Of a stretch of DNA of 55,642 bases, positions 1 through 55,642 are shown in pieces (the stretch's first letter is position 1; every line of letters starts with the position of its first letter). A model generated the notes under the pieces. That model did no database searches, was not told the origin of the DNA, and saw nothing but the letters and a program-made list of their open reading frames with translations. Where the stretch lies: contig JAIORS010000134.1 in the NCBI GenBank assembly GCA_021108005.1, positions 1 to 55,642 of the forward strand, in the 5' to 3' direction. Origin of the DNA: Candidatus Aegiribacteria sp. (GTDB lineage: Bacteria > Fermentibacterota > Fermentibacteria > Fermentibacterales > JCC-6). The position numbers were made by a program, and so were the translations under genes.

Positions 1-2
1 AT

Positions 3-305
3 CTGTCCGAACAGGCTAAAACGCAGAGCTGCAGACATAACATGAGAAATCTGGCGGGCGCTCTTCATATGTACTATGGCTCAACCGGTCATTACCCCTA
101 CGCGAATGCAGGACACAGATGGATGAATTTCTCAGCAACTGAGGAGTACCTTCTGAACTGGGAACAGCTTAAATGTCCCTCCTGCGGCACTCATTACCGA
201 TATAGAATTACCGGGAGGAATTACGATAACTTCAGACTCAGAGGTTGGAACAGAAACTGCAGGAACAATCATGGAATGTACGTGAACGGAGTACCTAACT
301 GGTAG
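3..305 (+). CDS. C-terminal part of a type IV pilin-like (pseudopilin) protein, truncated by the window edge
   Basis: The open frame enters from the left edge, so the gene starts outside the window. The first visible residues, LSEQAKTQSCRHNMRNLAGA, resemble the region after the N-terminal helix of type IV prepilin-like or type II secretion pseudopilins (sequences of the kind EKARQTSCLSNMKQLGLAL). The methylation motif and hydrophobic helix would lie upstream and cannot be seen. The rest is short and Cys-containing (CPSCG, then NRNCRNNHG), as in small pilin-like proteins whose C-terminal part carries a CP-x-CG knuckle. The internal ATG at 42 is probably not the start, because the homology-like sequence continues upstream of it. 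Family assignment is moderate and the function is not certain. Confidence 0.5.
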   Translation: MSEQAKTQSCRHNMRNLAGALHMYYGSTGHYPYANAGHRWMNFSATEEYLLNWEQLKCPSCGTHYRYRITGRNYDNFRLRGWNRNCRNNHGMYVNGVPNW

Positions 306-381
306 CAATCCATCCGAGTATACGTCGAGTAAACAGAATCTTTCATTGCATTCGTAAACATTTTGACAGGTCATATTTACC

Positions 382-1866
382 TCAATTTCTCAACAGAATC
401 ATCCGCTTCGTGCAGTTGAATGAAGGGCCTTCTATCCTGCAGAAATACACACCCGGAGTGATACTGCGCCCTCTCCTGTCAGTCCCGTTCCAAACCGTAG
501 AATAAGCCCCGGTCGCCATAGGCTCGCTAATGAGTGTCGTCACTATTCCGCCGGTAATATCGTAGATTGAAAGGGACACCGTTCCGTCAACCCCCGACGG
601 AACATCAAAAGCAATCGTTGTTGAATAATTGAATGGATTGGGGCAGATGCTAATGCCGACTTGTTCAGGCGCTGAACCGGACTGCGGCTGCGAAACCGAT
701 GTCTCCGGACCCAGCTTTATCAGATAGATATTGTATTCCCCTGCAAAATAGTCGTACGTACTTCCGGCAACGATAAATCCACCATCCGCAGTTAAATCCA
801 CCGATCTGCCCCTATCAAGATTTTCTCCCCCTATGGTCTTTGACCATTCAGTATCACCGCTGTCGTCCGTTCTTAAAAGCCAGACGTCGAAATTACCGGC
901 TCCGAAGGATTCAGTGTAACCGGCAATGATATATCCTTCATCAACGGTTTGCCGTACCGAACAGCCGCAATCCTCTTCAACCCCGCCGAAAGTCCGTGTC
1001 CATACACCTCCACCGTCGCTATCTGTCTTAACCAGCCATACATCGTAATCACCTGAACCATAGGATCTGGTATCACCAGCCATAATGTAGCCGCCATCCG
1101 CAGTCTGCTGTACCGAATGACTGCGCTCGCAGCCGGTTCCTCCAAAGGTGTTCGTCCAGAGAGTATCACCAAGATTGTTGGTCTTTATCAGCCAGAAATC
1201 ACTGCTCCCCGCTCCGTAGGAATAGGTATCGGCAAGAACAATGTAACCGCCATCAACGGTCTGCTGAACCGACATGCCATTGTCGTAATCATCTGCTCCG
1301 AATATTCTTTCCCATTCGGAATCTCCACTGGAATCTGTTTTTATCAACCAGACATTCCAGCCTGCACCGAAGGAAGGTTGTATCATACCTGTAAGAATGT
1401 ATCCTCCATCAGTGGTCTGCTGTACCGATGTCGCCCAGTCCCAGAATGATCCACCAAATGTTTTTGTCCATAGAGTATCGCCTTCGTTATCGGTTCTTAT
1501 AAGCCAGATATCAAGACCGCCTGCTCCATAGGAACTGGTATAGCCAGCTATGATGTATCCCCCGTCTGTGGTTTGATCTACCGAGAATCCGCGGTCTTCT
1601 CCCACACCTCCGAAGGTTTTTGTCCAGAGGGTATCACCCAGATTGCTGGTTTTAATGAGCCAGACGTCAAAATTGCCTGATCCGAAGGAGTCAGTATCGC
1701 CTACAACGATATATCCGCCATCCGTTGTCTGCTGAACACACCTCCCGAACTCATAAATACCTCCACCGAAAATCTTTGTCCACTGCACATCCGGTTCTAT
1801 CCGGGCCGATGACATCGATGTTAGAATAGTTATTACACTGAATAAAAGTATCTTTCTTTTTCGCAT
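382..1866 (-). CDS. Secreted seven-repeat protein with C-terminal FlgD-like/type IX-like sorting domain
   Basis: This 494-residue protein begins with a signal peptide (MRKRKILLFSVITILTSMSSA). Seven repeats of about 55 residues follow, each with the pattern W-T-K-x-F-G-G ... S-V-Q-Q-T-x-D-G-G-Y-I ... G-D-Y-D-V-W-L-I-K-T. They probably form a beta-propeller-like fold. Residues from about 410 to the end look like an FCB-type sorting domain: NPFNYSTTIAFDVP, then LSIYDITG, then an ending in GVYFCRIEG and KRMILLR. The protein is likely exported and anchored at the surface; its binding target is unknown. A good ribosome binding site (AGGTGAAAGG) precedes the ATG. It is divergent from the secreted repeat protein starting at 2177, with which it shares an intergenic region and probably a biological context. 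Confidence 0.85.
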   Translation of the reverse strand: MRKRKILLFSVITILTSMSSARIEPDVQWTKIFGGGIYEFGRCVQQTTDGGYIVVGDTDSFGSGNFDVWLIKTSNLGDTLWTKTFGGVGEDRGFSVDQTTDGGYIIAGYTSSYGAGGLDIWLIRTDNEGDTLWTKTFGGSFWDWATSVQQTTDGGYILTGMIQPSFGAGWNVWLIKTDSSGDSEWERIFGADDYDNGMSVQQTVDGGYIVLADTYSYGAGSSDFWLIKTNNLGDTLWTNTFGGTGCERSHSVQQTADGGYIMAGDTRSYGSGDYDVWLVKTDSDGGGVWTRTFGGVEEDCGCSVRQTVDEGYIIAGYTESFGAGNFDVWLLRTDDSGDTEWSKTIGGENLDRGRSVDLTADGGFIVAGSTYDYFAGEYNIYLIKLGPETSVSQPQSGSAPEQVGISICPNPFNYSTTIAFDVPSGVDGTVSLSIYDITGGIVTTLISEPMATGAYSTVWNGTDRRGRSITPGVYFCRIEGPSFNCTKRMILLRN

Positions 1867-2176
1867 TCCCTTTCACCTTTCGAGCAGTTGAGGCAAATTT
1901 ATCATAATTCATGTTCTATAGCACATTTCCGATCCGAAAAACAGCGGTTTCCCGAGAAAACCGACGTGTGAATGAATGACAGGAGCACCGGTACTTGAAA
2001 GTGAACATCCCGGGATATACATGAAATGTCCTTATCATCTTTCAGCACAACTGTTTACGACGACATATCATGGTAATGCAATTGACTATATAGCGTAGCT
2101 TGTGCGTACCATAGTCTTTACATATATTCACCATCCTTAGAATTAGGCAAATCATTAATCAGAAAGGGTTTTTAAT
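1867..2176. other. Intergenic region between two divergent secreted-protein genes
   Basis: About 310 bases separate the starts of the two divergent genes. It should hold promoters for both. On the plus strand, TTGACT at 2082 lies upstream of several AT-rich hexamers, and TATATT at 2123 lies 17 bases after TTGTGC at 2100. Neither pair is convincing. I see no RNA gene, repeat or short coding sequence here. Confidence 0.4.
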
Positions 2177-3979
2177 ATGAAAATTTTTCTTGCGCTTGTC
2201 ATGCTTGTCGGCATCTGTATAGCTGACGGCACAGAAACACAGACTGACTGGGTAGGTGGGCCTGGCACTCCAGGTCCAGTAACAACCTGGGGAACGCTGT
2301 TCGATGTATCGAGCGGTATATCCTGGCTGACAACAGGGGAAATCGGCCTGAGTTTAGAGCATAATATCTCATCATCATCTAACGGTCCAAGATGGGCAGT
2401 CTGTGGCGACATTGACGGAGATAGTGACATAGATGTTCTTGTTTGTGAATACTATGCGGATTCCCTTGTATGGTTCGAGAACATTGACGGTGACAGCTAT
2501 TTCTGGGAGCGTCACTTCATTGGTGCGGGTAACGATCCTCACACAGCCGCTCTTGCAGACATCGACAACGATGGTGACCTTGATGCAATTGCCGGCTATT
2601 ACTCCGGTGATTCCGTCGTCTGGTACGAAAACGACGGTACAGGTTCCGGATGGATTTCTCACATGGTCGTAGAGTCTCCATACGCTAACCAGGTCAGAAC
2701 ATTGATTGCAGCTCATATGAACGCTGACGCTTTTATTGATATTGTCGTACCCGCATACGCTTGCGACACGGTTGCCTGGTACGAGAATGACGGTGTTGGC
2801 GGTTTCAGCTGGACAAGACATAACATCTGCGCGACAAATGGGCCAAGGTGTGGAAACGTGGCCGATCTCGACAAAGACGGTTATCTTGATGTAGTGGCCG
2901 GTGCCTACTATGGTGACTCTCTGTCATGGTGGGAAAACGACGGAACAGGCCTCATCTGGACACATCACTGCATAAGCAGTTCCTATAACGGGGCAGGCCA
3001 TGCGTGGTTCGTTGATATTGACGGCGACACATACCTCGATGTCCTTTGCGCAGCAATGTCCGGTGACAGTCTCTGCTGGTTTGAAAACACTGATGACATC
3101 GGAACCAGCTGGGCCAGGCATACGATTACAACAATCGACTACCCGGTTTACTCCAGCTTCTACGACCTTGATCAGGACGGCGATCAGGATGTTCTTGTCT
3201 GTAGTCCTAATTTAGATGTTTCGTACTGGTTTGAGAACAATGGTACAGGAACCTCATGGGTCGAACACCTTATAACGGATGAATACAATGGTCCATACTT
3301 CGTTGCAGGCGTTGATATTAACCTCGACGGCGTGAACGAAGCTCTCATCTGTGACAACAGCAGCGACAGGGTTGACTGGTACGATCTGTTCGAAAGCACA
3401 GGTGTGCTGGAATCATCAATACTTGACGCACAGGAAGATCCGGACTGGAATACTATTGCCTGGACAGCAACAACACCGACGAACACTGATGCCATCTTCC
3501 AGCTGCGTAGTTCCGATAACTCAGCTGCAATGGGCTCCTGGTCCGCCGACATCACTTCTCCGGGCTCAATCGATTCGTATGTCAGTGACGGTGATAACTA
3601 CATTCAGTACAAAGCGATTCTCTCAACAACTGACGTGGGCGATTCTCCGGTAATTCCAATACTGCAGGATGTCACCATCGACTGGCTGTCAGTCGGTATC
3701 GCCGGCTCCAGCAGTCCCGCAGATGAATTCACTCTTAGTATAATATCTGCCAATCCCTGCTTCGGTGCTCCCGTCATCGCTTTCGATGTTCCCAATATCT
3801 GCAATGTTAATCTCAGCATCTTCGACATGTCCGGGCGCGTTGTGGCCAGGATAGCTGACGGAGAGATCGAAGCCGGTAATTATCAGGTTTGTATTGAAAA
3901 CCTGATTCCCGGTATCTATCACTGCAGGATGGAAGCTGGCGGATTTACCGATGTTAGAAGTCTTGTAATACTGAAATAG
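2177..3979 (+). CDS. Secreted FG-GAP/VCBS-like repeat protein with C-terminal sorting domain
   Basis: A 600-residue exported protein. The signal peptide is MKIFLALVMLVGICIA. At least six repeats carry an acidic, calcium-loop-like motif: DIDGDSDIDVLV, DIDNDGDLDAIAG, DLDKDGYLDVVAG, DIDGDTYLDVLC, DLDQDGDQDVLV and DINLDGVNEALI. Each is followed by a W-[FWY]-E-N motif. This is the signature of FG-GAP/VCBS integrin-type propellers, which usually bind calcium. A linker domain follows (about 410-515), then an FCB-type sorting domain from about 530, with LSIFDMSGRVVARI and an ending in GIYHCRMEAG. The start has AAAGGG upstream. A perfect hairpin follows the stop codon. The protein probably sits on the cell surface in adhesion or binding; the ligand is unknown. 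Confidence 0.88.
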   Translation: MKIFLALVMLVGICIADGTETQTDWVGGPGTPGPVTTWGTLFDVSSGISWLTTGEIGLSLEHNISSSSNGPRWAVCGDIDGDSDIDVLVCEYYADSLVWFENIDGDSYFWERHFIGAGNDPHTAALADIDNDGDLDAIAGYYSGDSVVWYENDGTGSGWISHMVVESPYANQVRTLIAAHMNADAFIDIVVPAYACDTVAWYENDGVGGFSWTRHNICATNGPRCGNVADLDKDGYLDVVAGAYYGDSLSWWENDGTGLIWTHHCISSSYNGAGHAWFVDIDGDTYLDVLCAAMSGDSLCWFENTDDIGTSWARHTITTIDYPVYSSFYDLDQDGDQDVLVCSPNLDVSYWFENNGTGTSWVEHLITDEYNGPYFVAGVDINLDGVNEALICDNSSDRVDWYDLFESTGVLESSILDAQEDPDWNTIAWTATTPTNTDAIFQLRSSDNSAAMGSWSADITSPGSIDSYVSDGDNYIQYKAILSTTDVGDSPVIPILQDVTIDWLSVGIAGSSSPADEFTLSIISANPCFGAPVIAFDVPNICNVNLSIFDMSGRVVARIADGEIEAGNYQVCIENLIPGIYHCRMEAGGFTDVRSLVILK

Positions 3980-4002
3980 ACGTAAATCCTGATCATACAA
4001 GC

Positions 4003-4028
4003 AAGCGGCGGCCAGAAGGCCGCCGCTT
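4003..4028. terminator. Bidirectional terminator hairpin
   Basis: A perfect 11-bp stem (AAGCGGCGGCC at 4003-4013, GGCCGCCGCTT at 4018-4028) closes an AGAA loop. It sits between the convergent genes ending at 3979 (plus) and 4051 (minus). The uridine tract is weak on both sides, so termination efficiency is uncertain. Position and stem strength make the call. Confidence 0.75.
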
Positions 4029-4050
4029 CATTATCAGGTGAGATTTCGGA

Positions 4051-6144
4051 TCAGGCTCCCGTTGCTTTGAGTAAGGTATTACTCAATTCTTTTAGACTGA
4101 ATGGTTTTGCTATGGTAGCCGTGAATCCGTAATCAGAATAATTGGCCAATACAGGATTGTTCGAGTAACCGCTTGATACAATCACTTTAACATCAGGATC
4201 AATTTCAAGGAGTTCTGCTATTGCCTCTTCTCCTCCCATTCCTCCCGGAATAGTCAGGTCCATGATAACCGCGTCAAAGGAGTTTTTTGATTCCTTTGCG
4301 GCGGTGTAAACTTCTATTGCTTCCCGCCCGTCTTTAACAGCAAATGCCTCAAACCCCAGGCTGCCCAGCATTTCAACAGCAACATTCCTGACCATTTCTT
4401 CATCATCCATAACCAGTACGTGGCCCTTGCCTGCCTTTGGAGGTTCTTCATCCTTTATTACGGTTTCAGGCTCTTCTCTGGTTGCTGGAATATAGATGAT
4501 AAATGTTGTACCATGTCCCGGTTCTGACTCGACAGTTATCAAGCCATCATGTTTATTAATTATGGAATACGCAGTTGCCAGACCTAATCCGCTCCCTTTG
4601 TCCTTTGTTGTGAAGTATGGGTCAAATATCTTCAGAAGGTTTCCTTCAGGTATACCGACTCCCTGGTCATTTACGGTCACCATTACATACATTCTATCTT
4701 TCAGCGGAAGAACATGTCCTGTTATCTCCGCGATATTCTCTGCTCGAATGGTGAAAAGACCTCCGGCAGGCATTGATTGATGCGCATTGATCGTTAAATT
4801 CTCGATGACCTGTCTGAATTGCACCACGTCGATGTCAACGGCCCAGAGATCATCAGGCTGATTGTATTCAAAGCGGATGTTGGAACCGCTTAGAATAAAA
4901 TTCACAGAATCGGTAATTATCTCCGAAATCGAAGTAGTTGTTCTGAGAGGCAAACCGCCTTTGGAGAATGTGAGAAGCTTCTGAGTCAGTTCCTTCGCTC
5001 TGGTTGCTGCGCAATGAGCATTATGCAGAAACCTCAAAGCCTCACTTTCCGGGATTGAAAACGTCTTTGCCAGGTCAATATTGCCCAGTATTCCGGTTAG
5101 AATGTTGTTGAAATCATGCGCGATTCCACCGGCAAGCACACCAATGGATTCTATTCTCTCAATTCTCAAAAGCTCCATCTCCATCTTCTTACGTTCAGAA
5201 ATATCAAGCGCAACGATCTGAGCCCCGGCCCTTTCCGGATAAGCAAATGGTATGGCTACCATCTCTACATCGATAACGGAGCCATCAACCTTTTTGAACC
5301 TTCTCTCCGTCAGAGGGATTTCATGATGATTTCCCAACATCTCGGTTATTGAGCTTTTCACAGACTCGTAATCGTCCGGATGGATAATTTCCTGAAGTGG
5401 CTTTCCAATGATCTCGTTCGGACTTTCCGCGCCCAGAAGCTTTATCCCGGCATTATTCGCGAAGTTAAGCTTACTTTCATGGAAGATGAAGATGGATTCC
5501 GGTGAAGACTCAACAAGCCTTCGATACCTTCCCTCCGATTTCAGCAAAGCCTTTTCAGCTTCTTTGCGTCTGACAATATCGATAAACACACTCAGAGAGC
5601 TTTCAACAGTACTCCGGTCTTTCTCCTCAAAGGGGAAACGGAATATTTTATCCTCGGTACTATTGCCGATTAAGAGCGCGATTCCTTCATGCCGGTTGAA
5701 AGTCCACAGGATATATGGTGTTTCAATTGCACCGCAGAGAGCTCCAGCAATAGCGTCCGGCTCCGTTGTCGAGTTTACAAACAGAAATTCCGGTGCCCTG
5801 CCGGGTAGCTTGATTACCAGCTTAGTATCCTTTTTTAAACCAAGAGTGTATTCTGAAACGAAACTATCAGTTACCTCATCGTATCGAAAAATCAAGATAC
5901 GATCAGCCGACATGCTGCTCATGATAGCCTGGAAGAAGTGGTTTTCAATACTCTCGATAGAGACATCACTGTTGATCAGATTGTATGTCTTCAGAATAAG
6001 CGAATTGGTGGTTCGTGATCGCCTGACATCTTTTCGAACTTCGGTAAGTTCCTGCTGTAATCTTAATATCCGTTGGCCAAGCTCATCACATTGCCGGCGA
6101 TAGTAATCTCTCTCCGCTTTAATATCATTCATAGTTCTATCCAT
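4051..6144 (-). CDS. Soluble hybrid sensor histidine kinase (coiled coil - GAF-like - PAS - HisKA - HATPase - REC)
   Basis: This 697-residue protein has no membrane segment, so it should be cytoplasmic. In order it shows a coiled coil (about 5-45), a GAF-like region (about 55-200), a PAS domain (about 205-320, RYRRLVESSPESIFIFHE and IHPDDYESV), and a HisKA dimerisation domain with the phospho-acceptor His in GGIAHDFNNILTGILGNI. A HATPase domain follows, with N-box ENLTINAHQ, G1 DQGVGIPEG and G2 GSGLGLA. A C-terminal receiver domain (about 575-695) has the acidic pair in VLVMDDEE, the phospho-acceptor Asp in AVIMDLTIPGG and the Lys in TIAKPFS. Its ATG overlaps the stop of the upstream FIST gene by 8 bases, so the two are translationally coupled. 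The input is probably what FIST binds; the output partner is not visible. Confidence 0.93.
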   Translation of the reverse strand: MDRTMNDIKAERDYYRRQCDELGQRILRLQQELTEVRKDVRRSRTTNSLILKTYNLINSDVSIESIENHFFQAIMSSMSADRILIFRYDEVTDSFVSEYTLGLKKDTKLVIKLPGRAPEFLFVNSTTEPDAIAGALCGAIETPYILWTFNRHEGIALLIGNSTEDKIFRFPFEEKDRSTVESSLSVFIDIVRRKEAEKALLKSEGRYRRLVESSPESIFIFHESKLNFANNAGIKLLGAESPNEIIGKPLQEIIHPDDYESVKSSITEMLGNHHEIPLTERRFKKVDGSVIDVEMVAIPFAYPERAGAQIVALDISERKKMEMELLRIERIESIGVLAGGIAHDFNNILTGILGNIDLAKTFSIPESEALRFLHNAHCAATRAKELTQKLLTFSKGGLPLRTTTSISEIITDSVNFILSGSNIRFEYNQPDDLWAVDIDVVQFRQVIENLTINAHQSMPAGGLFTIRAENIAEITGHVLPLKDRMYVMVTVNDQGVGIPEGNLLKIFDPYFTTKDKGSGLGLATAYSIINKHDGLITVESEPGHGTTFIIYIPATREEPETVIKDEEPPKAGKGHVLVMDDEEMVRNVAVEMLGSLGFEAFAVKDGREAIEVYTAAKESKNSFDAVIMDLTIPGGMGGEEAIAELLEIDPDVKVIVSSGYSNNPVLANYSDYGFTATIAKPFSLKELSNTLLKATGA

Positions 6145-7345
6145 TTGTGAATATTGTCAAAACTCCTGTCCAGTCCAGCGGGCGGCTGCGGCCAAGGAGC
6201 GGTGCGATCTCCACACCTGAGTAGAAGCCCAGGAATGGCATACTTCCACCAACTGTCTTCCTGACGACGTCAGCCTCCTCGGTCTCAGAACCGCTGAAGC
6301 TGGAAGCTCTACCCGCGCAGTCAATATAGAGGGCGAACTTCGCTTTTCCCAGGTCAACGGTTTCGAGCAGTTCTGTGGTTCCCTTATTAACGGATTCAAC
6401 CATCAACTGATTGTCCCGCGACATTACCTGAACAATATCTCCCTGCTGGAAATCCGCCTCGAAGATAGTTACAGAACCCTCTTCAGGGTTTGAATCAATA
6501 ATAAGGCGATTTACATACATCTGTTCATTGAAGGGGGAGTACGGTTCTCCATACTTCTTACCGAGAGTAACTATGAAAGGGATTTTTGAGTTGCATATAT
6601 CTTCAGGGTCAATCCCCAGCATCTCGCTGAAAACATCCGTTGCGGGACGGCCATCAAGTTCGTAGAGGACAGGGCCATCGATCTTTGTTATTTCCTTAAA
6701 TGAGCTGATAGGTTTGCATCCATGCATTATGGTAGTATGTGGAGTCAATTCCCCCGAAAGGATTATCCCGATAACTGAATGCTTGACTACTCCGCGGCCA
6801 TCGAAAACGAAACTGGGTGAAAATGTGAAATCTCCAACCAGGCCCGAACCGATTATATTCAGAGTATCTTTCTTAAGGCCAGAATATACACCGTCCATCA
6901 ACGTGCTGCCGGTATAGAGTACAGGGGGCGGTGTTGATCGAAGGTTGGTGTAAAAAATGAGTACTGTGTCGCCTTCGTTCGTCAATTCATCCAGAGCGAG
7001 ACCGATCTCTTTTCCAGCCTTGAACTCACCCGCTTTTAAATTGTTATTCACCACTAAGCCGGGTGCAGTGAAATCGGAAGTGAATGCGGCAAGGCCGCAT
7101 TCGTAGCCCGTGTATCCAAGTGAGTCGTTCGTAATGATTCCAGCCGTTGCCCCGCCGTAAACCGCTACGTCACCAAGCTCGGATCTTATTCCCGTGAGAA
7201 CACTGTCAGGTTCATGCCTGCCGCCGCAGAACGCCAGCACCCACGAGACGGATTCCTTGTTTTTGAACTGGTTCTTCGCCAGGCCGGCGGCTTCCCTGCC
7301 GGCCTTTTCCGAATCCGTATCGCTGCTGATACCTACATAAGCCAT
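6137..7345 (-). CDS. FIST N/FIST C sensory domain protein
   Basis: This 402-residue soluble protein has the layout of FIST_N followed by FIST_C: an N-terminal part with AFCGGRHEPDSVLTGIRSEL and VYGGATAGI, and a C-terminal part with PFLGFYSGVEIAP near the end. FIST domains have been proposed to bind small ligands, amino acids among them, and are often fused or linked to kinases. Here the protein has no output domain of its own, but its stop codon lies inside the first codons of the kinase gene. It probably supplies the sensory input of that kinase. AAGGAG lies a few bases upstream of the ATG. The gene begins 112 bases after the stop of the B12-type radical SAM gene on the same strand, so it may be part of that transcript. 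Confidence 0.9.
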   Translation of the reverse strand: MAYVGISSDTDSEKAGREAAGLAKNQFKNKESVSWVLAFCGGRHEPDSVLTGIRSELGDVAVYGGATAGIITNDSLGYTGYECGLAAFTSDFTAPGLVVNNNLKAGEFKAGKEIGLALDELTNEGDTVLIFYTNLRSTPPPVLYTGSTLMDGVYSGLKKDTLNIIGSGLVGDFTFSPSFVFDGRGVVKHSVIGIILSGELTPHTTIMHGCKPISSFKEITKIDGPVLYELDGRPATDVFSEMLGIDPEDICNSKIPFIVTLGKKYGEPYSPFNEQMYVNRLIIDSNPEEGSVTIFEADFQQGDIVQVMSRDNQLMVESVNKGTTELLETVDLGKAKFALYIDCAGRASSFSGSETEEADVVRKTVGGSMPFLGFYSGVEIAPLLGRSRPLDWTGVLTIFTNG

Positions 7346-7457
7346 TTTCTCCTTCTTCCAGATTAATATTTCTCCTAGATGAACTCAGGTAAACCCCTAC
7401 TCAGTAAATCGTTTAGTAATCAATCGAATCAGTATCCTCCAGATAAATGCCATCCTT

Positions 7458-8936
7458 TCAAAATCCCTTGCGGTATTCCTTCTCCAGGTTCTTCAATCTG
7501 TACCGATTATATCCGGATATTCTATATATTAAATCTCTTCGCATAATGTTAGTCCAGAGAGGCTCCTTCAGCCTGAGAACCGAGTACAACCTCTTAAGAG
7601 TTCGCGCCAGAAGGGTACTCTCCGAATTATCCTGAAGGTTGATATAGTTCGAGTGGTTGATTACTTCCCTGTTTATCATGTAAAGCATTTCTTTTATACT
7701 GATTTCCTTCGGTTGAAGCCAGACCGGCCTCAATAGATCCGAATTAACAGAAATTTGACCGGTTGTAAGAGCATAGCCGTAAAGTGGCGCACCAGGTAAC
7801 ACTCTTATACCGCTTGTAATGAAAACAAGATCCCGTCTGCCGATGTTCTTATCGATGAACCTGAAGGTCTCTTTGATAGTGGACTCGTTCTCACCCGGCC
7901 CACCGAAGAGGAAATACCAGACCACCGGTATACCGCTATCGTTTAAAACCCTGGCGGCTAGTTCAACACTTTCCACTGTGAAATTCTTACCCAGTGTTTT
8001 CAGCATTTTCTCAGAACCTGATTCGGGCGTACAGGACACTTCTATGAAATTTGCCTCCTTCATCAGTCCCGCCAGCTCCGCGGTAACGGCTGACGGATTG
8101 ATCCCCATGGTATTGAAAGAGGTCCTGATCTTTCTCCTGATAATCTCCCGGCAGATGGCAATGGCATGGTCCAGCGGAATGTTGAATGTGGAATCGGTGA
8201 ATTCTATCACATTGGGCTTACAGTTCGCTACAATATCCTCGATCTCGTCAACAATTAATGCAGGATCTCTCAGTCTGTAGCTGCATCCCTCGATTTCGTT
8301 GTAAACACAGTAGCTGCATTTCAGGGCGCAGCCACGTTTAGTCTGAATGGAGTACGGAGCGTAATCAAGGCTGTACTTTTTCCAGTCGACCCACCTGTAC
8401 ATCCGAGGCAAAGCCAGGTCATCGAGGTTCTCAATTCTCCGGACGGGATTCCTTACAATCCTTTCCTTTTTTCTGTACAGAAGCCCGTCGATAGAAGAGA
8501 TATCCGATCCGGATTCAACCCTGCGCGCGAATTCCACAAAAGCGTTCTCGCCTTCCCCGCATATGGCGTAATCCACACCGAGATAATCCATGATCCGTTC
8601 TGGCATGATGCTTACAGCTGAGCCTCCTATAACGAGTGGCATTGACGCAGCATTTCGTGCAGGATCAACGATATTCTTCTTGACATCCTCCAGGTAAAAG
8701 CAGGGGGACTGCTGGTCAACATTGTCAATATTCCTGATCGATATTCCCACCAGATCCGGCGCGAACTGATTGATCCTGTCTGCTATCTCGGATGGCGGAT
8801 TGCCGGAAAAAAGTATGTCCAGCAGTTGAACTTCAAAGCCTTCCCGTTCAAGGCTTGAAGCAACATAGCAGGCTCCGAGAGGAGGAACCGGCCAGGGATG
8901 TCTCTCTCTATTTGAAGAGATCAGAAGTATCTTCAC
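7458..8936 (-). CDS. B12-binding-type radical SAM protein
   Basis: This 492-residue protein begins with a Rossmann-like domain of the kind found in cobalamin-binding radical SAM enzymes (MKILLISSN, then PPLGACYVASSLEREGF, PDLVGISI, and IGGSAVS; about 1-135). The classical DxHxxG cobalamin motif is not evident, as in many class B relatives. The iron-sulfur motif CxxxCxxC is in GCALKCSYCVYNE, at about residues 200-215. Later blocks include EFTDSTFN and FLFGGPGE, expected of the radical SAM barrel. Its start overlaps the stop of the upstream radical SAM-acyltransferase gene by four bases (ATGA), so the two products should act together. The substrate cannot be read from the sequence. Enzymes of this type carry out methylation, ring formation or oxidation on unactivated carbon. 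Confidence 0.88.
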   Translation of the reverse strand: MKILLISSNRERHPWPVPPLGACYVASSLEREGFEVQLLDILFSGNPPSEIADRINQFAPDLVGISIRNIDNVDQQSPCFYLEDVKKNIVDPARNAASMPLVIGGSAVSIMPERIMDYLGVDYAICGEGENAFVEFARRVESGSDISSIDGLLYRKKERIVRNPVRRIENLDDLALPRMYRWVDWKKYSLDYAPYSIQTKRGCALKCSYCVYNEIEGCSYRLRDPALIVDEIEDIVANCKPNVIEFTDSTFNIPLDHAIAICREIIRRKIRTSFNTMGINPSAVTAELAGLMKEANFIEVSCTPESGSEKMLKTLGKNFTVESVELAARVLNDSGIPVVWYFLFGGPGENESTIKETFRFIDKNIGRRDLVFITSGIRVLPGAPLYGYALTTGQISVNSDLLRPVWLQPKEISIKEMLYMINREVINHSNYINLQDNSESTLLARTLKRLYSVLRLKEPLWTNIMRRDLIYRISGYNRYRLKNLEKEYRKGF

Positions 8937-10924
8937 GGTTGGTCCATTCTCATTTCCGGGTAGTAACTTGAAAGTGTCTGTTTTTCGTGCGCTGCCATAC
9001 CCTCGAGGAGATTCGGCTTTATTCCGCTTAAACTGTTAATATACTCAATGCCGTGGGGGTTTCGCCGGTCATTCAGTTCACGCATTGTCTGCTCTTTGAT
9101 AATCTGATGCTCACCACCATAGAAATACTGATACAGTTGCGGATCGTTTATTCGTACCAGTTCCCTGCCTGTTATTAGATTGAGCCTCATAGGAACAGCT
9201 GGCGCTCCGTTCACTTTTTCGAACGGTTTTGCATCTCCGATCTTTTCAAAATAGAATTTCCTCTGATAATAGGTACAATGACGCGGATGTATCATCATGC
9301 AGAAATCGGTACAGCCCAAAAGGTCATGACCTAGAATAAACGCCTTTCTGAACAGAGACAGCAGAATCCCCCATCTTTCTCCATTCGAGAGGTCCGCATC
9401 TACAGCAAGAGCAGACAGTTCACAAACAAGAGAACCAGTTTCCCGGATTCTTGCGATCTCTTCACTGAAAAGCTCGTCGATTGGAAGCTTTCCATTAGTA
9501 TCTCTTACAAGAGTAAGTGTGCCGCAGACTTTCCCATCGTTTTTTACTATCAGTAAATGACTTGAAGGTAGAATATCGTGAAAACCAATTCTCATCGAAG
9601 ATGAATTTGATTGTTGAAGGCCGGTTTGGAAATACGTTCTATATACTAAATTGAATGCATCCTTCATCTCATCAATATTCCTGGTAAGTCTGGAATCCGC
9701 GAATTCACTGTTTTTATTTCCATCTTTGGAATCGATACTTTCACCTTCGCAATCATTTTCAATGATCATGTCGTCCACTGAAGCAGCGATATCTCCTATT
9801 GCAGTTGTACTATCACCTGAGTTTGAACATCTGTTACGAATCCGTGCAATCGACAGGCGCAGCCTTGCCAGAAAGGAGAAAAGCACCGCTTGAAAGGATC
9901 CTTTTAACATCTGTGGTGACTGGTTACAGCCGGCGCATACTTCTCCGGGTAAATACTGCTCTTTGTATTGCATAAGAGTATCTATCGATTCATACAGAAT
10001 ATTGCCCAGCGGATTTCGCACTGATTGATCGTTACAGCAGATAGAACTTCCATCTGCGGCAATAAAGAAATTGGCGTTCCAGAGACATGGGAATCTGAAA
10101 CACCTGACAAGGTCTCCTATCTCAGATGTACTATGGAAGAACCGCTTAAGCACAAGCTGCATTCTGATTTTCACTTCATTGACGGTCTGCCCGTTGTAGC
10201 GTCTGAAGAAATCGCTGTACATCTCTACTGCCGCAACGGAGTTGCGCAGCAAGCCGGAACGGTTACTTGTCGCGGGGAAAAGAACAAGTTCTATCTCTCT
10301 AAGTTCAACCCTTCGCGCGATTTCAGTTAAACTGTTAATCGTTTCGGGAAAATCACGTCTAATGATCTCAGTCTCTGGGGGGGAGATGTGCAAATAGAGT
10401 CTGGAAAGATATCCGCCCGCGCGGAGAGCCATCGCCTTTTCAATACCCGGCAGCACTCCGGACAGCAGGGCTTCTCCCTGCCCGCTGTCACCCTTCATTA
10501 TCAACCCGTACGATTCGGGATTGCTGGTCGGGAAAGAGATGATCAACGAAATGCAATTGTCTGCGAAGGGAGCCAATATCTCTGATTTATTTAACGATGA
10601 ACCGTTCGTGACAACGGAAATTTCCGGTGGAGGTACGATGGATGCATCCCATTCCCTGAGCATCTCGCCGAACATCCTTAACCTGTCAGCAAACTCCGGA
10701 TGCAGTGTCGCCTCGCCATCACCGGAATTAGCTACATAACGCACATATATACCGGATCCGGCAGCTTCAAGTATTCGCTCGATAAGGGTTCTTGTTACAA
10801 TATACGGCTGAAATTCTTTCGGGCCTCTGTAGTTCGTTTTATTAATACCGCACAACCTGCAGGAGTAGTTGCATATTCCATGAACAAGGCTGTTATTGAT
10901 CGATATGGGCCGACGCGTTCGCAT
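8933..10924 (-). CDS. Radical SAM/SPASM-like protein fused to a FeeM-like N-acyl amino acid synthase domain
   Basis: This 663-residue protein has two parts. The N-terminal half is a radical SAM domain with C18, C22 and C25 (ICNYSCRLCG) and a SPASM-like auxiliary cluster region at about 270-330 (CFRFPC, SICCND, GEVCAGC). The C-terminal part, about 430-620, resembles the GNAT-like N-acyl amino acid synthase FeeM and PEP-CTERM-associated acyltransferases. It reads AFNLVYRTYFQTG, then HLLIVKNDGKVCGTLTLV, LVCELSALAV, MIHPRHCTYYQRKFYFEKIG and NGAPAVPMRLNL. FeeM-type enzymes transfer an acyl chain from acyl carrier protein to an amino acid or related amine. A low-complexity acidic linker (about 370-420) separates the parts. 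The fusion suggests modification and acylation of one substrate. Domain calls are good; the substrate is unknown. Confidence 0.87.
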   Translation of the reverse strand: MRTRRPISINNSLVHGICNYSCRLCGINKTNYRGPKEFQPYIVTRTLIERILEAAGSGIYVRYVANSGDGEATLHPEFADRLRMFGEMLREWDASIVPPPEISVVTNGSSLNKSEILAPFADNCISLIISFPTSNPESYGLIMKGDSGQGEALLSGVLPGIEKAMALRAGGYLSRLYLHISPPETEIIRRDFPETINSLTEIARRVELREIELVLFPATSNRSGLLRNSVAAVEMYSDFFRRYNGQTVNEVKIRMQLVLKRFFHSTSEIGDLVRCFRFPCLWNANFFIAADGSSICCNDQSVRNPLGNILYESIDTLMQYKEQYLPGEVCAGCNQSPQMLKGSFQAVLFSFLARLRLSIARIRNRCSNSGDSTTAIGDIAASVDDMIIENDCEGESIDSKDGNKNSEFADSRLTRNIDEMKDAFNLVYRTYFQTGLQQSNSSSMRIGFHDILPSSHLLIVKNDGKVCGTLTLVRDTNGKLPIDELFSEEIARIRETGSLVCELSALAVDADLSNGERWGILLSLFRKAFILGHDLLGCTDFCMMIHPRHCTYYQRKFYFEKIGDAKPFEKVNGAPAVPMRLNLITGRELVRINDPQLYQYFYGGEHQIIKEQTMRELNDRRNPHGIEYINSLSGIKPNLLEGMAAHEKQTLSSYYPEMRMDQP

Positions 10925-11324
10925 ATATTGTTATCCTGTGAATCGAGATATGTATTTATACATAGACAGTCAACATAATAAAGCAAATATTCCATTCCGC
11001 TATTCAACCCCTAAACAACAGATTTCGTACCCCTAGAATTCAATACCTTTATTATACGAATAAATTGCGTACAGACAAATCACCTGTACAAAACGAACTT
11101 CGCGAATCCTCCTGGTAACACGTTCTGATAACTGAACGAAGAAAACGTGATTCTCAAACAGATATCCGGATAGTATGTATCATGCACCTATATTTGTATT
11201 TATTGCTATCGTGGAGTTGGATGATACGTCGATTATATTCGAGGTTGACTGTACACTGCGTCTGGAAGTAGTGTAACAAAGTGATAAATGCATATTGAAC
11301 ATATAAACCGGAAGAACAAGCAAA
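10925..11324. other. 400-base intergenic region with inverted repeats between divergent genes
   Basis: This spacer separates the radical SAM-FeeM gene (minus) from a membrane histidine kinase gene (plus). It holds a 6-bp inverted repeat with a 9-base gap (GTACAG at 11069, CTGTAC at 11084) and a looser nested one near 11119-11150 (CACGTTC ... GAAC ... AACGTG). It also holds two copies of CCCCTA about 22 bases apart near 11010-11036. These could be operators. I see no gene or structured RNA. Confidence 0.4.
11245..11274 (+). promoter_or_regulatory. Candidate sigma-70-type promoter of the membrane histidine kinase
   Basis: TTGACT (11245-11250) and TAGTGT (11269-11274) are separated by 18 bases, giving a leader of about 45 bases before the ATG at 11325. 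The same TAGTGT -10 element recurs with a consensus TTGACA in front of the gene at 37627. Confidence 0.4.
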
Positions 11325-14084
11325 ATGAAAGCGGAGAAGAAATACACTGTTTATAGAAGTCTTGTTTCAATTTCCTTCGGTCTGCTTGGGTTTGCGGCAA
11401 ATTTCGTTACTATAGATTTTTCTTTCCCTCCATATACCGCGACGGTTCTGATAGGTCTTTTGTTTCCGTTACTGATAACGCTTGCCTGGGGATGGAAATA
11501 CGGTTTGCTGTCCGCTTTGGCCGGTGGTTGTCAAACGATGTGGTGGCTGTGGGGTCCTGCCAACGGTTATGCCACATTGTTCGTTGTGCCGCCATTTACA
11601 ATCTGGATAGTATGGCATGGTTATTTTGCGAACCTTCGCAGAAAACAGAAGAAATGTAAATGGTGGCTGAGCATGTACGCTGTTGAATTTCCATTTCGAA
11701 TACTGAACACAATTAATCTCTATACATTATCAAGATGGGCTATTACATGGAATCCACCTGCCTGGGGGTTGGCTCCGGCTTCATCAAACGTAATCCCGAT
11801 GAGCTTTTCACACTTCGTAGTAATAAAGCAGTTCGTTGTAGCTTACATAATTCTGCTGTTGGCGGACGTACTATTGAACCTTGGTATCGTAAGAAAATTC
11901 CTCAAATTAAGAAAAAGCATTTCATACAGGAAAACAGCTCATATCATAGGCTTTGCGCTTCTGATCGGCGCTTTCTTCTGGATTGTTGACAGCTTTCTCG
12001 GATACTATACATTTCATTCCGGCAGTTCTTTTCTCGATTTGTTTGCTCTGAGAATTCCATCTTACGTACTGTACATGCGAGCCGCGCTTATTCTTGCCTG
12101 TCTGACAGGGGGAGTAGTAGCATCAGGGTTCCTCCGCAAACAGCACGAAAACGAAGTCATTCTGCGGGAAAGCGAGGAAAAATTAAGGTTAATCAGTGAT
12201 TCCGCAGAAGACTCGATAATAATGATGAACAATGATGGAAATGTCTGTCATTGGAACAAAGCGTCAGAGGAAATGTTCGGTTATAAAGCGGAAGACATTA
12301 TTGGAAAGAATCTTCACGCGACTCTTATGCCGCCACGTTTTATTGAAGTCTTTCGAAAGGGTTTCAGGAAATTCGCGGATTCTGGCAAAGGGCCTGCTAT
12401 CGGGAAAACAATGGAAATGGTGGCCTTGAAGAAGGACGGGACAGAATTTCCGGTAGAGCTGTCAATCTCTTCCGTGAGAATAAAGGATAAATGGGGCGCG
12501 GTGAGCATTGTAAGAGATATCACCGAGCGAAGGAAAGCAACGGAAGCGCTTCGCGAGAGTGAGAAACGCTTCCGGCAGGTATCCGAATGCGCGGAGGAAT
12601 GGATATGGGAAGTTGATGCAAATGCATTGTATACCTACGCAAGCCCTGTAGTGGAGAAGCTGATTGGATACAAACCTGAGGAAATCGTGGGAAAGAAGCA
12701 TTCGTACGATCTATTCCACACTGATGATATTGAGCCGCTGAAAAAAGCAACCCTTGAAATATTTTCTGAAAAGAAACCACTTTTCAGATTTCCGAATCGT
12801 AACGTTCATAAAAACGGAAACATCGTATGGCTCCTGACAAGCGGCCTTCCAATCCTTGACGAAGAAGGAAACCTGCTAGGTTATCGAGGCACGGACATCG
12901 ACATCACCGAACAAAAGAAATTGGAAAGACAGAAGGAGATACTGCAGAAAAAACTATTCAAGACGGAGAAACTGGAAACCATAGGTACTCTGGCAGGCGG
13001 AATCGCTCACGATTTCAATAATATCCTTACTCCAATTATCGGTTATACCGACATGGCTCTGTCGAACCTGCCATCTGATAATCCTGTCCGCACAGATCTT
13101 GAAGAGATCCTTAATGGAGCCAACCGCGCTAAAGATCTTGTTAATCAGATACTGACATTCAGCCAGCAGATGGAAAAAGAAAAAGAACCGCTTCGACTGC
13201 ACCTGATTGTAAATGAAGCGTTAAAACTGATGCGTCCATCCATCCCGGCAACGATTGAAATCAAGCGGAATATCGACGAATCCTGTCCGGTGATTCTTGC
13301 CGACCCGATACAGATGCATGAGGTTGTTGTGAATTTATGTACTAACGCTTACCAGGCGATGGAAAGGGAAGGAGGAGTAATTACTATTGAATTGAAACCT
13401 GCATATGTTGATAAAACCATTGCAGATTCTTATCCTAACCTCAAGCAGGGGAAATACATTCGTCTGACTGTCAGCGATACGGGTCACGGAATAATCGACG
13501 ATATACTGGGTCATATTTTCGAACCATTTTTCACAACTAAAGGCTATAGCAAGGGCAGTGGTATGGGCCTTTCGATAGTACATGGCATTGTACAGAGCCA
13601 TGACGGAGAAATCATTGTATACAGCGAACCGGGCAAAGGCACGGCATTTCATATATATCTCCCTGTTACAGAAGAGGCTGAAAAACCAGTTAAGGTAAAA
13701 GACGATTCTCTTCATTACGGACATGAGGCGATTCTTATCGTTGATGATGAGGAAGCTGTTACAAGGATGCTGGAAAAAATTCTAAGGCAGCTTGGCTACG
13801 AAGTTGATGCTTTTAATACTCCTGCTGACGCACTGGAGTCATTTCGCAAAGCTGAAAACAAATACGATATTGTACTCACCGATTTAACCATGCCAGGAAT
13901 GACCGGACTGGATCTGGCAGAAGAAATAAGAAAACTTCATTCGGAGATTCCTATAGTACTTATGACAGGTTACGGTCTGCAAAATCATGAAGATATCCGG
14001 CGGAAGAATGTCAGTAAGATAGTTGGGAAACCAATTGATATTCGGGAATTGACTTCAACTATCCGAGACATACTGAGAAGCTGA
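11325..14084 (+). CDS. Membrane hybrid histidine kinase (multi-TM sensor - PAS - PAS - HisKA - HATPase - REC)
   Basis: This 919-residue protein starts with about 275 residues holding six to eight hydrophobic segments, an integral-membrane sensor of a kind I cannot name. PAS 1 spans about 285-405 (DSIIMMNNDGNVCHWNKASE) and PAS 2 about 410-535 (WIWEVDANALYTYASP). HisKA follows, with the phospho-acceptor His in GGIAHDFNNILTPIIGY. The HATPase has N-box NLCTNAYQAM, G1 DTGHGI and G2 GSGMGLS. A receiver domain closes the protein at about 795-915, with DDEE, Asp in VLTDLTMPGM and Lys in VGKPID. The kinase core is close in type to that of the 4051-6144 gene, so the two may be paralogues. The ribosome binding site (GGAAGA) is weak. 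The gene is divergent from the radical SAM-FeeM gene. Confidence 0.93.
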   Translation: MKAEKKYTVYRSLVSISFGLLGFAANFVTIDFSFPPYTATVLIGLLFPLLITLAWGWKYGLLSALAGGCQTMWWLWGPANGYATLFVVPPFTIWIVWHGYFANLRRKQKKCKWWLSMYAVEFPFRILNTINLYTLSRWAITWNPPAWGLAPASSNVIPMSFSHFVVIKQFVVAYIILLLADVLLNLGIVRKFLKLRKSISYRKTAHIIGFALLIGAFFWIVDSFLGYYTFHSGSSFLDLFALRIPSYVLYMRAALILACLTGGVVASGFLRKQHENEVILRESEEKLRLISDSAEDSIIMMNNDGNVCHWNKASEEMFGYKAEDIIGKNLHATLMPPRFIEVFRKGFRKFADSGKGPAIGKTMEMVALKKDGTEFPVELSISSVRIKDKWGAVSIVRDITERRKATEALRESEKRFRQVSECAEEWIWEVDANALYTYASPVVEKLIGYKPEEIVGKKHSYDLFHTDDIEPLKKATLEIFSEKKPLFRFPNRNVHKNGNIVWLLTSGLPILDEEGNLLGYRGTDIDITEQKKLERQKEILQKKLFKTEKLETIGTLAGGIAHDFNNILTPIIGYTDMALSNLPSDNPVRTDLEEILNGANRAKDLVNQILTFSQQMEKEKEPLRLHLIVNEALKLMRPSIPATIEIKRNIDESCPVILADPIQMHEVVVNLCTNAYQAMEREGGVITIELKPAYVDKTIADSYPNLKQGKYIRLTVSDTGHGIIDDILGHIFEPFFTTKGYSKGSGMGLSIVHGIVQSHDGEIIVYSEPGKGTAFHIYLPVTEEAEKPVKVKDDSLHYGHEAILIVDDEEAVTRMLEKILRQLGYEVDAFNTPADALESFRKAENKYDIVLTDLTMPGMTGLDLAEEIRKLHSEIPIVLMTGYGLQNHEDIRRKNVSKIVGKPIDIRELTSTIRDILRS

Positions 14085-14154
14085 TACCATCCTGCAATGT
14101 TCTGATCGATATTTCCTTATAGCAATATCAGCAAATAAAATGATGATAGATGGT

Positions 14155-15870
14155 CTATCTGGTGGATTTTTTCTGAAAGTGACCCGGAAGTGATTCCAGC
14201 TGGTTCTTTTTCAGTGAAGGTTTTCGGGCCACATAAATCTCTTCACCAGTTTCCGGATTGATACCGGTAAGGTACATAGCCGTTGCCATGGTCATGGGAG
14301 TTGGAAGGAATATCTGAGCCTTTTCGGGCCGCATGCGCTGGCTCCTGAGTTCTGCTGCCGCCCTGTGCATCTGTTTCATATCGCAGCCAGGAGCAGCAAC
14401 GAGTATGTAAGGTTCTATATACTGTTCTTTACCCGCTTCTTGCGAGATATCTTCAAAAAGAACCTTGAATCTTCTCCAAATATCGGGGGGAGGTTTCCTC
14501 ATCAGTTTCAGAACATCCGGATCGAAGTGTTCAGGAGCAATCTTAAGGTATCCAGACACGTTATCCCTTACCAGTTTTTCAATGAAGCCCCTGTCGCGAA
14601 GGGCTACATCGAATCGTATACCGCTGGAAACAAAAACATTTCGTACACCGGAGATGTTCGCGACTGCATCCAGAAGTTCAATATACGGGCTGTGGTCCGT
14701 TTTAAAATTCTCGCAGATGTCGGGATACAGGCATGAATACCTTCTGCATTCGTGAAGAGCTTCGCCGCCGGCGCAGCCAAGACCGTAAAGATTAGCGGTG
14801 GGGCCACCCAGATCGGTAACCGTTCCCCTGAAATATGGTTTGCCTGTAAGCGTTTTTACTTCCCGTACGACTGAATTGCGGCTCCTGCTGCTTATCAGTT
14901 TTCCCTGGTGCAGCCCCAGGGCGCAGAAACTACAGCCTCCCGCACAACCACGAACAACTGTAATCGAATTCTGTATCATACTGAACGCCGGAATCTCTTC
15001 GGTGTAAATCGGATGAGGTTCCCTGGAGTATGGCAGATCGTATACACTGTCCATCTCATCGGTACTCAACGGATATTGTGGCGGATAGACGATAACAGCA
15101 CGGCTGTCGGCCTTCTGAATAAGAGTGGAGCCTGAAAAGGGGCTGATTTCACTCTCAAGAATCTTAGTCGTTTCCATGAACGAATCCGAACTGCTTGAGA
15201 CCTCTTCGTGCGAAGGCAGTTCGATGTACTGATCAAGATCCATTTCGCAAAGGGATTTTTCGCTGGTGTAAACCGCGGTACCCCTGATTCCACTGATATC
15301 CCGACCGGATGACAGGGCACCGGCAATTTCGCCCGTCGCTTTTTCTCCCATTCCGTATACAAGAATATCCGCTTTTGTATCGAGCAGAATTGATTTTCTG
15401 ACCCTGTCGCTCCAGTAATCGTAATGACTCAGCCTTCTCAGGCTGGCTTCTATACCCCCAATTACTACCGGAACACCAGGCATCGTTCTCTGAGCGAGGT
15501 TTACGTATTTCATCAATGCCCTGTCAGGCCTTCTCCCGGGCTTTCCCCCTTCGGAATATGCGTCGTTGGAGCGGATTCTTTTTAGAGATGTATAATGGTT
15601 AACCATGGAATCCATCGCCCCTGAAGTTATTCCAACGAATAGCTTCGGAACACCGAGCCGCAGGAAATCATCAGGTGACGAAATATCCGGCTGGGGAATG
15701 ATTCCCACCCTATAACCCATGTTTTCAAGATACCTGCCTATGACAGCCGCTCCGAAGGAAGGATGATCTACATATGCATCCCCGGTAATCAGTATGATAT
15801 CGCAGAAATCCCATTCAAGGGTTTCCATCTCTTTCCGTGTAACCGGTAAAAAGGAAACTGCTTTTATCAT
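14155..15870 (-). CDS. ygiQ: YgiQ family radical SAM protein
   Basis: The product belongs to the YgiQ (UPF0313) radical SAM family. It has the diagnostic N-terminus FLPVTRKEME, then DIILITGDAYVDHPSFGAAV, and the cluster motif CxxxCxxC in RGCAGGCSFCALGLHQGK. A later block is ISSRSRNSVV. The family has a conserved N-terminal extension with B12-domain-like folds, but its reaction is not firmly known. At about 570 residues it is slightly shorter than the usual 600-740. I chose the ATG at 15870, preceded by GGGAG at good spacing, rather than the TTG four codons upstream, which has no usable spacing. It stands alone on the minus strand, divergent from the PUR-domain gene. Confidence 0.92.
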   Translation of the reverse strand: MIKAVSFLPVTRKEMETLEWDFCDIILITGDAYVDHPSFGAAVIGRYLENMGYRVGIIPQPDISSPDDFLRLGVPKLFVGITSGAMDSMVNHYTSLKRIRSNDAYSEGGKPGRRPDRALMKYVNLAQRTMPGVPVVIGGIEASLRRLSHYDYWSDRVRKSILLDTKADILVYGMGEKATGEIAGALSSGRDISGIRGTAVYTSEKSLCEMDLDQYIELPSHEEVSSSSDSFMETTKILESEISPFSGSTLIQKADSRAVIVYPPQYPLSTDEMDSVYDLPYSREPHPIYTEEIPAFSMIQNSITVVRGCAGGCSFCALGLHQGKLISSRSRNSVVREVKTLTGKPYFRGTVTDLGGPTANLYGLGCAGGEALHECRRYSCLYPDICENFKTDHSPYIELLDAVANISGVRNVFVSSGIRFDVALRDRGFIEKLVRDNVSGYLKIAPEHFDPDVLKLMRKPPPDIWRRFKVLFEDISQEAGKEQYIEPYILVAAPGCDMKQMHRAAAELRSQRMRPEKAQIFLPTPMTMATAMYLTGINPETGEEIYVARKPSLKKNQLESLPGHFQKKSTR

Positions 15871-15990
15871 AATTTCTCCCAATTCCTTCCCGAATCATGA
15901 AGGTACTTGAAGCAGGCGGGTATTGACAAGCCCTTAAAAAAAGCGGACACTGGTGGTGAACGGATGTTTACACTGAAGGGAGAAGAAGAA

Positions 15991-16440
15991 ATGGGTAACC
16001 AGAACGAATCATTGTTCAGCGGAAGGGTGTTGGCCGGAAGAACAACTTACTTCATAGATGTAAGGCAGGCCGTCAACGACAGGTTCTACCTTTCATTAAC
16101 GGAATCCCGCAGAGTATCCGATTCCGATTTCGACCAGAACAGGGTTTTTCTTTTCGAAGAAAACCTTGAAGAAATTGGTGCCATGCTCTCAGAAGCAGCT
16201 GATGAACTCAGGATGGCCGCCGAAAAAAGAGGAAACCTGCCACAGGATGGCTCATCCGGCAAGTACGAACGCAGCGGAAAAACCTGGACAGAGGAAGAAG
16301 AAAGTATTCTGCAGGAAGAATTCCGAAAAAATACACTGCGAGACGATATTGCATCTAAATTGAAAAGAAGCAGCTATGCAATAACCCTCAGACTGGAAAA
16401 GCTGGGTCTTATAGAAAAGGAGGAAAAAGCAGTAGTGTAA
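15991..16440 (+). CDS. PUR-domain (DUF3276) nucleic-acid-binding protein with C-terminal helical extension
   Basis: A small protein of 149 residues from the chosen start. The first part reads SLFSGRVLAGRTTYFIDVRQ, then RFYLSLTESRRV, the pattern of the DUF3276/PUR-alpha-like family (one PUR repeat). These proteins bind single-stranded DNA or RNA; the Borrelia member BpuR is a known post-transcriptional regulator. After the PUR repeat a second part (KTWTEEEESILQEEF ... DDIASKLKRSSYAITLRLEK) looks like a helix-turn-helix or SANT-like module, not usual for the short members. I chose the ATG at 15991, which has AGGGAG upstream. Starts at 15964 (ATG) and 15907 (TTG) would add an unconserved N-terminus. 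Confidence 0.82.
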   Translation: MGNQNESLFSGRVLAGRTTYFIDVRQAVNDRFYLSLTESRRVSDSDFDQNRVFLFEENLEEIGAMLSEAADELRMAAEKRGNLPQDGSSGKYERSGKTWTEEEESILQEEFRKNTLRDDIASKLKRSSYAITLRLEKLGLIEKEEKAVV

Positions 16441-16468
16441 AAATACAGCTCAAGATCAGGGGTAATTG

Positions 16469-16912
16469 TCAATTCAATTCTGCTGATTCTCTGATGGCTT
16501 CAACCCATTTTTCAAGATCAGCTACAAGCCATGCTGCGGAATCCGTACCCCCCGTATCATTCCTGAAATCAATTTTCAGGAGTTTCCTCCCCTTCGTCTT
16601 TCCCAGAAAACTCCTGGGAGTCTCAACAGAGGTAATGCTGCGAAGCGGTACCAGTATTTCTTTTTTTGGCAGGAGCATCCTGAAGTAAAGTTGTGAAGAT
16701 GTAAGCAGAAGAGTACCGTTACCTCTTACCTGTTTCATTCCTCGGGATTTTATCCCGAACAGGTTCGCCACAGGGGATGTAATAATCCTGCTGTGCTCAG
16801 GATATCTCATCGATATTTCCGCCATGGCGGAATAGTTGAGCTTTCGAACCAGAAGTACAAGCCCCATCATGAGAAACAGTGAACCTGCTATGAAATAGAC
16901 TGCTATGTGCAT
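16469..16912 (-). CDS. Membrane-anchored hypothetical protein with PH-like fold
   Basis: A 147-residue protein with one N-terminal membrane helix (about 3-24, YFIAGSLFLMMGLVLLV). The rest is a beta-rich region, GNGTLLLTSSQLYFRMLLPK then LVPLRSITSVE and KLLKIDFRN. This resembles bacterial PH or GRAM-like domains, which take the pattern G-x-L-x-L-T-x-x-R-L-x-F ... I-P-L-x-x-I-x-x-V. It ends in a helix (WLVADLEKWVEAIRE). No function can be assigned. It starts 41 bases after the lipoprotein gene ends on the same strand, so the two probably share a transcript. A GGGAGA lies upstream of the ATG. Confidence 0.65.
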   Translation of the reverse strand: MHIAVYFIAGSLFLMMGLVLLVRKLNYSAMAEISMRYPEHSRIITSPVANLFGIKSRGMKQVRGNGTLLLTSSQLYFRMLLPKKEILVPLRSITSVETPRSFLGKTKGRKLLKIDFRNDTGGTDSAAWLVADLEKWVEAIRESAELN

Positions 16913-16953
16913 AAGAACAATTCTCCCGTACTACTCTTCAGGTTTTCAGCCGA

Positions 16954-17328
16954 TCACATATCGACTATTACCCACTTCCCATCCGAATTCAATTCCAGAT
17001 CCATATCTTCATCATCGGTATCCGTCTCGCCGGAACCGATCTCCTTAATTGTAATCTTGTATTCAATTTCCACTTCGGTGCTATCGTTATCGTAATCGAT
17101 CTCATCTATAGAAAATGACACAATTTCAATTCCATCAAGCATAGCTTCGTTGAACTCTGCCTGCATTTCCGTTGACATGTAACTCTTCATTTCATCGTAT
17201 TGCCTTGCTTGTGCTGCCTCAAGCATACTTTGCGCGATTTCTCGCGGTCCCGCGGGTGTGGATGATCCGCACGATACTGCTCCCGTAAGAATGATCATCA
17301 ATACTGCGACTACAGTTACTTTTAACAT
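16954..17328 (-). CDS. Small lipoprotein, DUF4878-like
   Basis: A 124-residue exported lipoprotein. The signal peptide ends in the lipobox LTGAVSC, and the mature part begins at that Cys. The body is acidic and has the layout of small NTF2-like or DUF4878-like lipoproteins: a helix (REIAQSMLEAAQARQYDEMKS), then strands (VEIEYKITIKEIG and DGKWVIVDM). The preferred start is the ATG at 17328, which has a strong GGAGGGG just upstream; the ATG five codons earlier has none. It lies upstream of the PH-like membrane protein on the same strand. Its role in the envelope is unknown. Confidence 0.75.
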   Translation of the reverse strand: MLKVTVVAVLMIILTGAVSCGSSTPAGPREIAQSMLEAAQARQYDEMKSYMSTEMQAEFNEAMLDGIEIVSFSIDEIDYDNDSTEVEIEYKITIKEIGSGETDTDDEDMDLELNSDGKWVIVDM

Positions 17329-17446
17329 TTCCCCTCCATTCACCCCTCACGCATTGAAGGATACATCAATGATGACACGGGATTCAACATTTAAATGCAA
17401 CCTTGGCGAAATCCCGCTTGCCTATTAGTGTCAGTACTCAATACTA

Positions 17447-18217
17447 ATGGAAAGACAATATGAAATGACTCCTCTTAACGCAATATTGCTTTTTCTTGCA
17501 GGCACTGCCGCCGGTTTTGTTAATGTCAACGCGGGTGGTGGCTCTTTTCTCACAATACCCCTTCTGATGATGCTGGGTGGATTACCTGCGACTGCTGCAA
17601 ACGGAACAAACAGAATAGCTGTGCTGTTACAGAACATTATCGCTGTCAAAAATTTCAGAAGACACGGGTTCAGGGATACCAGACAGGGATTAAAACTTGG
17701 AGCTTCGGCAATGGCCGGTGCAGTAATAGGGTCCATAATTGTGCAGGACATACCGGAAAACACCTTTCGCACCATACTTTCAGTCATCATGGTTCTAGCT
17801 CTCGCAATTGTCCTCCGCCCGGGGAAAAAGAATTCCATCAAATACTGCGCAGAACAGCTCAAACACCCGGTTCTGCAGGTTTTCCTGTTTTTCTTCATAG
17901 GTATTTACGGCGGTTTCATTCAGGCCGGAACAGGATACCTTATCATTTTCTCTCTTTCCATTCTGGGAGGCCTTTCTCTCCTTAAAACGAACAGTCTGAA
18001 AATTATTATCATTTCAGCTTACCTTCTTCCATCCCTCGTGGTTTTCATAATCAACGGAGAGGTCCGCTGGCTGCCCGCGCTTATTCTCGCGGCAGGAACT
18101 TCTACAGGGGGATGGTTCGGCTCCACCTTTGCTATAAAAAAGGGCGACAAATGGATTCGAGTAATACTGGCTGCCGCAATTGTAGCTATGGCGGCAAAAA
18201 TGCTGGGGCTTTTTTAA
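17447..18217 (+). CDS. TauE/SafE family membrane permease
   Basis: A 256-residue integral membrane protein with seven to eight hydrophobic segments. The N-terminus reads LFLAGTAAGFVNVNAGGGSF, and the second half has FFIGIYGGFIQAGTGYLIIF. These are the two internal repeats of the TauE/SafE (UPF0721) family, which exports sulfite, sulfoacetate or related organosulfur anions. The substrate cannot be told from the sequence. The first ATG has no clear ribosome binding site; the ATG at 17465 is an alternative start. No neighbour encodes sulfur metabolism. Confidence 0.87.
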   Translation: MERQYEMTPLNAILLFLAGTAAGFVNVNAGGGSFLTIPLLMMLGGLPATAANGTNRIAVLLQNIIAVKNFRRHGFRDTRQGLKLGASAMAGAVIGSIIVQDIPENTFRTILSVIMVLALAIVLRPGKKNSIKYCAEQLKHPVLQVFLFFFIGIYGGFIQAGTGYLIIFSLSILGGLSLLKTNSLKIIIISAYLLPSLVVFIINGEVRWLPALILAAGTSTGGWFGSTFAIKKGDKWIRVILAAAIVAMAAKMLGLF

Positions 18218-18309
18218 TAGATCGTCAAACAGGTTTGAGTATTTACTATATTGTATGGTGAAGTGGAAGACCCTGAAACGGAGTGTATCGTGTGGACAGG
18301 AAGGAATCT

Positions 18310-18636
18310 ATGTACGAAAGAATCTACTCGACAGTGAGCATGATTCCCCCTGGTAGCGTCGCTACCTATGGGCAAATAGCGGGGATAGCTGGAAGATGCT
18401 CCGCGAGAAACGTGGGCTACGCGATGTCCTCTGTTCCTCCTGGAAGTGATACCCCCTGGCACAGAGTCATTAACAGCAGAGGAAGTATAAGCGTCAGAAG
18501 CAGTGGAGAAACGTGCTCTGCACAGAGACAAATGCTGGAGAGCGAGGGGATTATCTTCAACACCAGGGGAATTGTAAACCTGGACAGGTTCGGCTGGCCA
18601 GGACTTCCGACCGATCACGAATCAGATGACAGATAA
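18310..18636 (+). CDS. Alkyltransferase-like protein (Atl/MGMT C-terminal domain, Trp in place of the active-site Cys)
   Basis: A short protein of 108 residues from the chosen start, with the winged helix of O6-alkylguanine-DNA alkyltransferase: YSTVSMIPPGSVATYGQIAG and RNVGYAMSSVPPGSDTPWHR, then VINSRGSIS. In true alkyltransferases the motif is PCHRV; here it is PWHRV. The cysteine is replaced by tryptophan, as in the alkyltransferase-like proteins (Atl1 type), which bind O6-alkylguanine and hand it to nucleotide excision repair without chemical transfer. The ATG at 18310 has AGGAAGG upstream; a GTG nine codons earlier does not. The gene overlaps the following methyltransferase gene by 11 bases. 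Confidence 0.9.
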   Translation: MYERIYSTVSMIPPGSVATYGQIAGIAGRCSARNVGYAMSSVPPGSDTPWHRVINSRGSISVRSSGETCSAQRQMLESEGIIFNTRGIVNLDRFGWPGLPTDHESDDR

Positions 18637-19582
18637 GAACAGAAGAGACTGGTCCGAAAAGGATCTGAAGAAGCATATTGTCGATCAAAGGAAATACCTC
18701 TGGCGCGAAAGCACCATTGAAAGAATAGCCTCATGGCTTAACCTAAAAAGCGGAATAACTGCGGTTGATATCGGATGCGGACTCGGCTATCTGGGCTGGA
18801 CCTTCTGGCCGCACTTCGGCGCTGGCAGTACTTACATCGGTGTTGATTGCTCTATCAAACTCCTCCGGGAGGCAAAGGAAACTTCTTTTGTATGGTCAGA
18901 GGGCGGCAGGGCGTTTTTCGCGAATGGCTCTACATACAACATCCCCCTGCCCGATGAATGCGCTGACTGGGTAATGTGCCAGACGCTGCTGATGCACCTC
19001 GAGTTTCCCGAAGACGCTATGAACGAAATGATCAGGATAACAAAACCCGGCGGCGTTATCATGTGCATGGAACCGGACAACATATCCTCGTCGCTCAGCG
19101 TTGTATCGAATTCGGTACACTCACCTTCTATCAAGGAGAAACTTGAGCAATTCAAGATGCAGCTGATCTGGGCTGAAGGGAGAAAAAAACTCGGAAGGGG
19201 GGATTGGGGAATAGGTACAAGAGTTCCTAAAATGATGGCTGACCAGGGGCTGATGAATATCGATGCTCTATACAATGATTCCCCCCGTTTCATCCATCCA
19301 CCGTACGAGACGGAAGTACAGAAGTACAGTATTGAGAAAATGCCTGAACATATCAAGGATAAAGATGAGGGCACAAGGAAGCTGCTCTGGAAGGAATACA
19401 AAGAATGTTTCCTCGCCGGAGGCGGTTCACTGTCCACCTATTACAGGTACAAAAAAAACAGTGAGGAGAAGCAGGAGAAGTACGAACCGATAATTCTGAA
19501 TCAACTGGAAAACAAAACCTACTATGGTGGCATCAACGGCTCTCACTTTTTCTGCATAAGGGGATTCAAGCCGGAAGGATGA
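18626..19582 (+). CDS. Class I SAM-dependent methyltransferase
   Basis: A 318-residue soluble protein with the class I methyltransferase fold. The SAM-binding motif I is GITAVDIGCGLGYLGWTF, followed by an acidic strand end TYIGVDCS. Post-I blocks follow: FANGSTYNIPLPDECADWV, then ALLMHL-like text (CQTLLMHLEF) and MNEMIRITKPGGVIMCMEPD. The last 120 residues are an unassigned extension rich in charged residues. The substrate is unknown. The start overlaps the alkyltransferase-like gene by 11 bases and has no independent ribosome binding site, so translation is probably coupled. An inverted-repeat element lies just downstream. Confidence 0.85.
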   Translation: MTDKNRRDWSEKDLKKHIVDQRKYLWRESTIERIASWLNLKSGITAVDIGCGLGYLGWTFWPHFGAGSTYIGVDCSIKLLREAKETSFVWSEGGRAFFANGSTYNIPLPDECADWVMCQTLLMHLEFPEDAMNEMIRITKPGGVIMCMEPDNISSSLSVVSNSVHSPSIKEKLEQFKMQLIWAEGRKKLGRGDWGIGTRVPKMMADQGLMNIDALYNDSPRFIHPPYETEVQKYSIEKMPEHIKDKDEGTRKLLWKEYKECFLAGGGSLSTYYRYKKNSEEKQEKYEPIILNQLENKTYYGGINGSHFFCIRGFKPEG

Positions 19583-19603
19583 TTCGGGCAGTTTAGGACA
19601 AGT

Positions 19604-19728
19604 GGGGTCAAATCTTTACTCTTGACATTTCACTCTTATCATTATTGTATTTCATTAAAAGTTTTAGTTCCATGTTTGACGTCTTTCATTTAGTATCAAG
19701 ATAATGTCAAGAGTAAAGATTTGACCCC
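19604..19728. mobile_element. Short inverted-repeat element (26-bp perfect arms), RAYT/REP-associated type
   Basis: Two perfect 26-base arms (19604-19629 and 19703-19728) flank 73 bases of AT-rich sequence, giving a 125-base element. The arms begin GGGGTCAAATCTTTACTC. Sequences of this form commonly flank IS200-like REP-associated tyrosine transposase (RAYT) genes, so this looks like a non-autonomous copy mobilised in trans. No transposase lies in the window. It sits between convergent genes ending at 19582 and 19738, and its long stem may also act as a terminator. No target-site duplication is obvious. Confidence 0.7.
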
Positions 19729-19737
19729 TTTTCTCTC

Positions 19738-20619
19738 TTATCCGCTTACCAGCATGGTTCTAGCAAGCCTGCCTTGAAGTTTTCCCGCAATTTTCGCAAG
19801 GCGCAACGTTAAAAGAAAAAGCACAACTCCAGCCAGAACAATAAAGGGCATAAGCCAGACGGGAGTCCACCAGACTTCTGGAAAATCGAATACGGGTACT
19901 TTCAGAATAAGCTCGAATATGGGATCGGTGATCAGTGCAAACGATACTGATATAAGAGTGATGAATACACTGAAGTACAACACGCCCAGCGGCAGCATAA
20001 GTATCAGATAAATAAGCGAAGACCATGTACTTCCCGCTGAAAATATTCCCTTAACACTTCCCCACCATCCTTTGCCCTTTCTTACAAATACCGCTCTCCT
20101 GGGCATTCTAACGCCAAGAAGCGCTTCAACTATTCTGCCCTCAACGAACGCAAGACCCCTGAAAGAAAGAAAGAACAACCAGGCAAGTGGAACACCTACG
20201 ATGAGTATCAACAGTCCTGCGGAAAGGGAAATACCTGTAACAGCCCATGTGAAGTAAATTATACCTGTAGCCAGTGAAAGGATCATATACAGCAACGAGG
20301 CCCAGGCTGAGGGATCAGCAATTACACCAATGAATGCGGACAATCCCTGTCCGGTTCGTTTCGCAGAAGAAAGAGCGGGAGTAGTAAATTTTTCCACATT
20401 ACGATAGTGTTCCGCCACTTCCACAGGCTCACCGTACCTGAAAATGATACTCTTTGCTGCTTCTTCCTTAGTTTCCTCAGGATGCTCGGACAGTTCTGTA
20501 TCAAGAGCTGTACTCAGGTGATCCTCCGCATCGGACAATGCGTCCTGTATGGTTGCTCTGTCGCTTCCTTTCAGTTCTTCTCTGAAAGCATTCAGGTAAT
20601 CTTCAATCAGCTTAATCAT
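19738..20619 (-). CDS. HAAS-type membrane protein with sensor-like domain, partner of PadR
   Basis: The protein starts with a helical HAAS-like domain (MIKLIEDYLNAFREELKG, then a block ending YGEPVEVAEHYR; about 1-80). The remainder holds five or six membrane segments, organised as two similar halves that each end in charged loops. HAAS proteins are encoded next to PadR regulators and act as partners of uncharacterised signalling. The ATG at 20619 overlaps the PadR stop by 8 bases and has GGAGGTG upstream; a TTG nine codons earlier is unlikely. Ligand and output are unknown. Confidence 0.82.
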   Translation of the reverse strand: MIKLIEDYLNAFREELKGSDRATIQDALSDAEDHLSTALDTELSEHPEETKEEAAKSIIFRYGEPVEVAEHYRNVEKFTTPALSSAKRTGQGLSAFIGVIADPSAWASLLYMILSLATGIIYFTWAVTGISLSAGLLILIVGVPLAWLFFLSFRGLAFVEGRIVEALLGVRMPRRAVFVRKGKGWWGSVKGIFSAGSTWSSLIYLILMLPLGVLYFSVFITLISVSFALITDPIFELILKVPVFDFPEVWWTPVWLMPFIVLAGVVLFLLTLRLAKIAGKLQGRLARTMLVSG

Positions 20620-21016
20620 TGGGGACACCTCCCAGTATCCTGTCAATCAACCTGCCGGTTCTCTTCCAGATTCCCACCCATCGCCTGAGTGCTTCCCGGC
20701 CTTCATTTGTAATTCTATAATAGCGCCGCGGCGGTCCTGAGACGGATGGCTCCACCCTGCTTGCAAGAAGACCGTTACCCTCTAAAGATCTCAGAACAGG
20801 ATAAAGGGCTCCGTGCTTTATAAGTGGAACTGTCTGCTTCTCGTCCTCTTCCATCGATTTTGCTATCTGGTATCCATACATTGGCTCATCCGCATTATTC
20901 AGAATACTCAGAAGAGCCAGTGAAGTCATACCTGCGCTGAGTTCCTTCCTGTATTTTCTATCTACAACTTCGGCGTTTGTTACCGCCTTATTCCCGGATC
21001 GGGATAATCTAGTCAT
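20612..21016 (-). CDS. PadR family transcriptional regulator
   Basis: A 134-residue winged-helix regulator of the PadR family. It shows MTSLALLSILNNADEPMYGY, then GALYPVLRSLEGNGLLAS and RRYYRITNEGREALRRW, the diagnostic blocks. PadR proteins sense small molecules or envelope stress and usually repress adjacent genes, including themselves. Here it would control the HAAS membrane protein gene that overlaps it by 8 bases. GGGAGCA lies ahead of the ATG. The first 28 residues are a basic extension before the domain. Confidence 0.93.
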   Translation of the reverse strand: MTRLSRSGNKAVTNAEVVDRKYRKELSAGMTSLALLSILNNADEPMYGYQIAKSMEEDEKQTVPLIKHGALYPVLRSLEGNGLLASRVEPSVSGPPRRYYRITNEGREALRRWVGIWKRTGRLIDRILGGVPND

Positions 21017-21205
21017 TCAATCTGCTCCCTTCTGCAGAATGATATCATTGCGTATGAATACTACTAATAACTTAATACTATGTCAAGATGAACTGTACTC
21101 TTGGATCATCGTACGGGAAAATGGATTCCAGCATACTGCTGAATTGTTTCTCCTTTATTATGATATCCGCGCGGGAAATGAATTCCATTTTAATCAGGGA
21201 GTACC

Positions 21206-22882
21206 ATGATAGCCGAAGACAAGGAAAAAGGCATCGATTTTATCAGGGAGATCGTTGAGAGGGACATCAGGGATGGAAAGCACGATGGCAGGATACATAC
21301 CAGATTCCCACCTGAGCCAAACGGCTATCTTCACATAGGACACGCAAAGGCCATTTGCATTGATTTCGGCATCGCGGAGGAATACAATGGCCTTTACAAT
21401 CTTCGTTTTGATGATACAAATCCTGTTAAGGAAGACGTTGAATACGTCGAATCAATAATTAAGGATATCAGATGGCTGGGTTTCGACTGGGAAGACAGAC
21501 TTTATTACGCTTCAGATTACTTCAACAATATGTACGAATACGCTGAACAGCTGATAGAAAAGGGCGTTGCCTACGTATGCGATCTTTCAGCAGAGGAAGT
21601 CCGCGTTTACAGAGGTACCCTGACAGAACCTGGTAGAAACAGCCCCTGGAGAAACAGATCTGTGCAGGAGAACCTCGATCTCTTCAGAGAAATGAAAGCG
21701 GGTAAGTTTCCAGATGGCGCCAGGACCCTTCGCGCAAAAATAGATATGACTTCTCCGAATATGAACATGCGGGATCCCGCCATCTATCGCATACTGCGGA
21801 AAAGCCATCACAGAACCGGCGATAAATGGTGTATCTATCCCATGTACGATTACGCTCACTGTCTCGAGGATTCTATTGAGAGAATAACCCATTCCTGCTG
21901 TTCAATCGAATTCGAGGACCATCGCCCGCTTTACGACTGGTTCCTCGACCAGCTGGATATCTTTCATCCTCAGCAAATCGAATTCGCAAGGTTGAATCTC
22001 ACTTACACAATCATGAGCAAGCGCAAGCTGGCCATGCTTGTTGAAAATGGTCTTGTATCAGGCTGGGATGATCCGAGAATGCCGACCCTTTCCGGCCTCA
22101 GAAGGCGTGGTTATACCCCCGAGGCGATCAGAGATTTCACAGACAGGATCGGCATCGCAAAGAGGGACAGCACGGTTGACATGGCACTGCTGGAATACTG
22201 CATAAGGGACGATCTTAACAGAAGAGCTCATAGATTTATGGGGGTTCTTGATCCCCTGAAGGTTATCATTGAAAACTACCCGATCGGCAAACATGAGGAG
22301 CTGGAATTCATAAATAATCCCGAAGATGAGTCTGCTGGAACCAGGATGGTTCCGTTTTCAAGGGAGATCTACATAGAGAGGGATGATTTTCAGGAAGAAC
22401 CCCATAAGAAATTCCGGCGGTTGGCCCCCGGAAGGGAAGTCCGCCTCAGGTACGCTTATTTAATTACATGCGTTGACGTTGTGAAAGACGGCGAGGGCAA
22501 TGTAAAAGAGCTGATCTGCACATACGATCCGGATACCAGGGGAGGCAACGCCCCGGACGGAAGAAAAGTAAAGGGCACGATTCACTGGGTCTCAGCGGAA
22601 TATGCAGTAGCAGCGGAAATCCGGCTTTACGACAGATTGTTCAATGTTGAGAACCCCCTTGCGTCCGACAACTTCATTGATACAATAAATGATGAGTCTC
22701 TGAAAATACTGAACCAATGCCGAATCGAACCATCAGCAGCGGATCTGGAAATCGGCGAACCGGTCCAATTTGAGAGAAAGGGCTATTTCTGCAAGGATGA
22801 AGATTCAACCGAAGAAAACATGATCTTCAACAGAACAATCTCACTGAGAGATACCTGGAAGAGAATCCTGAAGAACCAGTAA
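21206..22882 (+). CDS. glnS: Glutaminyl-tRNA synthetase
   Basis: A complete 558-residue class I aminoacyl-tRNA synthetase that charges tRNA-Gln. The HIGH signature is in [20 protein letters not shown] near residue 45. The KMSKS variant is [10 protein letters not shown] at about residue 275. Other GlnRS blocks are [19 protein letters not shown] and [19 protein letters not shown], which separate GlnRS from glutamyl-tRNA synthetase. The C-terminal beta-barrel is present (YFCKDEDS near the end). A good site, GGGAG, precedes the ATG. Presence of GlnRS means the organism need not rely on the transamidation route for Gln-tRNA. Confidence 0.97.
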
Positions 22883-22987
22883 CAGAACATTCATACTGTG
22901 AATTGAAGGGCAGAAAGAATCGGCAATATTGATGCTGGGCTAATCGAATTAAGGCATTTACTGCACAGGAATCCTGAGCTTTCAGGT

Positions 22988-24058
22988 ATGGAGAATTCCA
23001 CCTCAACCACTATACTGAATCATATCACGGGATACGAACCGAACAGGCTTATAACGAGCCTGGGAGGTAATGGCATAGCCGCTGAGTTTACAGGATCGGA
23101 ACAGGGGCCGAGAATCCTCCTGAGATGCGACATGGATGCTCTTCCAATAAATGAAATTATGGATATTCCTCACAACTCCATTACCGATGGAGTATCCCAT
23201 AAATGCGGCCACGACGGTCACATGACGATTATGATGGGAGTTGCTGCCCGGCTCCATGAAAACCATCCTGCCAGGGGTTCAATTGTTCTGCTTTTCCAGC
23301 CTGCGGAAGAAACCGGTGAAGGTGCCCTTAGAGTAATCACCGATAGCAAATTTGTTGATATAGAACCCGATTTCGCTTTTGCTCTTCACAATCTTCCCGG
23401 TTTCCCATTGGGAAGTATCATTCTGAAGAACGGGGTTTTCGCTTCGGCATCCAGAGGCATCGTTGTAGAACTTACTGGAGTTCCCTCCCACGCGTCTGAA
23501 CCCCACATGGGAAGAAATCCAGCACTTGCAGTTGCGCAGTTAATCGAGGCTTTCACGAACCTCTCACAAACTCCGGTTTCCTCGGATGATCCAGCAATGG
23601 CCACTGTCATACATGCCCGGGTGGGCGAGAGAGCCTTCGGAACATCTCCTTCTGAAGGCTGCGTAATGGCTACACTCAGAGCCCGCAGTACCGAGACGAT
23701 GGATACAATATCAGAAAGGGCTGAAGAGATAGCTGATGCTATCGCTAAAACTCATAAGCTGGAATGCAGAATCAGCTGGACGAATGAATTCCCGGTCACG
23801 AATAATTCTGAAGAAGCAGTTAATGCAATAAGAACAGCAGCCGGCAATCTTGGCCTGAAAATAGTTCGACCAGTTGCCTCATTCCCGTGGTCCGAGGACT
23901 TCAGTCATTTCACAATGAAATATCCGGGAGCTCTTTTCGGAATAGGTGCTGGCACCGGCACTCCAGCGCTTCACAGCCCACAGTACGATTTCCCAGACGA
24001 ACTGATTGCAGAAGGAGTCGATATCTTCATTGAGATCATCAACGAGCTGCTGAATTAA
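22988..24058 (+). CDS. M20 family amidohydrolase/peptidase; true N-terminus probably upstream
   Basis: A metal-dependent amidohydrolase of the M20 family (hippurate hydrolase/aminoacylase type). Metal-binding signatures are RCDMDALPI, KCGHDGHMTIMMG and QPAEETGEGA, followed by the dimerisation domain (VELTGVPSHASEPHMGRNP) and a C-terminal PWSEDFSHF. The typical family start, LIELRHLLHRNPELSG, is encoded in frame just before this ATG, from about 22943. That means the real protein begins further upstream than the first ATG. No ATG, GTG or TTG exists in that frame between the stop codon at 22904 and 22988; the options are ATC at 22919, ATT at 22928 or CTG at 22964. The reaction is probably release of an acyl group from an amino acid. 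Start position is uncertain. Confidence 0.88.
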   Translation: MENSTSTTILNHITGYEPNRLITSLGGNGIAAEFTGSEQGPRILLRCDMDALPINEIMDIPHNSITDGVSHKCGHDGHMTIMMGVAARLHENHPARGSIVLLFQPAEETGEGALRVITDSKFVDIEPDFAFALHNLPGFPLGSIILKNGVFASASRGIVVELTGVPSHASEPHMGRNPALAVAQLIEAFTNLSQTPVSSDDPAMATVIHARVGERAFGTSPSEGCVMATLRARSTETMDTISERAEEIADAIAKTHKLECRISWTNEFPVTNNSEEAVNAIRTAAGNLGLKIVRPVASFPWSEDFSHFTMKYPGALFGIGAGTGTPALHSPQYDFPDELIAEGVDIFIEIINELLN

Positions 24059-24096
24059 CAGGTACCATAATCTACCAATTTTTACAGTTCTTAAGA

Positions 24097-24125
24097 TTGA
24101 CATGCTCAAATTGATCCCATATTTA
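24097..24125 (+). promoter_or_regulatory. Candidate sigma-70-type promoter
   Basis: TTGACA (24097-24102) and TATTTA (24120-24125) are separated by 17 bases, just ahead of the secreted-protein gene at 24185. This leaves a leader of about 55 bases. Confidence 0.5.
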
Positions 24126-24184
24126 CTAATTGGGTGTTTAATAAATTTTGAAGGATGTTAAAATATTTCTGGATAGGAGAAATC

Positions 24185-24880
24185 ATGAAAACTGCGATTT
24201 TATCTTTAATTGTTATCAGCGCAGCATCGTTTTCAACGGTACTTGTAAGTGACGATTTCAACGATGGCAATGCAGACGGATGGTTCGAATTTCCCACCGG
24301 AGCCTCGTACACGGTAGAGGCTGGACGATACTGCTTTACCCACACAGCTCCGGATACGGTCTGGGCCGATTCCTGGATAAGCGACATTGTGGGGGGCATG
24401 AGTGTGTCGGATTACTCGTGCAGAGTGAATTTGATGGCAAACGAAGGGGAAATGTTCGGAATAGTCGGGCGAGGAAACTTTACCATGGTTCAAGGATACG
24501 GCCTGCTTATAATAATCGATGAAACTGATAAATATCTGGTTATCATAAAAATAGAAGGAATTGCACAGGGGCAGTTACTTGGTGTGATGCCTGTTTCTTT
24601 TTCGTATGGACAGGAGTACTGGCTAAGGCTTGAGATGAACGGAAATCTTATCGGCGGGAAATACTGGACAGGTAATGCCGGAGATGAGCCTGTTGTATGG
24701 AATCTTACAGTTACAGATAATTCTTATCAGGATCCGGGGGTCTTCGCTTTATTCGGATACGATTCCAATACCGGCGGTTCCGCTTCAATGGATGTTTCCT
24801 TTGACGATGTTGAAATAACGGATGAGACAACCCTTGATCTAAAGAGCAGTTCCTGGGCTTTCGTAAAATCTCTTTTCTGA
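24185..24880 (+). CDS. Secreted beta-rich protein ending in a W-x-x-V-K-x-L-F tail
   Basis: A 231-residue exported protein with signal peptide MKTAILSLIVISAASFS. The body resembles a concanavalin-like jelly roll: SDDFNDGNADGWFEF near the start, YWLRLEMNGNLIGGKYWTG, and DVSFDDVEI near the end. This pattern is seen in lectin-like and carbohydrate-binding domains. The last residues, WAFVKSLF, match those of another secreted protein in the window (WATIKTIF at 47969-48778), which suggests a short sorting tail. I chose the ATG at 24185, preceded by GGAG; an earlier ATG at 24155 lacks one. No ligand can be named. Confidence 0.8.
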   Translation: MKTAILSLIVISAASFSTVLVSDDFNDGNADGWFEFPTGASYTVEAGRYCFTHTAPDTVWADSWISDIVGGMSVSDYSCRVNLMANEGEMFGIVGRGNFTMVQGYGLLIIIDETDKYLVIIKIEGIAQGQLLGVMPVSFSYGQEYWLRLEMNGNLIGGKYWTGNAGDEPVVWNLTVTDNSYQDPGVFALFGYDSNTGGSASMDVSFDDVEITDETTLDLKSSSWAFVKSLF

Positions 24881-24971
24881 TACTGCGTGGAGTTTATATA
24901 AATCCGGTACAAATCTGAAGTACATGTACTATTCTTCCGCATATTTCAAAAAGAACCAAGGACTATCCGGA

Positions 24972-26399
24972 TTACAGCATGAAGTAAACAGAATGTCCCT
25001 GTCGCCAGATTAGAAGCAGCACATCGTCAGCAGATGAGATCAGTCTACCTACTTCCTCCGGTGTAGTAACTTTAAAACCGTCAACCTCCAGAATGACATC
25101 TCCGGGAACAATACCCACGCTGCTGGCCCTGCCGGACTGTCTGACATCAACTACAAGAACGCCTCTAAGAGAAGGATCACCAAGGGCTTCAGCGGTTTCT
25201 CTATCCAGCTCTTCAAGAGCCCACCCGAAATCTGATGAGGTTGAAGATGTGGATGATACAACCGTCTCATCGACGGCCCTTTCGCCGAGTACTGCCTGAA
25301 TGGATACATTTCTTCCATCCCGGAAAATCCCGACCTCGATTTGGCTGCCCGGATCAGCTTCCGCAACCATATTCCGGAACTCGGTTACCGTCCGAAAGCC
25401 TTTACCATCGATAGTCAGTATTACATCCCCCCTGCGAATACCGCTGGCGCTCGCCGGTGTATCGCTTAGAACCTGTGATACCAGAATTCCGCCATCACTC
25501 TCACGCAATCCGAAATGCTCGGTAAGGCCTGGAGTGAGTTCCTGTATCGTAACGCCAAGCCAACCCCTTCTCACGTATCCATGTGTAATCAGATCTTCCA
25601 TAACATCTACAGCGACATTAACGGGTATGGCAAATCCAATTCCCTGATAATTGCCGGTTCTCGTGGCGATTGCTGTGTTGATACCAACGAGTCTTCCATC
25701 CAGGTCAACAAGGGCTCCTCCGCTGTTACCGGGATTTATGGCGGCATCTGTCTGAATGTAATCTTCGTATGCGGCAAGACCGACATCGGATCTTCCAATG
25801 AAACTTACTATTCCCTGTGTTACCGTTTGACTCAGAGCAAAGGGTGATCCTATGGCAAGTACCCACTGCCCAACCTTCAATTCATCGCTGTCACCAATTG
25901 TTACTACAGGCAGGTCGGTTGCATCGATCCTGATAACCGCGAGGTCAGTTTCAGGATCGGTTCCCACGAGTTCTCCGGAATATCTTTCTCCGCTCTGCAG
26001 GACCACTTCAAATTCGTCCGCCTCACCAACAACATGATGATTTGTAAGAATCATCCCATCGTTTGAAAGGATTACGCCACTGCCAATACCTGTCATGGTA
26101 TATTCCTGTTCCTGTGGCATCTGAAAAAAATCTTCCCAGGGTTCCGTCATGAACGGACTGGAGAAACCGGGGAATGAGGGCACCCTTGTGATTACAGTGG
26201 TCTGCGATGTGATGGTCACAACGCTGGGACCCACCAGTTCCGATATTTCAACAAACATATCGCTAAACATGTGAGGATCGAATACCGCAGTAGAATTCTC
26301 GGGAACTGCATCAGCAAATCCAGCTGTAGAAAACACTCCGATAAGTAAAAATGAAAGCAGAAATATCTGCGTAATTCCTTTATAACTGATTGTTTCCAT
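24972..26399 (-). CDS. HtrA/DegP family periplasmic serine protease with two PDZ domains
   Basis: A 475-residue protein with a signal peptide (about 1-30) and a trypsin-like domain. The catalytic triad is visible: His122 in LTNHHVVG, Asp152 in PETDLAVIRI and Ser226 in INPGNSGGAL. PDZ 1 spans about 275-365 and PDZ 2 about 385-475. This is the architecture of DegP/DegQ, the periplasmic protease-chaperones that degrade or refold damaged envelope proteins. GGAGG lies seven bases before the ATG. It is divergent from the Ntn-hydrolase gene at 26532. DegP and DegQ cannot be told apart here. Confidence 0.95.
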   Translation of the reverse strand: METISYKGITQIFLLSFLLIGVFSTAGFADAVPENSTAVFDPHMFSDMFVEISELVGPSVVTITSQTTVITRVPSFPGFSSPFMTEPWEDFFQMPQEQEYTMTGIGSGVILSNDGMILTNHHVVGEADEFEVVLQSGERYSGELVGTDPETDLAVIRIDATDLPVVTIGDSDELKVGQWVLAIGSPFALSQTVTQGIVSFIGRSDVGLAAYEDYIQTDAAINPGNSGGALVDLDGRLVGINTAIATRTGNYQGIGFAIPVNVAVDVMEDLITHGYVRRGWLGVTIQELTPGLTEHFGLRESDGGILVSQVLSDTPASASGIRRGDVILTIDGKGFRTVTEFRNMVAEADPGSQIEVGIFRDGRNVSIQAVLGERAVDETVVSSTSSTSSDFGWALEELDRETAEALGDPSLRGVLVVDVRQSGRASSVGIVPGDVILEVDGFKVTTPEEVGRLISSADDVLLLIWRQGHSVYFML

Positions 26400-26434
26400 G
26401 TTTTTTCCTCCATAATAGAAAGCAAAAATTGCAT

Positions 26435-26464
26435 TTGCTAATTTTCTTGATCTTCAGATATAAT
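26435..26464 (+). promoter_or_regulatory. Candidate sigma-70-type promoter of the exported Ntn-hydrolase
   Basis: TTGCTA (26435-26440) and TATAAT (26459-26464) are spaced by 18 bases. The position fits a leader of about 60 bases before the ATG at 26532. Confidence 0.5.
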
Positions 26465-26531
26465 ATATTTCAAAAATGAGGATTTAGTTCCTCAATCACT
26501 CGGCGCACTCTGTAATGAAAAGAGGATAATC

Positions 26532-27404
26532 ATGCGAGTATCTGCTTTCTTAGTTTTTCTGCTTGTTTCAATATCCATCGGCTGCACCGGGTACTCGGTA
26601 TACGCTGATAAAGTATGGTACGGAATGAATTTCGATTATCCGCCTGAGTCCGATATCAGGTTCTCTGTTTCCGATATTGATGACTTCAGAGTATTTACAA
26701 TGGAATTCTATGATAACGACATGATGATCTGGATTCCGACTGTCGGCATGAACGAACGCGGTCTCTTCTCATCCCTTCAGTATCAATGTCCCATGATCGA
26801 AGGCTCAGCTCAACAGTCAGAGGGGGAACTCTTTCTCTATCAGCTTTTCAACACTGCCATCGATGAATGCGCGTTAGTTGATGAGGTGGAATGTATCATC
26901 GATTCGGTGGAGCTTATTAACCTGTACGATTTGACACTGCATGCTCTGATCGCGGACCCGTCGGGAAACGCACTTATTGCTGAGGCGGAAAATGGAGAAA
27001 ATTTTATCACAAGAATCAATGGGAACTGGATTGTAATGACGAATTTCAAGATCGCGGATTTTGCAAATACTTCGCTGGAGGAAATCGTCGGAGTGGGAGA
27101 TGAAAGGTACAGGAGAGCCCTTGCGTATATTGAGGAGAACTACAGCTCATTCGATCTGTCAGAAGCGATCGGAACACTCGAAGCCGCTGTTAATAGAGAC
27201 CCTGTATGGTGCACAAAAGCATCCATGGTATTCGATCCTCTTGAAAGAATGGTGTACATCGTAATAGACGGTGATTTTCAGAGAATATGGAGAGTATCAA
27301 TTGATGAACAGACCATTATAACCTGGTCAGGTTTCCCAAAGAACAGGTCTGCCCTTGTGCAGGATAACGGAATAACTGTCCAGGAGCTGAGAACATGGGA
27401 ATAA
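26532..27404 (+). CDS. Exported Cys-type Ntn-hydrolase (linear amide C-N hydrolase-like)
   Basis: A 290-residue protein whose signal peptide ends just before a cysteine (C18 in SIGCTGYSVYAD). The next residues, VWYGMNFDYP, match the pattern of choloylglycine hydrolase and acyl-coenzyme A:6-aminopenicillanic acid acyltransferase-like enzymes, in which the N-terminal Cys is the nucleophile (compare C-T-x-F ... G-R-N-x-D). Signal cleavage could expose C18 directly. A canonical lipobox is not present, so a lipoprotein is less likely. Other blocks are GNALIAEAENGENF, WIVMTNF and a C-terminal strand region. AGAGGA precedes the ATG. It is divergent from htrA. The amide substrate is unknown. Confidence 0.75.
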   Translation: MRVSAFLVFLLVSISIGCTGYSVYADKVWYGMNFDYPPESDIRFSVSDIDDFRVFTMEFYDNDMMIWIPTVGMNERGLFSSLQYQCPMIEGSAQQSEGELFLYQLFNTAIDECALVDEVECIIDSVELINLYDLTLHALIADPSGNALIAEAENGENFITRINGNWIVMTNFKIADFANTSLEEIVGVGDERYRRALAYIEENYSSFDLSEAIGTLEAAVNRDPVWCTKASMVFDPLERMVYIVIDGDFQRIWRVSIDEQTIITWSGFPKNRSALVQDNGITVQELRTWE

Positions 27405-27453
27405 GTATTGGTTTATTGTAAGGTTCGAATAATGGATGTGAAGTTACACTATC

Positions 27454-29010
27454 CTAATATAGCTTTCCCAATGCTTCTCTTTTGAACCTTCCTGGTCGGG
27501 CAAGTAATCCAAGGGGGAATGGATCCTCTCGATTTTTGTTGTTATCGCTTGCCCATTCCTCTGCAAGTTCCCTTAATTCCTGCGCTGCTATTAGAACAAT
27601 GTTACGTCCAATATTCTTAGAAGCATATCTTATTGCAACTGCCTCAGATGTATCAGTAAACGCTGGAGCAATAACCAGAAATATGGGTACATGCTTATTA
27701 GCATTAGCATTTTCCATGTACGAGTGAAACTGCTTTAAGTGAAAACTCAAATCAACTTCACCAGGAGTTTCCTTGCTTTTGTTATCCCACATGATATACA
27801 TATCTTTAAAGCTCAATAGCCCATCGGGTTTGTTTGTTCCAGGTTGGTTTAAGGGTGAATGGTTGAGATATTTCTCGAATAGATAATCTGTTGCCTTTTC
27901 AAACTTTGATTCAATTTCAATATCTTTATCGATAACACTCTCAGCTCTTAAATGCTGTCTATCTCTATAGGCTAGAGCAGTATAAACATCATACCAGATT
28001 TTTCTCTCATCTTCAATGTCTTCAACATTCCTAATCTGCATTGAATCATAATATTCAATAATTCGGGTGATCTGCTGTTCCTTTGACCCCCCTACTGTGA
28101 GTCCGATCTCAGCACACCAATTATGTAATTCATCCTTATTGAAGAAGTTAAGAGTTCTGCATGGAGAAACCCTTTCTAAGATTTTACCCTTGAGCTGTGA
28201 AAGGTTATCATATGGGCTGAAATCAGCGTTTTCAGATTTTAGAATACTCTGAAGAACAGCCTTTGTTCTGAAAGCTTTATATGCGATCATGATTGTATAA
28301 CCATCACGCCTCATTTCCTTCTTGAAGAGTTTCTTCATAACCTCTGCAAGCTCTTCAGGAATTAGATCAAAATAGCACCCTCGGTCGTTTCTTATCTGGA
28401 ACAAAAGCCCCAGTTTTTGCAGAATGTTCCTAGAATCTCTTATTTCAGATCGGCTATGAAGCTCATTATTCGCTTTAGGATACTTTCCAAGCTTCGCTTC
28501 AAGTATGCGGTGTTGCCCTTTAGTAATTCCTAATCTGGTTCTCAGTCTTCTAAGGAGATTGGCTTCATCCGGAGATTTAGTATTTCTATGTTCCCAGGCT
28601 ACACCAAGCACGAAATTATACAATTCAAGACTCTCAAACATATCACTGTTCTTGCTTCCTGCTAGATCAGCAAGCTCTACTTCATTGGATCTATCAACTA
28701 TGTTCTGTTCCATTGAGACAACTTTTTCTTCAAGTTCATCGGATGGTATTCCGAAACCAAGCTGCTCAGTTAGAATATCTATCAGTATCAGCTTCGATAA
28801 GACTCTTGTACAGAGGTTATCAGAAGAGAAGAATGCTTTCTCAATACTGTCTGAGACAGTTTCTTCATGGAGGTATTGTGGCTTAACAGCAAGCAGAGCA
28901 TCCCGGAGTTCATCCTCTTTTAGATTTCGATAATCAACTACATGAGCACTGGCTATACGCTTAAGAACAGTTGCCGGGTATATATTATTGATTGCCTCAT
29001 CAAACCTCAT
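27454..29010 (-). CDS. SAP domain plus PD-(D/E)XK nuclease-like protein, orphan restriction-like
   Basis: A protein of 518 residues from the chosen start. The N-terminal two thirds are helical and unassigned. A SAP-like DNA-binding motif lies at about 291-322 (NKDELHNWCAEIGLTVGGSK). The C-terminal part resembles a PD-(D/E)XK nuclease: P395-D396-G, then D409-N-K411 with E414, and a later Q427 in the QFHSYM block. This catalytic pattern is common in type II restriction and defence nucleases. No methyltransferase partner is adjacent. I chose the ATG at 29010 because GGAGGT lies just before it; the upstream in-frame extension looks noncoding. It is more AT-rich than its neighbours, which suggests transfer. 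Confidence 0.65.
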   Translation of the reverse strand: MRFDEAINNIYPATVLKRIASAHVVDYRNLKEDELRDALLAVKPQYLHEETVSDSIEKAFFSSDNLCTRVLSKLILIDILTEQLGFGIPSDELEEKVVSMEQNIVDRSNEVELADLAGSKNSDMFESLELYNFVLGVAWEHRNTKSPDEANLLRRLRTRLGITKGQHRILEAKLGKYPKANNELHSRSEIRDSRNILQKLGLLFQIRNDRGCYFDLIPEELAEVMKKLFKKEMRRDGYTIMIAYKAFRTKAVLQSILKSENADFSPYDNLSQLKGKILERVSPCRTLNFFNKDELHNWCAEIGLTVGGSKEQQITRIIEYYDSMQIRNVEDIEDERKIWYDVYTALAYRDRQHLRAESVIDKDIEIESKFEKATDYLFEKYLNHSPLNQPGTNKPDGLLSFKDMYIMWDNKSKETPGEVDLSFHLKQFHSYMENANANKHVPIFLVIAPAFTDTSEAVAIRYASKNIGRNIVLIAAQELRELAEEWASDNNKNREDPFPLGLLARPGRFKREALGKLY

Positions 29011-29296
29011 TGTTACCTCCAAAGTAAAATATTCATTACTAAGATATAGCTGACAATGGTTATCGTAAATACCATTAAAAAATGCTGATATTTTGTATGT
29101 CGACATATAGAACTACTTCAACCAATGTTATTGATCCGAGGCTTTGTTTGATATCTATCGGTGATAGTGAAATCGAGCTTGAAGGAAATCGATACGATCA
29201 TTTCGAACCAGGTACACGATGCGGTGTTCCCGGGTAAGCCTTCTCGACCAGACTCATTGAATGATGAGTTACTGACTTTGTTCCTGAAAAACCGAA

Positions 29297-30427
29297 TCAG
29301 CCCACAGGAACAGCGAACAGGGTTATTGCCAGCAGGATCAGAGCAAGAAAGATCATGCATAATTTCTTGATAACGCTCTTTGAAACGGTAACGGCAACAA
29401 AGCACTGAAGCATGTAGTAGAATGCAAAAGCCCTTGAAGCGAGGGCGACTATCTGGAAAGTACTCGCACTCCAGGCCAGGACAATTGAACCTCCGCCCAT
29501 TATGAGATAGGCGGCTTTATGGCCTATTTTTTTCCTTGTGGCCTCAACCATGTTGCCCTGTCCACCCAGTGTATCGGCAACCGCTGCGCTGAACTGGCTA
29601 AGAACGGCAGCGGCGATAAGCGGTACGGGGAGCAGCATGGAAGCCTTCCCGGCAAGGACTATGAGCGAATCATCTCTTACGGGGCCGGTAAGGTAGTGCA
29701 TTAGCGGAATAGCAACCGCAATGAAAACGATATAGACGGCAGCGGCGATTATCTGCGAAAGTCTGCAGGATTTTATTCTCATTTCCGTGCTGTACACTTC
29801 TCCCAGATATCTAGATGTTTCGAAACCCTGAACACATATCAGCGTACCGCCAAGTATAGCCAGCATATGCAGTATGCTGTGACCAGGATATGAGGGAAGT
29901 TCAATACCGGGTCCGGAAGAAAGAGAGACGTCATGCAGTCCGAAACCCACAATCATAATAACTATGATCGCCATAGTTACCCAGATGGCCCAGTCTTCAA
30001 GCTTCTGAAGCACTTCGAGCCCTTTAATAAAACCTACAATGCATATCAGAAGAATTATTCCGGTGGTCACCAGTCTTTCGTTAAACTGAGTCACCAGGCC
30101 AAGGCCGTTCATGAGAAAGGAGCTTAGTATCCGGAGATAAAGGCATACGGAGATGACATATGCGGGTACCAGCGCGATATCTGAGATGCTATCAAGATAG
30201 AAGGTGCTTTTACTGGCTTTTCGGGCATCAAGCACAGGTTCAGCGTTGGCTATGTTGAACCTGATCACCCACCCTATGGAATACGCGAGTGCGCAAATGG
30301 CGATCATGGCGAACAATGAGAATTTTCCGGTAGCTCCCGCCAGTATAGGTACAATAACCAGAAAGCCGCTGCCGAAGATGGAGGCAAGTGGAGTGGCAGT
30401 AGCTTTGAAAAGTTTCGTTTTGCTCAT
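29297..30427 (-). CDS. APC-superfamily-like membrane transporter
   Basis: An integral membrane protein of about 376 residues with ten or eleven hydrophobic segments. The first helix reads ATPLASIFGSGFLVIVPILA, whose unwound Gly-rich turn resembles APC-type transporters (amino acid permeases and relatives). The substrate is not evident. I prefer the ATG at 30427, with GGGG at good spacing, to the ATG two codons upstream. It starts 14 bases after the ABC permease gene stops, so ATPase, permease and this transporter form one transcript. About 286 bases downstream, before 29010, hold nothing I recognise. Confidence 0.7.
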   Translation of the reverse strand: MSKTKLFKATATPLASIFGSGFLVIVPILAGATGKFSLFAMIAICALAYSIGWVIRFNIANAEPVLDARKASKSTFYLDSISDIALVPAYVISVCLYLRILSSFLMNGLGLVTQFNERLVTTGIILLICIVGFIKGLEVLQKLEDWAIWVTMAIIVIMIVGFGLHDVSLSSGPGIELPSYPGHSILHMLAILGGTLICVQGFETSRYLGEVYSTEMRIKSCRLSQIIAAAVYIVFIAVAIPLMHYLTGPVRDDSLIVLAGKASMLLPVPLIAAAVLSQFSAAVADTLGGQGNMVEATRKKIGHKAAYLIMGGGSIVLAWSASTFQIVALASRAFAFYYMLQCFVAVTVSKSVIKKLCMIFLALILLAITLFAVPVG

Positions 30428-30441
30428 AAGCATCGCCCCAA

Positions 30442-31206
30442 TCAGTACTGGCCCATCTTGTTCAGACTTCGGGCCTTTTTCTCAATAACCTTGAAAATGG
30501 ACAGACCCAGCGCGAGGTAGACTATACTGTTCCCGACAATGAAGAGATACCACCATAATGGGTAGGCGGCTCCCGAAACAGCGTTATTCCTTATTACCGC
30601 CGCTCCGGCAACAAAGGGAAGAAAAGCGTAAGGAGTGATGGGATAAGTGGGCAGCAGCATCAATCCGATAAGTCCGAACGAGAGAATTCCGTTAACCGCT
30701 CCGATGCGCTTGTGAATAAGGCTTATACCCCCCAGCATGAAGCTGATCCCCACAAGGGATAGGGTCGATATAAGCACCATTCCATAAAGGAATGGAAGGT
30801 TAATGCTCATCCACCTTCCAGTTGTGAACATGGAAAGATACAGCATCGCTGTTATGAAGATGAAATTGAATACGATGTTCGCAACAGCTCTTCCGAAAAA
30901 TATCTTCTCAGCCCCCATAGGCGAAAGGTATAGCTGCTCCAGGGTTCCTCTCTGGGATTCGGTCAGAACTTCAGTTCCAGTATTCTGAAGAGCGAGCATG
31001 GCGCTTACCCACAGTATGTAACCTACCAGCATGCTGTCAAGTGAATCGCCGCTGATACCTGTGCCACCTATGGCTTTAACACCCCAGAACAATCCCATGA
31101 AGATAAGAAACATCACAACAAGCATGGCTATCGTGTTGAAGAAATACCTTCGGAGACTCCAGTACATCATTTTCGCTTCTGCTGTAAGGAGATTGATCAT
31201 TTTCAT
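30442..31206 (-). CDS. ABC-2 type transporter permease
   Basis: A 254-residue membrane protein with six hydrophobic segments and the ABC-2 type permease layout: an amphipathic N-terminal segment, SLRRYFFNTIAMLVVMFLIF, and the cytoplasmic block TEVLTESQRGTLEQLYLSPM. This last block (ESQRGTLEQLYLSP) is characteristic of drug and lipid exporters of the NodJ or CcmB-like type. It overlaps the ATPase gene by four bases (ATGA) and so is translated with it. The exported substrate is unknown. Confidence 0.9.
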   Translation of the reverse strand: MKMINLLTAEAKMMYWSLRRYFFNTIAMLVVMFLIFMGLFWGVKAIGGTGISGDSLDSMLVGYILWVSAMLALQNTGTEVLTESQRGTLEQLYLSPMGAEKIFFGRAVANIVFNFIFITAMLYLSMFTTGRWMSINLPFLYGMVLISTLSLVGISFMLGGISLIHKRIGAVNGILSFGLIGLMLLPTYPITPYAFLPFVAGAAVIRNNAVSGAAYPLWWYLFIVGNSIVYLALGLSIFKVIEKKARSLNKMGQY

Positions 31207-32135
31207 TGTGTCTTCTCCCTGATGACCTCCAGGAATATCTCTTCAAGGTCGTTCTCTTCCGTTCTGAAATCCTTCAGGTTCACATCTGCTTTTTTCAGTA
31301 CATCCACCAGAGGAAAAATCTGATTCGCGTTCTCGAGGCTAATCCTGACAGTGCTACCCTCACGGGAAACATCACCAATTGAATCAAGGGAATCGAGTAA
31401 TGATGTCGATGGTTCCATATCAAGCGTAAGTTTAAAGAACTTCCTGGCAAACTTTTCCTTCAGCGACTCAAGAGTCTCGTGGGAGATTATCTCACCATTT
31501 CTGATAATGAGAATTCTGTTGCAGGTGGACTCAACGAAATCCATATTATGGGATGTTATAAGAATTGTCTTCTTCTCATTTTTCACTACTTCGGTGAGCC
31601 AGTTCCTGATTGTACGGCTTATTTCCACATCAAGACCAAGTGTAGGTTCATCCAGCAGAAGAATTGCAGGGTCATGAATAAACGCACATGCCATTGCTGA
31701 TTTCTGCTTCATTCCGGCAGAAAACTCCCGAATCTCTTTGTCTGCATCATCAATAAGACCAAGGTTTTCAAGGAGATAATCCGCACGTTCTTTTACCGCT
31801 TTGAATGATAACCCCCTTATCCCGGCAAAGTACGCAAGATTTTCCCGGGGGGAGAGATGCCAGTAAATGTTCCTCGCTCCTTCAAGTATTGCACCTACAT
31901 CCGCTATGATCCGCTTTCTTTCTTTCTGAATACTCATTTCGTTGACATGGATCTCTCCCGAATCGAATTCGATAAGTCCCAATATGGATTTCATCGTGGT
32001 TGTCTTGCCTGACCCATTGGGACCCAGTATTCCGAGGATTTCCCCCTTCTGCACTTCGAACGAGATGTCATTCACCGCAGTGATGTCTTTGTAGGTTTTC
32101 ACCAGATTCGATACTTGAATACAGCTATCAGACAA
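31203..32135 (-). CDS. ABC transporter ATP-binding protein
   Basis: A 310-residue ATPase. Walker A is GPNGSGKTT (about residue 40), the signature is REFSAGMKQK, Walker B is ILLLDEPTLGLD and the switch His is in ITSHNMDF. The C-terminal 80 residues are the extension common in ABC-2 exporters (DUF4162-like), ending in EENDLEEIFLEVIRE. It powers the permease encoded by the overlapping gene. The start is a TTG at 32135 with AGGAGG five bases upstream; no ATG fits. A spacer of about 270 bases to the next divergent gene should contain the promoter. Confidence 0.95.
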   Translation of the reverse strand: MSDSCIQVSNLVKTYKDITAVNDISFEVQKGEILGILGPNGSGKTTTMKSILGLIEFDSGEIHVNEMSIQKERKRIIADVGAILEGARNIYWHLSPRENLAYFAGIRGLSFKAVKERADYLLENLGLIDDADKEIREFSAGMKQKSAMACAFIHDPAILLLDEPTLGLDVEISRTIRNWLTEVVKNEKKTILITSHNMDFVESTCNRILIIRNGEIISHETLESLKEKFARKFFKLTLDMEPSTSLLDSLDSIGDVSREGSTVRISLENANQIFPLVDVLKKADVNLKDFRTEENDLEEIFLEVIREKTQ

Positions 32136-32410
32136 TTGCTCCTCCTGTAGAAAAGGATAATGAATAACAAATAAGATACTGCATTTTCGCGCAATCGGTG
32201 ATACTGTTTATAAGCATCTTCTATTGTCTTATTTTCTGCCGCAGTCTCATCAAGTAACGACAATAACAAGATTGACCTGATCCTGTTAAAATCCTGAGGA
32301 AGTTAATCAAGCGGATTATGGGTCTCAGTATACTGGTCTCAAGTTCATTTAATCACTATTGTACATGCTGTCAATAAGAACACAGCAACTTCATCCAAAT
32401 TGTGAGGATT

Positions 32411-33481
32411 ATGTACCGGAAAAGAAGCGGATACAGGATTGCAGGTGGATTGATTCCCGCAGTTATTGCAGTATTTGTAACCCTCACTTCCTGCATTGAC
32501 GACCCTCCCACCCATCCTGAGATCAACGATTATCAATCATATATCGATTTGGTATGGGAGCTTTACGATCAGAGGTACGTCGGGTTCGACGAAACGGATG
32601 TTGACTGGGATGCCATTCACGATAAATACAGCCAGCTTGCGGGAAACTCCAGTTCATTCGAAGAAGCCCAGGCCCTTATAACCGAGATGGTGGGCACGCT
32701 TGAGGATAAGAACGCATGGCTCTATGGATGTTCTCATGGAATTATTCCAATATACTCACCTGAAATTGAGGTAAACTACGTTGATTCGGTACTGATGGAA
32801 CTGCTGGAACCGTGGGATTTCCAATGGGATTCTTCAATGGGCGCCATGTGGGGCCATTGCGTTATCGATACAATACCCTACTTCGCTATAGGGTACTTCG
32901 ATTATTTCTTCACTTTTACACACTTCAACGATGAAATGGTACAGCATCTCGATGCTCCCGGTATGATAATCGATATAAGAATGAGTGATGGCGTGTCTCT
33001 GGTTCCCTCAAAACAGATTGCGAGCGTCTTCGCCGATCAGAACAGAACCGCGTTCCTTACGCAACACAGAACAGGTCCTGAACACGATGACCTGTCACCG
33101 CTCCGCACATATCAATTACTGCCACAACCAACGGCTTTCAATAAACCAGTCGTACTCCTTACGGGGGAACAGAACATAGGAGCGGCGGAAGCTTTCGCGT
33201 CGGTAATGAATCAGATGTCCCACATAACGATCATTGGAGATACAACGGGCGGCGGTGGAAACATTCCCGGGTTTTTCGATCAGATATACTGGCCTCTATG
33301 GGAGGATACACTCATTACCTGCCCATTTGCCAGAGTATTTACCGCCGATACCGTATCAATAGAAGGAAACGGGATACTGCCCGATATTTACGTTCGGACA
33401 ACACCTGCGGATTTTCTTGCCGGGCACGATCCCGTGCTTGAATACGCTATTGAATGGATAGCTGAGGAAACGGCTCGCTAA
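32411..33481 (+). CDS. S41 peptidase-like lipoprotein lacking the catalytic serine
   Basis: A lipoprotein of about 356 residues, with lipobox LTSC near residue 30. The fold resembles the S41 (C-terminal processing, tail-specific) peptidases: an N-terminal helical part (YIDLVWELYDQRYVGFDE), DAPGMIIDIRMSDGVSL, then VVLLTGEQNIGAAEAFASV and IIGDTTGGGGNIPG. In active S41 enzymes the nucleophile Ser lies in a motif of the type S-A-[SA]-E; here the equivalent text is G-A-A-E, so the nucleophile is Gly. The protein is predicted inactive and may instead be a ligand-binding surface protein. GAGG precedes the ATG; a GTG three codons earlier is possible. Its 3' end overlaps the convergent lipoprotein gene by four bases. 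Confidence 0.7.
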   Translation: MYRKRSGYRIAGGLIPAVIAVFVTLTSCIDDPPTHPEINDYQSYIDLVWELYDQRYVGFDETDVDWDAIHDKYSQLAGNSSSFEEAQALITEMVGTLEDKNAWLYGCSHGIIPIYSPEIEVNYVDSVLMELLEPWDFQWDSSMGAMWGHCVIDTIPYFAIGYFDYFFTFTHFNDEMVQHLDAPGMIIDIRMSDGVSLVPSKQIASVFADQNRTAFLTQHRTGPEHDDLSPLRTYQLLPQPTAFNKPVVLLTGEQNIGAAEAFASVMNQMSHITIIGDTTGGGGNIPGFFDQIYWPLWEDTLITCPFARVFTADTVSIEGNGILPDIYVRTTPADFLAGHDPVLEYAIEWIAEETAR

Positions 33482-34503
33482 TCCGATGTAAGAACTATCA
33501 GATACTCCCCGTATGAGGGTGCGGCAATATCTCTTGGGAATCCATCGATATTGATAACGGAAGCCACTTCTGGTTCCATGTAATGAAACGGGAATTCAAA
33601 CACTGTTATCACTGTATTCCCCGAATTGGTTTTGCTCAATACGTAAAGGTTTCCAGCATGACCTGTATTACTGTTGAAGCACATATCTATCGGATGTCCT
33701 TCCACATCTATTTTCACGATATCAACAGGCACGACATACCCCTGAACAAAACAGATATAACCATTATCACCAGTCCACTCAGGACAGCTCACAACGTAGA
33801 CCGAATCCATGTTTATTGGAATAACATTGGAACAGGGCGCTCCGGTATTAACTGTCAAAAGTCTTGCAGTTTCTGACAGGTTCAACCATATGCCGTATAT
33901 CGATCCTTCATTATTCGAGCAGACCGCTACTATATGACGTCCGCCCGTCCGCTGAATCATTATATCGGCAAGTGGATAACTGGTGTTGCTGGTAAATCCG
34001 GTATGATTATTGCTGGTCCATATCTCACCTATACAATCCTCTACGGTATCGATGAAGTAAAGTCTGCCCAGGGTTGAAGATGCACAGATCGCTTCGGGTT
34101 TCGACCCTGGTGTGAACTGGTCTTCGACGGAATTGCTGGTAAGATCAACCTCTATGAGTTGAGACCCGGGACCCATGACGTAAAGATTTCCATTATCTGC
34201 AATTGCCGCTTCACTGTAGCCTGTTCCGGAGCTTCCTCCAATGCTGTAGGAAGTGTCAACCATCATTTCTTCTGAGTCTATTCTGGATAAGGTTCCATCG
34301 GAGCTGAGCAGAATAAGTTTGTTCAATCCGTCGGGAATAATCGTACGCCCCTGAGCAAGCCCCCCCATGGTTCTTTCCACCTTCCAATCTGAGGAACGGA
34401 TGAATGTAATACATGATTGGTCGTTACTCTGGTATTCCGTTACCTCATGACATCCGAGGGCTGCCATCAGCAGTATTGTAATGGGAATATAGACGAACTT
34501 CAT
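33478..34503 (-). CDS. Beta-propeller lipoprotein, downstream partner of the TonB receptor
   Basis: A 341-residue lipoprotein. The signal peptide MKFVYIPITILLMAALGC ends in a lipobox. The body has repeats of about 40-45 residues with blade-like text (KLILLSSDGTLSRIDSEE, GNLYVMGPGSQLIEVDL, GNLYVLSKTN), as in YncE-like propellers. Start choice: AAGGAG lies seven bases before the ATG at 34503; the TTG upstream is not needed. The gene begins 20 bases after the TonB-dependent receptor gene ends, so they share a transcript. In Bacteroidetes, BtuG is a propeller lipoprotein that captures cobalamin and hands it to BtuB; the layout here is similar but the ligand is not shown. Confidence 0.8.
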   Translation of the reverse strand: MKFVYIPITILLMAALGCHEVTEYQSNDQSCITFIRSSDWKVERTMGGLAQGRTIIPDGLNKLILLSSDGTLSRIDSEEMMVDTSYSIGGSSGTGYSEAAIADNGNLYVMGPGSQLIEVDLTSNSVEDQFTPGSKPEAICASSTLGRLYFIDTVEDCIGEIWTSNNHTGFTSNTSYPLADIMIQRTGGRHIVAVCSNNEGSIYGIWLNLSETARLLTVNTGAPCSNVIPINMDSVYVVSCPEWTGDNGYICFVQGYVVPVDIVKIDVEGHPIDMCFNSNTGHAGNLYVLSKTNSGNTVITVFEFPFHYMEPEVASVINIDGFPRDIAAPSYGEYLIVLTSD

Positions 34504-34523
34504 TGATGACTCCTTCAAATGAC

Positions 34524-37199
34524 TTAGAAGTATATGTCAAGACTAAGCAGAAAATGCCTTGCAGGTGAATAAGCTCCGGGATTATTCATAATACCGCCTG
34601 GCTCTCCTGTACTCTGATAGTAAGCTACATCGTATATCCTGTCCAGGTTGCTTCTGTTGAACATGTTGTAGATTGTGATGCTGGCCCTGAATTCGAGGGG
34701 GGTTACCCAGATACGGCGTGACAGTTTTACATCTGTCTGCATAGTCCAGGGGTAGCGTTCGGTGTTAACTCTGGGAATATCAGATGCCCCCGAAGGCGGA
34801 GAGTATGGAAAACCGCTTCCGTAGGTACAATCAACGGCCAGCTCGATACCCTCAAGAGGGTAAATACCGTAAACCCGGGGTCCGCTTCCCCGGAGAAGCG
34901 CGTAGTTGAAGTGTGCGGAAGCAACATGCCGCTGATCCCAGTCAAGGTAATTGTCCTCCGAAGGTGGGATGGTATCACCCTGTGCAGAATATTCGTACTG
35001 GGAAGTAGCCGATGAGTACTTCCCCTGCGCAATCGAGTATGTGTAATTGATGCTTCCCGAAATGTAATCTCCAGGAAGTCTTACAAAATTAATTTCCATC
35101 CCTCGAACCGAACCGAAACTTTCATCGTTGCTGTACTGGAAGTAATTTCCGAAACTCTCGCTGTAGTGACTTGATGTTCTGACAAGTCCTGTAATATCCT
35201 TGTAGAATCCTGATACGGCCATTGAGGCACGGTTGGTGAAACGATGTCTGAGACCTGCCTCATAACTTATGGTTCGCTGTGCATCAAGATCCGGGTTTCC
35301 AACGATAGTGGCAGTTTCAGATGCATTGTAATCGGTTCCAAAGTACATCTGGTTCATATTGGGCATCTGGAAATAGTGCCCGTACGTGCAAAAGAATACA
35401 TCCCTGTCCGATATTGGATTCGTCATTCCTATCCGCGGGCTTAAATGGTATTTCGCTGATACGGTATGAAGCTTGAAATCATCGTGGGAAAGTATTTCAG
35501 CGTTAGGTTCGAAATAATCGAAACGGAGACCAGTATTAAGCACAAGGCCCCCGGAAAAACGGGAAGACAATTCCGCGTACGCGCTTCCGGAATACGGGTA
35601 CGCTTTCCAGAGGCTGGCGTACGTTGTGAGCCAATTTTCAATGTACGCACTGTAATCGTAAAGATCGTAGTAGCTCGCTCCCAGCCCTGTATTCAATTCC
35701 ATGACCGAGTTCAGCTTACCCGTAAAATCAAGTTTTGCTGTCGTGACATAATTGCTTGATTCAAGCCAGACATCGGGATGGATACCTGAATGGTAAAATC
35801 CCGTTGAATCGGCAACTCTCGGCTCAAGAGCGGTAAAGAATATCCAGTCTGATGGAGAAAATCCCTCGCCGAGATATTCTCCCTCTTCAACTCTGATTCG
35901 CTGCCATTGGCAGAAACGGTTCCAGCTGACTATGAAATCCATGAAGGATCTTTCACTGAGCATCTGAGTAAGACCGATCGTAAAACCATAATCCTCTTCG
36001 AATCTGATGGGAATTGCGTAATCGGGATTACGAGCCAGGTAGGGTTCCTCATTTATGTATGCCGAATGATCGTAGAGGGACCAGGTCCATTCATCCCACC
36101 CGTTCTGCCTGTAGTAATAGTGGCCGTTGACCCACATCTTTGTTCCGCCTGTGGGTCTCCAGGTTAGCTTACCGCTTCCGTTAATAAGATTCTGCCAGTT
36201 GTTCTCCCAGTTGCCGCGGCTGTCTTCAAGATCGTAACCGCTCCGCATCCATTCGCATGCGCCGAAGAACCTGACTTCACCCGGCAGATCGATCCCGATA
36301 GCTGGAAGAAGGTAACTTGTTATGGGTTCAGGCCCTCCGAATGCAAGTTCGCAGTTAATGCAATCGCTTCGATAGTTATCATTCTCGGAAGGTTCAGAAT
36401 AATTTCGTGATTCGCTCTCGTAACCGAACACCGACATGTCACCGTGGCGGACGTGGAATTCACCTTCGTATCTGGAACCGCCTTCTTTGCTTACCATATT
36501 GACCACGCCGGACATTGCGTTACCGTAACGGGCACTGAGTCCGCCAGTAGTTATTGAAGCCTCAGAAAGCGCGGAAAGCGGGATACCGGAAACAAATGCG
36601 TTCGTCACGGGAGAACGCATGGAAACACCATCAAGCAGGAAGGCTACTTCACCGGATCTCCCCCCCCTTATATGGATTTCCCCTCCCTGTGCCGTAATTC
36701 CCGGTTGCCGCTGTACGATATCCAGCACCCCGGCAACAGGCATCGTTTCTATCTCCTCGCGATCGATCACATGTATGGTGGATGGTACGTTTTCAAGTAT
36801 CAGGTTCCTCTGCTCAGTTACCTGGATGACGGTGCCTCCAGAAGAGGATTCCTCAAGAATAAAATCAATCCGGGTGACCTGGTCTGAAACCACGGCAACA
36901 CCCTCTTTGGTCACGGATCCCATTCCAACCATTCTTGCGGTGACTGAATATGTTCCGGGAGAAAGGCGGGGAATGTAATATTCACCATTGGCGTCAGTCA
37001 TTGAACCGTAAGGTGTGCCTTCTATCATTACACTTACCCCTACAAGTATATCTCCATTATTACTGCTGGCGAATCCAGCAATTGTGCCGGTAACAGCTGC
37101 GGAGGTTGTTCCGCTGACCAGCAGCAGGCAGGATACAACAGCAGTAAGCAGAATCGAACATCCGGGATGATGATTTATTACAGGTGTATTACAATTCAT
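34524..37199 (-). CDS. TonB-dependent outer-membrane receptor
   Basis: An 891-residue outer-membrane transporter. It has a signal peptide (about 15-35) and a carboxypeptidase-regulatory-like domain at about 38-115 (GVSVMIEGTPYGSMTDANGE). A possible TonB box, TVIQVTE, is followed by a plug domain at about 130-240 with DREEIETMPVAGVLDIVQRQ and IRGGRSGEVAFLLDGVSM. The 22-strand barrel makes up the rest and ends in SLDIYF with a terminal Phe, as expected for BAM recognition. The substrate could be a cobalamin, siderophore, sugar or peptide. It is followed after 20 bases by the propeller lipoprotein gene. No strong ribosome binding site precedes the ATG. Confidence 0.95.
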   Translation of the reverse strand: MNCNTPVINHHPGCSILLTAVVSCLLLVSGTTSAAVTGTIAGFASSNNGDILVGVSVMIEGTPYGSMTDANGEYYIPRLSPGTYSVTARMVGMGSVTKEGVAVVSDQVTRIDFILEESSSGGTVIQVTEQRNLILENVPSTIHVIDREEIETMPVAGVLDIVQRQPGITAQGGEIHIRGGRSGEVAFLLDGVSMRSPVTNAFVSGIPLSALSEASITTGGLSARYGNAMSGVVNMVSKEGGSRYEGEFHVRHGDMSVFGYESESRNYSEPSENDNYRSDCINCELAFGGPEPITSYLLPAIGIDLPGEVRFFGACEWMRSGYDLEDSRGNWENNWQNLINGSGKLTWRPTGGTKMWVNGHYYYRQNGWDEWTWSLYDHSAYINEEPYLARNPDYAIPIRFEEDYGFTIGLTQMLSERSFMDFIVSWNRFCQWQRIRVEEGEYLGEGFSPSDWIFFTALEPRVADSTGFYHSGIHPDVWLESSNYVTTAKLDFTGKLNSVMELNTGLGASYYDLYDYSAYIENWLTTYASLWKAYPYSGSAYAELSSRFSGGLVLNTGLRFDYFEPNAEILSHDDFKLHTVSAKYHLSPRIGMTNPISDRDVFFCTYGHYFQMPNMNQMYFGTDYNASETATIVGNPDLDAQRTISYEAGLRHRFTNRASMAVSGFYKDITGLVRTSSHYSESFGNYFQYSNDESFGSVRGMEINFVRLPGDYISGSINYTYSIAQGKYSSATSQYEYSAQGDTIPPSEDNYLDWDQRHVASAHFNYALLRGSGPRVYGIYPLEGIELAVDCTYGSGFPYSPPSGASDIPRVNTERYPWTMQTDVKLSRRIWVTPLEFRASITIYNMFNRSNLDRIYDVAYYQSTGEPGGIMNNPGAYSPARHFLLSLDIYF

Positions 37200-37508
37200 A
37201 CGATTACCGGTTTTTCAGTGTAGCAGTAACCATAGTTATCCCTTCATGGAATTCCAGAACATATTCAAACGGTCACGAAAACTTACATTACTTGACCCGC
37301 GGTGTCCATAGTACGTCTGTTGTGAACGGATTATACAAGTTCCCTGCTAACGCTTACTGCCGTTTCACCTGTTTTGTGCTCCAGTCGATAACCCCTGGTT
37401 TCAAATATCCGTTTTGGATTAAGCAGCTTATTCCGCCCATGAACATTCATAATCAATTCAATAATGTAATATTGCCTAAATTATTTCATACCATCATGGT
37501 AGGATATA
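37200..37508. other. Intergenic leader with inverted repeats upstream of the TonB receptor; function unknown
   Basis: About 310 bases lie between the receptor gene (minus) and the promoter of the secreted protein (plus). On the minus strand it can form a hairpin: GTGAAACGG (37360-37368) with CCGTTCAC (37322-37329), an 8-bp stem with one bulge around a 30-base loop. A smaller CCAG...CTGG pair lies at 37381-37398. I see no B12 box or other clear riboswitch consensus. A short plus-strand open frame here starts inside the receptor gene and looks spurious. Confidence 0.4.
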
Positions 37509-37537
37509 TTGACATGTTTGTTGCTTTTATGTAGTGT
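37509..37537 (+). promoter_or_regulatory. Sigma-70-type promoter of the secreted propeller protein
   Basis: Consensus TTGACA (37509-37514) is followed after 17 bases by TAGTGT (37532-37537), preceded by TATG as in extended -10 promoters. It leaves a leader of about 80 bases before the ATG at 37627. Confidence 0.6.
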
Positions 37538-37626
37538 ATAAAATAGATTCAATTCAGAAAGGGGAGGATGAACTTCGAACTGTAATGTAATTAAGTTTCA
37601 AATCCAGAACTCAAGAAAGGATATCT

Positions 37627-39279
37627 ATGAAATACATGATACTTTGTTTGCTTTCTTTCAGCCTGCTCTTCGCAGGTACATCTGAAGATCTCGAAATACT
37701 CTCGACGGAGAATTCTGGTGGAATAGACTACGTTGCGCCACCGGAACCACTTGACCCTGCAACCCTATCGGATATCAACGACCCCTCTTCAGCATTTGAA
37801 TACGTTTCCCCCATTGAGAGAGCTACTATCTGGGGATATGAAGGTTCCTCTGTATGGCCCGATTACGACTGGGACAATGACATTATAGTCTATCCCGGTC
37901 GCGTTGGTACCGGCCAGGATTTTGATATCGATGAAATCACCGGCGACATCTACGCCATTTTCGATACCAATCACTTCACAGGCGACAGTCTTGTAGTCTA
38001 CCGCTCACAGGACGGCGGCGCAACCTGGAGCTTCTTCATTTACGGAAGCAATGTTGATGGCAGTATATCTTTTCCGAAGATCCGTGTAGTCAAGGATGGC
38101 AGCGGAAATTCATGGGTCGTAATGATGGGTGTCTGGATCGAATCCGGTGACAATGTTCTCTGGACCAGAAGGGTGAGAACCAATGGAACATCAGCAGTCT
38201 GGGAGCAGGCGGCCTCTGATGTTTATTACGCTGACATGGATGCAGATGTAGGCAACGGAGCTTACGCTTATATAACCTATGTAGTAGATGAAACAATACA
38301 AAGTATTCGGGCTGTAAGGAACGCGATTGGCGGAGCCGGTTGGGTTGACGACGCGAATATTTACGGCAATCCCAGAGTTACTAATCCCCGTCCAGCAGTA
38401 GCAGCAGGTGCAGGCGGTAATGTATCAATAGCATTGATTTATGACCCGACAAGTGACGTTCCGGAAATCAGAATCAAGAGAAGTACTGATAATGCTTCAA
38501 GCTGGCTCGCTTCAGAAGAGGTAATGGGCTCTGGTAGCTGGGATGATCTTGAGAATGTTGATATCGCTTACAATCATTCTGGCACGCAGGTAGGCTGGAT
38601 AACGGTTACATTCGAGTTTGGCTCGAATGACAACTTCGGGTACTACCACAGCGCCAACAGCGGTGTGAGCTGGGCATACGGCAGTTTATTCAGCACCGGC
38701 AAAGATGAGAGGTTAGGTTCCATCCGAGCACGTAAAACCACCGGAGCTCTTACAGTCGCTTACAATGTGGATCCTGGAGATTCAGTTATGTTTTGCTGGG
38801 CAGCGGCTGGTGATCCTACCAATTTCACTATACCCTTAAGAATCAACGATTTCAATGCCACCGGAAACTGGGGCCCATGCGCCGGTTGGAACGGAAGCGG
38901 TTATTCGGCAATTCTCTATACTAATTTTACAAGCAACTACAGGCTCATGTACGACTGGTATAGTAATGTTGGAATTGATGACTCACCAGAGGGATCTGTT
39001 GAACCCGGCATGATTCGCAATACCCCGAACCCCTTCAGCGCCAGCACGAATATCAGCTTCAATCTCGCGCAGAGCAGTCCTGTTACGATCTCAATCTATA
39101 ACATTGCCGGACAGCTTGTAAGAACTCTGGCCGATAACCAGAGTTTTAACGGAGGATCAAACTCGGTACTGTGGGACGGCAATAGCTTCAGCGGCACTGC
39201 TGTATCTCCCGGTGTGTACTTCTGTCGCCTCAACGCTGATGGCATAAGTCAGACTCATAGAATGATGATGGTAAGATAA
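37627..39279 (+). CDS. Secreted sialidase-fold (BNR-like) protein with sorting domain
   Basis: A 550-residue exported protein with signal peptide MKYMILCLLSFSLLFAG. Blades contain BNR-like text such as VVYRSQDGGATWSFF, IKRSTDNASSWL and YYHSANSGVSWAYG, typical of six-bladed sialidase-like propellers. No sialidase catalytic Arg triad can be confirmed. The C-terminal region is an FCB-type sorting domain, NTPNPFSASTNISFNLA then ISIYNIAGQLVRTLADN and GVYFCRLNADG. AAAGGA precedes the ATG, and a strong terminator follows at 39312. It is probably a surface protein; its ligand is unknown. Confidence 0.87.
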   Translation: MKYMILCLLSFSLLFAGTSEDLEILSTENSGGIDYVAPPEPLDPATLSDINDPSSAFEYVSPIERATIWGYEGSSVWPDYDWDNDIIVYPGRVGTGQDFDIDEITGDIYAIFDTNHFTGDSLVVYRSQDGGATWSFFIYGSNVDGSISFPKIRVVKDGSGNSWVVMMGVWIESGDNVLWTRRVRTNGTSAVWEQAASDVYYADMDADVGNGAYAYITYVVDETIQSIRAVRNAIGGAGWVDDANIYGNPRVTNPRPAVAAGAGGNVSIALIYDPTSDVPEIRIKRSTDNASSWLASEEVMGSGSWDDLENVDIAYNHSGTQVGWITVTFEFGSNDNFGYYHSANSGVSWAYGSLFSTGKDERLGSIRARKTTGALTVAYNVDPGDSVMFCWAAAGDPTNFTIPLRINDFNATGNWGPCAGWNGSGYSAILYTNFTSNYRLMYDWYSNVGIDDSPEGSVEPGMIRNTPNPFSASTNISFNLAQSSPVTISIYNIAGQLVRTLADNQSFNGGSNSVLWDGNSFSGTAVSPGVYFCRLNADGISQTHRMMMVR

Positions 39280-39311
39280 CTCTTCAGAAATAACCTGAAT
39301 TGTATCAGGTT

Positions 39312-39343
39312 ACCGCCCGGGGCTAAGCTCCGGGCGGTTTTTC
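39312..39343 (+). terminator. Rho-independent terminator
   Basis: A GC-rich stem, ACCGCCCGG (39312-39320) with CCGGGCGGT (39330-39338), is followed by TTTTT. It lies 33 bases after the secreted-protein stop and is the clearest intrinsic terminator in the window. Confidence 0.9.
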
Positions 39344-39373
39344 ATATCGGACAATTACGAAAACGGGTGCTTT

Positions 39374-40345
39374 TCAATGGAGAGTTTTTATCCGAAGGGA
39401 TTTTCGCATTTCACTGAGTAATCTTGAGACCTCCGCTTTTTCCCTCAGTTCTTCATAGGTAAGAAGCCTCAATGTTTTGTTGGCCATGCTGAGCCTCCGC
39501 GCCAGAAGACTTCCAAGGCCAAGGTTCAAACTGATTGCCATGTTGGTGTTCTTATCCAGAAGTTCTTGCAGAGTTTCTCTTGAAAACATCAGTATTTCTG
39601 CGCTCCCGGAGGCTTTCCCGGTTGTCGTCCTTGGTTTGCCGTCAAGGAATGATCTTTCACCTACAACGTCATTGGCTCCGAAATTGCCCAGGACAAATTC
39701 TCCGGAGTTATCATCAACAACGATAACTTTACCCTTCCTTATTATGAAGAGATCCGTTGTTCTTTCTCCCTGTCGGAACAGTATCTGACCATCTCTTGCA
39801 TAAATCCATTGACACATCTCCGACAGTATGGGGTCATCCGCGGACAACAGTGGTCTTTTATTTCGAGCCCTGATATCGGCCCTCAGCTTTCTGAGTTCAT
39901 GCTTTTCGCTGAGATCCTGGTCTCCTGAGATAAGATGCCTGAGCGCATCGGCCTTTCTCAGCCTTTCAACAATTAGCCTTTCAAGAAAAAGGAGAAATTT
40001 GGTTCCTGGAATGGAGTTCTTTCTGAGGAATGCGACGAAGGGTTTCCGGGAGAGCTTCAATAAGGTTCCTGTTGTGTTCGCGGTAACGCTTGCCGACCGC
40101 TCCTCACCCCCCAGGAAGGCCATTTCGCCGAAAACGTCTCCTTCTCCAAGTGATTCCAGGATTCGATTCCCACCTTTATCATCCGTTACAACGAACTGCC
40201 CTGATTCGACAATGAAAAGGTCAGTTCCGGAACCGCCCTGCTTGACAAGTACATCCGATTCGCGCACTTCTATGCACTCGAATAGTTCCCTTACACCGCT
40301 CTCGGACAGGATATCATCAGTATCAAAAAGACTGTCTTTTTTCAT
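39374..40345 (-). CDS. Tandem cyclic-nucleotide-binding domain protein
   Basis: A 323-residue soluble protein with two cNMP-binding (CAP-like) domains at about 15-135 and 170-290. The first has a well-formed phosphate-binding cassette, GDVFGEMAFLGGEERSASV. The second, ANDVVGERSFLDGKPRTTTG, keeps G-E and R but deviates after that and may bind differently. A helical linker (about 135-165) joins them. No DNA-binding domain follows the second, so it may be a regulatory subunit or a protein-protein sensor rather than a CRP-type transcription factor. GAGAGGT precedes the ATG. Effector and partner are unknown. Confidence 0.88.
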   Translation of the reverse strand: MKKDSLFDTDDILSESGVRELFECIEVRESDVLVKQGGSGTDLFIVESGQFVVTDDKGGNRILESLGEGDVFGEMAFLGGEERSASVTANTTGTLLKLSRKPFVAFLRKNSIPGTKFLLFLERLIVERLRKADALRHLISGDQDLSEKHELRKLRADIRARNKRPLLSADDPILSEMCQWIYARDGQILFRQGERTTDLFIIRKGKVIVVDDNSGEFVLGNFGANDVVGERSFLDGKPRTTTGKASGSAEILMFSRETLQELLDKNTNMAISLNLGLGSLLARRLSMANKTLRLLTYEELREKAEVSRLLSEMRKSLRIKTLH

Positions 40346-40489
40346 GGAAACCTCTCAACCGTCAATAAATCACAACTATCATGCCAGCCAATGAGCTTAA
40401 TTACTGCCGTAATTCCGTATCTGTGGTCTTCTTCATCTGTGAAAACAATACCAGTAATTGGCGGGCTATGTCAAATCATCTTAGAACTC

Positions 40490-41893
40490 TCAGCCGTCAG
40501 CCCATGTTTTCCGCGTCCATTCAAACCGCTGCCGCACGCTTCCCCGCCCCAGAAGCTCCAGTGCTGCGTACTCTCCCATTTCCAGGGAGTGATCCATATT
40601 GTTGTATCTGAACAATCCCTGGCGACCTGTTGTAACTGAAGATTCCAGAACGTCAAGAGCGTCAAGCACTGTTGATATATTATCGGAGTATTCCAAAGAG
40701 TAAACCGGATATGCGTGAGCTTTCCGAGTAAGCATGCTTCCCATAACATCATCCCTCCGGAAAAGCTCAAGCTCAATTCCTCCCGCAATTGCTGATTCAA
40801 GCAGATCGCGGTCCCCCGACCAGATATCATCATCCTCCATGCAGGTAAACTCGAACACCATTTGAGAACCGTTTTCAGACAATTCAGCATCAAAGTTCCC
40901 GGGTATTGAGATTCGGTTGAACAGGTACTTTTCCTCAGGTATATATATCCAGTGGTCATTCGCCATGATTCCAGTCTTCAGCTGCAGCACAAGAAACACA
41001 ATCGCCCTGTAATGGAGCTTCTCTGAACAGTTGTGAATGTTCTCAGACAGAGTGTTACCCAACAATTCAACGTATTCAGTTACTGGAATTGTACTCACAA
41101 TACCATCAACCTTTATATCTTTTCCGCCTGAAGATATGCTGTACCCGCCATCGGTGAGAGGCTGGATGGAATCAGGGCTGGTGGAATAAATGAAATCCGC
41201 TCCCCTGGAGAACGCTTTTTCTGCAAGCGCTTCGGATATCCTGCCGATTCCACCCCTCGGGTAGTGAAACTTGCTTACAAGGCTCCTGGCTGAATTTTTC
41301 TGTGGAAATACTGTAGCTCTTACCAGATCCGTAAGTTTCGGAACCGATATTCTCTGGCTTGCCCAGTCGGAGGAAAGCTTTTCTGCCGGACAGCCCCAGA
41401 GTTTTTCCGTATATGGACCGAAATACAGATCGTATAACTTCTTTCCAAATCTGCTTATTACCCATTCTTTAAAGGATGGTTTTTCTCCCGAAGAAAAAAG
41501 GTTCTTCCCTCTTTCCATGAAGTAGCTCATTGTCATACCTGCCGCTTTCAGGAGGGGCATTTTTTTTAGTACATCACCGAAGGAAAGGGGATATATGAAA
41601 TACCTGTCAAGAAGATGAATTCTGCTTAATCTTTGAAGCTCCAGAAGTTCACCCGGAAGAAGTTTTTCTACCATCTGAAGTATTTCTGAATTCTCAGTAT
41701 GAAACCGGTGGGGTCCCAGATCAAAGTGGAATCCATTCTGCTGAAATGTATGAGCAAGACCACCAGGATACGCCTCTTTCTCAATTACAACAACGTCCAC
41801 ACCGTTTTCGGAAAGCACATCCGCTGCCCTCAAACCTGTAAGACCTGCTCCCAGAACCGCGACCTTACCCGGTTTTTTAGATATTCCGATCAT
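40490..41893 (-). CDS. FAD-dependent amine oxidase / UDP-galactopyranose mutase-like oxidoreductase
   Basis: A 467-residue flavoprotein. The dinucleotide fold starts VAVLGAGLTGLRAADVLSE and continues with VVVIEKEAYPGGLA, then FDLGPHRFHTEN. This combination (GxGxxG, then E for the ribose, then G-P-H-R-F-H) is found in protoporphyrinogen oxidase-like and UDP-galactopyranose mutase-like enzymes (COG1232 type). A later block reads FGPYTEKLWGCPAEKLSSDW. The substrate cannot be decided. Such enzymes often lie in polysaccharide or lipid clusters, but no such cluster is nearby. AAGGAG precedes the ATG. The gene overlaps the upstream Cache fragment by four bases. Confidence 0.85.
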   Translation of the reverse strand: MIGISKKPGKVAVLGAGLTGLRAADVLSENGVDVVVIEKEAYPGGLAHTFQQNGFHFDLGPHRFHTENSEILQMVEKLLPGELLELQRLSRIHLLDRYFIYPLSFGDVLKKMPLLKAAGMTMSYFMERGKNLFSSGEKPSFKEWVISRFGKKLYDLYFGPYTEKLWGCPAEKLSSDWASQRISVPKLTDLVRATVFPQKNSARSLVSKFHYPRGGIGRISEALAEKAFSRGADFIYSTSPDSIQPLTDGGYSISSGGKDIKVDGIVSTIPVTEYVELLGNTLSENIHNCSEKLHYRAIVFLVLQLKTGIMANDHWIYIPEEKYLFNRISIPGNFDAELSENGSQMVFEFTCMEDDDIWSGDRDLLESAIAGGIELELFRRDDVMGSMLTRKAHAYPVYSLEYSDNISTVLDALDVLESSVTTGRQGLFRYNNMDHSLEMGEYAALELLGRGSVRQRFEWTRKTWADG

Positions 41894-42225
41894 CTGTTGT
41901 TCTCCTTAAGCATGCGATACAAAACTAGTTTTTCTTCTTGAATATAGTATCCAGGTTGACTATCTGGTTCATAATCACCTTCTTTCTCTTCGAGAGGGTA
42001 ATTCATTCCTCCCCCCACAATCAGATCCTCGCCCTGCGGAGTGGATACTCTGAAGTGACAAGATGATTTCGGAACGGGGTAGAAGCTGCCCGGTTCCCAC
42101 CATACGTAATGCACCCATGCGTGTGAATTATAAGTATCCTCCAGCGCTTCGATAATCATGTTGAAGATGTTCTTGCCGTCAATGTCCAATATGCTTCGCA
42201 GATTCTGCCCCTCTAATTCGAGCAT
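41890..42225 (-). CDS. Cache-domain protein, apparently truncated at its N-terminus
   Basis: From its first ATG this is 111 residues: LRSILDIDGKNIFNMIIEAL, then WVHYVWWEPG and KSSCHFRVSTPQGEDLIVGG. This matches the second half of a Cache_2-type extracellular sensor domain. The in-frame text upstream of the ATG, DKYLYIYDTNGNNLFHAG, also belongs to the Cache motif. The frame stays open back to a stop at about 42367, but no ATG, GTG or TTG is found there; only a CTG at about 42321 is available. There is no signal peptide, membrane segment or output domain. It may be a degraded sensor, or a rare start is used. It overlaps the FAD oxidoreductase gene by four bases. Confidence 0.55.
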   Translation of the reverse strand: MLELEGQNLRSILDIDGKNIFNMIIEALEDTYNSHAWVHYVWWEPGSFYPVPKSSCHFRVSTPQGEDLIVGGGMNYPLEEKEGDYEPDSQPGYYIQEEKLVLYRMLKENNR

Positions 42226-42431
42226 TCCTGCGTGGAAGAGATTGTTGCCGTTCGTATCGTAGATGTAAAGGTATTTATCTTCCGGAGCATCCCGGTAACA
42301 GCGCCAGCAGGAAAATGGCAGAAATGAATTACACCTGTTCCTGAGTACACGCGCCTTGACTGTAGCTTATTATATGTTGAAGTTATTATATATGGAGTAA
42401 AAGAGAATAAATTTAGAACACGGAAAGCACA

Positions 42432-44816
42432 ATGAATACAGCTGAACTATCCGGCCTTCTGGAAAGTGAAAGCGCCGGAATCTGGAAATGGGAATTGAAG
42501 ACAGGCTATGTGGAGTTCAACGAAGTCTGGGAAAATGTGCTTGGGTTTTCTTCCTCTGAAATCGATCACAATATTGATTTCTGGCTTGATCTGCTCCATC
42601 CCGACGAATCCGTTTATATCATGCATGAGGTTTTCAGGTGCAGGGATGGAATAATTCCAGTATTCCGTGCTACTCATCGCCTCAAAAAAAAGGACAATAA
42701 CTGGATCACCGTACTATCAATTGGCACTGTCGTTAAGGCTCAGGAGAATGATGAAACTGATTACTTTTTATGTAACCAGTTCATCGTTGATGATGATATA
42801 AACACTCATGATTATCTGCGGTTTCATCGTGATCTTGGAATTGCCCTCAGCTCAACAACTGATCTGAATACCGCTGTGCAGATTTCTCTGGAAGCAGTTC
42901 TGCAGTTCAATACTGTTGATGCAGGCGGTGTGTATTTACTTAATCATGAAACAGATACTTTTGAACTTATCGAATACAGAGGGTTACCGGATTGGTTTGT
43001 TGAGAACAATAAATACTATTCTGCTGGTTCCTCGATGGGTATGCTAATGAAAAACGAGAGAACCATCTATCTTCAGTACGATGAGCATTCACCTTTCCCG
43101 GAGGAGCACAACGAGACGGATCAAATGTCAATAAATGCTCTCCTGCCAATAAAACACCTTGGAAAACTTGAAGCCGTGCTTTTTCTCGCCTCCAGGACAA
43201 AAAAGGACATACCGCCATCCGTCTACGATGAAATTGAGGGAATAGTACAGAAAATCAGTGGAACTATAGGCAGAATCAGAGCAGAGAACAGAATGAGAGT
43301 CAGTGAAGAAAAACACAGGATTCTATTGGAACGGATAGGAAGCCCCATTCTTGCGGTTAATGGAAACATGAAGATTCTTTTCAGCAACATAGTACTTGAG
43401 AATGTTCTTGATAACAGATCAATTAATGGGGAATTGGTAAGTACCGTCTTTTCAGGACAACTGGAAAAAGTACTAATCCGGGAATTCGGAGAAGTGTTTG
43501 AAACAGGAAAGCCACGACATGTTCTGGTTGAACACGAAGATCATATCTGGAATGTATTCTTCTCATCTCTTCCTGATGGAGTTCTTGCTATATTGCAAGA
43601 TATCACAGCCTCAGAAAAAGCAAAGGAAAAACTCGATTTCAAAAGCAGATTCGAAAACCTTTTAATCGATATATCCACCGGGTTTATTGAAATGCAGGGA
43701 AACGCTCTTAATCCTGGCATTAACGATGCGCTTATGAAGGTCGGTACATCTATCCAGGCTGATAGATCGTACCTGTTTCAGGTTGACAATGCGGCCCGAA
43801 CAGTATCCAATACTCATGAATGGTGTGCTGATGCAATAGAAACCCATATAGATAATCTTCAGAATCTTCCTTTTACTTCCATTCCATGGTGGATAAGCAA
43901 ATTGACGAGACACGATACTATCAGCATTCCCTCCGTTGCAAACCTTCCAGAGGAGGCTTCAGCTGAAAAGGCTATTCTCGAACAGCTGTGCAATCAGTCG
44001 ATGGTGGCAGTTCCAATTGTACATGGCGAGAATCTGATTGGTTTTCTGGGATTCGATTCGGTTCACCGGGAAAGAACGTGGAGCGAAGACATCATCGATC
44101 TTCTCCGGATTGTGGGAGTCGCGATGAGTAATGCGCTTCTGCGAAATCGAATGGAAACCGAACTCAGGAATATGTATCTTAAAGCTGATGAAGAAGCCAG
44201 AATGAATGCTACTCTGCTTAAGGAAGTGAACCACAGGGTAAAAAACAACTTATCCGAAATTATCGGACTTCTTTACGCACAGCTGCGGTATACTGAGGAG
44301 ACAAAGAGCATAAGTGATTTTGTTCCCAGTCTAATAGGAAGAGTACAGGGACTCGCTACAGTTCACAGCATGCTGTCAAATTCCGGTTGGAAGCCTCTGA
44401 AGATCAGCGAGCTGGCCAGAGAAATAATCAGCGGTACCATATCCGTCAAACCGGGAGGACAGAGAGTATTCTCTACAGTACATGATTCAGATGCCAAGGT
44501 TAACTCGAACCAGGCTCATTCACTTGCGCTGATATTCAATGAACTGGTCAGGAATTCTATGAAGTACGCATTTAGAGACATTGAACACCTACGGATATCA
44601 GTGAATATTCATCAGGATGAGTCCGGTACGATCAGTATAAATTACCGGGATAACGGTTCGGGATTTCCCGGTGAAGTGCTCCGGATGGAAAAATCAGGAT
44701 TGGGAATTGACATTATTAGAAATATGGTTTCGAAAAATCTGCAGGGCGAATTGACTATGGCCAATGATGCCGGAGCGATAACTGAAATAACTTTCACTGA
44801 AAACGAAGTGATATAG
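42432..44816 (+). CDS. Soluble PAS/GAF sensor histidine kinase of the HisKA_2 type
   Basis: A 794-residue cytoplasmic kinase. Domains: PAS (about 1-125, GIWKWELKTGYVEF), GAF 1 (about 135-285, STTDLNTAVQISLEAV), a PAS-like segment (about 290-395), GAF 2 (about 400-560), and a HisKA_2 dimerisation domain with the phospho-acceptor His in LKEVNHRVKNNLSEII. The HATPase follows, with NELVRNSMKYAF, DNGSGFPG and GLGIDIIRNM. HisKA_2 kinases often work with partner regulators of the ANTAR or zinc-ribbon kind, and one such regulator starts 12 bases downstream. The gene is divergent from the Cache fragment; an AT-rich spacer between them should contain the promoter. Confidence 0.92.
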   Translation: MNTAELSGLLESESAGIWKWELKTGYVEFNEVWENVLGFSSSEIDHNIDFWLDLLHPDESVYIMHEVFRCRDGIIPVFRATHRLKKKDNNWITVLSIGTVVKAQENDETDYFLCNQFIVDDDINTHDYLRFHRDLGIALSSTTDLNTAVQISLEAVLQFNTVDAGGVYLLNHETDTFELIEYRGLPDWFVENNKYYSAGSSMGMLMKNERTIYLQYDEHSPFPEEHNETDQMSINALLPIKHLGKLEAVLFLASRTKKDIPPSVYDEIEGIVQKISGTIGRIRAENRMRVSEEKHRILLERIGSPILAVNGNMKILFSNIVLENVLDNRSINGELVSTVFSGQLEKVLIREFGEVFETGKPRHVLVEHEDHIWNVFFSSLPDGVLAILQDITASEKAKEKLDFKSRFENLLIDISTGFIEMQGNALNPGINDALMKVGTSIQADRSYLFQVDNAARTVSNTHEWCADAIETHIDNLQNLPFTSIPWWISKLTRHDTISIPSVANLPEEASAEKAILEQLCNQSMVAVPIVHGENLIGFLGFDSVHRERTWSEDIIDLLRIVGVAMSNALLRNRMETELRNMYLKADEEARMNATLLKEVNHRVKNNLSEIIGLLYAQLRYTEETKSISDFVPSLIGRVQGLATVHSMLSNSGWKPLKISELAREIISGTISVKPGGQRVFSTVHDSDAKVNSNQAHSLALIFNELVRNSMKYAFRDIEHLRISVNIHQDESGTISINYRDNGSGFPGEVLRMEKSGLGIDIIRNMVSKNLQGELTMANDAGAITEITFTENEVI

Positions 44817-44828
44817 AAAGGACAGATA

Positions 44829-45437
44829 ATGACTGAAAGAAGCGACATATCCGTTCTGGTTGTCGAGGATGATCATCTTGTATCCGAGATGGTGAAAGGT
44901 ATGCTAAAAGAGCTTGGATACAGTATAGCTGGAGAAGCTGAAGACGGGCACGAGGCTGTTGAGATGGTGAGATTGTTACATCCTGACGTAGTAGTCATGG
45001 ATATCAGAATGCCAAGAATGAACGGGATTGAAGCTGCCATTCTGATTCAGAAGCACTTCCCGACTCCGGTTGTTATACTGAGCGCGTACGAAACGGAAGA
45101 CCTTACAGATAAAGCTATCGAGGCAGGAGTAGGCGCGTACGTTGTGAAACCACCGAAAGCACTTGAACTGATGAGGGCAATTGAAGTATCTCTTGCGCGA
45201 TTCAGCGATATGGCCAAATTAAGAGAACAGAGTAACAAGCTGCAGGAGGCTCTGAGAAGAGTAAAGCAACTTACCGGAATACTCCCAATCTGCAGGAACT
45301 GTAAAAGGATCAAGGATGAGGAAGGAGAATGGCATACTCTGGAAGACTACATACAAAAACACTCAGAAGCAGAGTTCAGTCGCGAATTATGTCCGGTATG
45401 CAGAAAAAAATTGTATCCTGAATCCAATTCAGAGTAG
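44829..45437 (+). CDS. Response regulator with C-terminal zinc-ribbon-like domain
   Basis: A 202-residue regulator. The receiver domain spans about 5-125, with acidic pair in VVEDDHL, phospho-acceptor Asp in VVVMDIRMPRMNG and the conserved Lys in VVKPPKAL. A helix follows (about 128-155), then a Cys-rich module: CRNC at the start and CPVC near the end, inside ILPICRNCKRI and YIQKHSEAEFSRELCPVCRK. This module recurs at the C-terminus of many bacterial kinases and regulators and likely binds zinc; its role is unclear. AAAGGA precedes the ATG. Cognate partner is very probably the kinase 12 bases upstream. Its 3' end overlaps the convergent ferredoxin gene by 9 bases. Confidence 0.92.
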   Translation: MTERSDISVLVVEDDHLVSEMVKGMLKELGYSIAGEAEDGHEAVEMVRLLHPDVVVMDIRMPRMNGIEAAILIQKHFPTPVVILSAYETEDLTDKAIEAGVGAYVVKPPKALELMRAIEVSLARFSDMAKLREQSNKLQEALRRVKQLTGILPICRNCKRIKDEEGEWHTLEDYIQKHSEAEFSRELCPVCRKKLYPESNSE

Positions 45438-45935
45438 TAGAAAGCCGGTAAGAATCTGGAATTCATTGCTGCCAACCCGAATACGGTAGTTTCCGGAAGC
45501 TAAATCGGATAGATCAATCAGGGCTTCTCCGTCAGACGAAACAGTAGTCGATAACACAAGCCTTCCGTAGACATCAAATACCTCCACCTGATTGCCGACA
45601 GTTGCTCCTGTCAGGAGAACAAGCCCTGAGGAGGGGTTTGGCCCGAATAACAGTTGTTCTTCGGTTTCATCCCCCGATAGTCCTTCGTACCAGTATTTGT
45701 AAATCGCTCCGCGTATACAGTGGGGAGCGCAATTACCACACCCATTACAAAGGTCAGGGTCAATCACCGCATCAGGACCATCCATATAAAGGGCACCTGT
45801 CGTGCAATACGGAATGCAATTACCGCACCCGTTGCATATCAGTGGATCAACCTGGTATATCCATATTATTGCATACGTTAAAGGTACCAGTGTGAATAAA
45901 ATCGCTGCAGTAATCCATCTACTCCTGAAAAACAC
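45429..45935 (-). CDS. Exported or membrane-anchored two-[4Fe-4S] ferredoxin fused to a C-terminal sorting domain
   Basis: A protein of about 168 residues from the preferred start. It begins with basic residues and a hydrophobic segment (WITAAILFTLVPLTYAIIWI). Then come two ferredoxin motifs of the exact pattern CxxCxxCxxxC, CNGCGNCIPYC and CNGCGNCAPHC, eight cysteines for two [4Fe-4S] clusters. The C-terminal 80 residues are a sorting domain: FGPNPSSGLVLL, VEVFDVYGRLVLST and SGNYRIRVGSN. I prefer the GTG at 45935, which has AGAGGA upstream, to the ATG at 45971, which has no site. A bacterial ferredoxin with both an export signal and a sorting domain is very unusual. Confidence 0.8.
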   Translation of the reverse strand: MFFRSRWITAAILFTLVPLTYAIIWIYQVDPLICNGCGNCIPYCTTGALYMDGPDAVIDPDLCNGCGNCAPHCIRGAIYKYWYEGLSGDETEEQLLFGPNPSSGLVLLTGATVGNQVEVFDVYGRLVLSTTVSSDGEALIDLSDLASGNYRIRVGSNEFQILTGFLLL

Positions 45936-46192
45936 TGAGATACATCCTCTCTGGATTTCAGCCGTGATCATCGCGACAGTAATTGAAATATTAGCATGTT
46001 ACTTATCCAGATTAAAATATACTCCAAGGCATGGTGATTGAGCAATATCACCGTCACGTTTGATCATGCAACAGCAAACCTGTTCGACTTCATATGGTTT
46101 GCCGGATTATGCCTCTATGTTTTGGGATATAAGTGAGACTATATTTCATCAGTAGGAACTAAACTATTTTCTTTTGCTTCTGGAGGAATCAG

Positions 46193-47881
46193 GTGTTTTT
46201 AAGCAATTGTAACGGAACAATGATACTGGTAACGATTCTAGCTGTGTTCACTGTTTCTGCCTTCGGGGAGGAGCCTGCTTTCAGCCATGAGATTCAGCTC
46301 CCATCCCTTGAAGAAATGGGTCCCATCGACCGTGTGACAGATTCTGAAGTTCGCCTCACTCCCCCACCAAATCCGCAGGTCGGAGATTCGTGGATCTGGT
46401 ACCTTTTCACATGGGAGTCTATGCCGCCCCACTTCATACAGGACACGTGCGTGGTTCGCGGGAAGAGCGACCGTGGCTATGTAATGGTCAGAGACTGTGA
46501 ATGGAATGTAACAATAAATCAGGCTGATGTGGACTCCATCCTTGAGCACTGGGAAAACTCCAGTATCGGCCCCTATCCCAACCGGGGCATTTATGAAATT
46601 GACAGCCTCTCTTTCGGGGTTCCTCCGGACGAACTTGATAACGATCCACGTATTTACCTTATGTGGTACAACTTCCATGTAGCTGCAGACGGCTTCTTTT
46701 TCTACTTCGATGAGTATCCCGATGGCACATTTCCCGGTTATCCAAGCAACGAATGTGAGGTTCTCTACCTCAATACCGCAAGCTCGGGAGGCCCTTCCGG
46801 AGATTATATGCTCGCGGTAGCAGCGCATGAGTTCGAGCACTTGATCCACTGGAAATACGATGATGATGAAAGCACATGGGTTGATGAGGGTATGGCCGAA
46901 CTCGCAATGTGGTTTTACGGACACCCTGACGTAATCACATCGTTCAACAACCACCCCGACAACAACCTGACGGTGTGGGACGGTAACTGGGCCGATTACA
47001 TTCAGACCTATCTCTGGTCACTCTACTTCTTTGAGCGTTACGGCGGACATCCTGCTGTTTTCGCGCTGGTGCATGAGCCTGCCAATTCCATGGCCGGTTA
47101 CGATAACGTCCTTGATGATTTCGGCTATTCTGAGAACACCGATGATATTTTTATTGACTGGTCAGTTGCCAATTTCCTGGATGACACCAGTCTCGTAGAT
47201 GGAAGGTACGGTTATATCGGTGATGATCTTCCCCCATTTTACGCAAAAACATATTCATCGTATCCTGTGGCTGCCAATGGGACAGTAAATAACTGGGCGA
47301 CAGACTACTACCGTTTTGAAGTTATCTCTATCGAGAATCTCACGCTTACTTTTGACGGTTCCGATAGCAACAAATTCGGTGTTCGGGTGTTGTTTCTTCG
47401 TCCAGACTCCATCGTGGTTCTTCCGATGACTCTTGATGAGCCAACACAAAGCGGATCACTTGAAATAAACAACCTAACCAATCCCCTCGACCAGATTGTT
47501 CTTGTTATAGCCAGTGTTTCAAGTTCCGGTGGCCCTGATTATCAGTTCACCGCATATGATCCTCTTGGAATTTCTATTGATCCATCACAACTCACAACAA
47601 ATATCGATCTCATCCTTACTCCGAACCCATTCAGCAGCGTTGTTGATATTCAGTTGAACTGGAACGGTACTATCGCGGCTGCAAATCCGACGATCGATAT
47701 TTACGATCTGCAGGGGAGAATCGTTCAGAGGCTCACAGCTGATGTTCTTTCAGATGGAGAGGCATCGGTTCAGTGGAACGGAGACATTCAGGCCGGTACT
47801 CACGCTAATGCGGGCATCTACTACGCCCGTGCCAGAGTGGGCTCTGCTCAGTGTGTGGCAAAACTGTTACTGCTCCCGTAA
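46193..47881 (+). CDS. Secreted zinc metalloprotease with sorting domain
   Basis: A 562-residue exported protein. The signal peptide is followed by a propeptide-like region, then a zincin domain with H212-E213-F-E-H216 (VAAHEFEHLIHW) and a second Glu in WVDEGMAEL, E232, the expected third ligand or support residue. This is the pattern of M30/M6-like neutral metallopeptidases. After a beta-rich region (about 360-480) comes an FCB-type sorting domain, LTPNPFSSVVDIQL then IDIYDLQGRIVQRL and GIYYARARVG. The start is a GTG at 46193 with a strong GGAGGA upstream. A perfect hairpin lies after the stop. It is likely a surface-attached or released protease. Confidence 0.88.
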   Translation: MFLSNCNGTMILVTILAVFTVSAFGEEPAFSHEIQLPSLEEMGPIDRVTDSEVRLTPPPNPQVGDSWIWYLFTWESMPPHFIQDTCVVRGKSDRGYVMVRDCEWNVTINQADVDSILEHWENSSIGPYPNRGIYEIDSLSFGVPPDELDNDPRIYLMWYNFHVAADGFFFYFDEYPDGTFPGYPSNECEVLYLNTASSGGPSGDYMLAVAAHEFEHLIHWKYDDDESTWVDEGMAELAMWFYGHPDVITSFNNHPDNNLTVWDGNWADYIQTYLWSLYFFERYGGHPAVFALVHEPANSMAGYDNVLDDFGYSENTDDIFIDWSVANFLDDTSLVDGRYGYIGDDLPPFYAKTYSSYPVAANGTVNNWATDYYRFEVISIENLTLTFDGSDSNKFGVRVLFLRPDSIVVLPMTLDEPTQSGSLEINNLTNPLDQIVLVIASVSSSGGPDYQFTAYDPLGISIDPSQLTTNIDLILTPNPFSSVVDIQLNWNGTIAAANPTIDIYDLQGRIVQRLTADVLSDGEASVQWNGDIQAGTHANAGIYYARARVGSAQCVAKLLLLP

Positions 47882-47917
47882 CCTGCACCCGCCTGATGTT
47901 TCCGGTAAAATAGATGT

Positions 47918-47945
47918 GGGGATATGGCATAACTGCCATATCCCC
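47918..47945. terminator. Bidirectional terminator hairpin
   Basis: A perfect 12-bp stem (GGGGATATGGCA at 47918-47929, TGCCATATCCCC at 47934-47945) closes a TAAC loop. It sits between the convergent metalloprotease gene (plus) and secreted-protein gene (minus). TTCTT follows on the plus strand. Confidence 0.8.
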
Positions 47946-47968
47946 TTCTTATCTTAGATGCTACTCGC

Positions 47969-48778
47969 TTAGAATATCGTCTTTATTGTAGCCCAGGTTT
48001 CATTATCGAGGGCACCTGAATTGTTTTCAAGTATGAATGGAAGTCCCTTTGGCTCCAGTGAAGCGCTATCGTCTATAGGATTCCACATGGAATCGAAATA
48101 CTGAATAGCATCCCCGGTGTTCAGTTGGCCGTTTATTGTAACAGGTGGAGTCCAGGGACCTGATGACCCGGTTCCATCAAGCTGCCAGACAAGGAAGTAT
48201 GTTCCCTCCGATAGGACTATAGGAGATGCAAACTCACATACATTGGCCATAATGGGTCTATCGGTACTTGTGCCCGAAGTGGGAGGTTTAACTCTGTAAC
48301 AGTTCATCCATGACGAAGAAGTCATGACATCAGTGAAAAGATCGCCATAAACGGATGTACTTGTTTCGGGGTGTCCGTCGAATATTTCTATATAACATTC
48401 GAGGATAGTTGATGGAGGTCCGGAACCTGTCTGGTAGCCAAACACCGTTAAGGTACTAATTTCCCACGTTTCTCCTGATGGAACCGTGAAGTCATCAGCC
48501 AGCCTGATATCTGCTCCCCACTGGCAACCGAAACCGTTAACAACCTCCGAAGCGTCCACAATGGATTCGTCAGCTCCGCCAACACCCGTTCCGACACTTG
48601 TAACGAGGGGACCGTTATCCCACAGGACATCCTTGGGTCCATCCCAGATGGGCCCGGCATTGCCACTTTCGGAAATATCTGCAGGAAGAGTAGCTCCTGT
48701 ATCCTCAGTGGTCTCGCTTGCAATTGCAGGAATGACCAGCAACAGCGAAACGAGAATCGAAAGTGCCACAGTTTTCAT
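47969..48778 (-). CDS. Secreted protein ending in W-A-T-I-K-T-I-F
   Basis: A 269-residue exported protein with signal peptide MKTVALSILVSLLLVIPAIA. The body starts with a low-complexity acidic stretch, then a beta-rich domain of the kind seen in many secreted proteins with choice-of-anchor ends: VLWDNGPLVTSVGTGVGGAD, then RLADDFTVPSGETWEIS and TLTVFGYQTGSG. No catalytic motif is seen. The last eight residues share the pattern of the secreted protein at 24185-24880, W-x-x-[IV]-K-x-[LI]-F, suggesting a common short sorting tail. AAGGAG precedes the ATG. A terminator hairpin follows the stop. Confidence 0.82.
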   Translation of the reverse strand: MKTVALSILVSLLLVIPAIASETTEDTGATLPADISESGNAGPIWDGPKDVLWDNGPLVTSVGTGVGGADESIVDASEVVNGFGCQWGADIRLADDFTVPSGETWEISTLTVFGYQTGSGPPSTILECYIEIFDGHPETSTSVYGDLFTDVMTSSSWMNCYRVKPPTSGTSTDRPIMANVCEFASPIVLSEGTYFLVWQLDGTGSSGPWTPPVTINGQLNTGDAIQYFDSMWNPIDDSASLEPKGLPFILENNSGALDNETWATIKTIF

Positions 48779-49040
48779 CTTTCACTCCTTTTTTGTTTAA
48801 TGGATCGTAACGAACCCTGTCAAAAGGCTTATTTCTTTATAATACTACTATACTAAATCGTATCCGTTTCTGCATCTTTTTTATCAACAGAATAATTGTA
48901 ATACTATTTAGAACCTTTACCGTCAATGAATGATGCTAATAAAACAGCCTGTTGAACAGGGTAATTGCTATGAAGAATCCGGAAATACTGGATTGATTAT
49001 CAGAAACCACTTCACCATTATCAGACAAGGAGACCATACT

Positions 49041-51365
49041 TTGAAAAATGTAGCATTGAATACAAGTCGATGGAGTAGATGTACTTCGTCCGGAGTCCTT
49101 CTGCAGATGTTTGTTCTTCTTGCAGTGACATCGATAGCCGCTGCCTATTCAGGGAGTCTGGTGGTAAGTCTCCATTCCGGAGAGTATGAAATAGTTCAAA
49201 ATCTCGATGGTCACAGAATAGAGATGGAAGGCTTCAGCCAGCTGATGACCCCCGGAAAGCCCATGCTTCCCATGAAACGATTCCAGATTCTGCTTCCCCC
49301 GGGCGCCAGAGCGGTATCTGTGGACGTGATCGGTTCCGGTGCAGATGAATTACCCTCTTATTACGACATTCAGCCATTCGAGGGAGTTCTCCCTCTTCTC
49401 AACACACCGTATCTGGAAGAAGAGCTTGTCAGGCTTGATGAAGAGTGGCATGCAAACCACGAAATCGTTTACCTCAGTGACCAACCGTATCCTGACAGGA
49501 TCGCCTGGCTATCCGGAGCAGGCACCCTTCGCAAATACTCTTATGCATCGATAGCTTTCTGCCCGATCACCTATCATCCGATTTCCCGGCGGCTTATTTA
49601 CCATGATCGTGTTGATGTAGCCATTAACTACACGCTGCCTGACGAGGGAGATGCCGAGGCGGAGCATATAGAGCGACTCCTTGCAGACTGCGTTGCCGAT
49701 GAAAGGGCAGAGCGGCTTTTTATCAACTACCGGACATTCGCCGGACAATACACTTCCAGCAGAATTGAGGCGCAATTTGACGATCTGTACGATTACGTTA
49801 TCGTAACCACCAGCGACCTGATCGGCTCTGTTACATCATCCGCTTTTCCCGCATGGAAGGCGGAACTCGGGTACAGTCTGAAAACCGTTCTTACAACCGA
49901 CCCTTTGATAGCTGATCAGCCGGGTGTGGATCTGGAGGAGCAGATAAGGAACTTCCTCAGGGAGTACTACGGGCTATGGGGAATTGAATATGTACTCTTT
50001 GTAGGTGACTATGCCACAGTCCCGATGCGTATATGCTATCCTGACTCGTCTTTTCACGTATATGATCCGTCCAATCCAAATCTTTTCGCGCCAGGTACGC
50101 CCACCGACCAGTACTACACAGACTTGTCCTATCCTGATTCGCTGTCCTGGGATCTGGACGGAGATGGATTTGTCGGTGAGTACAACCAGGATCTTCCCGA
50201 CTTTCTTCCGGAGATCTATGTTGGAAGGATTCCGGTGAATGACACCGGTCGTATTACGTACACCCTTAATAAAACCGTTACTTTTGAGCAGGATGCCGGG
50301 AGCTGGAAAAAGAATGTTCTCCATCCGACCACCATTCTGTTTTTTGAGAATCAGAATTTCAGCGGATATCCGTTTATTGACGGAGCTTCTGTGATAGACT
50401 CCATCGAAACCGGTCTTATGGACGGCTGGAATATCACACACATGAGTGAACAGTTTGGTATCGTGACATCTCTGTTCGATTGGCCAGCTGTGAGTGAGGG
50501 TGTATTTATCAATCATTGGCGCAACGGCCAGTTTGCGGTGGTCAACTGGTCAGGACATGGCTGGTCTAACAGTGTCTCTCGGTCGGTTTGGGAATGGGAT
50601 GACGGTGATGGTGTTCCCGAATCGAGTAATGGAGAGTTTTATAACCTCTCGTTGCTTAACACTGTTACTTCAACCAATCTGGATGATGATTATCCTTCGG
50701 TTGTATTTGCGATCTCGTGCAATGTGGGTTATCCTGAACCAAACGCATGGGGGAACCTGGGCATTGACCTTGCAACTAAACCGGGGTCTGGCTCAGCGGT
50801 AGGCATGGTGAGCGCTTCGAGACCTTCGGCTATCTCGTCAGACTGGAAAAATAACCCCGGCGGAGCGGAGCAGATATGCTTCGATTTCAACCGTTACCTT
50901 ATAAGTGAAGGCGAGCATGTGGGAGTTGCCCTGTACGACGGCAAGTACGATGCTACGACCGTTTACGGCTGGTCACATATCTACGAGTACGGGAATCTAT
51001 ACAATGTCAACCTTTTTGGTGATCCATCTCTGGAGGTTGCAGGCTACCCGACCGGTATTGAGGGGGGGGAAACAGCTCCGGGAATGATGCCCCCTTCTCT
51101 TTTCCCTGCATATCCCAATCCGTTCACGTCATCGACAGCATTACGTCTTACCCTGCCGACTTCAAGCAAGGTGCTTGCTGTGGTTTACGATATAAGCGGC
51201 AGGCAGGTTGCATCGCTTATGGAAGAAATGCGTCCCGCCGGAGAGCTGCTGCTCTTCTGGGATGGCAGAGACAACTCCGGAGAATCGCTTGGGCAGGGTA
51301 TCTATTTTGCAGTTATCACAGTTGGTAATCATCAGGCAGTTCGGAGAATGATGCTGTTAAGGTGA
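49041..51365 (+). CDS. Gingipain-like C25 peptidase with propeptide and sorting domain
   Basis: A protein of 774 residues from the chosen TTG at 49041, which has AAGGAG eight bases upstream and gives a clean signal peptide (LLQMFVLLAVTSIAAA). A propeptide of the C25 type follows (PGKPMLPMKRFQILLPPGA). The catalytic domain has His506 in NWSGHGWSN and Cys560 in VFAISCNVGY, the C25 dyad. The C-terminal 85 residues are a sorting domain: PAYPNPFTSSTALRL, then VVYDISGRQVASL and GIYFAVITVG. In Bacteroidetes, C25 enzymes are Arg/Lys proteases (gingipains) or the PorU sortase. Since this one carries its own sorting tail, I favour a cargo protease. Specificity is not predictable. Confidence 0.9.
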   Translation: MKNVALNTSRWSRCTSSGVLLQMFVLLAVTSIAAAYSGSLVVSLHSGEYEIVQNLDGHRIEMEGFSQLMTPGKPMLPMKRFQILLPPGARAVSVDVIGSGADELPSYYDIQPFEGVLPLLNTPYLEEELVRLDEEWHANHEIVYLSDQPYPDRIAWLSGAGTLRKYSYASIAFCPITYHPISRRLIYHDRVDVAINYTLPDEGDAEAEHIERLLADCVADERAERLFINYRTFAGQYTSSRIEAQFDDLYDYVIVTTSDLIGSVTSSAFPAWKAELGYSLKTVLTTDPLIADQPGVDLEEQIRNFLREYYGLWGIEYVLFVGDYATVPMRICYPDSSFHVYDPSNPNLFAPGTPTDQYYTDLSYPDSLSWDLDGDGFVGEYNQDLPDFLPEIYVGRIPVNDTGRITYTLNKTVTFEQDAGSWKKNVLHPTTILFFENQNFSGYPFIDGASVIDSIETGLMDGWNITHMSEQFGIVTSLFDWPAVSEGVFINHWRNGQFAVVNWSGHGWSNSVSRSVWEWDDGDGVPESSNGEFYNLSLLNTVTSTNLDDDYPSVVFAISCNVGYPEPNAWGNLGIDLATKPGSGSAVGMVSASRPSAISSDWKNNPGGAEQICFDFNRYLISEGEHVGVALYDGKYDATTVYGWSHIYEYGNLYNVNLFGDPSLEVAGYPTGIEGGETAPGMMPPSLFPAYPNPFTSSTALRLTLPTSSKVLAVVYDISGRQVASLMEEMRPAGELLLFWDGRDNSGESLGQGIYFAVITVGNHQAVRRMMLLR

Positions 51366-51487
51366 TACCCAGCTGACCGTCCCTCTTCTCTGGCTACGGT
51401 AATGATGATCTCATCACTTCCGCCCAAATCACTCCAGTTGGTTATCTCACCTTCGAAGATGCCTCTGATAGCATCCATTGAAAGCTC
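51366..51487 (-). pseudogene. Fragment of a PstS-like phosphate-binding protein gene
   Basis: One frame on the minus strand encodes ELSMDAIRGIFEGEITNWSD, continuing LGGSDEIIITVAREEGRSAG. This matches the conserved core of PstS-type periplasmic phosphate-binding proteins, which read L-R-x-I-F-x-G-x-I-x-N-W-S-x-x-G-G ... R-E-E-G-S-G-T-R. A stop codon lies directly before the fragment, and the text loses similarity after about 40 residues; the frame then runs into the antisense end of the C25 gene and stops at 51332. It is most likely a decayed remnant next to the rRNA operon terminator. Confidence 0.6.
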
Positions 51488-51516
51488 ATATTACCCTCCT
51501 ATGCGTGAACTGAACG

Positions 51517-51550
51517 AGAAAACCCCCGGGAGGGTTGGAAACCCGGGGGT
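51517..51550 (-). terminator. Terminator of the rRNA operon
   Basis: Arms ACCCCCGGG (51522-51530) and CCCGGGGGT (51542-51550) form a 9-bp GC-rich stem. Read on the minus strand it is followed by TTTTC. It lies about 20 bases past the 5S 3' end. Confidence 0.85.
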
Positions 51551-51569
51551 CTTCTTTGCGAAATTAAAG

Positions 51570-51686
51570 CCGGCAGTGTCCTACTCTCCCAGAAGGTGAC
51601 CCAACTAGTACCATCGGCGCTGGAGGGCTTAACTTCCGTGTTCGGAATGGAAACGGGTGTGGCCCCTCCGCTAAGACCACCGGCAT
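51570..51686 (-). rRNA. rrf: 5S ribosomal RNA
   Basis: The minus strand carries a 5S-like sequence of about 117 bases: complementary ends (TGCCGGTGGTCTTAGCGG at the 5' side, GGACACTGCCGGC at the 3' side) and the conserved loop region with GGGTCACCTTCTGGGAGAG. It follows the 23S gene and precedes the operon terminator. Ends are estimated to a few bases. Confidence 0.95.
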
Positions 51687-51751
51687 TTGCCAGTTCTTTC
51701 AAATCTATGCAGGAAATCAAGAAATCCGTTATAACCGTAGTAATATTTAGT

Positions 51752-54757
<3,006 letters not shown>

Positions 54758-54862
54758 AATATTAATACTAAGATTACAGAAACGGATTTTGATCTCGTTT
54801 TCCCTGCATAGATGTCAAAGAACTGTACGATAAACTCGTTGAAATTATTTTATCAGGCTGTC

Positions 54863-54938
54863 TGGTGGAGATGGCCGGGCTCGAACCGGCGACCCCCGGC
54901 TTGCAAAGCCGGTGCTCTCCCAACTGAGCTACACCCCC
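54863..54938 (-). tRNA. tRNA-Ala (anticodon TGC)
   Basis: A 76-base cloverleaf on the minus strand in the 16S-23S spacer. The 5' end reads GGGGGTGTAGCTCAGTTGG, the anticodon loop TTTGCAA, the T arm GGTTCGAGCC, and CCA is encoded at the 3' end. Confidence 0.97.
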
Positions 54939-54964
54939 GAGATAATCATCTGGAGTAACAAGCG

Positions 54965-55041
<77 letters not shown>

Positions 55042-55158
55042 ATGTCAGACGTGCGATCTCTCCAGGTTAACCTGTTAAGGAGAAGACGGAATCGCAGGCC
55101 TGGCCTGCGCTCAACCTGAGTAACATGAATGGATTTAACCATTCATTGTACACCTTAG

Positions 55159-55642
<484 letters not shown>

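Follow-up and report, generated by a model that had tools for sequence, protein, structure and literature searches.

Four adjacent genes, A to D, on the minus strand of the analysed window (the whole 55,642-nucleotide stretch, originating from a Fermentibacterota MAG) make up a unit that is inherited, under selection and transferred jointly. The cassette looks like a new chemical signalling system, since its genes travel together and its sensor ends are swapped as in known systems. Whether the unit both produces a small molecule and senses it is, in our judgement, evenly balanced; this idea had been raised in a preliminary description of the DNA and was strengthened, though not proven, by the present analysis. 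More tentatively, and with rather less than even confidence, the cassette may represent a new class of small-molecule communication, having a synthase of radical-SAM, FeeM and B12 radical-SAM parts, specificity types in the FIST protein and the kinase N-terminus, a constant kinase core, carriage between genera and receiver-only genomes (such as G016). It would be, to our knowledge, the first signalling system proposed in Fermentibacterota.

According to the open reading frame listing, gene A (8933-10924, 663 amino acids) and gene B (7458-8936, 492 amino acids, GTG start) overlap by 4 nt at 8933-8936, and gene C (6137-7345, 402 amino acids) overlaps gene D (4051-6144, 697 amino acids) by 8 nt at 6137-6144. 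The B-C intergenic gap of 112 nt (7346-7457, minus strand) measures 1-223 nt in the relatives. These coordinates agree with the layout given in the preliminary description, and its four protein types, i.e. radical SAM-FeeM, B12 radical SAM, FIST and hybrid kinase, were recovered by Pfam. Upstream of A, at 11078-11051, is the best sigma-70-like site of the minus strand (TTGTCT-16-TATAAT), a possible promoter of the unit by consensus match only; such matches were in small excess in the region (17 against 12.2 in shuffled sequences). A GC-rich, terminator-like hairpin with a weak T tail (4005-4030, minus strand, 11-bp stem, -27.3 kcal/mol) is situated 3' of D, between D and the convergent gene at 2177-3979. 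Neither an exporter nor a response regulator was found within the unit, and no RNA family was detected there by Rfam.

Pfam, fold and conservation identified A as a radical-SAM protein (Radical_SAM, 6.7e-8) that carries, fused at its C-terminal side, an N-acyl amino acid synthase domain of the FeeM type at residues approx. 422-582 (FeeM, PF21926, 2.7e-40; 138.2 bits against a curated cut-off of 27). The CX3CX2C motif at residues 18-25 (C18, C22, C25) is invariant, as are Cys280, 296, 297, 330 and 333 of a SPASM-like tail, which had no SPASM Pfam match and among the SPASM models was matched by spiroSPASM only (E 0.023). In a profile search against the PDB the nearest solved protein to the FeeM domain was FeeM itself (2g0b, 7.5e-9). 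The AlphaFold model of A, which is reliable in part only (pLDDT 55.5) but good over FeeM, shows a FeeM-like predicted fold, its best Foldseek match being again 2g0b, followed by the AHL synthase BjaI among the GNATs. From the motifs which it has in common with FeeM, A is predicted to acylate an amino acid with acyl-ACP as donor. The radical-SAM and FeeM parts are encoded by two adjacent genes in five genomes (G011, G015, G023, G024 and G028), and in G024 FeeM is fused to B (766 amino acids).

Gene B codes for a B12-binding radical-SAM enzyme (Pfam B12-binding 5.4e-21, Radical_SAM 1.5e-23) with CX3CX2C at residues 203-210, and C203, C207 and C210 are invariant in the relatives wherever the region is present. 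The nearest named family was TIGR04072 (lipid biosynthesis B12 radical-SAM), membership of which was rejected at 314.9 bits, below the equivalog cut-off of 360; the best solved relative was the tryptophan C2-methyltransferase 6wte. The core of B is deleted in two genomes, G009 and G021, and the gene is frameshifted near residue 425 in G032.

By Pfam (FIST 1.1e-23, FIST_C 2e-21), fold and conservation, C is a FIST_N plus FIST_C protein and a putative sensor. Its invariant residues are His208, Cys210 and Cys343, and a variable segment at approx. residues 175-285 occurs as two or more types across the relatives. The best fold match was the FIST domain of FBXO22 (8ua6, 8ua3), from an AlphaFold model reliable in part only (pLDDT 56.0). 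Assignment of C as NosP (NF041558) was rejected, the score being 29.2 bits against the equivalog cut-off of 450. D is a soluble hybrid histidine kinase, in which residues 1-175 are followed by PAS, HisKA (His343), HATPase_c and receiver (Response_reg) domains assigned by Pfam. In the phylum sample the 1-175 region was found in cassette kinases only. The FIST gene adjoins the kinase gene in all 16 genomes with a cassette-type FIST (in one across a contig break). Paralogous FISTs in the phylum are 22-30% identical to those of the cassette, and each of the other FISTs examined in Fermentibacterota also lies upstream of a kinase, without the A and B enzymes.

Of the 42 Fermentibacterota genomes, 15 have the genes in the A-B-C-D order, and the surroundings are of at least four different kinds. 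Many pairs of these 15 genomes have dS values close to 0.5 or higher, and dN/dS is 0.09-0.28 across the four genes, indicating purifying selection. Order and selection together place the arrangement far beyond chance. The preliminary description had taken the four genes as one unit and had held that loss of the order in relatives would speak against it; the order proved to be conserved, and B and C approach each other to 1 nt in G012 and 9 nt in G023. In the phylum sample A always had C and D with it and every FeeM copy sat in a cassette; G016 retains the C-D pair, under purifying selection, but has neither A nor B. When 385 genomes were searched with the A profile, no radical-SAM-FeeM protein appeared in the 343 belonging to other phyla; one of the latter, G271, carries two FeeM genes in tandem, but its gene surroundings are unrelated. 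None of eight FeeM loci in other phyla had a radical-SAM neighbour (CX3CX2C within approx. 1.5 kb), and a plasmid search with A returned FeeM-like domains only, none spanning 80% of A. Genus g1 was not rejected by the YgiQ control tree (p 0.374) but was rejected by the trees of A (p 0.028), B (p 0.021), C (p 0.0014) and D (p 3e-43); movement of the four genes between genera is evident.

FIST and residues 1-175 of the kinase are exchanged as one module, separately from the kinase core. The distances of these two parts are strongly correlated (Mantel r 0.88, p 0.002), while the kinase N-terminus and its own core are not alike in this respect (Mantel r 0.06). The locus-B clade had 100/100 support in the kinase core and was rejected both by the kinase N-terminus (p 0.005) and by FIST (p 5e-7). 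Sliding identities and separate trees of the relatives, rather than the window alone, place a recombination breakpoint zone in D at approx. codons 175-205 (5530-5622, minus strand), where the N-terminal and core phylogenies diverge. Joint exchange apart from the core is what a receptor specificity module would be expected to show, and it resembles specificity swapping of the ComQXP type; it could also be mere linkage, since the two parts are physically adjacent.

The enzymes follow the sensor less closely. In G019 the genes on either side of the cassette share 88 and 90% identity with those of G012, and for the kinase core the value is about 81%. Identity is lower for FeeM (50%), B (67%), FIST (59%) and the N-terminus of the kinase (55%); at this locus the enzymes, and not the sensor alone, are of foreign type. 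The B12 enzyme and the kinase N-terminus were correlated when G019 was included (Mantel r 0.72, p 0.04) but not without it (0.26, not significant), and the correlation of the kinase N-terminus with FeeM without G019 was -0.20 (not significant). Strict co-variation of synthase and receptor rests mainly on that one genome and was not upheld once it was removed. G011 and G015 have FISTs 90% identical, but FeeM is 58% and B 75% identical; in G011 the enzymes changed and the sensor did not, which counts against strict coupling. The loss of the B core in two genomes and the solitary C-D pair of G016 also oppose it.

In the make-and-sense reading the radical-SAM half of A and B would perform radical chemistry on an amino acid or an acyl chain, and the FeeM half would couple a fatty acyl chain, supplied by acyl-ACP, to an amino group. 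The product would be an acylated amphipathic molecule and the ligand of the FIST protein, which would dock on residues 1-175 of D and set its autophosphorylation; the signal would then pass from PAS through HisKA and the receiver to a partner encoded elsewhere. The chemistry, the binding of the product by FIST and the contact of FIST with the kinase N-terminus are what we infer. NosP, a FIST protein that controls the kinase encoded beside it (PMC12570481), is a precedent. Against the reading count the loose coupling of enzymes and sensor, the damaged B of G009, G021 and G032, the lone C-D pair of G016, heme and NO as the FIST ligands known so far, and the lack of an exporter and a response regulator in the unit.

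A rather doubtful but serious alternative is that the unit is a biosynthetic operon under sensor control, in which FIST and kinase respond to an external or redox cue (heme, NO, an electrophile or some other metabolite); the modified acyl-amino acid would then, with the same degree of doubt, be a lipid, surfactant or antibiotic and not the ligand of the sensor. FIST domains have been proposed to bind small ligands. In the literature consulted, direct support exists for heme and NO only (reviewed in PMC8846402; PMC12570481), and NosP-type FIST binds heme and reports NO to a kinase (PMC12570481). The enzyme-free FIST-kinase arrangements elsewhere in the phylum point to the pair as a general sensor, and the selected C-D pair of G016 and the loose coupling of enzyme and sensor types are also consistent with this explanation. 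However, C scores far below the NosP model, and FISTs and kinase N-termini of the cassette form a type of their own, which occurs without the A and B enzymes in G016 alone. Exchangeable sensor types should not be needed for heme, NO or any other cue that stays constant, and a sensor serving only the operon should decay after the loss of A and B, while no decay is seen in G016.

It is improbable that the acylated, radical-modified substrate is a ribosomal peptide encoded nearby, i.e. that the signal is a RiPP lipopeptide. The SPASM-like cysteines of A, the presence of the RiPP enzyme SuiB among its Foldseek matches (rank 50 of the solved structures), and the occurrence of B12 radical-SAM enzymes in RiPP pathways (TIGR03975 is a weak match here) would fit a peptide. 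Against it, inspection by eye revealed no common short ORF in the upstream intergenic sequences, merely 25-30 nt precede A in G025 and G019, and no NCBIfam RiPP model reached its cut-off. More improbable still is that the two biosynthetic genes and the FIST-kinase pair are unrelated modules which were merely co-located and carried along by transfer, for although inter-genus transfer makes hitchhiking possible and G016 proves the pairs separable, the order conserved in 15 genomes over such dS values and in several settings, the nearly touching B and C, the fusions, the co-transfer and the constant company of A with C and D argue against it.

If the make-and-sense reading is true, a FIST receptor is genetically tied to a defined synthase, so that a new FIST ligand could be sought directly, and radical-SAM and FeeM chemistry are combined in one signalling system. 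The exchange pattern would also be a testable map, since exchanging FIST together with kinase residues 1-175 should carry the response with it.

Among known systems, FeeM and NasY are alike in that the GT, LP, E, P.H..YY and APA motifs are common to FeeM and the FeeM domain of A. The latter differs from both in its company, a radical-SAM enzyme, either in the same protein or encoded next to it, and then a B12 radical-SAM enzyme, while the FeeM-type clusters described have ThiF-like and nitroreductase partners (PMC12479983). Radical-SAM and FeeM chemistry described together was not found in the literature searched. LuxI-type acyl-homoserine lactone synthases have the GNAT-like fold in common with the FeeM domain of A, as the BjaI match illustrates, but this domain is much nearer to FeeM than to LuxI, and a LuxR-type receptor is absent from the unit. 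In ComQXPA, of whose pherotype kind agr is another example, synthesis genes likewise adjoin a kinase with a variable N-terminal and a conserved catalytic part. This division of variability has been described for ComP (PMC4008528). The cassette differs from ComQXPA in that no peptide basis is seen, the kinase is soluble, a separate FIST receptor is proposed and the coupling of enzymes and sensor is incomplete. In sensing, the cassette is like NosP-NosK (NahK) and VpsV-VpsS, where a soluble FIST protein is encoded beside a soluble kinase without a recognised N-terminal sensor domain: NosP binds heme and NO and regulates its neighbouring kinase (PMC12570481), and VpsV has been proposed as the sensor that works with VpsS in the quorum sensing of Vibrio cholerae (PMC4398556). 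These units often have a c-di-GMP response regulator, which the cassette lacks, and as described they are without biosynthetic enzymes. The preliminary description had regarded the whole gene set as undescribed; the pairing of FIST with a hybrid kinase was already established by NosP-NosK and VpsV-VpsS and is repeated by the other FISTs of the phylum examined, thus the novelty lies in the enzymes A and B joined to such a pair.

The cassette lies on the minus strand and consists of genes A (8933-10924; Pfam Radical_SAM and FeeM), B (7458-8936; B12-binding and Radical_SAM), C (6137-7345; FIST and FIST_C) and D (4051-6144; PAS-HisKA-HATPase-receiver). A and B overlap by 4 nt, C and D by 8 nt, and 112 nt separate B from C, exactly as in the preliminary description of these open reading frames. 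The window is contig C134 of G000, a MAG of 3.2 Mb, which among named taxa is closest to Candidatus Aegiribacteria, Sabulitectum and other Fermentibacteraceae. A 400-nt upstream region is common to gene A and a divergent PAS-PAS hybrid kinase gene (11325-14084, plus strand). A TTTAGGGGTTGAAnRGCGGARTGGA-like stretch upstream of A (10925-11060; also in loci L101 and L107), a possible regulator site, is common to G000 and G032 and less clear in G028. Elsewhere in the window a C25 (gingipain-type) peptidase with a FlgD-like C-terminal domain (48930-51365, plus strand) was found, type IX secretion-like tails occur on several further proteins, and a protein with delta-60-like internal repeats and a FlgD/T9SS-like tail (382-1866, minus strand) has an 82% identical counterpart at the same place in G016.

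All conclusions are drawn from MAGs, some of them incomplete, and from a genome sample. Gene A was present in 15 of the 42 Fermentibacterota genomes searched, two additional matches being weak and partial. Gene order had been proposed as a check in relatives, and it was conserved: A was followed by B and C-D wherever the contig ran on. All four genes were on a single contig in nine genomes (G000, G032, G028, G025, G019, G012, G011, G023, G022; in each of the last two the end of the contig truncates one gene), and in G015, G017, G018 and G024 the order was recovered in two pieces. Since the flanking genes differ from group to group, the linkage has been maintained across several settings. In relatives the B-C gap is 1 to 223 nt and the C-D spacing -29 to +7 nt, which suits a single transcript, and dN/dS is 0.09-0.28 across all four genes. 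The two halves of A are separate adjoining genes in G011, G015, G023, G024 and G028, and a 766-aa frame of G024 joins FeeM to B; these fissions and fusions point to a single pathway. G024 carries two cassette types, L105 (contig C100) and L116 (C73), which share about 85% and 72% identity with the window; the FeeM fusion to the B12 radical-SAM gene is in L116, and one copy could be contamination.

Besides C18/C22/C25, protein A has five other invariant cysteines (280, 296, 297, 330, 333), perhaps resembling a SPASM/twitch tail; SPASM models run on A gave no match at cut-off. For the C-terminal domain of A, both the sequence (2g0b) and the predicted fold match FeeM, and further fold matches include the AHL synthase BjaI. 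The nearest named family of B is TIGR04072, at a score under its cut-off, and its best solved relative is a tryptophan C2-methyltransferase. The radical-SAM core of B is lost in G009 and G021, the gene being still in place (remnants 299-491; 1-107 and 302-488), and a frameshift lies near residue 425 in G032. FeeM is within the cassette in 15/15 genomes of the phylum that have it; at the eight FeeM loci examined from other phyla a CX3CX2C protein was absent within about 1.5 kb. The strongest FeeM matches outside Fermentibacterota are two tandem genes of G271 (L125:10720-12616).

We rank highest, at about even confidence, the reading that the unit makes a signal and senses it; its chemistry, ligand, export and output are what we infer. 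Next, as a tentative alternative, a sensor of another cue would control a biosynthetic operon. At the G016 site that corresponds to the window, DNA identity (85%) extends up to 58 nt upstream of the FIST gene and restarts at 14034; the absent 6.6 kb carries A, B and the divergent kinase gene. The FIST and kinase genes are intact (dN/dS against G000 0.12 and 0.18), and in trees the G016 branch is not longer than that of G000 for FIST and only slightly longer for the kinase. A receiver without its synthase would resemble receptor-only genomes of other signalling systems, but the pair is just as compatible with a sensor that has other inputs.

Nine genus-g1 genomes were compared at two loci. The kinase core (residues 205-697) tracks locus and lineage, with 100/100 support for the clade of one chromosomal site, locus-B; this clade is rejected by the kinase N-terminus (1-175; p 0.005) and by FIST (p 5e-7). 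Identities of N-terminus and FIST are correlated (Mantel r 0.88, p 0.002; without G019 0.62, p 0.01), and the N-terminus is uncorrelated with its own core (r 0.06) and with the PAS domain next to it (r 0.01). Sliding profiles placed the switch near residue 175-205 in two separate comparisons (G019 vs G012/G009/G021; G011/G015 vs G017/G022/G021). In G019 everything from FeeM through the kinase N-terminus is of divergent type (identity to G012 about 50% for FeeM, 67% for B, 59% for FIST, 55% for the N-terminus), flanked by genes that share 88 and 90% identity. Co-variation of enzymes and sensor reaches significance only when G019 is included (B12 protein r 0.72, p 0.04; 0.26 without it), that of FeeM alone is not significant (p 0.087), and G011 and G015 have the same FIST with different FeeM-B types. 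Because FIST adjoins the N-terminus, linkage contributes to their joint exchange; together with the G019 dependence and the G011/G015 mismatch, this leaves the receptor module (FIST plus kinase N-terminus) well supported and a match of synthase to receptor type only suggestive.

The neighbouring gene YgiQ served as control, a single gene and not a species tree. Its tree did not reject genus g1 as a single clade (p 0.374), whereas the A (p 0.028), B (p 0.021), C (p 0.0014) and D (p 3e-43) trees did. Between G000 and the g3 genomes G028 and G032, YgiQ is 56.5% identical and the cassette proteins 77-88%; the exceptions are FeeM, at 64-70%, and the kinase core, at 75-77%. These results are most simply read as transfer of the whole cassette between genera.

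The best fold match of C is the FIST domain of FBXO22, whose reactive Cys326 forms covalent bonds with aldehydes (PMC13316043). The FIST_C part of C contains an invariant Cys343, which may be a counterpart of that residue, though this is only a lead. A hypervariable segment of FIST (about residues 175-285; window about 6491-6823), a candidate ligand- or partner-specificity region, is of two types (G023, G018, G012 vs G011, G015, G017, G022, G009, G021), with identity down to 44% inside proteins elsewhere 85-100% identical. The G018 FIST frame (L100:7776-8984) has one in-frame TAG about a quarter along, a pseudogene or a sequence error.

The mosaic of D, a variable N-terminal and a conserved remaining part, is the pattern of ComP, where the conserved part is cytoplasmic (PMC4008528). 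Ahead of the PAS domain of D no membrane or sensor domain was recognised, its first 200 residues matched no Pfam family, and a model of this region matched cassette kinases only; NosK likewise is without a recognised sensor domain (PMC12570481). Since a kinase gene lies directly downstream of FIST at each of five further FIST loci that were inspected, two of them in G000 and three in relatives, the C-D pair itself is the known NosP-NosK kind of arrangement, and what is added to it here is the enzymes.

Follow-up and report, generated by a model that had tools for sequence, protein, structure and literature searches.

The minus strand of the window (by which we mean the whole 55,642-nt stretch of DNA analysed) carries an operon that is conserved in Candidatus Fermentibacterota and that encodes, in order, a radical SAM–FeeM fusion protein (rSAM-FeeM), a B12-binding radical SAM protein (B12-rSAM), a FIST sensor protein and a hybrid histidine kinase. 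The first gene (positions 8933–10924) encodes 663 amino acids from an ATG start with no internal stop, and orthologues are found in 15 of 42 genomes from the phylum, its own included. The protein begins with a radical SAM core (10496–10879, residues 16–143 by Pfam), followed by a putative SPASM-like auxiliary cluster module (9926–10087), a variable linker that is the split point of the gene in relatives (9665–9829, about residues 366–420 by alignment), a predicted FeeM N-acyltransferase domain (9179–9661, residues 422–582) and a C-terminal extension of predicted helices that is aligned throughout among relatives (8936–9178, residues 583–663).

Both domains of the original prediction, which placed a radical SAM enzyme and a FeeM-like acyltransferase in this frame, were borne out by scores above the Pfam cut-offs. 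The N-terminal part matches Radical_SAM (PF04055) at E = 6.7e-8, with 33.3 bits against a cut-off of 29.5, and the three cysteines of the CX3CX2C motif for the SAM [4Fe–4S] cluster (C18, C22 and C25; 10850–10873) are unchanged in all 13 alignment rows that cover it. Five further cysteines (C280, C296, C297, C330 and C333) are unchanged in 14/14 rows. In alignment A1 the row for G019 lacks the first methionine; the tree input for that genome carries one extra codon past the stop, and the trees exclude G018, which has two differing partial copies. The prediction had also described SPASM-like cysteines. C280, C297, C330 and C333 align with cysteines of a protein that does match the Pfam SPASM profile PF13186 (L028), although PF13186 itself is listed for none of the 13 radical SAM halves at E-values up to 10, a search in which the HMMER filters drop most weak matches. 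The label ‘SPASM-like’ thus appears a fair one on this alignment, the structure model being poor in this part (pLDDT below 50, with means of 53.5 and 59.7 for the models). Fold matches of the radical SAM half include NifB and MoaA-like proteins; in the VIA-align comparison of the full model the rows are mostly radical SAM proteins, with other folds barely represented. A PDB sequence search with this half returned four weak matches, one to a radical SAM protein (E = 0.35) and three to unrelated proteins.

The FeeM family match (PF21926) spans profile positions 1–158 of 158 at E = 2.7e-40, with 138 bits against a cut-off of 27. As had been anticipated, the domain aligns with FeeM itself and shares its fold: the FeeM crystal structure 2g0b is matched by sequence at E = 8.4e-9, its chain A superimposes on model residues 451–596 with a Z-score of 12.9 and an rmsd of 2.9 Å over 142 aligned residues, and Foldseek pairs model and crystal at E = 2.5e-7 (model pLDDT across the FeeM region, in blocks of ten, is 47–84). 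E502, which we take to be the catalytic glutamate, is unchanged in 14/14 rows and faces a glutamate of 2g0b in the sequence alignment. The LuxI autoinducer synthase family (PF00765) scores 11.8 bits on the protein, below its gathering score of 24. The domain is a putative N-acyltransferase that would use acyl-ACP as donor and an amino acid or related amine as acceptor. A link to exosortase, implied by the earlier label ‘PEP-CTERM’, was rejected: PF09721 exceeds its cut-off in none of the 42 phylum genomes, where five weak matches (E = 5.5e-4 to 8.3e-4) fall below it, and the genome of the window itself yields no match at E = 1e-3, so the label finds no support.

The radical SAM and FeeM halves share one frame in 10 of 15 genomes and lie in neighbouring ORFs in the other five, so the single polypeptide of the earlier claim is found in the majority but is not essential. 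All five split genomes show an identical −1 frame relation between the halves. Programmed −1 frameshifting was considered, but four of them have an ATGA or TTGA start–stop overlap (G015 with an earlier in-frame ATG too), so that translational coupling explains the split instead. In the fifth (G028) the earliest in-frame start, a GTG, comes 116 nt past the stop, which may reflect translational coupling or a broken or misassembled gene. That the fusion is an assembly or annotation artefact was rejected because nine complete genes, and a tenth that is partial, each keep both halves in a single frame, and because the sequence is constrained. Both halves are under purifying selection in three pairs of close relatives (omega 0.11–0.16 for the radical SAM half and 0.31–0.35 for the FeeM half, which by this measure evolves two to three times faster), and this, with the presence of the gene in 15/42 genomes, indicates that the arrangement is more than chance.

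Elp3 is a known fusion of radical SAM and GNAT domains in the same order, and its acetate has been reported to be tunnelled to its radical SAM site (PMC13315578). By analogy, the GNAT domain here might cleave an acyl thioester and hand the acyl unit on for C–C bond formation at the radical SAM site rather than N-acylation. Foldseek does align Elp3 chains across the two domains (8pty_C, 644 columns, E = 7.4e-4), but with rmsd values of 26–27 Å, so the likeness is only that of two domains in the same order. Separate ORFs in 5/15 genomes argue against an obligate internal tunnel, Pfam lists FeeM and no acetyltransferase family, and there is no Elp3 model among the three NCBIfam matches of the protein at E-values up to 1 (one of these, NF011425, is a weak match at 62.8 bits). 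We weighed such coupling and consider it very improbable.

The second gene (7458–8936, minus strand, 492 amino acids) encodes B12-binding (PF02310) and Radical_SAM (PF04055) domains. As had been predicted, it overlaps rSAM-FeeM by 4 nt, the TGA stop lying within a GTGA that also supplies the GTG start of B12-rSAM. The protein resembles TsrM (6wte_A, E = 9.3e-37), and its best named family is TIGR04072 (rSAM_ladder_B12), at 314.9 bits below the curated cut-off of 360. The further proposal that both radical SAM proteins serve one pathway gains support from their presence in the same 15 genomes and from the metagenome-assembled genome (MAG) G024, where FeeM is fused to B12-rSAM instead. B12-rSAM is not indispensable: G009 and G021 have truncated versions, and in G032 its frame breaks close to the end, while the other operon genes stay open.

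The original prediction was silent on the two downstream genes, for the FIST sensor and the hybrid kinase, that are also part of the conserved unit. The FIST protein (6137–7345, minus strand, 402 amino acids) comprises FIST_N (PF08495, E = 1.1e-23) and FIST_C (PF10442, E = 2e-21) domains, and H208 is its sole fully invariant histidine in a ten-row alignment. A PDB sequence search with it gave no match. The kinase gene (4051–6144, minus strand, 697 amino acids) shares an 8-nt overlap with the FIST gene and encodes PAS, HisKA and HATPase domains with a C-terminal receiver, beyond which there is no output domain.

Kinase-linked FIST proteins have been described as accessory sensors of ligands, in one case for a quorum-sensing kinase (PMC4398556, PMC6769237, PMC12570481), and NosP-type FIST–kinase pairs are reported to sense nitric oxide via heme (PMC12570481). 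Since a NosP-type FIST protein sees nitric oxide, the FIST protein here need not see the operon's product, and the enzymes could instead make an aminolipid or another structural or defensive N-acyl lipid, the FIST–kinase pair merely regulating the pathway by a different cue (nitric oxide, redox or an amino acid). FeeM has been grouped beside aminolipid N-acyltransferases (PMC11631085), and TIGR04072, though below cut-off, is annotated ‘lipid biosynthesis’. Yet the conserved four-gene set contains neither an O-acyltransferase nor another lipid gene, the FIST protein reaches 29.2 bits on the NosP nitric oxide sensor model NF041558 against a curated cut-off of 450 (a NosP assignment was weighed and not favoured), and presence in 15/42 genomes would be odd for a structural lipid. 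On balance we regard a lipid pathway as unlikely.

Upstream of the operon lies a promoter-like site (TTGTCT-16-TATAAT, 11051–11078, minus strand), a consensus match that counts as weak evidence, 17 such sites being found in the whole stretch against 11.6 expected. The upstream genes vary between genomes. A divergent PAS-kinase gene (11325–14084) was not found beside the operon in 13 other loci (from 11 genomes, for some of which the upstream sequence is short), the sole match there being the operon's own kinase, and for that reason we do not count it in the conserved unit.

The upstream region also bears on whether the proteins make a lipidated ribosomal peptide (RiPP), with the SPASM-like radical SAM domain modifying the peptide and FeeM acylating it. 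The radical SAM half does find the peptide-modifying SuiB, and ChlB, among its fold matches. Inspection by eye of the 350–600 nt that precede the gene in nine genomes revealed no recurring precursor ORF of at least 25 amino acids; short overlapping ORFs are common only to the close pair G024/G015, whose DNA is 85% identical, and in seven loci rSAM-FeeM starts only 120–291 nt past another gene. A precursor beside the operon was accordingly not favoured, and we judge the peptide route improbable.

Across the 42 genomes, Pfam FeeM is confined to the 15 with rSAM-FeeM, a count that omits two genomes with weak local matches (G038 and G040; 17 with them) and four with matches to the radical SAM core only (G027, G030, G031 and G034). 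Close orthologues of B12-rSAM (at least 59% identity, remnants included) occur in the same 15, and the FIST orthologue in those 15 and in G016, leaving out weak homologues at 25–29% (G025:C547 and G039). Fisher tests of co-presence with rSAM-FeeM, which ignore kinship among related MAGs, give 1.6e-10 for FIST and 1e-11 for B12-rSAM. The FIST gene follows B12-rSAM or its remnant in 15/15 genomes, and the kinase (matches of at least 45% identity) follows FIST in 13; the remaining two contigs stop earlier.

The assembly of G016, 73% complete, shares synteny with the window, and 28 nt of it still match the PAS-kinase of the window at its end, but rSAM-FeeM and B12-rSAM are missing both at the locus and across the assembly. 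Its FIST protein and kinase are under purifying selection (omega 0.12 and 0.18, respectively). Quorum-sensing systems include ‘solo’ receptors that exist without a synthase of their own, and by analogy the G016 pair may be a sensor retained where the synthase is missing. FIST omega is 0.12–0.18, with none of the fast evolution seen in the FeeM half; to judge by these rates, a fast FeeM and a slow FIST are no obvious match for a signal and receptor that evolve together.

Outside the phylum, a sample of 343 genomes yielded no rSAM-FeeM protein, with at most three first-look candidates scored per genome; the survey also took in 6 and 79 further genomes from two of the same phyla, and its contig scan reaches close relatives only. 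Matches to the radical SAM core only occurred in 33 genomes. FeeM exceeded its cut-off in 17, and the ten proteins checked for domains (one per genome) included FeeM-like domains fused to class-V aminotransferase or PilZ. With FeeM also found inside proteins annotated as ThiF, the earlier statement that FeeM is normally a stand-alone enzyme is not supported. Independent FeeM/AMP-ligase/B12-rSAM gene sets are present in G086 and G433. A plasmid search yielded no rSAM-FeeM: none of the 16 records that matched did so over more than 80% of the query, and those listed (15) align with the FeeM part only. Our literature search, which covered a minority of subscription journals, found no published work joining FeeM with radical SAM or treating radical SAM proteins in Fermentibacterota; titles and abstracts on radical SAM and N-acyl amino acids were unrelated, and those from wider searches held nothing relevant.

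The explanation we favour, tentatively and at somewhat less than even confidence, is that the operon pairs the synthase of a small-molecule signal with its receptor. With its LuxI-like GNAT fold and conserved glutamate, the FeeM domain would take an acyl chain from acyl-ACP and attach it to the amino group of an amino acid or related amine. Radical chemistry on the amine or on the acyl chain would fall to the radical SAM/SPASM-like domain at the N-terminus, and one more step, perhaps C-methylation, to B12-rSAM. The N-acyl product would then bind the FIST protein, which would set the activity of the cytoplasmic hybrid kinase, much as FIST/NosP proteins do for VpsS and NosK. Such a pairing of enzymes and sensor kinase suggests an undescribed chemical signalling circuit in an uncultured bacterium. 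Some features count against this reading: the kinase brings its own PAS domain and, past the receiver, has no output domain, and B12-rSAM is not intact in every genome. A bolder version, which we hold doubtful, is a self-contained quorum-sensing-like circuit with a radical SAM-modified N-acyl amino acid as autoinducer, made by a LuxI-fold synthase joined to radical SAM and read inside the cell by FIST and hybrid kinase; species that lose the synthase would keep the receiver and may eavesdrop. If true, radical SAM chemistry would be linked to acyl signal synthesis, FIST domains would gain a second kind of ligand beside the heme/NO of the cited papers, and an uncultured phylum would have a candidate cell–cell signal. 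As the operon has only four genes, synthase, product and receptor are directly testable in E. coli.

Among known systems, FeeM and the N-acyl amino acid synthases share with rSAM-FeeM the whole PF21926 profile, the conserved glutamate and the GNAT/LuxI-like fold, but here the FeeM domain is joined to a radical SAM enzyme or encoded next to one, is followed by a C-terminal helical extension and occurs in a phylum with no exosortase over cut-off. In Nitratidesulfovibrio a FeeM match lies within a 989-amino acid protein annotated as ThiF family; there, however, FeeM is N-terminal, the partner is ThiF and the gene sits in an exosortase/PEP-CTERM cluster. NF011425/PRK14852, named only ‘hypothetical protein’, presumably describes this FeeM–ThiF architecture. 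Elp3 likewise places radical SAM before GNAT in a single chain, whereas here the GNAT domain is FeeM-type, CX3CX2C is combined with a SPASM-like module, the halves are separable and tRNA is not implied. TIGR04072 proteins of lipid biosynthesis are the best named match to B12-rSAM, at a score below the cut-off. Reported FIST/NosP–kinase pairs (the VpsS partner and NosP–NosK) are also encoded together, VpsS being a cytoplasmic hybrid kinase, but the FIST protein here is encoded with an acyl-compound synthase and falls far below the NosP cut-off, and its kinase comes with its own PAS domain, in contrast to the sensor-less kinases that partner NosP. In LuxI/LuxR acyl-homoserine lactone circuits, too, an acyl synthase of LuxI-like fold is genetically linked with a sensor; the operon differs from these in a sequence below the LuxI cut-off, in its radical enzymes and in having a FIST–kinase sensor in place of LuxR.

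The rSAM–FeeM gene (8933–10924, minus strand) is an uninterrupted ORF of 663 amino acids in which Pfam finds a Radical_SAM match at residues 16–143 (E = 6.7e-8) and a match covering the whole FeeM profile at residues 422–582 (E = 2.7e-40). When a family profile was compared with the PDB, FeeM (2g0b) was the sole convincing chain (E = 8.4e-9), and Foldseek of the AlphaFold model (mean pLDDT 53.5) also placed 2g0b first (E = 2.5e-7), followed by the radical SAM enzymes DesII and ChlB. VIA-align of the model gave Z = 12.9 with 2g0b_A (rmsd 2.9 Å over 142 residues) and matched the N-terminal half to NifB, SuiB and MoaA. The 2g0b matches therefore put a GNAT fold where the original prediction, of a radical SAM/SPASM domain fused to a FeeM-like acyltransferase, called for one.

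The fusion is real and conserved. In the family alignment, the CX3CX2C cysteines are unchanged in all 13 aligned rows, and C280, C296, C297, C330, C333 and E502 in all 14. In the profile match to the PDB, E502 faces a glutamate of 2g0b, which by eye lies at about position 96 of the chain and which we take to be the catalytic base of the FeeM and LuxI enzymes. Pfam SPASM is listed for none of 13 rSAM halves; four of the five invariant cysteines align with those of a related-genome protein (L028) that matches this model, and the module is here called SPASM-like. Within the same chain, the FeeM half is less constrained than the rSAM half (ω of 0.31–0.35 versus 0.11–0.16 in three close pairs). One fusion gene (L006 4989–6947, genome G021) is a mosaic, with codons 1–250 90% identical to G019, and codons 251–372 and the FeeM part 89% and 78% identical, respectively, to G022; this switch suggests either intragenic recombination or a chimeric assembly.

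Directly downstream, the B12-rSAM gene (7458–8936) overlaps rSAM–FeeM in GTGA, and is followed by genes for a FIST protein (6137–7345) and for a hybrid histidine kinase (4051–6144) that carries a PAS domain and ends in a receiver, all on the minus strand. In all 15 genomes the FIST gene comes after B12-rSAM or what remains of it. The kinase gene is next in 13, the contigs of the other two ending before that point; in G017 the operon is split over two contigs. Upstream genes vary among genomes (TPR/transglycosylase, PPC protein and others), so the four genes are the conserved unit. No terminator-like site was found in the gap at 7346–7457, and we infer a single transcript. Several neighbouring features were also recorded. 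A divergent PAS–PAS hybrid kinase (11325–14084) adjoins the operon in the window and was seen beside it at none of the 13 other loci searched; in Candidatus Sabulitectum an AbiEi antitoxin-like protein is encoded ~1.5 kb 3′ of the operon (L002 10458–11252). The G024 MAG carries a partial operon ~85% identical to the window (L057, contig C100), either an additional copy or contamination by another strain. Elsewhere in the window, 48930–51365 encodes a Peptidase_C25 protein with Propeptide_C25 and FlgD-like C-terminal domains, and three other scanned proteins likewise end in FlgD_ig/Por_Secre_tail domains.

The closest named relatives, at 12 loci with 52–84% identity, come from MAGs of Candidatus Sabulitectum, Aegiribacteria and other Fermentibacteraceae/Fermentibacteria. 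Across Candidatus Fermentibacterota, rSAM–FeeM occurs in 15 of 42 genomes, a count that omits two weak local matches, and in eight of the 24 that are ≥90% complete and ≤5% contaminated. Among the 42, the Pfam FeeM model matches only those 15 genomes; the same 15 have the close B12-rSAM orthologue (remnants counted), and the FIST orthologue is found in these plus G016. Other B12-rSAMs, with ~27–37% identity, are present in most genomes of the phylum. Four congeneric genomes of good completeness (G007, G010, G013 and G014) have neither rSAM–FeeM nor FIST, so the unit appears to come and go as one.

A single frame spans both halves in nine complete genes and in the partial gene of G018; five genomes (G011, G015, G023, G024 and G028) encode them as two adjacent ORFs. 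In four of these five the second ORF may begin in an ATGA or TTGA overlap. The first in-frame start in G028 is a GTG 116 nt past the stop, so this gene could also be damaged. In G024, the FeeM ORF continues into B12-rSAM to give a protein of 766 amino acids with FeeM, B12-binding and Radical_SAM domains, a fusion seen in one MAG in which a single base error is possible. The split state requires at least two changes on the rSAM tree (14 genomes) and three on the FeeM tree. FeeM is thus variously joined to one radical enzyme, free, or joined to the other, which is good "Rosetta stone" evidence that these activities belong to one pathway and shows that the covalent link is optional.

The enzymes and their proposed receiver can also part company. 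Both flanks of the locus in G016 (73% complete) are syntenic with the window (83–87% DNA identity), but only FIST and the kinase lie there, the enzymes and the divergent PAS-kinase being gone. At the expected place, 28 nt still match the end of this PAS-kinase (93%), so the enzyme loss looks like a deletion. The rest of the G016 assembly yielded no rSAM–FeeM, FeeM or close B12-rSAM. Constraint on FIST (ω = 0.12) and the kinase (ω = 0.18) persists. B12-rSAM is truncated in G009 and G021 and broken near its end in G032 with rSAM–FeeM, FIST and the kinase open in all three; a tailoring role therefore suits it best.

The search of 343 genomes sampled outside the phylum (385 in all) turned up no rSAM–FeeM protein: 33 matched in the radical SAM core only and one (G271) in FeeM only. 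The Pfam model gave FeeM-like matches in 47 of the 385, 32 of them over the cut-off, including the 15 operon bearers. Ten of the 17 genomes that passed outside the phylum were examined, with one protein each. In none is FeeM joined to a radical SAM domain; in one (L097 1300–2736, G257; FeeM-like domain 43 bits) it is fused to a c-di-GMP-binding PilZ domain and in four (L098, L099, L101 and L102; FeeM-like GNAT 33–39 bits) to a class-V aminotransferase. On a Nitratidesulfovibrio plasmid, a FeeM match lies within a ThiF-annotated protein inside an exosortase cluster. Genomes from two genera of one outside family encode FeeM, then an AMP-binding ligase, then a B12-rSAM (L110 5430–9463 in G086; L112 in G433). 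The set is 65–76% identical between the two, the only genomes of 82 in their phylum with FeeM at E 1e-15; its B12-rSAM and that of the window share 20% identity (E = 3.7e-8). Here FeeM and a B12 radical enzyme appear to have come together independently a second time. Two different FeeM genes stand in tandem at L091 9720–11616 (G271) and L111 (G390), one of the proteins having, by eye, a C-terminal extension like that of the window rSAM–FeeM; tblastn with the window proteins found no rSAM, B12-rSAM or FIST in the stretch fetched.

No account of the rSAM–FeeM operon was found in the literature searched. FeeM fusions already exist, as does an rSAM–GNAT fusion, Elp3, and as a domain combination rSAM–FeeM is a further variant; what makes the find interesting is the operon, as a compact candidate radical-chemistry signalling circuit. 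FeeM enzymes move an acyl chain from acyl-ACP onto an amino acid. The FeeM domain would accordingly make an N-acyl amino compound, the rSAM domain might use radical chemistry to change its amine or its chain, and the B12 enzyme may contribute a further step, perhaps C-methylation; among solved structures, the closest relative of the B12 enzyme is a tryptophan methyltransferase. A published DALI search with the mycobacterial acyltransferase TyzA ranked FeeM and the AHL synthase BjaI as its closest structural homologues (PMC10404671).

FIST proteins encoded with kinases are described as auxiliary sensors (PMC4398556, PMC6769237, PMC12570481). For the quorum-sensing kinase VpsS, the proposed signal-sensing partner was VpsV, a FIST protein whose gene lies upstream (PMC4398556); a later paper calls the co-cistronic partner of VpsS NosP, a heme NO sensor (PMC6769237). 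Joining these accounts, we treat VpsV and this NosP as one protein. NosP also acts on NosK (PMC12570481). The FIST protein of the operon might likewise sense NO or heme, for which its one histidine invariant in 10 aligned rows, H208, could serve, but the window protein is far from the cut-off of the NosP model. The operon has a layout similar to that of the VpsS- and NosK-type pairs, but is tied to an acyl synthase, and one species has kept the sensor after losing the synthase. The simplest reading is that FIST would sense the product of the enzymes.

Follow-up and report, generated by a model that had tools for sequence, protein, structure and literature searches.

The Gene and Its Surroundings

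The window is the whole 55,642-nucleotide stretch analysed here, which comes from a Fermentibacterota genome. The protein of interest has 168 residues and joins three parts: a hydrophobic N-terminal segment, a ferredoxin domain with two four-cysteine motifs and a predicted C-terminal sorting domain of the type IX secretion system (T9SS). The coordinates of the parts are collected in Table 1. The frame is a real gene with a good ribosome-binding site, and it lies at exactly the position and on the strand first assigned to it. Its GTG start at 45935 is preceded by 'agagagga', and the start position and a GGAG-type site are shared with close relatives. An alternative longer ATG frame reaches 45971, but the GTG is favoured by the strong ribosome-binding site and by those relatives.

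Table 1. Features of the ferredoxin gene in the window, and the operon of exported ferredoxins elsewhere in the same genome.
Feature	Location	Strand	Basis
Whole gene: N-segment, 2[4Fe-4S] ferredoxin and T9SS type A tail, 168 aa	45429..45935	-	
Hydrophobic N-terminal export segment, residues 1-24, MFFRSRWITAAILFTLVPLTYAII, without a twin-arginine motif	45864..45935	-	
Ferredoxin domain, residues 25-83, 8 Cys in two CxxCxxCxxxC motifs	45687..45863	-	Pfam Fer4, Fer4_7
Short linker, residues 84-96, GIEE-type in many relatives	45648..45686	-	Alignment
C-terminal T9SS type A sorting domain, residues 97-168, and stop codon	45429..45647	-	PF18962, TIGR04183, predicted fold
Ribosome-binding region aatccagagaggatgtatctca, upstream of the GTG start	45936..45957	-	
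Operon: four exported ferredoxins, barrel-like protein and DsbD_2 membrane protein	Own genome, contig C228, L103:7827-12005		

The first-pass annotation had proposed two [4Fe-4S] motifs and a type IX-like sorting domain, and curated profiles uphold both. Against the window protein Pfam Fer4 scores 45.1 bits (cut-off 21.1, E 6.7e-12) and Fer4_7 scores 32.5 bits (cut-off 27). Over the tail, PF18962 (Por_Secre_tail) scores 33.4 bits (cut-off 27) and NCBIfam TIGR04183, the T9SS type A sorting domain, 32.9 bits (cut-off 23). PDB sequence matches include clostridial-type 2[4Fe-4S] ferredoxins and the ferredoxin domain of periplasmic [FeFe] hydrogenase. The window protein has the same eight-cysteine double motif and spacing as these, but it differs from them in carrying a Sec-like N-segment and a T9SS tail. 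Classical ferredoxins are cytoplasmic, and the periplasmic [FeFe] hydrogenase is a Tat substrate via its small subunit.

The convergent neighbour (44829-45437, plus strand) encodes a response regulator with a C-terminal CxxC...CxxC tail, and the two genes have 9 bases in common. Relatives of the window ferredoxin have LIK at the C-terminus whereas it has GFLLL, and its final residues are therefore recent. Also beside the ferredoxin gene are a gingipain-like C25 peptidase and a putative HExxH metalloprotease (48930-51365 and 46193-47881, respectively, plus strand), both with T9SS/FlgD-type tails.

Distribution and Conservation of the Family

The search sample comprised 385 genomes, of which 42 belong to Fermentibacterota, an anaerobic and little-known phylum, and 343 lie outside the phylum, spread across the domain. 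Homologues with the same architecture were looked for, as the first-pass annotation had suggested, and the complete three-part protein, its sorting domain retained, is encoded in 27 of the 42 Fermentibacterota genomes. The T9SS-tailed ferredoxin is dispensable, since 15 of the 42 genomes are without it, some of these being incomplete.

In an alignment of the 27 members, identity to the window protein is 37-67%. The invariant residues are W25, all eight cysteines, I58-D59-P60 and A77-I78, together with P101, G124, G136, G148 and Y150 in the tail. The core GA..A.IDP..C.GCG..C and the full 2[4Fe-4S] pattern with its spacing occur in 27/27. Mean pairwise identity is highest in the ferredoxin core (66%), lower in the tail (39%) and lowest in the N-segment (28%). 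When tails are compared singly with PF18962, only 17 of the 27 reach E 0.001.

The first-pass annotation had itself raised the doubt that the fusion is an assembly artefact. Some footing for that doubt comes from the source, a metagenome-assembled genome of 231 contigs, but 27 separate genomes carry the same fusion. An artefact is ruled out because the fusion is seen in so many independent assemblies, and we give it, or a chance fusion, negligible probability.

Full-length relatives were absent from the 343 genomes outside the phylum, among which Bacteroidota may be under-covered, and only matches to the Fer4 part appeared there. Some of those inspected are HdrA-like or other cytoplasmic-type proteins. 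A phage origin was considered and rejected, the single phage record matching the Fer4 part only. By these comparisons, the fusion is genuine and old and, within the sample, restricted to the phylum. Two genomes outside the phylum, G331 (L092:2314-2955) and G044 (L093:2203-2823), encode apparently exported proteins that combine four Fer4 motifs with a Sec-like N-terminus but have no T9SS tail. In G044 the next gene encodes a DsbD_2 membrane protein, like the Fermentibacterota operon described below. Judging from such proteins, the occurrence of exported ferredoxins may extend beyond a single phylum.

Among genomes whose sequence extends far enough, most have a methyltransferase gene that overlaps the ferredoxin gene or lies immediately before it. 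This cluster has 16 members, and the methyltransferase is called TrmH/SpoU-type from its sequence rather than from a profile search. Its overlap with the ferredoxin start (L051-L076) makes translational coupling probable, with no evident functional reason. In the window clade the ferredoxin gene is in another location, near a 270-aa exported protein. Neither setting offers a redox partner by gene neighbourhood.

The Probable Export Segment

The N-segments of all 27 members are hydrophobic, and in nearly all of them basic residues stand in front of the hydrophobic run. Acidic residues follow the run, a pattern of N-in/C-out character. The twin-arginine motif (S/T)RRx(F/L/V) occurs in none of the 27 N-segments, and a bare RR occurs in one. 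Tat export was rejected on this ground, although TatC is encoded in 36 of the 42 Fermentibacterota genomes, and this agrees with the Sec or T9SS export considered in the first-pass annotation. Export of the T9SS-tailed ferredoxin is likely, to judge from these features.

The same annotation had called the N-terminus a membrane/export segment. Its hydrophobicity and orientation hold up, while an anchor and a cleaved signal both remain candidates. Signal-peptidase sites were judged by the (-3,-1) rule. The segment terminates in acceptable signal-peptidase I sites (ASA, AIA, VLA) in the window genus and in others. In the large genus g3 it is 14-16 residues long, mostly with a poor site containing proline. 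The main rival to surface display starts from here: the N-segment would stay uncleaved, leaving a periplasmic ferredoxin anchored at the outer face of the inner membrane, with its tail serving for docking instead of secretion. Such a protein would carry electrons between inner-membrane complexes, either Rnf or a NapH/NosR-like protein, and periplasmic partners. It would suit this reading that the ferredoxin domain begins directly after the hydrophobic segment and that g3 N-segments such as MFKIVAVLFLLLAPLR have no good signal-peptidase I site. However, the g3 hydrophobic run is only about 12 residues, which is short for a membrane anchor; the window genus and others do have acceptable sites; and a conserved T9SS tail would be pointless on an inner-membrane anchor. 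We regard the anchored form as unlikely.

The Type IX System and the Tail

Several parts of the type IX system are encoded in these genomes. SprA_N is found in 38 of the 42 Fermentibacterota genomes, and the PorV family is above cut-off in 42/42. PorU-like proteins are likewise present in 42/42, with the strict cut-off exceeded in 10; the best one in the genome of the window scores 409 bits against that cut-off of 420. There a PorV gene (C221:17552-18445) comes after a PorU-like one (C221:14276-17350), and the same genome has SprA and about 105 places matching Por_Secre_tail. The host thus encodes the translocon and shuttle that the proposed T9SS route would use.

An AlphaFold model made from a four-sequence alignment is poor overall (pLDDT 62), with a weak ferredoxin part, and only its tail is useful. 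The strands from residue 94 to 164 are arranged as a sandwich, for which Foldseek gives the C-terminal domain (CTD) of RgpB as the best match, with 5hfs, the mirolase CTD, SprA-bound NucA and RemA CTDs also among the matches; the E-values of about 1e-3 to 1e-2 make these matches supportive only. From profiles and predicted fold, we conclude that the tail is a T9SS-type sorting domain.

A protein that is cytoplasmic, or membrane-bound and facing the cytoplasm, with an incidental tail match, would agree with the location of most [4Fe-4S] ferredoxins and with the moderate tail score of 33 bits. We consider it very improbable, given the N-in/C-out charge pattern around the hydrophobic segment and a tail that is conserved family-wide, passes two curated cut-offs and has T9SS CTDs as the nearest neighbours of its predicted fold.

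Known T9SS cargo consists mainly of proteases, adhesins and glycoside hydrolases. The likeness to Bacteroidota type A cargo such as the gingipain RgpB lies in the TIGR04183-grade tail and in the SprA, PorV and PorU-like proteins of the genome. The window protein differs from that cargo in being a putative iron–sulfur protein and far smaller than usual.

An Unlinked Operon of Four Exported Ferredoxins

Outside the window, the same genome has four ferredoxin genes in a row, followed by genes for two further proteins, one exported and barrel-like and the other a DsbD_2-type membrane protein. The first and last of the ferredoxins are lipoproteins, of 273 aa with three four-Cys motifs and of 82 aa, respectively; between them come two Sec-type proteins, one of 164 aa and a minimal ferredoxin of 77 aa whose signal peptide is clean. 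Signal peptides and lipoboxes were assessed by eye. The gene order is kept in the 20 phylum genomes inspected (relatives' loci L104-L122), save for contig ends and missed or merged gene calls. Among the best 30 places for Fer4 genes in the genome of the window, only these four and the window gene resemble exported small ferredoxins. A tree of the ferredoxin core makes each exported type its own old, phylum-wide group, in an order that 53 columns cannot resolve.

The barrel-like protein, exported and of about 400 aa, is found in 36 of the 42 phylum genomes and in 0/343 outside. It reaches 19.5 bits with an autotransporter profile, below the cut-off of 26, and is barrel-like by sequence. In the genome of the window its gene is split into two frames (L103:9577-10784), which reflects either misassembly or a genuinely broken gene; relatives have intact copies. 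In 11 loci a NapH/NosR-like membrane Fer4_5 protein is encoded close to the operon (in the own genome L103:15665-17290, minus strand); the exported N-terminal part of this protein contains repeated CPLG...DxNxDxxCDNP motifs.

The window-type gene lies apart from the operon and shows no association in co-occurrence with the barrel operon or SprA (24/27 vs 12/15, p 0.65). The operon may be a more important find than the window protein.

A Proposed Surface Electron Carrier

The cytochrome c assembly family PF01578 (CcmF/CcsA type) was absent from all 42 Fermentibacterota genomes in a search in which positive controls were matched. By this measure, Fermentibacterota appear unable to make c-type cytochromes. 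A published member of the phylum, Sabulitectum silens, is described as an obligate fermenter without a respiratory chain that nevertheless transcribes rnf (PMC5763382). Since PF01578 is absent, the exported ferredoxins become candidates for the role that multihaem cytochromes play elsewhere.

One difficulty with any such role is the cluster. According to the standard rule, iron–sulfur cofactors enter their proteins in the cytoplasm, and export must then go through Tat (PMC10924467). A Sec-exported ferredoxin is for that reason without a known source of clusters, and cluster loading into a Sec-exported protein is beyond what known machinery explains. An alternative is a T9SS surface protein whose cysteines carry no electrons and instead bind iron or other metals, or sulfide or polysulfide, or form disulfides, for metal or sulfur handling or redox sensing. 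The sulfidic habitats would fit this too. However, the full 2[4Fe-4S] pattern, spacing and core are kept throughout the family, and the double motif is retained in all rows tested of the four other exported ferredoxin types. Exporting ferredoxins is habitual in the phylum, a lineage without PF01578, which makes electron transfer likelier than metal handling. We rate metal or sulfur handling as improbable.

We favour, with moderate confidence, a surface electron carrier that is exported by Sec and then by T9SS and works within a ferredoxin-based extracytoplasmic electron system. The first-pass annotation had likewise suggested a surface-exposed electron carrier. The non-Tat segment, the T9SS tail with its host parts and the retention of that tail in homologues support this, while the surface position, the clusters and the electron transfer are what we infer. 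The apo-ferredoxin would be made and would cross the inner membrane via Sec by its hydrophobic N-segment, and the C-terminal domain would then hand it to the type IX system (SprA/PorV) for display on the cell surface. The eight cysteines would acquire their two [4Fe-4S] clusters after export, in anoxic and often sulfide-rich habitats, with the thiols kept reduced outside, for which the DsbD_2 protein is a candidate. The product would be a small protein that passes electrons to a partner outside the cell or takes them from it, the surface member of five exported ferredoxins replacing multihaem cytochromes in their job.

Any link between the window gene and the unlinked operon is conjectural. 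A more specific proposal, which we hold only tentatively and think somewhat doubtful, is that the barrel and the four ferredoxins make up a 'porin-ferredoxin' conduit across the outer membrane, with the DsbD-like partner reducing thiols and the window ferredoxin at the outer end, in place of c-type cytochromes. The porin-cytochrome conduits (MtrCAB, DmsEF) are alike in having exported carriers, some lipid-anchored, and a barrel-like protein. The operon differs from them in that its carriers are 2[4Fe-4S] ferredoxins (Fer4) rather than multihaem cytochromes and in the addition of the DsbD_2 protein, and its function is putative. If it is truly a conduit, it would be categorically new.

The nearest working analogue is DmsB of Shewanella oneidensis, a [4Fe-4S] ferredoxin-type subunit that serves electron transfer beyond the outer membrane. 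This extracellular subunit of DMSO reductase is exported by type II secretion within DmsAB and is fed by decahaem cytochromes (PMC9048795). The window protein, by comparison, is a lone ferredoxin with a Sec/T9SS route, in a host without the cytochrome c assembly family. The single domains are known, as ferredoxin and as T9SS cargo, and their combination is not found in the literature searched, which gave no report of a secreted ferredoxin or of iron–sulfur T9SS cargo.

The usual explanation for iron–sulfur proteins found outside the bacterial cytoplasm is cluster insertion in the cytoplasm and subsequent Tat export. If the favoured reading is true, the five Sec-like exported ferredoxins would mean that [4Fe-4S] clusters can routinely be built or kept beyond the inner membrane. 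It would also suggest a means of electron exchange with minerals, sulfur species or syntrophic partners for a phylum whose described metabolism is obligately fermentative and which apparently lacks c-type cytochromes.
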